NCBI GenBank assembly: GCA_903844735.1
Contig: CAIMUX010000006.1
Location: 1 to 34,548, forward strand
Direction: 5' to 3'
DNA length: 34,548 nucleotides
Origin: Candidatus Eiseniibacteriota bacterium
GTDB lineage: Bacteria > Eisenbacteria > RBG-16-71-46 > CAIMUX01
A program made the translations under genes and the position numbers. This document shows positions 1 to 34,548 of the stretch, piece by piece; position 1 is the first letter of the stretch; each line of letters opens with the position of its first letter. Under the pieces are notes generated by a model. The model had not been told where the DNA came from, did no database searches, and saw only the letters and a program-made list of their open reading frames with translations.

Positions 1-712
1 CACGGCGAAGATCGTCAAGACGATCGACGAGATCGCGTTCCAGACGAACCTGCTGGCCCTGAACGCGGCCGTCGAAGCGGCGCGGGCGGGGGACGCGGGC
101 AAGGGGTTCGCGGTGGTGGCCGAAGAGGTGCGCAACCTCGCGATGCGTTCGGCCGAGGCGGCGAAGAACACGGCGAACATGATCGAGGAGTCGGTGCAGA
201 ACGCGGAGACGGGCGTGGAGCTCAACCAGGAGGTCCTCGGCCAGCTCAAGGAGATCGCCGGCCAGACGAACAAGGTCGGGGAGGTGATGGGCGAGATCGC
301 CGTGGGCTCGGAGCAGCAGAGCCAGGGGATCGACCAGATCACCGGCGCCGTGGAGCAGATGAACCAACTGACGCAGCAAAACGCGGCGAACTCGGAGGAG
401 TCGGCCTCGGCGGCCGAGGAGCTGTCGAGTCAGTCCGAGGAGCTGCGGACGATGGTGGCGGCGTTCAAGCTGACGACGCAGCAGACGCAGCGCGGGTGGG
501 GCGGCGGTCGGTCGGGTGGAACCACCGCGCCTAAGGCCGCACCACACCCGGCGCCGGTGATGAAGCGGGTCGAGGGCGGACGCCCGAAGTCCGCGCCTCC
601 GCCTGCCGTCGTCGGCCAGAAGCTGAAGGTCGTCAACGGAGACAATTTCGACGCCGAAGCGGCGATTCCTTTCCAGGACGAGAAGGACTCGGACGTCTTG
701 CGCAACTTCTAA
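1..712 (+). CDS. methyl-accepting chemotaxis protein, C-terminal part (5' end outside window)
   Basis: This is the cytoplasmic signalling end of a chemoreceptor, which binds CheW and CheA and controls CheA autophosphorylation. The open frame runs from base 2 to the TAA at 710-712; the start lies upstream of the window. The first 40 codons read through the hallmark receptor hairpin tip ([20 protein letters not shown], then [15 protein letters not shown]), which is nearly invariant in the family. A long amphipathic helix follows, with Glu/Gln-rich stretches around [13 protein letters not shown] that look like a CheR/CheB modification segment. After residue ~157 of the visible part comes a Gly/Pro/Ala-rich flexible tail ending DSDVLRNF. 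The aromatic end resembles the C-terminal tether peptides of some receptors, but it is not the enterobacterial NWETF. Ligand-binding and membrane parts are not visible. cheW follows 77 bases downstream. Confidence 0.95.
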
Positions 713-789
713 GTCGAGCCGCCTCACGGCCGCGGGTGGTCCCACGGCCGTGAGGGGACGGTCCCTCTCGGGACGGAAAGGAAAAGATC

Positions 790-1353
790 ATGAGCAAGCC
801 TGCGATCGAAGACGCGCGGGAGACCGCGGCACGCAAAGTGAGGCGCGAGGAGCGGGGCGGGAAGTTTCTCACCTTCTTCTTAGCCGGCGAGGAGTATGGC
901 CTGGAGATCCTCAAGGTCCAGGAGATCATCGGGATGATGGATATCACCCCGGTGCCGCGCACACCGGAGGATATCCGGGGGGTGATCAACCTGCGCGGCA
1001 AGGTGATTCCGATCGTCGACCTTCGCCTCAAGTTCTCGATGGAAGCGGCGGAGCGCACGAGTGAGACCTGCATCATCGTGGTCGAGGCGAATCGCCTGCA
1101 GACCGGGATCGTGGTGGACCAGGTCTCGGAGGTCCTGGACATCATGGCCGAGAACGTAGAGGACACCCCGGCGTTCGGCGCGGATGTCCGCACCGACTAC
1201 ATTTTGGGGATCGGGAAGTCCGAGGGACACGTGAAGCTCCTCCTCGATATCGACCGCGTCCTTAGCGACGGGAACCTCGAGCAGATCGCGGGCGCCGGCG
1301 GTGACATGAGCGACGAACAGAGCACCGAGATGGCGATGGCCCAGGCCGCCTGA
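790..1353 (+). CDS. cheW: chemotaxis coupling protein CheW
   Basis: CheW is the SH3-like scaffold that links receptors to the CheA kinase at the inner face of the membrane. The product is 187 residues. The CheW domain begins near residue 28 (FLTFFLAGEEYGLEILKVQE) and contains the typical IRGVINLRGKVIPIVDLR block and the GIVVDQVSEVLDI strand. The first ~25 residues are charged and poorly conserved, and there is a short tail after the LLLDIDRVL strand. A purine-rich ribosome site (GGAAAGGA) lies 7-8 bases before the ATG, which supports this start. It lies between the receptor and cheR on the same strand, as in many bacterial che operons. The call is secure; which receptor set it serves cannot be told. 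Confidence 0.95.
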   Translation: MSKPAIEDARETAARKVRREERGGKFLTFFLAGEEYGLEILKVQEIIGMMDITPVPRTPEDIRGVINLRGKVIPIVDLRLKFSMEAAERTSETCIIVVEANRLQTGIVVDQVSEVLDIMAENVEDTPAFGADVRTDYILGIGKSEGHVKLLLDIDRVLSDGNLEQIAGAGGDMSDEQSTEMAMAQAA

Positions 1354-1369
1354 GCCACCGGACGTGGAA

Positions 1370-1445
1370 AGCGAAGGCCCGGGTCGCCTGGGCCACAGGC
1401 CGGGAGAAGCGAAAACCCGGGTCGCCTGGGTCGGAGGACGGGAGT
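1370..1445 (+). repeat. 38-bp tandem duplication carrying the cheR ribosome-binding region
   Basis: Two adjacent copies of a 38-base unit (1370-1407 and 1408-1445) share AGCGAA, then CCCGGGTCGCCTGGG, and end in CGGGAG. They differ at only a few positions. The second copy ends exactly at the cheR start codons, so the purine-rich translation signal is present twice. It occupies nearly all of the cheW-cheR gap. Confidence 0.8.
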
Positions 1446-1446
1446 G

Positions 1447-2352
1447 ATGGCGAGCGCGAGGGGGAGCATGGCGGGGGCCGGGGTGGCCCGCATACCGCAG
1501 GGTAGCGGGGTGGTCCCGGCGCCAGCGACGCCGTTCGACGGCGCGGGCGGGGATCTCACTCCGTCCGAGTTCCGGCGCGTCTGTGACCTATTGTACAAGG
1601 TCTGCCGGATCACCCTCGGCGAGGGTAAACAGCCGCTGGTCAAGGCGCGCCTGTGGAAGCGGATCCGCTCACTGGGCATGCAGACCTATACGGAGTACTT
1701 CACCTTCGTCGAAAGCCGGGAGGGGAAGCCGGAGCTGCTCTCCATGGTTGACGCCCTGACGACCAACAAGACTTCGTTCTTCCGGGAGGCGGCGCACTTC
1801 GACTTCCTCAAGGAAGAGCTGGTGACGCACTTCAAGACCGCCAACCGTCTGCGGATCTGGTGTGCCGGGTGCTCCTCGGGCCAGGAGCCGTACACTCTGG
1901 CCATCGTGCTTCAGGAGGCGCTCACCCCGGCCCAGAGGTCCGACACTCTCATCCTCGCCACCGACATTTCGAGCAAGATCCTGACTGCCGCTCGGGAAGG
2001 GGTGTACGACGATGAGGAGGTGGATGGCGTATCGCCGCAGCAACTCCGCAGGTGGTTCACGCCGGGTCGGGATGGGGCGAAGACCGAGCATCGGGTAAAC
2101 GACGAGTTGCGCCGGATGATCCGCTTTGCCCGCCTGAACCTGATGGAGGCGTGGTCCATGCGCGGCCCGTTCGACTTCATTTTCTGTCGTAACGTCATGA
2201 TCTACTTCGACCGCCCCACGCAGGAGAACCTCGTGCGCCGGTTCTACGGCCTGCTCCGGCCGGGAGGCTGTCTCTTAGTCGGGCATTCCGAGAGTCTGAC
2301 CGGCCGCGTCGAGGGGCTCACCTATGTGCGCCCGGCGGTGTATCGGAAATAG
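1447..2352 (+). CDS. cheR: chemotaxis protein methyltransferase CheR
   Basis: CheR uses S-adenosylmethionine to methylate receptor glutamates during sensory adaptation. The product is 301 residues from the ATG at 1447; a GTG directly in front at 1444 would add one residue. After a disordered Gly/Ala/Pro-rich N-terminus of ~35 residues comes the helical CheR_N domain (LTPSEFRRVCDLLYK … TTNKTSFFRE). The SAM-binding methyltransferase fold follows, with RIWCAGCSSGQEPYTLA as motif I and FDFIFCRNVMIYFD as the conserved strand and loop. The protein ends in the usual LLVGHSESL segment. No CheR-type pentapeptide tether is visible in the upstream receptor fragment. It sits between cheW and cheD. Confidence 0.95.
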   Translation: MASARGSMAGAGVARIPQGSGVVPAPATPFDGAGGDLTPSEFRRVCDLLYKVCRITLGEGKQPLVKARLWKRIRSLGMQTYTEYFTFVESREGKPELLSMVDALTTNKTSFFREAAHFDFLKEELVTHFKTANRLRIWCAGCSSGQEPYTLAIVLQEALTPAQRSDTLILATDISSKILTAAREGVYDDEEVDGVSPQQLRRWFTPGRDGAKTEHRVNDELRRMIRFARLNLMEAWSMRGPFDFIFCRNVMIYFDRPTQENLVRRFYGLLRPGGCLLVGHSESLTGRVEGLTYVRPAVYRK

Positions 2353-2383
2353 TCAACCGGACGAAACAACCCAGGGGACAACC

Positions 2384-2866
2384 GTGATCCTCACTGTGAG
2401 CATTGCCGACCTCAAGACCTCGGGCCAGCGCGGGGACACCATCGTGACCCATGCGCTGGGGAGCTGTCTCGGGATCACCATTTACGATCCCGTAGCCGCC
2501 GTCGGGGGGATGCTGCATGCCATGCTCCCCGACTCGAGCATTGATCCCAAGAAGGGTCTGGAAAGCCCGTTCATGTTCGTGGACACGGGCCTGCCGCGCC
2601 TCTTCAAAGACTGCTACAAGCTCGGGGCGGACAAGACCCGGTTGATCGTAAAAGTCGCGGGGGGAGCCACCTCCAAGGCCAACTTAGAGGACGACTACTT
2701 CCAGATCGGAAAGCGGAACTTCGTGATGCTCCGGAAAATGCTGTGGAAGAACAGCGTACTCCTTAAGTCCTACGACGTGGGCGGGTGCGATTCCCGAACC
2801 ATGTCGCTGGAGCTCAGCACGGGAGACGTGCTCCTCAAAATGAACGGCGCGGTCCGCAAGCTGTAG
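2384..2866 (+). CDS. cheD: chemoreceptor glutamine deamidase CheD
   Basis: CheD deamidates receptor glutamines and in many bacteria also partners a CheC/CheX-type phosphatase. The GTG at 2384 is chosen because AGGGG sits 6 bases upstream and the family's N-terminus begins close to it. The next upstream start (2324) would overlap the end of cheR and add unconserved residues. The 160-residue product carries the catalytic-cysteine region (THALGSCLGITIYD), the conserved His in GGMLHAMLP, and the KVAGGA…IGKRNF and SYDVGG…RTMSLELSTGDVLLK blocks. These correspond to the CheD Cys-His-Thr active site. The length is typical of the family. A short gap of 34 bases separates it from cheY. Confidence 0.93.
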   Translation: MILTVSIADLKTSGQRGDTIVTHALGSCLGITIYDPVAAVGGMLHAMLPDSSIDPKKGLESPFMFVDTGLPRLFKDCYKLGADKTRLIVKVAGGATSKANLEDDYFQIGKRNFVMLRKMLWKNSVLLKSYDVGGCDSRTMSLELSTGDVLLKMNGAVRKL

Positions 2867-3276
2867 GGGCGCGAGCTCGGCTCGGAACGGGAGGTCAGTC
2901 GTGGCACTCAACGTACTCGTGGTGGATGACAGCGCCGTCATGCGGCACATGATCATCAAGACGCTCGGCCTTTGCGGCATCCCCCTCGGGGAAGTCCACC
3001 AGGCAGGGAACGGGAAGGAAGGACTGGAGGTCCTCGACCGGAGCTGGGTCGACCTCGTCCTCGTGGACATCAACATGCCGGTCATGAACGGCGAGGAGAT
3101 GATCACGAAGCTGCGGGAGAACCCGCAACTGAAAGACACGGCGGTGATCGTCGTCTCCACCGATGGGAGCGCGACGCGCATCGAGATGATGCAGAAGAAG
3201 GGGGCGGGGTTCGTCCACAAGCCCTTCACGCCGGAGTTGCTCCGGGACACCATCGTTCAGACCACGGGGGCGAGCT

Positions 3277-8368
<5,092 letters not shown>

Positions 8369-8386
8369 AGATGATGGGCGCGCATA

Positions 8387-11300
8387 ATGGAGAACAACGC
8401 GTACCGACCCGGTGACGCTGCCGAGCTGCGTCGGCAGGCCGAAGAGGTGGCCCGCCAACAAGCTGCCCCGTCGTTCCCAGTCGAGCCACCCTGCAAGGTG
8501 CCCGTCGGGGCGGACTTCCAAGGGTCGCTCGTAGCCCGGTCTATGCTCCACGAGCTGCGCGTGCATCAGATCGAGCTGCAGATGCAAAACGAGGAGCTAC
8601 GCCGAGCGTATGTGGAACTGGACGCCGCGGGGGCGCGCTACCGTGACCTCTATGACCGGGCGCCGGTGGGCTATTGCACCGTAAGCGAGAAGGGGCTGAT
8701 CCTTCAGGCCAATCTCACGGTCGCCTCCCTGCTGGGCGCGGACCGGGAAACGTTGATCAAGCAGCCGATCACCCGGTTCATCCTCAAGGAAGATCAGGAC
8801 ATCTACTACCGGCACCGCAAACAGCTCTTCGCCGCCCATGCGGCGCCTCGGCACGGCCCGGTACGGGCGCCCTCAGAACAAGCCGGTGAACCGCAGGCGT
8901 GCGAACTGCGCATGGTGAGAATGGATGGGACGGAATTTCGGACGCTCGTGGCGGCGACCGCCGCGCAGGACGCTGCCGGTGCGCTTGTCTACCGCGCCGT
9001 GGTGAGCGACGTTACCGAGCGCAAACTGGCGGAGGATGCTCTCCGTGAGAGCAAGGATCTGCTCTCTCTGTATATGTTTCACTCACCATTGTACACGTAC
9101 ATCAAGACGGTGACGCCCACCGAGAGCCGTGTATTGCACGCCAGCGACAACTTTCGACGGATGATCGGCATCTCGGCCTTGGATATGGTGGGCAAGAGCG
9201 CCGCGGAGTTGTTCCCGGCTGCCATGGCTGAGAAGATCGCCGCCGACGACTGGGCGGTCGTTTCCACCGGCGATGTGCTGGAACTGGAGGAGGAACTCAA
9301 TGGTCGCAGCTATACCACCATCAAGTTCCCGCTCCCTCAACGTGAGAAGACTCTGCTGGGAGGCTTCACGATCGACATAACCGAGCGCAAGCAAGCCGAG
9401 ACAGCGCTGCGCGAGAGCGAGGCCAAGTACCGCGCGCTCATCGAGACTACGGGGACCGGGTACTTGGTTCTTGACTGGCAAGGCCGGGTCATCGACGCGA
9501 ACGAAGAATACGTGCGGCTGAGCGGCCATGGGGAACTGCGCGAAATACTCGGGAGAAGCGTGGTGGAGTGGACGGCCGAGTATGAAAGGCAGAGAAATGC
9601 TGAGGCGGTGGCCAGGTGCATGAAGGACGGGATCGTCAGAAACCTTGATATTGATTATGTGGATAGTATCGGGCGGATTACGCCTGTGGAGATAAACGCG
9701 ACTGTTGAGGGACAAGGAGAAGAAGCGCGCATAATCTCCATCTGCCGTGACATCACCGACCGCACGCGGGCCGAGGATGCGCTGCGGGAGAGCGAAGAGA
9801 CATTCAGGTGTCACATCGAAAACTCATTTGATGTCATCTTCACGCTCAACAGTGAGGGTGTGTTCGCTTTCGTATCCCCTGCCTGGGAACGGCATTTCGG
9901 CTTTCCGACCGGCGAGGTAGTGGGGAAGCACTTCGCGCCATTCGTCCACCCGGATGATGTCGCGCCTCTGGTCGAGTATCTGAAGAGGGTCTACACTACC
10001 GGGCAAAGCGAGACGAGCCCCGGCTTTCGCGTCAAGCATGCCAATGGCGGATGGCTATGGTTTGTCGTCAATGGCACACGCTATGTGGACCCGAGAGGCG
10101 AGCTACAGTTCATCGGTGTCGGCCGCGACATCACCGAGCGCAAGCAGGTGGAGACGGAGCTCCAGGAGGTCAACCGCTTTCTCGAAGAGGCCACGACGCG
10201 GGCGAACGACATGACCGCCGAGGCGCATGTGGCCACCGCGGCGAAGAGCGAGTTCCTGGCCAACATGAGCCATGAGATCCGCACGCCTATGAACGGTGTG
10301 ATCGGCATGACCGGCCTGCTGCTGGATACGGAGCTGAACGAGGAGCAGCGGCGCTACGCCGAAATCGTGCGCGCCAGCGGCGAATCTCTGCTCGGCCTGA
10401 TCAACGACATCCTGGACTTCTCCAAGATCGAGGCGGGCAAACTCGACCTGGAGACGCTGGACTTCGATCTGCGCGCCCTGCTGGACGAGTTTGCCGCCAC
10501 GATGGCCCTGCGTGTCCAGGACAAGGGGATCGAGTTCATCTGCGCCGCCGCCCCGAACGTGCCGGCGTATCTCCGCGGCGACCCCGGCCGCGTGCGCCAG
10601 ATTCTCACCAACCTGACGGGCAACGCCCTGAAGTTCACTCAGAAGGGCGAGGTCGCCGTGCGGGCCGGGTTGGTATCGGAGAGCGCTGCCGAGGCCGTGG
10701 TCCGCTTCTCCATCAAGGACACCGGCATCGGCATTGCGGCGGAGAAGCAGAAACTCTTGTTTCGGACGTTCTCGCAGGCGGACGCGTCGACCACGCGCCA
10801 GTACGGCGGCACCGGTCTGGGGCTGGCCATTTCGAAGAAGCTCGCCGAGATGATGGGCGGCCGGATCGGTATCGTGAGCGAAGAAGGGCGCGGCTCGGAG
10901 TTCTGGTTCACGGTGCGCTTGGCCAAGCAAGCCGAGAGGGCGCAGACGGAGTGCCTCCCACTCGCCGACGTTCGTGGGACGCATATCCTGATCGTGGACG
11001 ACAGCGCCACCCATCGCGAGGTGCTCATGGCGCAGCTCCAGGCCTGGGGCGTCCGGTCGGAGGAGACATCCGATGGCCCCTCGGCCCTGAAGGAACTCCA
11101 TCGGGCCCGGGGCGCGGGCGACCCCTTCCAGGCGGCCATCGTGGACAGGCAGATGCCGGGCATGGACGGAGCGGAGCTGGCTCGAACCGTCAAGGCCGAC
11201 GAAACGCTGAAGGACACCCGCCTGGTGTTGATGACATCTCTGGGCCGGCGGGGCGACGCCAGGAAAATGGAGGAGATCGGCTTTGCCGCCTACCTGACCA

Positions 11301-11875
11301 AGCCCGCGCGGCCCGCGGACCTTCTGGACAGCCTGTCGGTCGTGCTGGGCGGAGCAGCCGCGGCCCAGTCGACCCGACCCATCGTGACGCGCCACGCGAT
11401 CCGCGAGCTGCGCCGAGGCGTCGTTCGCATTCTGCTGGCCGAAGACAACATCACCAACCAGCAGGTGGCCGTGGGCCTGCTGAAACGTCTGGGGCTGCGA
11501 GCGGATGCCGTGGCCAACGGCGTGGAAGCCCTCAAGGCTCTCGAAGCCTGTCCCTACGACTTGGTGCTGATGGATCTCCAGATGCCCGAGATGGGTGGAC
11601 TGGAGGCTACCCGGCAGATCCGCAATCCGCATTCCGCGGTCCGTAATCACGAGGTTCCGATCATTGCGATGACCGCCAACGCCATGCAGGGCGACCGGGA
11701 AGAGTGCCTGGACGCGGGGATGAACGACTACGTGTCCAAGCCGGTGTCCCCCCGGGCACTGGCGGAGGCGCTGGACAGGTGGCTGCCTCGCGAATCCGCG
11801 GCCGGTTCGATCTCCGGCCCCGCGTCCGCTTCTTCGGCCACCGAGGGAGCGAACGACACGCGGAGAGCGGCCTAG
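8387..11875 (+). CDS. soluble multi-PAS hybrid histidine kinase (PAS x4-HisKA-HATPase-REC-REC)
   Basis: A 1162-residue kinase with no membrane segment. The N-terminus has the common [20 protein letters not shown] coiled coil (~50-75) that precedes PAS domains. About four PAS/PAC units follow, ending at VTERK (~216), DITERK (~333), DITDR (~455) and DITERK (~586). HisKA has H629 in [10 protein letters not shown], then the HATPase_c domain. The first receiver keeps its acceptor Asp in [10 protein letters not shown]. The second reads [10 protein letters not shown]: the acceptor Asp is kept, and the usual Asp after the Met is Gly. It starts 18 bases after the previous kinase's stop, so the two are probably co-transcribed. 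The PAS part differs from the upstream paralogue while the catalytic half is duplicated. Confidence 0.92.
10136..11788 (+). repeat. duplicated kinase core, copy 2
   Basis: This is the second copy of the HisKA-HATPase-REC-REC core, ungapped against 6656-8308. The part around 10741-10800 (the ATP-lid region) is the most diverged of the blocks checked. The linker into the first receiver and the second receiver are almost unchanged. Confidence 0.9.
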
Positions 11876-11960
11876 CGGCTCTCGTCGTTCCTGGCTCTTC
11901 CGGTCCTGCCGGAGGGGCCGCACCCCCGGCGGGGCAAGCCGCTTCTTCCTTCAGATACCC

Positions 11961-12158
11961 TTGAGTTCCGACGACCGTTCCTTGGGGGAATCCCCGTGCG
12001 CGTGTCTCCTTCCCACCGGGTGCAGCAGCTACATCACCAAACCGGTCGACTTCGACCTGTTCGTGGAGGCGATCCAGACGCTGGGGCGCTTCCTGAAGGT
12101 GGTGGCGATTCCGCCCTTGTCCGGGGGGCGGCCGGCGCCCAGTCAGAAAGCCGCCTGA
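11961..12158 (+). pseudogene. 3' fragment of a stand-alone response regulator
   Basis: This frame gives 65 residues. LSSDDRSL near the start and GCSSYITKPVDFDLFVEAIQTLGRF after it match the last strand and helix of Rcp-type single-domain response regulators, which often follow hybrid kinases. The Lys of the conserved KP pair is present, but the phosphorylation site and the whole N-terminal two thirds are missing. The bases upstream (11879-11960) do not encode them in any frame. Between the two matching pieces the residues are off-pattern. The likeliest reading is the remnant of a regulator once located after the kinases. Expression as a short peptide is possible but unsupported. Confidence 0.6.
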
Positions 12159-12242
12159 GCCTCCCGTAGGTGCGTTCGCCGGGCAGTGCGTGCGGCATCC
12201 TGGTGCCACGCGAGCTTCTCTTTCCCCCCGCGGCGGGTGTGT

Positions 12243-12277
12243 GTGGCACAATGACCGCGGTCATCCGGCCGTGCCAC
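12243..12277 (+). repeat. nested inverted repeat upstream of the thiM relic
   Basis: Outer arms GTGGCAC (12243-12249) and GTGCCAC (12271-12277) are perfectly complementary. They enclose a perfect 14-bp palindrome, ATGACCGCGGTCAT (12251-12264). It lies in the 197-base non-coding stretch between the response-regulator fragment and the thiM relic. There is no following T run, so it is not an ordinary terminator. An operator or RNA structure is possible. Confidence 0.6.
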
Positions 12278-12355
12278 GGTCTCCGGCCTATCCCGATCGG
12301 GTCTGATGCCGCGGTTCGACGAGGATTGCCGGTGGCCCAACCGAGGAGGCGGAAG

Positions 12356-13044
12356 TGATCTGGCAAGACCTCCGGCGGATCCGCGCCGAGGCGCCGCTGG
12401 TGCACAACGTCACCAACTATGTGGTCATGAACACCACGGCCAATGCCCTGCTCGCCCTCGGCGCTTCGCCGGTGATGGCCCACGCCATCGACGAAGTGGA
12501 GGAGATGGTGCGGCTGGCTCGGGCCCTCGTCTGAGTATCGGAACCCTGAGCGGGCCCTGGATCGATGCCATGCTCCGGGCGGGTCGGGAGGCCGGGCGAA
12601 GGGGCATCCCCATCGTTCTCGATCCGGTAGGCTGCGGGGCTACGCGGTTCCGCACCGATGCGTCGAGGCTTCTGCTCGCCGAGCTGTCACCCGCCATCGT
12701 TCGGGGCAATGCATCCGAGATCGCCTCGCTGGCCGGCGTCGGCGCAGTCACCAAGGGGGGCGACAGCACGCTCGCCACCGACGAGATGATCGAGATCGTG
12801 CAATTGTTCTCGGAGAAATGGCATTGCTTGGTGAGCGTGAGCGGTGCGACCGACCTGATCGTGGGCGGCGGCGTCGTTCTGCGGGTGCGAAACGGCCATG
12901 GCGCTTATGGGCATCGCGGGCGAGATCGCTGCGGAGCGGTCGAGCGGCCCGGGGAGCCTCCAGATGCACTTCCTCGATGTGCTCCACGGTATCGGGGAAT
13001 TCGATATCCAGAGGCGTCTGAAGATGGAGGAGGCGGAGATTTGA
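12356..13044 (+). pseudogene. thiM: hydroxyethylthiazole kinase, disrupted over three frames
   Basis: ThiM phosphorylates hydroxyethylthiazole in thiamine salvage. The sequence is clear but scattered. Frame A (12356-12535, GTG after GGAGGCGGAA) gives [19 protein letters not shown] and [14 protein letters not shown], then a TGA. One missing base near 12532 restores frame B (~12532-12896): IGTLSGPWIDAML, VLDPVGCGATRFR, IVRGNASEI and VSGATDLI. Frame C (12898-13044) gives MALMGIAGEIAAERSSGPGS and the family's usual end. The ~30-residue segment between frames B and C, which should hold the Gly-Thr-Gly-Cys active-site loop, is deleted. No functional enzyme can be made, and no other thi gene is nearby. 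Confidence 0.9.
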
Positions 13045-13315
13045 AGTGGGCCTTGGGCTTCGAGCTTGCATTCGCGGCCTCCAGAGACTGCTCGACGCCC
13101 TCCGCCCGAAGTCTACGCCGAGTCTCAGGGGTGCGACGTGCCCTTGCTTCTGTCCGCGGACCTGCTATGGTCCCCACGTTCCGGGAGGCGACCCCACCGA
13201 GCCATCCCGGCGGACTCACTCCAGGGATAGGCGCGAGGCAGGTGGAACCGCTATTCCGCCCTGACATGGCGGCCCTGCCGCCGGGGCGCGCTTGGCCGCA
13301 CGGGAGGGTGTGAAG
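13045..13315 (+). other. intergenic stretch before malQ
   Basis: No supported gene is seen in these 271 bases. They contain one promoter-like pair (13144-13171) and, at the end, the malQ ribosome site GGGAGG (13302-13307). Confidence 0.6.
13144..13171 (+). promoter_or_regulatory. possible sigma70-type promoter for malQ
   Basis: TTGCTT (13144-13149) and TATGGT (13166-13171) are separated by 16 bases, and a TGC precedes the second hexamer as in extended -10 promoters. It lies 145 bases before the malQ start. The match is partial, so this is tentative. Confidence 0.3.
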
Positions 13316-15010
13316 ATGAGCCCGATTCCAGTGCTGAAGGACCGCCGAAGCGGTGTGTTGCTGCAGCTTACCTCGCTGCCGGGCCCCCACGGGAGCGGTG
13401 ATCTCGGGCCGGCCGCGCCGCGGTTTGCCGAGTTCCTCGCGGCGGCCGGGCAGGGCTGGTGGCAGATGCTCCCGGCGGGGCCGTCCGGCTACGGGAACTG
13501 CCCCTACATGGCAGCCTCCGCCTTCGCCGGCAACCCCGAGTGGATCAGCCTCGAACGACTGCGCGAAGATCGGCTGCTGGGCCGGGGAGATCTCGGGATC
13601 GAGCTGCCGCGCGCCAATGGGAAGGTCCGTTTCGAGGAGATGCGTCGTTTCCGCGAACCGCGTCTGCGCAAGGCCGCGAGTGAATTCTTTCGCCAGGGCC
13701 GCCACGAGGACCTGGCTCGGTTCGAGGCGTTCGGTTTCGACCATGCGGCGTGGCTGCCGGACTACGCTCTCTGGTGCGCCCTGAAGACGCGGCACGGTGC
13801 GATCTCCTGGACCGAGTGGCCGGCCGAGCTCCGTGGCCGCGACCCGCAGGCTCTCGCGCGCGCGCGTCAAGAACTGGCGGACGAGGTCCGCCTCCATCAG
13901 TTCTACCAGTACGAGTTTGCGCGGCAATGGTCCGAGCTTCGCGACCGCTGTCGGGTTCTCGGGATCGGCCTGATCGGCGACGTCCCGATCTATGTCGCCC
14001 ACGAGAGTGCCGATGTCTGGGCGCACCCGGAACTGTTCCACTTGGATGACGCTGGACGGCCCGCGCTGGTGGCGGGCGTGCCGCCCGACTACTTCAGTCC
14101 CACCGGGCAGCGCTGGGGGCACCCGCTGTACCGCTGGGATCGGCTGCGTGAGAACGGCTACGCGTGGTGGGTCGCACGCCTCGGGCGTGTCCTCGGGATG
14201 TTCGACGCCGTACGGCTTGACCACTTCATCGGCTTCCACCGCTATTGGGAGATCCCGGCAAGCTGCCCGACGGCGGTGGAAGGACGCTGGGCCGAAGGAC
14301 CCGGGACGGACCTCTTCGACGCCCTACAGAGGGAGTTGGGAAGTATCCCGATTATCGCAGAGGACTTGGGCGTCGTGACTCCCGGGGTGATCGCGCTGCG
14401 TGACCGCTACGGCTTCCCGGGCATGCGAGTCCTGCAGTTCGCGTTCGGGGGCAACCCGTCACTGAACGATCATCTGCCGCACCGCTACCCGTTCTCCTGC
14501 GTGGTCTATACCGGCACCCACGATAACGACACCACGCTTGGCTGGTATCGAGCCCTGTGTATGCGGGGCGAGGCCGGCGATGCCGAAGCGGTGCGTGAGC
14601 GGGCGTTCCTGCGGCGCTACCTCGGCGGCGAGCCGACCGCCATCCACTGGGACCTGGCGCGACTGGCCATCCATTCGACGGCGGATCTGGCCATCATCCC
14701 CGCGCAGGATCTGCTGGGGATCGGCCCCGAAGGGAGAATGAACCTGCCGTCGACCCCCACCGGGAACTGGGAGTGGCGTATGGAAGAGTCGGCGCTGGAT
14801 GACCGTATCGGGATCCGGCTGCGCGACCTGACCGAGACCTATGGCCGCGTGCCGCCGTCGACGGCAGCGGCGGGGACGATGGCGGGGACGACGGCGACGG
14901 GGGCGATGGGTGCGACGGCGGCAGCGACCGCGACGATGGGGATGGCAACGGCAACCGCGGCGGCGGCCTCGGCGAGGGCGAGAGCGACGACGCCGACTCG
15001 GGGGAAATGA
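13316..15010 (+). CDS. malQ: 4-alpha-glucanotransferase (amylomaltase)
   Basis: This GH77 enzyme transfers 1,4-glucan segments in maltodextrin and glycogen metabolism in the cytoplasm. The ATG at 13316 has GGGAGG 8 bases upstream; upstream GTG/TTG codons are in frame but less well placed. The 564-residue product shows the SGVLLQLTSLPG start and the YGNCPYMAASAFAGNP block. The catalytic residues are nucleophile D302 (VRLDHFIGF), acid/base E349 (IIAEDLGVV) and D403 (GTHDNDTT), followed by LNLPSTP-type NLPSTPTGNWEWR. The normal fold ends near residue 508 (DLTETYGR). About 55 extra residues of Thr/Ala/Gly/Met low complexity follow. The stop overlaps the next start (ATGA). Confidence 0.93.
   Translation: MSPIPVLKDRRSGVLLQLTSLPGPHGSGDLGPAAPRFAEFLAAAGQGWWQMLPAGPSGYGNCPYMAASAFAGNPEWISLERLREDRLLGRGDLGIELPRANGKVRFEEMRRFREPRLRKAASEFFRQGRHEDLARFEAFGFDHAAWLPDYALWCALKTRHGAISWTEWPAELRGRDPQALARARQELADEVRLHQFYQYEFARQWSELRDRCRVLGIGLIGDVPIYVAHESADVWAHPELFHLDDAGRPALVAGVPPDYFSPTGQRWGHPLYRWDRLRENGYAWWVARLGRVLGMFDAVRLDHFIGFHRYWEIPASCPTAVEGRWAEGPGTDLFDALQRELGSIPIIAEDLGVVTPGVIALRDRYGFPGMRVLQFAFGGNPSLNDHLPHRYPFSCVVYTGTHDNDTTLGWYRALCMRGEAGDAEAVRERAFLRRYLGGEPTAIHWDLARLAIHSTADLAIIPAQDLLGIGPEGRMNLPSTPTGNWEWRMEESALDDRIGIRLRDLTETYGRVPPSTAAAGTMAGTTATGAMGATAAATATMGMATATAAAASARARATTPTRGK
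14860..15003 (+). repeat. low-complexity GRC-rich tract at the malQ 3' end
   Basis: This is a degenerate trinucleotide-type tract (GAC/GGC/GCG/ACG). In the malQ frame it reads as Thr/Ala/Met/Gly. One frame over it reads as an Asp/Gly-rich linker (GDDGDGGDG…GEGESDDADSGE) that runs open into the next gene's ATG. The tract lies beyond the conserved end of MalQ. Confidence 0.7.
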
Positions 15011-15750
15011 ACCCGCTTCCGCTCGTGCTCGTCCATGGCTTCCCACTTGACCATCGGATGTGGCCGATGCGGGGGGAGCTCGCCCAGGGGCGGACGGTCT
15101 TGGCGCCGAGTCTGCCGGGTTTCGGGGGCACGGTCGCGCCTGCCCGTCCCGGTTCGATGGGCGCGTATGCCGACTTTGTCCTCGCCGAAACCGCGCGCGT
15201 AGGGATCGGCCAAGCGGTCTTCTGTGGGCTGTCGATGGGCGGGTATGTCCTCTTCGAACTGCTGCGCCGGGCGCCACAGCGCGTGGCCGGGCTTGTTCTC
15301 TGCGACACCCGGGCCGAAGCGGACTCGCCGCAGGCCATGAGCGCACGCGAGGCCGCCATGGCACTCGTGGACGCGGGACGACGCGCGGAGTTTCTCGGTG
15401 GGTTCTCCCCCCGGCTGGTTGCGCCGGCGGCCCAGGCCAGCGCCGCCTTTCGTGGGCTACTGGAATCGATGGGTGAGGCGGTCTCCGACGAGGGACTTCT
15501 CGCTGCGCTGGAGGCCCTCCGCGACCGCCCTGACTCACGGCCGCTCTTGCCGAACATTCAGGTGCCGGTGCTGGTCTTGGTGGGCGAAGAGGACGGGGTC
15601 ACCCCGCCTGCGCTGGCCGAGTCGATGCACCGCGCCATCCCGGGAAGCCGCCTGGAGGTGATTCCGGGGGCGGGGCACCTCGTGCCGATGGAGCGGCCCG
15701 CGGCGTTCACCGGCGCGTTGAAACGGTTCCTGCTCGAGGCCGGCCTCTAA
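15007..15750 (+). CDS. alpha/beta hydrolase
   Basis: A 247-residue serine hydrolase of the alpha/beta fold. It has the oxyanion-hole HGFPLDHRMW start, nucleophile S76 in GLSMGG, the acid D196 in VGEEDGVTP and H224 in GAGHLVPMERP. The order and spacing match lipase/esterase/lactonase-type members (AB hydrolase 1). The substrate cannot be read from sequence. The start overlaps the malQ stop (ATGA), so the two genes are probably translated together. No signal peptide is visible, so it should be cytoplasmic. Its stop is only four bases from the end of the oppositely oriented outer-membrane protein gene. Confidence 0.9.
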   Translation: MNPLPLVLVHGFPLDHRMWPMRGELAQGRTVLAPSLPGFGGTVAPARPGSMGAYADFVLAETARVGIGQAVFCGLSMGGYVLFELLRRAPQRVAGLVLCDTRAEADSPQAMSAREAAMALVDAGRRAEFLGGFSPRLVAPAAQASAAFRGLLESMGEAVSDEGLLAALEALRDRPDSRPLLPNIQVPVLVLVGEEDGVTPPALAESMHRAIPGSRLEVIPGAGHLVPMERPAAFTGALKRFLLEAGL

Positions 15751-15754
15751 GGTT

Positions 15755-16726
15755 CTAGAGCGAAAGTGCGGCTACCAGGATCACCCGTTCCTTGTAAGGG
15801 TTCAGGACCCAAGAGACCTTCAGGGTCGGCGCGAATCCGTCGGTGATCTTCAACGGCTTGCTCGCGGTCACGGCTGTGTGGATGAAGTGTACGCCGCTCT
15901 TCTCCACGCCGTACCAGACGCTCTTTCCCAGCGCTGCTCCTGCCGTGAGACTCACGTCCGTGGATCCGGTCTTGAACGGCCAGCTCGTCTCGACATACGC
16001 GGCGTGCTCGTCGTCGTTGTAGATGTTTACCGATCCGCACAGCCCGAGTGGCAGGCTAGCCGGGCCGCGGTACATCACGCAGGCGTCGATGGTGTGACCG
16101 CCGGTGCCGTCGCCCGCGAACTCGAAATAGGAGGTGCCGCCGGACGGGAAGTGGTAGGCAGTGACGGTGGCGGTGACCGTCCCGCTCGGGAGTTCCAGCG
16201 AACGGGCGAGGGACATGTCGACCTCGGTGGTGTTCGTGGCGTCAGCGGGGCCGGCGGGGGCATCCGTCGTGTCGCTGTGCACGGGTGCGAAGGCGAACGA
16301 ACCCCAGGTGCCCAGGGTGAACCCGGCGAGGCTAACCCCGGCCCACGGCTGGAAACATGGGGCGTCACCGTAGATCTGTCCGCGCCAGACGTAGCGGCTG
16401 ACTAGGTCGACGCCGAGGGTGACTCGGTCCGCCGGTGCGGCGGGGGTCTCCGCAGTGGCTGCAGGAGACGTGGCTTCGCCGGACTGCGCGGCGAACGTGG
16501 CTGTTTCGGCCGGTTCCGTGGCATGCGCCAAGGGCGCGGCGCCCATTGCGGTCGCCAGGAGCGCCGCCAGGGCGATGGTCCGGGCGAGGGCTCCGGCGTT
16601 CGTCAGGCCGACCGTCGAGCCGACTGTCCGGCCGACTGTCGGGCGGAACTCGGCGGTGGCTGCCGCCGATGGAATGATAGAGAGGCTGGGCTTCTCGATA
16701 CTACTGGCGTGGTTCATGAACGACAT
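15755..16726 (-). CDS. putative outer-membrane beta-barrel protein (Gcw_chp-like)
   Basis: A 323-residue exported protein. The start at 16726 has AAAAGGAG 6 bases upstream. The N-terminus is unusually long: ~45 residues with a PTVGRTVGSTVG repeat precede a hydrophobic signal segment (LARTIALAALLATAMGAAPLAHA). An Ala/Pro/Thr-rich linker follows. From ~residue 100 come alternating amphipathic strands (LGVDLVSRYVWRGQIYGDAPCFQPWAG … GTWGSFAF), ending KERVILVAALSL. The RYVWRG opening and repeated strands resemble the Gcw_chp family of proteobacterial proteins of unknown function. A role in transport or envelope structure is inference. It is transcribed in the same direction as topA, 158 bases downstream of it. 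Confidence 0.7.
   Translation of the reverse strand: MSFMNHASSIEKPSLSIIPSAAATAEFRPTVGRTVGSTVGLTNAGALARTIALAALLATAMGAAPLAHATEPAETATFAAQSGEATSPAATAETPAAPADRVTLGVDLVSRYVWRGQIYGDAPCFQPWAGVSLAGFTLGTWGSFAFAPVHSDTTDAPAGPADATNTTEVDMSLARSLELPSGTVTATVTAYHFPSGGTSYFEFAGDGTGGHTIDACVMYRGPASLPLGLCGSVNIYNDDEHAAYVETSWPFKTGSTDVSLTAGAALGKSVWYGVEKSGVHFIHTAVTASKPLKITDGFAPTLKVSWVLNPYKERVILVAALSL
16607..16642 (-). repeat. 12-bp tandem repeat, three copies, in the exported protein's N-terminus
   Basis: Three 12-base units (16607-16618, 16619-16630, 16631-16642) of the type GCCGACTGTCSG encode the tetrapeptide repeat PTVG-RTVG-STVG just before the signal-peptide core. Confidence 0.75.
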
Positions 16727-16800
16727 ACGACGCTCCTTTTCCGGGCCGTCGCCGCGTCGCGGCAAGCAGGCACCAAAAGTTACTGTCGGCCACTCGTCCC

Positions 16801-16828
16801 GAAGCCTGAAGCCTGAAGCCCGAAGCGG
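16801..16828 (+). repeat. heptamer tandem repeat GAAGCCY (x4)
   Basis: Four consecutive 7-base units read GAAGCCT, GAAGCCT, GAAGCCC and GAAGCGG, in the gap between topA and the outer-membrane protein gene. The same heptamer family occurs in inverse orientation at 24379-24392. No gene is seen in the 158-base gap. Confidence 0.75.
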
Positions 16829-16884
16829 CACCATCCCGACCGGCGCGTCCGCGTGTGTGCGGCAGAACCGCTCTCCCGCCCGGA

Positions 16885-19548
16885 TCAGGCGACTGGAGTC
16901 TTCTTCGTCTTCTTCTTCGTCGTCGTCGTCGTCGTGCGGCGACGGACCGGCCGGGGTCGCGCCGATCCCTGCTCCTGGCGTGCGAGGATCAATTCCGCCG
17001 CCTGTCCCTCGGTGAGCGATGTCGGGTCGCTGAAGTCTTTCGGAAGCGACGCGTTCGTCTTGCCGTCGGTGACATAAGGGCCGTAGCGGCCCAGCAAGAG
17101 TTTTACCGTCCGACCCTCTAGCGCTGCCACGGTTGGGAATTCCTTGACCGCCTCGGCCGCCGCCCGCGGCCCGCGGCCCCGCTTCTCCTTGGCCAAAAGT
17201 TCGAGCGCCCGTTCCAGAGTCACGGTGAGAATATGGTCTCCCGCCTCGAGGCTGCGAGAGTCTTCGCCCCGCTTGATGTAGGCGCCGAAACGACCGTTGT
17301 GGGCGTGGATCTCCATTCCACCCGCGTCCGAACCCAGGAGACGAGGGAGCGACAGCAGAAGGAGCGCCTCGTCGAGCGAGAACGACTCGGGGTCCATGCC
17401 CGCCAGAAGTGAGACCATCCGTGGTTTGAGGGTCTTCTTGCCCACTGTCTCGCCGTCGCCGAGCTGAACGTACGGACCGAAGCGGCCTTTTTTCAGGTAG
17501 ATCGGCTTTCCCGAGTCAGGGTGGGTGCCCAGAATCTGCGGTCCACGCGCGCCGTCGGCGAGCAGGACCATCGCGTTCTCCCAGGTGAGCTCGTCCGGGC
17601 AGGTTCCGTCCGGTATCGGGGCCGTGCCCTCGCTCCCGTCGGCGCGCTGCAGGTACGGCCCGAAGCGTCCCACGCGCACGACGATGTCGGGGCCCTCGGC
17701 GTCCCGCCGCTCCAGAGGGATCGTGCAGGCGGCACGCGGGTCGATCGTCTCCGCCTTGTGGGAGAGGGTGGCCTTCAGGCCCGGCGTGCCGTTGCCGTTG
17801 TAGAACTCGCGGAGGTAGGGAAGCCGCTCCATCTCGCCGCGTGCGATGGCGTCGAGCCGATCCTCCATGCGGGCGGTGAACTCCAGGTCCACCAAGTTGG
17901 GGAGGTGCTCCACCATCAGGTTGACCACGGCGAAGGCGGTGAAGGTCGGGACGAGGGCACTCCCCTTCTTGAAGGTGTACTCACGCCGTTGAATCGTTTC
18001 GATGATGCTGGCGTAGGTGCTCGGGCGGCCGATCCCCGACTCTTCCAGCGAGCGGATGAGTGTAGCTTCCGTGAGCCGCGGCGGCGGCTGCGTGACGTGC
18101 CCCTCGGCGTTGATCTTCCGTGCGCGCACGGCGTCCCCGCGGCGTAGCGGCGGGAGGTTTCCCTGCCGCTCGGCCGGGTCGCCCTCGGTCTCTTCCTGCA
18201 CCTCGGCGTAGATCTGGCGGAAGCCGGGGAACTCGATGACGGTGCCGCTGGCGGCGAAGACAGCCTCACGCCCGCCGGCATCGGCGCCGATCTTCGCGGA
18301 GAGACGGCGGCCGCGGGCGTCGGGCATCTGGCTGGCGAGCGTACGCTTCCAGATCAGCTCGTAGACGCGGGCCTCGTCGGGCCCCAAGCCGGCGACGAGG
18401 CTTTCCGGCGTCGCCCACTGGTCGCCTGCCGGGCGGATCGCCTCGTGGGCCTCCTGCGCGTTCTTGACGCGGCTCTGGTATTGCCGCGGGGTGGGCGGGA
18501 CGTATTCGGGACCGTACAACGCGCGGATCGACCGGCGCGAGGCGTCGATCGCCTCCTTTGAGAGCGCCACCGAGTCGGTTCGCATGTAGGTGATGAACCC
18601 GCTTTCATAGAGCCGCTGGGCTGCGCGCATGGTGCGCCGAGCGTCGAATCGCAGGCGGTTGTTCCCCTCCTGTTGCAGGGTCGAGGTGGTGAAGGGAGCC
18701 TGAGGCGACTGGGTGAACGGCTTTTCTTCGGTAGAGAGGACACGGAAGGGGGCGCCCTGGAGCTTGGTCACGAGGGTTCGCGCGGTCGGTTCGTCGAGGA
18801 GGACGGCTCCCGCGCGCGTCAGCTTGCCGGTGTCAGGGTCGAAGTCGCGACTGCCGGCCAGCCGTTCGCCGCCGAGCGATACCATGCGTGCGGCGAAGCC
18901 TCGCCCCTCGGTATCGGCGAACTCTCCGGCCAGGTCCCAGAACGAGGCGGAGCGGAACCGCATCCGCGCCATCTCCCGCTCCACCAGCATGCGGATGGCG
19001 ATACTCTGCACGCGGCCGGCGGAAAGGCGGGGGGCGATCTTTCGCCAGAGAATCGGCGAGACCTCGTAGCCATAGAGGCGGTCGATGATGCGGCGCGTCT
19101 CCTGCGCGTCGACCAAGTGCCGGTCGATCTCCCGCGTCTCCTGCAGCGACTGCAGGATCGCCTCGCGGGTGATCTCGTGGAAGACCATCCGACGGGTCGG
19201 AATCTTGGGGCGTAGGACGTCGACCAGATGCCAGCTTATGGCCTCTCCCTCGCGGTCCTCGTCGGTGGCGAGCAGGAGAACGTCGACGTCGGCCAGTTGC
19301 TTCTTCAGCTCGGCGACCCGCTTCTTCTTATCGCCGTGCATGACATAGAGCGGGGCGAAGTCGTTCTCGACGTTCACTCCCAGGCGGGCCCACGGTTCTT
19401 TCTTGTAGGCGGCGGGAATTTCGGCGGCGCTGGCGGGGAGGTCCCGGATGTGGCCGACGCTGGAGTTGACGATGTAGTCCGCGCCCAGGAACTTCTTGAG
19501 CGTTCGGGCCTTGGTCGGCGACTCCACGATGACGAGTTGCTTGGGCAT
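16885..19548 (-). CDS. topA: DNA topoisomerase I
   Basis: Type IA topoisomerase that relaxes negative supercoils. The product is 887 residues. The N-terminal TOPRIM domain has E9 (VIVESPTKA) and the D96-x-D98-x-E100 acidic triad (ATDEDREGE). RLSAGRVQSIA lies at ~174. The active-site tyrosine is Y321, with R323 in GFITYMRTDS. The type IA core runs to ~residue 590. There are no Cys4 zinc fingers. Instead, four C-terminal repeats of the GRFGPY type are visible (GRFGPYLQ, GRFGPYVQ, GRFGAYIK, GRYGPYVT). A Thr/Lys tail encoded by a trinucleotide run closes the protein. AGGA lies just upstream of the ATG. The SDR gene ends 41 bases upstream on the same strand. Confidence 0.96.
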   Translation of the reverse strand: MPKQLVIVESPTKARTLKKFLGADYIVNSSVGHIRDLPASAAEIPAAYKKEPWARLGVNVENDFAPLYVMHGDKKKRVAELKKQLADVDVLLLATDEDREGEAISWHLVDVLRPKIPTRRMVFHEITREAILQSLQETREIDRHLVDAQETRRIIDRLYGYEVSPILWRKIAPRLSAGRVQSIAIRMLVEREMARMRFRSASFWDLAGEFADTEGRGFAARMVSLGGERLAGSRDFDPDTGKLTRAGAVLLDEPTARTLVTKLQGAPFRVLSTEEKPFTQSPQAPFTTSTLQQEGNNRLRFDARRTMRAAQRLYESGFITYMRTDSVALSKEAIDASRRSIRALYGPEYVPPTPRQYQSRVKNAQEAHEAIRPAGDQWATPESLVAGLGPDEARVYELIWKRTLASQMPDARGRRLSAKIGADAGGREAVFAASGTVIEFPGFRQIYAEVQEETEGDPAERQGNLPPLRRGDAVRARKINAEGHVTQPPPRLTEATLIRSLEESGIGRPSTYASIIETIQRREYTFKKGSALVPTFTAFAVVNLMVEHLPNLVDLEFTARMEDRLDAIARGEMERLPYLREFYNGNGTPGLKATLSHKAETIDPRAACTIPLERRDAEGPDIVVRVGRFGPYLQRADGSEGTAPIPDGTCPDELTWENAMVLLADGARGPQILGTHPDSGKPIYLKKGRFGPYVQLGDGETVGKKTLKPRMVSLLAGMDPESFSLDEALLLLSLPRLLGSDAGGMEIHAHNGRFGAYIKRGEDSRSLEAGDHILTVTLERALELLAKEKRGRGPRAAAEAVKEFPTVAALEGRTVKLLLGRYGPYVTDGKTNASLPKDFSDPTSLTEGQAAELILARQEQGSARPRPVRRRTTTTTTKKKTKKTPVA

Positions 19549-19589
19549 GGTTTCCTGGTTCCCTCCGTGACCCCGCGACGGGGCGCTTC

Positions 19590-20357
19590 TCAGTGCAGCA
19601 CCGATCCCCCATTGACGTTCAGCACCGCTCCGGTGATGTGCCGTGCGAGAGGCGAGAGAAGAAACGCCACCGGCGCGGCGACATCCTCGGGTTCTCCAGG
19701 GCGGCCCATCGGGATCGGCTCCTTCAGCGACGCGGCGATGTTTTCGGGCCGGAGCGAGTCCTCGCTCATATCGGTGCGGATCCAGCCCGGAGACACGACA
19801 TTCACCCGGATCGGCGCCAGCTCGACCGCCAGGGATCGGGTGAAGGCGATCAGCCCTCCCTTGCTGGCGGCGTAGTGCGAGTGGAACGCCTCACCGCGCT
19901 GACCCGCGGTGGAGGCGACAAACACCATACCGGTCCCCTCGCGTGCGCGAAGCCGGGGGACCGCCGCGCGAACCAGGTGGAACGTGCCGGTCAGGTTCAC
20001 GCCGATCATCCTGGCCCAGTCGGCATCGGTGAGCGCCTCGACGGCCCCGCCGGTCCAGATTCCGGCATTGGCCACCAGGAAATCGAGACCGCCGAACTCC
20101 TCCACCGTGCGGCCGACCATGGCATCGACTTGGTGGGGGTCGGCGATGTCGGCAGCGAAGGGGATGGCCCGTCCGCCCTGTGCGGCGATCTCCTCGCAGA
20201 CGCGGATCGCGGCATCGGCACGCGTCCGGTAGTTAACCACCACCGCGCACCCGGCTCGGGCGAGAAGCCGGCTGCAGGCCGCCCCGATCCCGCGGGAGCC
20301 GCCGCTGACGAGCGCAATTCGCCCGTGGAGGTCGATGAGAACGCCGGTGTCGGCCAT
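19590..20357 (-). CDS. SDR-family NAD(P)-dependent oxidoreductase (FabG-like)
   Basis: A 255-residue short-chain dehydrogenase/reductase. The Rossmann nucleotide-binding motif GGSRGIG is at 19-25 and NAG at 97-99. The catalytic set N121, S149, Y162 and K166 (YAASK) is complete. The PG(W)IRTDM and NVNGG ends are typical of 3-oxoacyl-ACP reductase or glucose-1-dehydrogenase-like members, and the substrate is not evident. The ATG at 20357 is chosen because GGGG lies 5 bases upstream; an in-frame ATG five codons earlier has a weaker context. It precedes topA on the same strand with a 41-base gap and could share its transcript. Confidence 0.88.
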   Translation of the reverse strand: MADTGVLIDLHGRIALVSGGSRGIGAACSRLLARAGCAVVVNYRTRADAAIRVCEEIAAQGGRAIPFAADIADPHQVDAMVGRTVEEFGGLDFLVANAGIWTGGAVEALTDADWARMIGVNLTGTFHLVRAAVPRLRAREGTGMVFVASTAGQRGEAFHSHYAASKGGLIAFTRSLAVELAPIRVNVVSPGWIRTDMSEDSLRPENIAASLKEPIPMGRPGEPEDVAAPVAFLLSPLARHITGAVLNVNGGSVLH

Positions 20358-20795
20358 AAGAGCCCCTTCCATCTCGGCACTTGGTCGTGAGCCGCTCACC
20401 TTGCCACACGGTTCCGATCCGACACAAGAGATTCGGTATCGCGACGGCCGCGGGTGCGGTGAGGAATCTCATCCCTCTCAGGCCGGGGGCCGAGGCATCC
20501 GGCCCTGGTCTTGCCTGTCGGGCCGAGACGCTGTATCAGAATTGAATCGATCCCGACGATGAAGGCTCTCCTGGGAGCAACTCCTTAGCCGGGTCTTGCA
20601 TGTAGAAAACCGTTGTGTTCGCCCAGTGGGGCGGCCATGGTCCTCTCCGGCGGCTCGGAGCCGGGCGCGGGGTGGCCGGTGGCGTTGGATTCACGTGTCG
20701 GCAACGGCGCCATCCCAGGCGCGCTTTGGACCAGGCTCCTCAAAGCCCCCCGACAAGACCATGAAATCCTGAAGTGCCATGACGAAGGTGCCGCG
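20358..20795. other. long intergenic stretch between divergent genes
   Basis: These 438 bases lie between the SDR start (minus) and the small membrane-protein start (plus). I see no family-like reading frame and no clear promoter. Both genes' promoters are expected here. Confidence 0.5.
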
Positions 20796-21209
20796 ATGAG
20801 AGCCTCGATCAAACTGCTTCACTGGCTCCCCAGGACTCTCTGCATCCTGGTCCTTCTTCTCGTCAGTCTGTTCGCTCTCGAGGCCTTTGTGCCTGGCCCC
20901 ACTATCCGGCAGCAACTGGGTGCGTTTCTCATCCATCTCATCCCATCGCTCGTCCTGCTTGCCTTTCTCGTCGTGGCGCGGAAGTGGGAACTCGTCGGTG
21001 GGATACTTTTTGTGGCGACGGGCCTTGGCCTAAGCCCGTTCGTGTTCGCGCTGAACTACCATAACGGGCGTGACCCAAGACGGGAATCACATTACCGACG
21101 CCGCGGTTGCTTGGAATCTAGCCGCCAATGGGTATCGTCTCCCGACCGAAGCGGAGTGGGAGTCGGGCGAAAGGCGCCCGGGGACGATGGAGTGCCCTGC
21201 GAGTCATGA
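20796..21209 (+). pseudogene. small integral membrane protein (DUF7670-like), 3' end replaced
   Basis: From the ATG at 20796 (AAGG 8 bases upstream) the frame encodes MRASIKLLHWLPRTLCILVL followed by two more hydrophobic helices (…LGAFLIHLIPSLVLLAFLVVARKWELVGGILFVATGLGLSPFVF). This is the pattern of a small four-helix membrane protein family of unknown function. Homology-like sequence stops at FALNYHNG (~21065). The expected fourth helix and basic tail are replaced by 45 polar, off-pattern residues. From 21070 another frame carries a formylglycine-enzyme relic, so the break is a junction with foreign or rearranged DNA. The family assignment is from memory of the motif pattern. It may still yield a three-helix product. 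Confidence 0.6.
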
Positions 21210-21300
21210 AAGGGGGTTGCCTTCGCACCAAGGTTCCGCTAGATTCCAGATCAGTCGCTCGGAATGCGTCGGAATGCGGCGGAGGGCGCGCGGGGGCGAT
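21070..21300 (+). pseudogene. formylglycine-generating-enzyme (SUMF1-like) relic
   Basis: Frame 1 (from GTG 21070) reads VTQDGNHITDAAVAWNLAANGYRLPTEAEWE, the signature of FGE-sulfatase domains (GYRLPTEAEWEYA). In a different frame, around 21193-21285, RVMKGGC … SRSVARNA resembles the RVLRGGSW…CRSAxRN block that lies ~100 residues later in intact proteins. The middle and both ends are absent and a frame change separates the two pieces, so this is a decayed gene. It abuts the truncated membrane protein upstream and the sulfatase-fold gene downstream. Confidence 0.7.
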
Positions 21301-21303
21301 GAA

Positions 21304-22827
21304 ATGGCCTACGAGCCGAGTGGGTTCTATCTACTCATGAGAGGAAACAAGCCGGCCCGTTTCTGTTTCCCTGCCCGGGCTCTCCTGCAACGCCTTGTTG
21401 CCGTTTGCCGCCTGCTGCCTGTTCTTCTCCTCGTACTGGCTCCGGCGGGATGCTCAGAAGAGCCCGCACAACCCAACATCATTCTCGTGATTCTCGATAC
21501 GGTGCGCAACGACTTCACGGGCCCCGGGGGAAACCAAAGCGGTCTCACCCCGCAACTGGACGAGCTGGCAGCGGGAGGAACGGTCTTTCGAAACGCCTGG
21601 GCGACGGCTCCGTGGACGCTGCCGGTTCACGCCTCCATCTTCACCGGCATGCTCCCATCCGGCCACGGTTGCAACATCAACCACTGGCGGTTCGATGAGA
21701 AGCACGGGACCGCGGCAGCCATACTCGGCCGGGCGGGCTATGAAACGGCGGCCTTCTACAGCAATCCATGGCTGAGCGATCGCCTCACCGGCGTGCTTCA
21801 TGGATTCGAGTTGCGCCGGGAATCCCCACTCGGGGGGGCGATTCCCATGAGCACGGGAAGAAGCGACCAGGGCGGCGCTTCCAGCAACCGGGACATTTCG
21901 CAATGGCTCGATCAGCGGCCGCGCCCTAAGCCGTTTTTCCTCTTCGTGAACTACCTGGAAGCGCACTTGCCTTATGACCCTCCCGCCGACTACCGGGAAG
22001 AGCACTTGGCCGATCTCCCGCTTGACGACGTTGTGAGTATCGCCTGGAGCGAGGAATTCAACGCCGGGCTTCATCCGTCGGCAGCGGTGGACTGGGAACG
22101 GGTTCGGCGTTTGTATGGAGGGGACGTCAATCATGTGGACCGCCTGTTGGCGGGCCTGATCAAGATGTTGAAGGATCACGGTGTATATGAACACTCGATC
22201 ATCATCGTGACTTCCGACCATGGAGAGAACCTTGGAGAACACGGGCTCATGGAGCATCAATACTCCGTGCACGAGACCCTGCTCTCCGTTCCCCTCGTCA
22301 TCCGGGCGCCGAAAAGGCTTATGACAGGCGTGCGCAACGAACCGGTCATGCTGATCGATCTTTTCGCAACGATACTCGAATCGGCCGGGGTGAGGGGTGA
22401 AGACATCCCGGCGAACGGTCGGTCGCTTTTCTCCATACCCGGTGCGCGCACGAACGCCGCCGGCGGGACCGACCGGGGCGATCGCCTGCTGGTTGCCGAG
22501 TACGGCGGCGGTCACCCGTCGCTGGTGAATAGCCTGCGTGCGCTGAATCCGAACCTGGATCCAAAGCCGTTCCAACGTGGATACGGAACCGTACGCCGCG
22601 GTGATTTTCGTCTGACCGTTGGAACGGATTCCACGGTGTGGCTTCACAACACGGCTGCCGATCCCGCGCAGAAGGTCAACATCGCCCGGGAGCACCCCCA
22701 GATGGTCGAGGAGTTATACACGGCAATGAGCGAAGCAATCCGGACGGAAGTCGGGAAAGACAGCGGGGGAGTCGGAATCGACGCGGAATCTCTGAGGAAG
22801 CTGCGTTCTCTCGGCTACATTCGGTGA
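21304..22827 (+). CDS. sulfatase-fold hydrolase, probable lipoprotein or secreted
   Basis: A 507-residue member of the alkaline-phosphatase/sulfatase superfamily. Metal-site residues are visible: D65 and D70 (ILDTVRND) and D305-H306 in TSDHGENLGEHG. The nucleophile region reads PWTLPVHASIFTG, so the position that is Cys or Ser in true sulfatases is Thr (T105), and the usual following Ser is Val. A formylglycine-type sulfatase mechanism is therefore unlikely; phosphodiesterase or phosphotransferase chemistry is possible. The N-terminus has a basic region and hydrophobic core ending LAPAGC, a near-lipobox. The end KLRSLGYI is typical. The ATG at 21304 has a G-run upstream; ATG 21337 is the alternative. 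Confidence 0.85.
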   Translation: MAYEPSGFYLLMRGNKPARFCFPARALLQRLVAVCRLLPVLLLVLAPAGCSEEPAQPNIILVILDTVRNDFTGPGGNQSGLTPQLDELAAGGTVFRNAWATAPWTLPVHASIFTGMLPSGHGCNINHWRFDEKHGTAAAILGRAGYETAAFYSNPWLSDRLTGVLHGFELRRESPLGGAIPMSTGRSDQGGASSNRDISQWLDQRPRPKPFFLFVNYLEAHLPYDPPADYREEHLADLPLDDVVSIAWSEEFNAGLHPSAAVDWERVRRLYGGDVNHVDRLLAGLIKMLKDHGVYEHSIIIVTSDHGENLGEHGLMEHQYSVHETLLSVPLVIRAPKRLMTGVRNEPVMLIDLFATILESAGVRGEDIPANGRSLFSIPGARTNAAGGTDRGDRLLVAEYGGGHPSLVNSLRALNPNLDPKPFQRGYGTVRRGDFRLTVGTDSTVWLHNTAADPAQKVNIAREHPQMVEELYTAMSEAIRTEVGKDSGGVGIDAESLRKLRSLGYIR

Positions 22828-22884
22828 CGAGCGATGTCCGAGGACGGACGTGCTTCTCGGGGGTGCCTGGGCGGGAAGACAGAA

Positions 22885-22966
22885 GACGGGTCAGGCCGCT
22901 CCGCGTTTGCGCGATGTCGGCTTGCGCACCGACCCGAGCGAGCTCGGCAGAACCGGCCGACCCGTC
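22885..22966. repeat. long inverted repeat between convergent genes
   Basis: GACGGGTC (22885-22892) followed by AGGCCG pairs with CGGCC-GACCCGTC (22954-22966), giving a 13-bp stem with one bulged base and a loop of ~55 bases that has its own short self-complementary parts. It sits between the sulfatase-fold gene and citrate synthase, which converge here. There is no T run, so a terminator role is tentative. Confidence 0.4.
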
Positions 22967-24248
22967 ATGATTTCCATTCTTGAAACGGGCCGCCGTCAGA
23001 CGGACCTCTGATCGAGCGGTGGTACTCCATGCGGGGCGGGCCGGTGTAGATCGCCCGTGGGCGGAAGATCCGGTTGTCGCCCAAGTACTCGAGGGCCCGG
23101 GCGCACCAGCCGGCGACCCGGCTGACCGCGAAGATGGGAGTGAACATGCCGGGTTCGATCGCCATCGCCTTGTACACGATTCCGGAGTAGAAGTCGACGT
23201 TCGGGAAGATCTTCTTCTCCTTGCCGAGGCGACTCGTCATCAGCTCGTCGAGCGCGACTGCGATCTGGTAGAGGTTCCGCGTGGCGAGATCTCGCCGGGA
23301 GAGGAGTTCCGCGAGGGGCCCAAGAATGCGGGCGCGCGGGTCATAGGCTTTGTAGACGCGGTGTCCGAACCCATTGACCTTGCGCTTGGAGGCCTGGGCA
23401 CGATCAAGCCACGGCTCGACATTCTCCGGGCGCTGGATGTCCTCGAGGTCGTAGAGGACCTGCTCGTTCGCGCCACCATGGAGCGGCCCCTTCAGGCTGC
23501 CGATCCCCGCCACCACCGACGAGTACATGTCAGCCAGAGAGGAGTTGACCACCATCGTCGTGAAGGTGGAGGCGTTCATCCCATGGTCGGCGTGAAGGAT
23601 GAGCCCGATGTCCATGATCCTCGCCATCAGCGGATCGGGTTCCTCGCCGGTCATCAGGTAGAGAAGGTTGGCGGCGTGACCGAGGTCGTCGCGCGGCGCC
23701 AAAGGTTCCCGACCGTGACGGATCCGGGCGATGGCGCCGGTCAAGGTGGCGAACTGGGCGATGAGCTTCACGGCGACATCGGTCTCGTCGGCCACCGTGA
23801 GCTTTTCCGCGGACTCGTCGAGGGTGCCCAGGACCGACACGGCGGTGCGAAGTGCCGCCATCGGGTGAGTGCGGGCTGTGGGAATCATCCCCAAGACATC
23901 GAAGACGGTCGGCGGGACCGGCCGCTGGTGTACGAGAAGTCGGCTGAAGTCGGCGAGTTGCCGTCGGGATGGAAGGCTGCCGTAGAGGAGGAGATAGGCC
24001 GTCTCTTCATAGGTCGAATGGATGGCGAGATCGAAGACGTTGTAGCCGCGGTAGATCAGCCAGCCCTTGGCTCCGTTGACGTAGCCGATCTGCGTGGAGG
24101 TGGCGATCGCCCCCTCCAGGCCCTTGCCAAGGCTGACCTGCATCGGCCATGCGACGTCGCCGGCCATGCCCGGCTCAGGTTCGTCATCGGTTTCCTGGCG
24201 GGCCCGGCGGGCAGCCTCCTCAAGCAGATCGCGGATTTCGTCGGACAT
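22965..24248 (-). CDS. gltA: citrate synthase (or 2-methylcitrate synthase)
   Basis: This enzyme condenses acetyl-CoA with oxaloacetate at the entry of the TCA cycle. The ATG at 24248 has GGGAGGAGCG upstream, giving 427 residues; earlier in-frame codons lack conservation. The catalytic residues are in place: H257 in SLKGPLHGGAN, H296 in GFGHRVYKAYDPRA and D352 in NVDFYSG. The substrate-binding HADHGMNAST motif is at 219-228. The N-terminus has a charged ~35-residue helix before the fold starts (GLEGAIATSTQIGYVNG). The short N-terminus without the long NADH-regulated extension resembles the Gram-positive/archaeal-type enzyme. Methylcitrate activity cannot be excluded. It is divergent from the acyl-CoA-synthetase/GNAT gene. 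Confidence 0.93.
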   Translation of the reverse strand: MSDEIRDLLEEAARRARQETDDEPEPGMAGDVAWPMQVSLGKGLEGAIATSTQIGYVNGAKGWLIYRGYNVFDLAIHSTYEETAYLLLYGSLPSRRQLADFSRLLVHQRPVPPTVFDVLGMIPTARTHPMAALRTAVSVLGTLDESAEKLTVADETDVAVKLIAQFATLTGAIARIRHGREPLAPRDDLGHAANLLYLMTGEEPDPLMARIMDIGLILHADHGMNASTFTTMVVNSSLADMYSSVVAGIGSLKGPLHGGANEQVLYDLEDIQRPENVEPWLDRAQASKRKVNGFGHRVYKAYDPRARILGPLAELLSRRDLATRNLYQIAVALDELMTSRLGKEKKIFPNVDFYSGIVYKAMAIEPGMFTPIFAVSRVAGWCARALEYLGDNRIFRPRAIYTGPPRMEYHRSIRGPSDGGPFQEWKS

Positions 24249-24318
24249 GGATCGCTCCTCCCGCGGAGATAAGGTCGGCCTCGGCCTGTCAGTTCGGGGG
24301 TACGGACCCCAACCGTGT

Positions 24319-24348
24319 AGTATGCTCAAATCGCGCATGGGCCGACAA
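24319..24348 (-). promoter_or_regulatory. possible sigma70-type promoter for citrate synthase
   Basis: On the minus strand TTGTCG (24348-24343) is followed after 18 bases by CATACT (24324-24319). The expected start point gives a leader of ~65 bases to the citrate synthase ATG. Each hexamer matches consensus at four of six positions. Confidence 0.4.
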
Positions 24349-24378
24349 GTCCTGAGTTGACGGTCTGAGCTCCGGACA

Positions 24379-24472
24379 GGCTTCGGGCTTCGGGCGTCAG
24401 ACTTGGGCTTCTGAATCCTGACTACTGTCTACTGTCTACTGTCTTCAGATTCGGGCCTCAGACTTCAGGATT
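24379..24472. repeat. intergenic short-repeat cluster
   Basis: The cluster contains GGCTTCG twice in tandem (24379-24392, the reverse complement of the heptamer seen at 16801) and CTACTGT three times in tandem (24422-24442). The pair AATCCTGA (24414-24421) and TCAGGATT (24465-24472) is inverted. The 300-base gap between citrate synthase and the fusion gene holds no other gene-like signal except the promoter candidate. Confidence 0.7.
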
Positions 24473-24548
24473 GACGGCTCCGGAGTCGGCGGAGAGGGAA
24501 TAGCGAGATCAGCTTCGTGCGGGCCGCAGCGGTCGGCGGAGGAGGCGG

Positions 24549-27500
24549 ATGAAGATTGACCTCGACCACCTGGCCGACCCGCAGGCCGGCTGGCGCGCCC
24601 TTGAGGACGTGGATCTCGAAGGCCTGTTCGCCGCCGCGGAGCAGCTTCTTGCCGACCTCCCGGCGGATGGCTTGGACCCGATGCCGGTGTTTCCGTTGGT
24701 ATCCTCGGCGGAGGAAGCCGACCCGGGCGATCTGCGCTCGACCCCGACGAGTCCGCAGGGGCGGGCCCGCGTCCTTCTTTGGACCTGGCTTGACGCCACG
24801 CGCCGAGTTCCATTTCTGCGCCGGGTCGCCGGCACGCCTGACGGGAATCGATGGTTGTCCCTCGTGCTCGCGATTCTGGAGCGAACGCACTACACCACCG
24901 GCATTCTCCTCCGGCAGCGGGTGGCTCGCGAACCTCATCGGCCCTGGCTGCGCATCGTCCACCGTGACCACATCGAGGAGATCACCCTCGTCGCGGCCGC
25001 GGCGCGGGTGGAAGGGATCGCCCGCGGGCTGCACGCCCTCTTCGCCGCACCACCCACGGGCCGTCCGGTGGCGATTCTCGCGGAGAACGCCCCGGAGACG
25101 ATCCTCTGCGATTTGGCCTGCCTCACCACCGGCCTTGTCAACACGACCATCCCGGCCGACGCCACCGGGGAGCAGGCGGCGTGGATCCTTGAACAGGTGG
25201 AAGCCGAGGTTCTGTTGGTGGGCAGCGACCCGCAATGGGAGAAGATGCGCCCGCTGGTCGCCGATCTCCCGGCGCTGCGCCGCGTGGTGCGGATCTTCCA
25301 CGGTTCGGCGGGGCCGGGGGCCGGCGGGCGCGTGGGGATGCCGCTCACCCTCGACGAGCTAGTGCGCCGCGGTGGGGAGTCTCCCGGGCCTGTCTGGCTG
25401 CGCGGACGGCCGGGGCCGCGGCTCGCCGACCCGGCGACCTTGATGTACACCTCGGGGACCACCGGTCAGCCCAAGGGGATCGTCTTCTCTCACCGGAACA
25501 TCGTGTATAAGCGCTTCTGCCGCGCCCTCGCTCTGCCCGAGATCGGCGAATCGGATCGTTTTCTCTGCTATCTGCCTCTCTTTCACACTTTCGGCCGCTG
25601 GCTGGAGATGACCGGCACTCTGTTTTGGGGGGCCACGTACGCTTTCGCGGAGAGTCCGTCGCTGGAGGCGCTCCTCGACAACTTCCCGCGAGTGGCTCCC
25701 TCGGTCTTCATCAGCATCCCCAAGAAGTGGATCCAGCTCCGCGACCGGATTCGCTCCGACATGCCCGAGGATGCCGACCCTCGTTTTGCCCGCGCTCTCG
25801 TGGAGCGGGTCACCGGCGGACACCTGCGCTGGGGAGTCTCCGCGGCGGGGTTCTTGGAGCCCGCGGTCTTTCGCTTCTTCCAGCGTCATGGGGTGGAGCT
25901 GATGAGCGGCTTCGGTATGACCGAGGCGACCGGCGGCATCACCATGACGCCGCCCGGCGAGTATCGCGAAGGGACCGTGGGACGTGCGCTCCCGGGCATC
26001 GAGGTGCTCCGCGCCGAGGACGGCGAGTTGCTCGTCCGCGGGCCGTATGTCATGCACGGCTACTTCGGTCCCGATGAAGGGGGGCACGACTACCGTGAGG
26101 ACTGGTTCGCAACCGGCGACATCGTGGCGGTGGAGGAGACCGGTCACCTCACCATCGTCGACAGAAAGAAAGACATCTACAAGAATGTCCGTGGGCAGAC
26201 GATCGCCCCGCAGCGAGTGGAAGGCCTCTTCGCGTCGTTTCCTGAGATCCGCGTGGCGTTTCTGGTCGGCGATGGTCGCGAGTACAACACTCTCCTGCTC
26301 TGTCCCGACCCGGAGTTCGGAAGCCCGCCGTTGGGCACACTCTCGCCGGAACGGCTGCGCGAGTACCTCACGGATGTCACCGTTTCGGTGAACGGCTTCT
26401 TGGCTCCCTTCGAGCGGGTTCTCGATTTCGCCGTGCTGCCGCGGCTCTTGACTTTGGAAGACGGAGAGCTGACACCGAAGGGAACGTTCCGCCGCAAGGT
26501 CGTAGAGGAGCACTTCACCGGGTTGATCGAAGAGATGTATCGGGCGCAGGTGACGAGGCTCACGGCGGGAGAACTCGAGGTGAGGATTCCACATTGGTGG
26601 CTGCGCGAGGTCGGGCTGACTCTCGGCGAAGTCGCGGCCGGTGCCGACGAGCTGCGCTTGCCGAGACTCGGACGCGCCCTGTCCCTGTCGTGGGACGCGA
26701 ACCGCGGCGCGTTTCGCTGCGGTGATCTTTTCTACGAGGGAAGCGGGCCGCGTGTCGATCTGGAGACGATCCTGCGCGCTCCGTCGCTTTGGTTGGGCAA
26801 CCATGCCCTTGTGGAGTTTGCCGGGCACGGGGGGGTTAGTCGGCCGTGGCGCCGGCCCCATGTGGGGCAGGCATCCCCCAGGGGAGACGCCCCCCCATGG
26901 AGCCACGGCTCCCAAAGGGGAGACGCCACCCGATGGGGGCACGGCGGTCGGGGGGATGGCGAGGGGCCGGTGCGTGTGGCCGGGATGGCGGCTGTGCCAC
27001 AGCTCACTGCTGAGGACCATGCACGCCTGGAGGAAGCTATATGGCGCGACGAGCGCACGCCGGGCGCGCTGCATCTCGCCGCCGCCGCGCTTCTCTCGGC
27101 GGACGAGAAGGAGGGACTGCGCGTCGTCTCTTATCTCGAGTCGATTGCGGCTGAGGACGATGCGCAGCGCAGCGAATTGGCGCGGATTCCGCTGCGGCGG
27201 GCCGTACATCACGAGTTGGCGCCGATCCGTTCCGCAGCGTTTCGGGCCCTGATGCCTCATGGGGCGCCGGAGATGGTGGCGCCGACGATGATCTCGTTTC
27301 TGCAGGCGGATGCCACGGTGCTGAGCCCGGCGGGCGCGGAGGCACTCTCGCGCCGTGGGCTGCCCGACGAGGTGATGGCTGCGGTTCTGGCCTTTGTCGC
27401 CCAGGTTCACGCGGCGCGGGGCGCGCGCCGCAGCGAGCCGGTCCGCGGGTTCCGCCGGCGCCGGCGTCCTGCCAGGCACGACTGTCTTTCGCAGCGGTCC

Positions 27501-29489
27501 GACAGTCCGGAAGCCTGCCGCGCTCTCGATGAACGACGCACCCTGGCGCTCCTCGGTTTCCTCGTACGCTATGCCGGGGACCATCCCGGCTGGTACAAGG
27601 CGGCGCGACAGGAACTGGCCCGCTGGTTCCTTTCCGACGAGACGCCGCGGGCACGCGAGGCGGCTCGGCGGGGGCTCTTGAAGCTGACGGAGGAGTTCCG
27701 TGTCTGGCTCGGTCCTGAGCCTCGGGTGGCCGTGGATCCGCTCAGTGGTCGTGAGTACGGCTGGAAGCAGGTGCTTCGCTTTGATCCGGGCACGGACGCA
27801 GCGACGGCCGAGCAACTCACCCGCGCCGTGGGCGAGATCCCCCTGGTCAAGGAAGGGATCTTCGTTCTCTCCGGCGGGCTTCGTATCTCGCTTGCCGAAA
27901 TACCCGAGGGGGGAATCCGCGTGCGTCACCTCGGCACGCGCCACGAGAAGTCGGTTCTGCGGCTCAGCGTGCAGACGCGGCAATCCGGCGCCTTCGAGCT
28001 GGCGGTGAATCTTTCGCGCGGCATGGGGCCGGAGGCGATGGAAGAGGAGGCGCTTCGGCTGGTGGCTCTCGGCGTTCAGGGCGGGTCGCGCCGGGTGGTT
28101 GAGGAACTCGGTGGCTACTGGCCGGCCCAGCAGCTCTGGACCGAAGAGTTCGTGCCCGGCGACACCGTGACGGCGTTGCTCGCGCGCGAGTGCGCCGGGC
28201 CGGCGGCGGTCCCGCCCGAGCGGCTGGTCCCGCGCTGGATCCATCTAGCGGCCGGCGCCGTCATGCTCTACCTCGATTTCTGGGATCGGACGGGGCGTAA
28301 GCTGGTGCCGAGCTGTCCGGCTTTGGAGGACGTGATCGTCCCTGCGCACGACGACCAGGAGGGTGCGTGCCTTGTTTCCATCAGCGAGTGCAGGCCGTTC
28401 GAGGGGCTGCCGGCGTTCCTCCACGCGCTCCGGGTTGGGTTGGTGGAACTCGTGGAAGCCCGTTACCCGGCCCTGTCCGGGGCGGTGGGGAGCGAGATTC
28501 TCTTCGCGGCCATCGTTGACGTCTTCGGAGAGGCAGAGGGAGATGTGCTGCTGGCCGAGCTCGCTGCGGATGCCGAATTCGCGCGGCTCTTCCCCGCGGA
28601 TGGGGATCGGCTGGAGGCGTTTCGCGCGCGCTTGCGCGAAGGGCGCTATCTACCCCGTCGCCTCGCCGCGGCCATTCGCCGCTATCGTCGGTGGGATGCC
28701 GCCAACCCCGGCGCCACGCCCCCGGCCGCCGCCCGCATGCTCCGCGACCTCTGGGACTCCTACGGGCTCCGCGAGCTGGAGACGTCGCGCCCGGAGACGA
28801 GGCTGCGGCTTTTCCGCGAGACGGTTTTCGCGGCGGCGACAGGAACCTTGGGAGAAACGCTCGATCACCTGGCCGTTTCGGCCCGCGCCGGCCACCCGAT
28901 GGCAGAGACGCTGCTGCGCGAGATGAGCGAACTGGTTCGCCGCGCACCGCTCTCCGAGGAAGACGTGTATTTCCTGGCGAGGCTGACCTATGCCCACCTG
29001 CGCCCGGAGGAAACCGCCGATTTCACGCTGGTGGAGCGCGACGGCACGAAGATGTCGGATCTCGTGGTCACGCATCGCGACAGCGGCGGGCGCTACTTCC
29101 GTGTGCGACACGCCGGCCACCCGCGCGAGGTGTGGGCGTTGAACCGGCTCTTTGACAGTTCCGGCGTACGGGTCAGGTACCGCCCGGGGCACCAGTTCCT
29201 GGTGGCGGTGGACGAGAACGCCCGCGTTCTCGGCGGCTTGGTGTATCAGGCGCCGGAAGGTGATGCGGTCCACATGGAGAAGATCGTCGTGGCTCCGACG
29301 CACCGGCGGCAGGGGATCTCCGAGCAGTTGATGGAGGACTTCTTCCGGCGGATGCAAAGCCGCGGGGTTCACGCCGTCACCACCGGGTTCTTCCGGCCGC
29401 AGTACTTCCGGCGGTTCCGCTTCCGTGTGGATCGGGAGCATGCCGGGCTGGTGCGGATCTTGGATGATGAGCCGGTGCCCGAGAACTAA
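24549..29489 (+). CDS. giant fusion: AMP-forming acyl-CoA-synthetase-like + helical/unknown middle + GNAT acetyltransferase
   Basis: A 1646-residue protein starting after GGAGGAGG. Residues ~95-670 form an adenylate-forming (ANL) domain of the long-chain acyl-CoA synthetase type. The phosphate loop is YTSGTTGQPKG (from Y300), followed by GFGMTEATGG (~454), DWFATGDI (~518) and DRKKDIYKNVRGQ (~538). The C-terminal lid contains GELTPKGTFRRK. Residues ~755-810 are a Gly/Arg/His low-complexity insert with a 12-residue repeat. Residues ~815-1040 are Ala/Leu/Glu-rich helices, possibly HEAT-like. Residues ~1050-1330 contain beta-rich and helical blocks (LWTEEFVPGDTVT) that faintly recall a kinase-like fold (inference). 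Residues ~1500-1640 are GNAT (KIVVAPTHRRQGISEQLMEDFF). No membrane segment or signal peptide is seen. Substrates are unknown. Confidence 0.85.
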   Translation: MKIDLDHLADPQAGWRALEDVDLEGLFAAAEQLLADLPADGLDPMPVFPLVSSAEEADPGDLRSTPTSPQGRARVLLWTWLDATRRVPFLRRVAGTPDGNRWLSLVLAILERTHYTTGILLRQRVAREPHRPWLRIVHRDHIEEITLVAAAARVEGIARGLHALFAAPPTGRPVAILAENAPETILCDLACLTTGLVNTTIPADATGEQAAWILEQVEAEVLLVGSDPQWEKMRPLVADLPALRRVVRIFHGSAGPGAGGRVGMPLTLDELVRRGGESPGPVWLRGRPGPRLADPATLMYTSGTTGQPKGIVFSHRNIVYKRFCRALALPEIGESDRFLCYLPLFHTFGRWLEMTGTLFWGATYAFAESPSLEALLDNFPRVAPSVFISIPKKWIQLRDRIRSDMPEDADPRFARALVERVTGGHLRWGVSAAGFLEPAVFRFFQRHGVELMSGFGMTEATGGITMTPPGEYREGTVGRALPGIEVLRAEDGELLVRGPYVMHGYFGPDEGGHDYREDWFATGDIVAVEETGHLTIVDRKKDIYKNVRGQTIAPQRVEGLFASFPEIRVAFLVGDGREYNTLLLCPDPEFGSPPLGTLSPERLREYLTDVTVSVNGFLAPFERVLDFAVLPRLLTLEDGELTPKGTFRRKVVEEHFTGLIEEMYRAQVTRLTAGELEVRIPHWWLREVGLTLGEVAAGADELRLPRLGRALSLSWDANRGAFRCGDLFYEGSGPRVDLETILRAPSLWLGNHALVEFAGHGGVSRPWRRPHVGQASPRGDAPPWSHGSQRGDATRWGHGGRGDGEGPVRVAGMAAVPQLTAEDHARLEEAIWRDERTPGALHLAAAALLSADEKEGLRVVSYLESIAAEDDAQRSELARIPLRRAVHHELAPIRSAAFRALMPHGAPEMVAPTMISFLQADATVLSPAGAEALSRRGLPDEVMAAVLAFVAQVHAARGARRSEPVRGFRRRRRPARHDCLSQRSDSPEACRALDERRTLALLGFLVRYAGDHPGWYKAARQELARWFLSDETPRAREAARRGLLKLTEEFRVWLGPEPRVAVDPLSGREYGWKQVLRFDPGTDAATAEQLTRAVGEIPLVKEGIFVLSGGLRISLAEIPEGGIRVRHLGTRHEKSVLRLSVQTRQSGAFELAVNLSRGMGPEAMEEEALRLVALGVQGGSRRVVEELGGYWPAQQLWTEEFVPGDTVTALLARECAGPAAVPPERLVPRWIHLAAGAVMLYLDFWDRTGRKLVPSCPALEDVIVPAHDDQEGACLVSISECRPFEGLPAFLHALRVGLVELVEARYPALSGAVGSEILFAAIVDVFGEAEGDVLLAELAADAEFARLFPADGDRLEAFRARLREGRYLPRRLAAAIRRYRRWDAANPGATPPAAARMLRDLWDSYGLRELETSRPETRLRLFRETVFAAATGTLGETLDHLAVSARAGHPMAETLLREMSELVRRAPLSEEDVYFLARLTYAHLRPEETADFTLVERDGTKMSDLVVTHRDSGGRYFRVRHAGHPREVWALNRLFDSSGVRVRYRPGHQFLVAVDENARVLGGLVYQAPEGDAVHMEKIVVAPTHRRQGISEQLMEDFFRRMQSRGVHAVTTGFFRPQYFRRFRFRVDREHAGLVRILDDEPVPEN
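26876..26947 (+). repeat. 36-bp in-frame tandem repeat inside the fusion gene
   Basis: Two ~36-base units share GGGGAGACGCC at 26881 and 26917. They encode SPRGDAPPWSHG and SQRGDATRWGHG. A near-palindrome, CCCCATGTGGGG (26857-26868), precedes them. The unit length is a multiple of three, so the reading frame is preserved. Confidence 0.8.
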
Positions 29490-30547
29490 CGAGACCTCCG
29501 CGCAAACCCGATCAGCTTATACAACATACGTGCGCCGACATTGCCGTCCCATTCGGAGAAGCCGCTTGGATCGGGAGCGACCTCGCACAGATCGAAGCTC
29601 ACCACGCGTCGTCCCGACTCTGCCAGAACGCGAAACAGCGTCACAGCCTCGGGAAACGACAGTCCTCCGGGCACCGGCGTGCCGGTGTGCGGGCAGAGCG
29701 ACGGATCGAGCCCGTCGATGTCGAACGACACATGCACAACGGGCGGAAGCGCGGCGATGATCTCCTTCGCCAGTGAAGCCCAAGGTTCACCGTCGTGCAG
29801 GCGTCGGCGCAGATGCGGATCGAACCATGTGCGAATGCGCGGGGCCTGCTCGCTGATGAAGGCGTGTTCGCCCGCGGATAGATCCCGGATTCCGACCTGT
29901 ACGAGTGTTGCCACCGCGGGCAGCTCCTCGATGACGGTGCGCATGATCGAAGCGTGCGACCAGCGGAACCCCTCGTAGGCGGCGCGCACGTCGGCATGGG
30001 CGTCGACGTGGAGGATGCCCAGGCCGGGATGGCGGGCCGCCGACTCACGGATGAGTCCGAAGGGCGTCGAGTGATCGCCGCCGATGATTCCCACGAGCTT
30101 GCGCTGATCCAGCCAGTCTGCGGCCGTGCGGCCGACCCACGCATGCATCTGCTCGGCAAGTCGGTCAACGGCGGCGGCGCGGCGGCGCAGGTCGTGCTCT
30201 TGCGGGAGCACGGGATCGGCCCCGCCCGCTTCCAACACCGGCAGGGCGAGGCTGCGCGCCGTAGAGTTCCAAGCGACCACATCCTCTGGCACCGGGAGCA
30301 TGGCGATGCCGTCTTCCCACGGGCGGCCGGTTTCGAGGTCGAAGAGGTCAACCTGCCGGCTCGCCGCCAGGATCGCCGCGGGGCCGCCTGCCGTGCCAAC
30401 GCCGTAGGAGGCGGTCGCTTCCCAGGGAACGGGGATCAGTACGGTGGCGGCCTCTTGCGGCGTGTGGGGGAGGCCGTAGATGCCTTCGCCTACGGCGGCC
30501 CCGTCAGGGTCGAAGTTCGGGGGAGATGCGGGGGGCTTGTGCGACAT
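29486..30547 (-). CDS. agmatinase-type ureohydrolase
   Basis: Binuclear-manganese ureohydrolases (arginase, agmatinase, formimidoylglutamase) release urea or formamide from guanidino compounds. From the ATG at 30547 the product is 353 residues. All metal ligands are visible: H159 in GGDHS, D182, H184 and D186 in VDAHADVR, and D276 and D278 in SFDIDGLDPS. The EGFRWSHASIM segment favours agmatinase-like members over arginase, so polyamine synthesis is the likeliest role. There is no strong ribosome site before the ATG, and the start sits just after a 13-bp direct repeat and the truncated toxin. Translation signals may have been altered there. Its TAG overlaps the TAA of the convergent fusion gene. 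Confidence 0.88.
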   Translation of the reverse strand: MSHKPPASPPNFDPDGAAVGEGIYGLPHTPQEAATVLIPVPWEATASYGVGTAGGPAAILAASRQVDLFDLETGRPWEDGIAMLPVPEDVVAWNSTARSLALPVLEAGGADPVLPQEHDLRRRAAAVDRLAEQMHAWVGRTAADWLDQRKLVGIIGGDHSTPFGLIRESAARHPGLGILHVDAHADVRAAYEGFRWSHASIMRTVIEELPAVATLVQVGIRDLSAGEHAFISEQAPRIRTWFDPHLRRRLHDGEPWASLAKEIIAALPPVVHVSFDIDGLDPSLCPHTGTPVPGGLSFPEAVTLFRVLAESGRRVVSFDLCEVAPDPSGFSEWDGNVGARMLYKLIGFARRSR

Positions 30548-30581
30548 GGAGTGATCATGCCACGTGAAGCGGCACGCGGGA

Positions 30582-30622
30582 AGAAGGTCGTTCCCGGCTC
30601 GTTCCTGGCAGAAGGTCGTTCC
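30582..30622. repeat. 13-bp direct repeat AGAAGGTCGTTCC
   Basis: Two perfect copies lie at 30582-30594 and 30610-30622. The second copy coincides with the point where the ParE-like toxin sequence stops matching its family, which suggests a deletion or rearrangement junction. Confidence 0.75.
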
Positions 30623-30768
30623 TGACGAACGGCCGACGCCACAGCCCAGTCCAATTCGTCCTCGAACGCGTGAACTGTCTGGGAGCTCCGTGCGGCGTAC
30701 CACGCCCGAGCCGCTTGGGCATCGAGAACCGCATCCGGGTGGAACTCGACCCGTCGGGTGGGCGTCAC
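30622..30768 (-). pseudogene. ParE/RelE-family toxin, truncated
   Basis: The GTG at 30768 overlaps the end of the frameshift-corrected antitoxin (GTGA). The frame reads RRVEFHPDAVLDAQAARAWYAARS … HAFEDELDWAVASAV, the N-terminal two helices of ParE-type gyrase or ribosome toxins. After ~48 residues the match stops. The expected second half (the RRF…FPYVIYY strands and GYW end) is replaced by Arg/Pro-rich sequence running into the ureohydrolase region. The toxin should be non-functional. Confidence 0.75.
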
Positions 30769-31008
30769 CCTTGCGGGGGGCACGATGCGTTCATGATGGC
30801 CCGACGCGCCTCGGACCAGGGTACGCACGTAACCGCCCCGGTGTCGATTTCCTTAGGCCCGTTGCGCAAGCTCGAGAGCCCACGCTTCTTCGGCACCCGG
30901 ATCGGTCTGTGCATCCAAGCTGTCAATCAAGGTTCCAGCCAGGGCGGCACGCTCTTCCGGAGAAAGCCTCAGGGCGTCTTCGAGCAGCCTCTTCATATTC
31001 GGCGTCAT
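30765..31008 (-). pseudogene. addiction-module antitoxin with a one-base frameshift
   Basis: From the ATG at 31008 the frame reads MKRLLEDALRLSPEERAALAGTLIDSLD … EEAWALELAQRA and then a TAA at 30855-30853. This is the N-terminal three quarters of the widespread putative addiction-module component family. Skipping one T restores KEIDTGAVTCVPWSEARRAIMNA, the family's normal C-terminus, ending in a TGA that overlaps the toxin's GTG. The pairing with a truncated toxin shows a decayed module. The alternative is a sequencing or assembly error at this base. Confidence 0.8.
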
Positions 31009-31334
31009 GCCTTCGAGTGTACTACCGGGCACATCCATTGCTTCTGCTTTCCTTCGTCGACGGGTCGTCCCACCTGCGGCCGCCATCGCCGCGAGAAGTG
31101 TCCGGGGATCGTCGGTGGGTTTCCGAGCAGTTTCGGTGCCAAACGTCGGGCTTGGTTTCGGGCTATGGCGGAGGGACAACCCTCTGGGATGGCACGTTCA
31201 ATGCCGAGACACGGCGTGTCCACGAACCGCGTGTGCCTGCCGTCGCGTTCTTTCGTCCGCCCGGCGATCAGCAACCCGATGCGCCGGAGGGTGGATCGGG
31301 TATACTGACGCAAGCGAAGTGAAAGGAGCAGGCA
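31009..31334. other. 326-base stretch without a recognised gene
   Basis: This lies between the divergent antitoxin starts. Reading frames exist on both strands, but none shows a family pattern, and the composition suggests degraded coding DNA. A -10-like TATACT (31301-31306) lies near the right end. Confidence 0.5.
31301..31306 (+). promoter_or_regulatory. possible -10 element for the antitoxin/RelE operon
   Basis: TATACT lies 28 bases before the antitoxin ATG and 14 before its ribosome site. No convincing -35 hexamer is found upstream, so activation or autoregulation may apply. Confidence 0.35.
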
Positions 31335-31523
31335 ATGCGCGGTGTTCAGTTTCTGGTCGACGGAGAGGGCGAGAGGACCGCGGTTCTCATCGACCTGAAG
31401 AAGAACGCAAGGCTCTGGGAGGACTTCTATGACGTAGCGCTCGCCAAGTCCCGGGCAGCAGAGCCGCGGGAATCCCTGGAGAGCGTCAAGCTTCGGCTTC
31501 GCCGGCGTGCGAAACGGAGCTAG
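31335..31523 (+). CDS. small antitoxin of a RelE-type toxin-antitoxin pair
   Basis: The product is 62 residues and starts after AAAGGAG (6 bases spacing). The sequence opens with a short beta region (VQFLVDGEGERTAVLIDL), continues with an acidic helix (LWEDFYDVALAKSRAAEPRESLESVKLRL) and ends in a basic tail. This layout matches the small antitoxins commonly encoded just before RelE toxins; such proteins wrap the toxin and repress their own promoter. The TAG is directly followed by the toxin's GTG, so the two are translationally linked. The family name is uncertain; the pairing is the main evidence. Confidence 0.75.
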   Translation: MRGVQFLVDGEGERTAVLIDLKKNARLWEDFYDVALAKSRAAEPRESLESVKLRLRRRAKRS

Positions 31524-31898
31524 GTGGTGCCATACAAGGTTGCTCTCGCCCGCAGCGCCCGCAGGGAATTGGAGCACCTTCCCGAGCCGCTCCAGTCGCG
31601 GGTTCTCAGGCGAATCGAGACGCTCGGCTCGATTCCCAGGCCCGGCGGGTGTCGCAATCTCGAGGGTGCGGAGGACCTGTGGCGCATCCGAATCGGAGAA
31701 TATCGGCTGATCTATTCGATCGACGATGCTCGCCGGATGGTCGACATCACCGTAATTCGGCACAACCCTTATTCCCGCCCAGGCAGCGGTACCTGCCGTC
31801 ACGAACGTGGTCGCCGTGCAGCGCACCGGCACCCAGTTTGCCGATGTCACCTACGACGTCGTAGACGCCGATGGCGACACGATGGCGGTCAGGCTTGA
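31524..31898 (+). CDS. RelE/ParE-family toxin with a replaced C-terminal tail
   Basis: RelE-type toxins cleave mRNA in the ribosome. From the GTG at 31524 (GGAG 6 bases upstream) the frame reads YKVALARSARRELEHLPEPL, IETLGSIPRPGGCRNLEGAEDLWRIRIGEYRLIYSID and VDITVIRHN. These are the complete RelE fold up to the last strand. Family members end within about eight residues of this point. Here translation runs on for ~40 further Arg/His-rich residues that come from an overlapping secreted-protein fragment read in another frame. The last few residues (usually RHRxxxYR) are altered. It is a 124-residue product whose activity is uncertain. Confidence 0.7.
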   Translation: MVPYKVALARSARRELEHLPEPLQSRVLRRIETLGSIPRPGGCRNLEGAEDLWRIRIGEYRLIYSIDDARRMVDITVIRHNPYSRPGSGTCRHERGRRAAHRHPVCRCHLRRRRRRWRHDGGQA

Positions 31899-32100
31899 CC
31901 TGTCACCCGACGGGGGCGGCAGCTTCCCGGTTCCCTGCGTGACCGTCTCCGGTGATGTCGGTGCGGGCATCCTGAGCGGCACGGGCCGACAGATTGTTTG
32001 GGATGCGGGTGTCGACTACCCCGGGCACGTGGGTGTGTACTGGGCCAGAATGGAGACGGCGGCGGGTCGGGTCGTGGGGAAGGTCGTCTTGGCGAGATAG
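31756..32100 (+). pseudogene. fragment of a secreted SUMF1-associated protein with a sorting-type C-terminus
   Basis: A frame open from 31756 starts inside what looks like the end of a signal peptide (LIPAQAAVPAVTNVVAVQR). It continues with a beta-sandwich segment (FADVTYDVVDADGDTMAVRLDLSPDGG … GDVGAGILSGTGRQIVWDAG) like the one that precedes formylglycine-enzyme domains in secreted FCB-type proteins. It then jumps to VYWARMETAAGRVVGKVVLAR and stop, the usual form of FlgD-like or type IX-type C-terminal sorting tails. The start and the catalytic middle are missing. It overlaps the RelE gene by ~140 bases, so it is a deletion product fused to the toxin's end. Confidence 0.6.
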
Positions 32101-32209
32101 GGGGGCATGGCGGAGGGTGCGGGTCGGCTGGATACGCCGCCTCACCCGGAAATGGTTGACGAAAGAGACGCCATGCGTCACTTTGGCCAAGTAGTTCCGG
32201 AGGTCGACA

Positions 32210-32323
32210 ATGAACATTGCCGATTTTGTCGAGCAGTTGGCGGCCCGGTCCGACCCCCCCCCGCACATCCTGAGCCGCTTGAGGCGCGGTCATGTCACGA
32301 TCCCCGAAGCAGCCAATTTCAAC
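32210..32323 (+). pseudogene. 5' end of an unidentified gene, apparently interrupted by the mobile element
   Basis: GGAGG lies 6 bases before the ATG at 32210. The frame encodes MNIADFVEQLAARSDPPPHI followed by LSRLRRGHVTIPEAANFN. It then runs into the 26-bp palindrome at the element end and stops at 32376-32378 after a short foreign tail. A good start signal and protein-like composition followed by an abrupt junction suggest a gene cut by insertion. I do not recognise the family. A run of nine C (32253-32261) lies within it and could also hide a length error. Confidence 0.4.
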
Positions 32324-32380
32324 GTTTTATGTGGAGCTCCACATAAAACATTTCATGTGAAGCGTTTCGTTATGTGAAGC
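32324..32380. repeat. palindrome and 9-mer array at the recombinase-element end
   Basis: GTTTTATGTGGAG (32324-32336) and CTCCACATAAAAC (32337-32349) form a perfect 26-bp palindrome with no spacer. The arm's 9-mer ATGTGGAGC recurs as ATGTGAAGC at 32355-32363 and 32372-32380 in the same orientation. This gives one inverted pair plus two direct copies, 32 bases before the stop of the nearest recombinase gene. It is the layout of a tyrosine-recombinase core site with accessory sites. Confidence 0.75.
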
Positions 32381-32412
32381 CCTCCCGTCGTTCCACCTGA
32401 AGTCCCTGTGGA

Positions 32413-33486
32413 TCACCTCCTTGCCGGTGCAGCACTCGGTACATCGCTGCACATAATCAGTGGCGTCTTCGAGAGTCCGTCGAGCCATTCGAGGGTGCTT
32501 GGTTTGAGCCACTTGGAGCGCCCCTTATACAACGCTCTGCTGGCTGGTGGTTGTGATGCCTCCAGCGCCTTGCGCTTCATCTTCATGTTGATCTCCACGT
32601 ACGCGTGCGTTGTGTTCAGGTCCGCATGGCCCAGCCAGTCTTTCACAACGCTCAAGTCATTGCCCGCCTGGAGCAGATGCATGGCCGTGGTGTGTCGAAT
32701 GGAGTGGGGACTTATCTTCTTGCACTTGAGAGAAGGACACGTCTCCTCGGTGAGGGTAACATCACGGCGTACGAGGTATCGAATGCCGAAGCGAGTGAGG
32801 GGTCGGCCATTGGCATTGAGAAAGACGGATGGAGCTGGGGAACCCTCTCGCGCCTGGCCGTGGAGGTAGTCCTGGAACGCTGCCACCGTTTCCGGCCAGA
32901 GCGGACAGACTCGTTCCTTCCGCCCTTTGCCGGTCAGCTTTACCTGGAAGGGAGCTTCCAGGCGTAGATCTTCCATCTTCAGGTCGACCACTTCCTGCAC
33001 ACGCGCGCCGGTGTTGTAGAGAAACAGCAGGAGGGCATAGTCCCGGAAACCGTGTCTCGATCGGAGATCGACCCGTTTCAGAAGCGCACCGATCTCCTGA
33101 TCCTCCAAGTACTCCATCGTCTTGTGCTCGGTGCGCTTCGTGGGCAGGGCGCAGATGCGCTGACACTGTGGCAGGAGCACCGGGTCCTGGTAGGCCACGT
33201 AACGCATGAAGGTGCGCAGGGCCGCCAGGCGGTTATTGCGCGTCGCAGTGCTGTTGCCGTGGGTGGTCTCCAGATCGTCCAGAAAGGCCAGCACCATCTT
33301 GTCATCAACGTCTTCCAGAGCCAACTGGTCGACCGGCTTCCCCGTGCGGTCGGAGCCGAATCGAAGCAACAGCTTCAGAGCATCCCGGTAACTGAAAGTG
33401 GTGTTCGGGCTGAGTCCCCTTTGGGCGGCCAGATAGTCATGAAAGAACCCTTGCAGAAACCGGGCCAGAGGATGGGGCGCGTTCAT
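32413..33486 (-). CDS. tyrosine recombinase, third gene of the trio (RitC-like)
   Basis: A 357-residue site-specific recombinase. The N-terminal SAM-like core-binding domain (~8-110) has LSPNTTFSYRDALKLLLRF. The catalytic domain has R162 (NTGARVQEVVDL), K187/K190 (LTGKGRKER), H261 and R264 (PHSIRHTTA), H287 (WLGHADLNTT) and nucleophile Y296 (THAYVEIN). All six positions are present, so the enzyme should be active. A ~50-residue tail follows. The start overlaps the stop of the preceding recombinase (ATGA). Its stop is 33 bases from the nearest 9-mer of the palindrome array. Confidence 0.92.
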   Translation of the reverse strand: MNAPHPLARFLQGFFHDYLAAQRGLSPNTTFSYRDALKLLLRFGSDRTGKPVDQLALEDVDDKMVLAFLDDLETTHGNSTATRNNRLAALRTFMRYVAYQDPVLLPQCQRICALPTKRTEHKTMEYLEDQEIGALLKRVDLRSRHGFRDYALLLFLYNTGARVQEVVDLKMEDLRLEAPFQVKLTGKGRKERVCPLWPETVAAFQDYLHGQAREGSPAPSVFLNANGRPLTRFGIRYLVRRDVTLTEETCPSLKCKKISPHSIRHTTAMHLLQAGNDLSVVKDWLGHADLNTTHAYVEINMKMKRKALEASQPPASRALYKGRSKWLKPSTLEWLDGLSKTPLIMCSDVPSAAPARR

Positions 33487-34463
33487 GATTCACCTCCTCC
33501 CGCCAGGACGTTCTCCCGGAGGTTCTTGAGGAAGCGGTCCCCGGCCTGGTCCAGCAACTCGGCCGTTGCATGCAGGTAGACCTGGGTGGAGCTGATCTTG
33601 AGGTGACCGAGGTAGGTGGCCAGAGCGGGCAAGAGCGCCTGGACGTCTTTACCTTGGCGATACCACTGGAGCAGGCGCGCACAGGCAAAGCTGTGACGAA
33701 GATCATGCAGGCGCGGTCCGGGGCAGCCCTTTCCTCCGCGGAGACCGCACCGGGTCAGGAGGTGTCGGAACGTGATGTCGACAGCGGTGTGATAGACTCG
33801 ACGTCCCGTGCGGGTGAGAAACAAGGCATTCTCCGCGACGGCTGAAGGCACCCGGGCGCGCGCGCGGATGTAGCTGTGAAGGACGGACGAGGTCGACGGT
33901 GAAACGGGTACCCACCGAGCCTTGCCGAACTTGCCCTCCGCGATATAGAGCAAGTTCTGATCGAGCGTGACGTGGCCCAGGTTCAAGGCGAAGGCCTCGC
34001 CGCAACGAAGTCCGGTGGTGTACAGCAGTCCGACGAGGGTGGCGTAGGTCTTTGGTCGCAGAGAATCACGGGGCGCCAGCTCGCGCGCGGCTGCGACAAT
34101 CGCTCTGATCTCGGCTTCCGTGTAGAGGTGGGGAAAGCGGACCGGCCTTCGTCCCGGGCACAGATCCTCCTGCGGCACGTAGCATTCCGGTTCGAACTGC
34201 CGCAGGAAGCGGCAGAACTGTCGCAGAACGGAGAAACGGTTCTCTCGTGAACCGGGTTGCAGGCTCTGCGTGGTCCGGGCATAGCGTTGGATGACTTCCC
34301 GGGTCGGCCAGAGACCTTGGAACCCTTCCTGATGGAGAAGGCGGTCGAAGGGCGCCAGAAGTTGGGTCTGGCTGTGAGGGTCGACGCCGCCCAGGCTCCG
34401 AAAGGCGACATACTGGGAGAAGCGATCGGCCAGAGTACTGAGAAAAGCGGGAGTCTGCATCAT
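33483..34463 (-). CDS. tyrosine recombinase, second gene of the trio (RitB-like)
   Basis: A 326-residue recombinase. The N-terminal core-binding part (~1-105) is followed by the catalytic domain: R153 (TTGLRCGEAFAL), K178/K181 (GKFGKARWVPV), H253 and R256 (LHDLRHSFA), H287 (YLGHLKISST) and Y296 (QVYLHAT). The catalytic set is complete. Two ATG codons stand in tandem at the start, the first overlapping the TGA of the upstream recombinase; GGAGG (minus strand) lies ~7 bases before. It ends in an ATGA overlap with the third gene. Sequence outside the catalytic motifs is unlike the neighbouring recombinase, as expected for members of different subfamilies. Confidence 0.92.
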   Translation of the reverse strand: MMQTPAFLSTLADRFSQYVAFRSLGGVDPHSQTQLLAPFDRLLHQEGFQGLWPTREVIQRYARTTQSLQPGSRENRFSVLRQFCRFLRQFEPECYVPQEDLCPGRRPVRFPHLYTEAEIRAIVAAARELAPRDSLRPKTYATLVGLLYTTGLRCGEAFALNLGHVTLDQNLLYIAEGKFGKARWVPVSPSTSSVLHSYIRARARVPSAVAENALFLTRTGRRVYHTAVDITFRHLLTRCGLRGGKGCPGPRLHDLRHSFACARLLQWYRQGKDVQALLPALATYLGHLKISSTQVYLHATAELLDQAGDRFLKNLRENVLAGGGES

Positions 34464-34548
34464 GACACCTCCTCGGGCCAGTCCAGAGGCAACTGTTGGA
34501 GTGTTGGCAGGTCGACCTTCGTATACATGAAGGTCGTGTTTATATTGC
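34460..34548 (-). CDS. tyrosine recombinase, first gene of the trio, C-terminal end only (RitA-like)
   Basis: The last 28 codons are visible: NINTTFMYTKVDLPTLQQLP followed by LDWPEEVS and TGA. TTxxYTKVDL…LPWP is the usual end of a tyrosine recombinase, so the Tyr in FMYTKVD is probably the nucleophile. The stop overlaps the next gene's start. The coding end also contains CGACCTTC/GAAGGTCG arms (34513-34520 and 34529-34536) around GTATACAT. Confidence 0.75.
   Translation of the reverse strand, partial: NINTTFMYTKVDLPTLQQLPLDWPEEVS

Follow-up and report, generated by a model that had tools for sequence, protein, structure and literature searches.

A palindrome and repeat array at the end of a recombinase-in-trio element as a probable recombination site with two cores

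What might a perfect palindrome be doing beside a row of tyrosine recombinase genes? The question is raised by the right end of a 34,548-nucleotide stretch of DNA from a Candidatus Eiseniibacteriota bacterium (the window, i.e. contig C6 of a 5.4-Mb draft genome), where the genes of a recombinase-in-trio (RIT) element lie close to the end of the contig. RIT elements were reportedly described by Van Houdt in 2009 and 2012 and by Ricker in 2013. They contain three overlapping tyrosine recombinase genes (ritA, ritB and ritC), measure ∼3.4–3.8 kb and carry terminal inverted repeats (IRs). Neither RITs nor the presence of a palindrome in them is new: the 2012 paper reported that ritA and ritC are flanked by a 28-9 bp inverted repeat and a palindrome, left these unexplained, could not fit these features to known core/arm site layouts, and raised the question of how three tyrosine recombinases share one four-strand reaction (PMC3414803). 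RIT target specificity and movement are elsewhere listed as not tested (PMC10214605). An earlier sequence-only reading of the window was right in calling the site mechanism of RITs poorly described.

The features at the right end of the window are the following:
32321–32326, no strand: outer 6-bp overlap AACGTT beside the palindrome, placed by family anatomy
32324–32349, no strand: perfect 26-bp palindrome GTTTTATGTGGAGCTCCACATAAAAC, with the conserved 20-bp arm pair TTATGTGGAGCTCCACATAA at 32327–32346
32347–32352, no strand: inner 6-bp coupling AACATT between the palindrome and the IR, with spacing as in relatives
32351–32380, plus strand: terminal inverted repeat of the ritC end, matched to the ritA end of a sister copy on contig C46
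32353–32362, plus strand: IR arm 1 TCATGTGAAG, the outer arm and putative second core half, 17 bp from arm 2
32370–32379, plus strand: IR arm 2 TTATGTGAAG, the inner arm; the pair of arms is also present, inverted, at the ritA end on C46
32413–33486, minus strand: ritC, a tyrosine recombinase of 357 aa (Phage_integrase PF00589, E = 8.6e-31)
33483–34463, minus strand: ritB, a tyrosine recombinase of 326 aa (PF00589, E = 8.4e-23), with a 4-bp overlap with ritC
34460–34548, minus strand: 3′-end of ritA, ∼ the last 29 codons, cut by the contig end at 34548

In alignments of ritB and ritC the catalytic residues R, K, HxxR, H and Y could be read, and PF00589 also matched the C-terminal part of ritA taken from C46. 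RitC shows 42–47% identity to the RitC of annotated plasmid trios over 92–98% of the protein, and RitB and RitC score as Xer-like, at values under the curated cut-offs. The window contig ends in at least 127 bp that are identical to the ritA-ritB junction of C46, which carries ritA; the trio of recombinases proposed by the sequence-only reading is therefore supported only through this overlap, the window itself holding just two complete genes and the end of ritA.

Read inward, the sequence outside ritC is AATTTC-AACGTT-TTATGTGGAGCTCCACATAA-AACATT-TCATGTGAAG-CGTTTCG-TTATGTGAAG. The perfect palindrome adjoining ritC and ritB, and the two direct copies of ATGTGAAGC beside it on the ritC side, are real; by hand calculation, the number of 26-bp palindromes expected by chance in the window is ∼34,500 × 4^-13 = 0.0005. 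The 9-mer ATGTGRAGC occurs four times in the window, always within the array (32329+, 32336−, 32355+ and 32372+); dinucleotide shuffles of the window contained a mean of 0.40 occurrences and never four. The two inverted copies, earlier taken to be abutting, in fact overlap by 2 bp. When the whole genome was searched for the 20-bp centre of the palindrome with up to three mismatches, two places were found, the window and a position beside a RIT on contig C77. Among 47 genomes from the phylum, two contained the pattern TTATGYGGAGCTCCRCATAA, at three sites in total, each adjacent to RIT genes. The IR of the window ritC end matches the ritA end of C46 over 30/30 bp in inverted orientation, a length within the ∼28–34 bp taken as characteristic of RITs. 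Judged from these sequences, the array at 32321–32380 is very probably one end of an integrated RIT element and a site of recombination.

The far end of the window element is unassembled, since C6 stops at the ritA/ritB junction and the IR is found elsewhere in the genome only on C46; the presence there of a partner 6-mer for AACGTT is expected from the family pattern only. The sister copy on C46 holds ritA, ritB and ritC, with a deletion in ritC and an apparent frameshift in ritA (one SAM-like domain match was obtained in this ritA piece). The earlier suggestion that the far end would repeat the array in inverted form is borne out at the C46 ritA end for the two 9-mers, which are present at both ends of this copy (29/30 bp between ends), and not for the palindrome, which is found at neither end of it. 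Absence of these sequences from the other end had been named as grounds for rejecting the reading; this is misleading, because a one-ended palindrome is the rule (39/51 elements, see below). The ritC end of C46 abuts AACGTC-CACTGCCACTGC, the HxH-motif region of an IS91-like transposase (NV/HCH, the slash marking the break), and contig C79 starts exactly at the same AACGTC, breaking an IS91-like transposase at NV/HCH. An intact paralogue (L144, Y2_Tnp family) reads uninterrupted NLNV-HIH, and at least two insertions at this motif are likely in the source genome. The flank of the window element, AATTTC-AACGTT, merely resembles the IS91 site (AACGTY); its assignment to an IS91 transposase was rejected, since the 231-bp flank matched nothing else in the genome and no Pfam family.

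The arrangement of RIT ends was compared in ∼100 loci, comprising RITs from plasmids, 80 genome contigs and relatives from the phylum. A constant layout, T5-ov-IR...IR-ov′-PAL-ov-T3, was found, T5 and T3 being the halves of the target, ov and ov′ 6-bp sequences, and PAL a perfect or near-perfect 20-bp palindrome made of two extra abutting arms. Each IR is composed of two direct 10-bp arms with starts 17 bp apart (33/34 elements). Palindrome halves match the outer IR arm of their own element at a mean of 6.9/10 positions, and the arms of other elements at 5.7. The 6-bp sequences were assessed in 34 elements chosen by IR and palindrome only, blind to the 6-mers; these are not all independent, since three represent one Bradyrhizobium lineage, the others coming from many phyla. 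The 6-mer outside the palindrome was identical to that at the opposite IR in 16/34 and matched at ≥5/6 positions in 26/34, compared with shuffled expectations of 0.67 elements (exact), 0.98 (one mismatch) and 1.65 (≥5/6). Eight of the 34 elements match at ≤4/6 positions; L033, which has two palindromes, and L074, which is perhaps offset, match poorly. A separate census, made without regard to the palindrome, took in 51 elements for which both flanks were available; the threshold used (≥7/10 pairs per 20-mer, with a chance of 0.0035) gave a palindrome at one end only in 39, at both ends in three and at neither in nine; one-ended palindromes lay on the ritA side about as often as on the ritC side. 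Searching viral contigs for the palindrome pattern alone rendered 23 places, 18 of which had the arm pair at +6 bp with the 17-bp spacing, on one side only, so that the palindrome is not spread over places unrelated to recombinases. A complete element is present at six of these 18 arrays; in four of them the overlaps agree at 5–6 of the 6 positions.

When T5, ov and T3 were joined by script, with the element, its coupling 6-mer and the palindrome removed, open frames were obtained that run through conserved motifs, such as LLIL/DDWG of IstB, HDL/RHSF of a recombinase and PYSP/YQNAK of rve, and also in resolvase, IS66, TnsA and zincin sequences. The Pfam domains spanning the join were IstB_IS21, AAA_22, rve, Resolvase, DDE_Tnp_IS66, TnpB_IS66, Phage_integrase, MPTase-PolyVal, TnsA-like and DUF932. 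Insertion points fall in the codons of the IstB Walker B aspartate, the recombinase HxxR and similar motifs, the targets being mostly in other mobile elements and at conserved catalytic-motif codons. The HxxR targets include ritB or ritC of other RITs, e.g. on C77 of the source genome, where a second RIT lies within ritC of another RIT (G000:C77, L131, ∼3350–6760) at the catalytic motif HLI/RHTTAM. Comparison of an empty ISFK1 istB with the joined target of L014 revealed a single mismatch in 406 bp, 46 bp from the site; for two more joined targets, an empty copy differed at four or five scattered positions. As far as joined and empty sequences can tell, RITs insert exactly within conserved portions of other genes, and do so in either direction.

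The istB gene of ISFK1 carries RITs in both orientations (L014, L150, L151 and L155 versus L154 and L156), and, whichever way the RIT points, its palindrome lies invariably to the 3′ side of istB; the remaining IstB insertions agree on this side. In Bradyrhizobium, L011 and L012 have the coupling TTGGAT and are seated in CTGGAC and CTCGAC targets; L014 shows the reverse, with the coupling CTGGAC and a TTGGAT target. Each of these two couplings corresponds to the overlap of one of the two known IS21 targets. Because couplings equal the overlap of an alternative donor target, the 6-mer can be read as a trace of the site occupied before, and AACATT in the window would likewise be the overlap of a previous insertion site. 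Since donor and target overlaps differ in some cases, homology of the overlap would not be strictly needed.

These observations suggest a mechanism in which the mobile unit would comprise IR-ritABC-IR together with the 6-bp coupling and the 20-bp palindrome. The palindrome is probably an arm pair common to two back-to-back tyrosine recombinase cores of a predicted circular form, whose junction would read arm2-arm1-6bp-PALarm/PALarm-6bp-arm1-arm2. Each core (10-6-10, dif-like) would consist of one palindrome arm, a 6-bp overlap and one outer IR arm, and recombination with the target would be possible at either. The 5′ half of the target would always take the place of the palindrome arm; the side on which the palindrome and the unused core lie relative to the target would thus be fixed, the unused core retaining the 6 bp of the previous site, and, because the palindrome is symmetric, the element could enter in either orientation. 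Anatomy, 6-bp repeats, precise insertion, target polarity and insertion in both orientations are observed, and we infer from them the circle, the sequence of strand exchanges and the pairing of proteins with arms. The second IR arm, at 32370–32379 in the window, is a candidate, and probably an actual, accessory site. The sequence-only reading, which proposed a core site with accessory binding sites, was right that the array appears to hold both, and wrong to take the palindrome alone as the core; of the extra 9-mers that it regarded as accessory, the second is plausibly so and the first would be a core arm. The division of labour among the three recombinases that it raised is conceivable. RitA is reported to have two core-binding domains (PMC8138268), which is a lead only for arm binding. 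It is also conceivable, by analogy with integron attC, that RITs move as a single-stranded intermediate in which a hairpin of the palindrome rebuilds the double-stranded arm pair; this is unlikely, and were it true, the fixed side of the palindrome would be a signature of strand choice and the palindrome a new kind of folded recombination site.

Other explanations of the palindrome fare less well. A pattern scan called a terminator-like hairpin exactly at it, and in the window copy it lies downstream of ritC, as would befit a transcription terminator of the rit operon or an operator for its repressor. However, about half of the relatives have it outside the ritA end, on the upstream side of the operon; its side tracks the target and not the operon, and it is part of the unit missing from empty sites. 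Such a function is contradicted as the main role of the palindrome and highly improbable, a secondary role being possible. The palindrome might instead belong to the target, RITs inserting beside pre-existing palindromes: it does border the host side, and L069, L070 and L093 have palindromes on both sides. Yet no palindrome is present in the empty targets L147 and L148, and one RIT lineage is accompanied by the same palindrome in different targets (L011, L014 and L149), which leaves this idea a negligible chance.

The anatomy itself could also arise from a strand-biased copy-out/copy-in process, in which exchange is limited to a single strand, the donor retains its site and the 6-mers are left as footprints. 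SEs and Tn554 relatives, which leave a 6-bp footprint and have been proposed to copy out (Tn554 only possibly), also have 6 bp of donor sequence on one side (PMC10214605), and strand bias could yield the polarity of the palindrome relative to the target. In SE and Tn554 insertions as described, however, the target 6-mer is found at one end only and the donor 6-mer at the other, with no target repeat, whereas in RITs the target 6-mer recurs at either outer edge and the donor 6-mer and palindrome lie inside, as expected of two-strand exchange at one core; moreover, IntA-, Tfp- or Srap-type partners were not seen in the trios examined. Copying out appears unlikely for RITs, and exchange of both strands at one of two cores is the preferred reading.

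The predicted RIT core is reminiscent of other systems. XerCD act at dif, a core of two inverted ∼10–11 bp arms around a 6-bp central region. The RIT core would likewise have two inverted arms around 6 bp, and RitB and RitC score as Xer-like, but RITs would have two cores with a common palindromic arm pair, carry extra arms at the 17-bp spacing and, judged by natural insertions and empty sites, are mobile with many targets; in contrast to classical Xer and Cre reactions, they would show no strict need for overlap homology. Tn916-type elements carry along a 6-bp coupling sequence from their previous site. Unlike these, RITs keep only one coupling 6-mer, together with the palindrome, and no Xis-type gene is present in the trio. 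SE, GInt and Tn554 elements resemble RITs in having several tyrosine recombinases per element, 6-bp footprints and specific targets (PMC10214605); their partner genes differ, and no palindrome between spacer and target has been described for them. The arm spacing, the 6-bp overlap and coupling, the target polarity and the catalytic-motif targets go beyond the description of RITs in PMC3414803. A literature search turned up no description of how the arms are spaced, of the 6-bp coupling or of the target polarity; Ricker 2013 may already contain part of this, and priority relative to that work is uncertain. The anatomy points to definite sites, predicts both a circle junction and a 6-bp crossover, and offers a natural archive of donor sites, so that the movement of RITs can be tested directly. 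It would also explain why the catalytic codons of transposases and recombinases, other RITs included, are sites of RIT insertion, and the palindrome would account for insertion in either orientation.

Some elements depart from the usual form, either having no palindrome (L013 and C46) or two (L033, L069, L070, L052 and L093). L013 (2667–6106) lacks the palindrome and has istB 5′ halves at both ends, within 2.27-kb perfect inverted IS21 repeats; it probably arose when two RIT copies recombined. In L033 and L093, a palindrome and an inverted 3′ target half are present at each end. With two 5′ or two 3′ target halves, L013, L033 and L093 fit recombination between copies, and such products are to be expected if both IR-6bp junctions can recombine. 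In L149 of Bradyrhizobium (2668–6107) the istB halves come from different IS21 copies and the outer 6-mers differ, which suggests a RIT-mediated or homologous exchange between targets. The left flank of L069 encodes a MutS-like motif, VGDFYELF, read by eye. In the window, small toxin-antitoxin-like genes adjoin the insertion (Unstab_antitox at 30853–31179, minus strand, and a ParE toxin at 31524–31898, plus strand), and positions 24549–29489 encode a predicted protein of 1646 aa with an AMP-binding domain and, at its C-terminus, a GNAT acetyltransferase domain.
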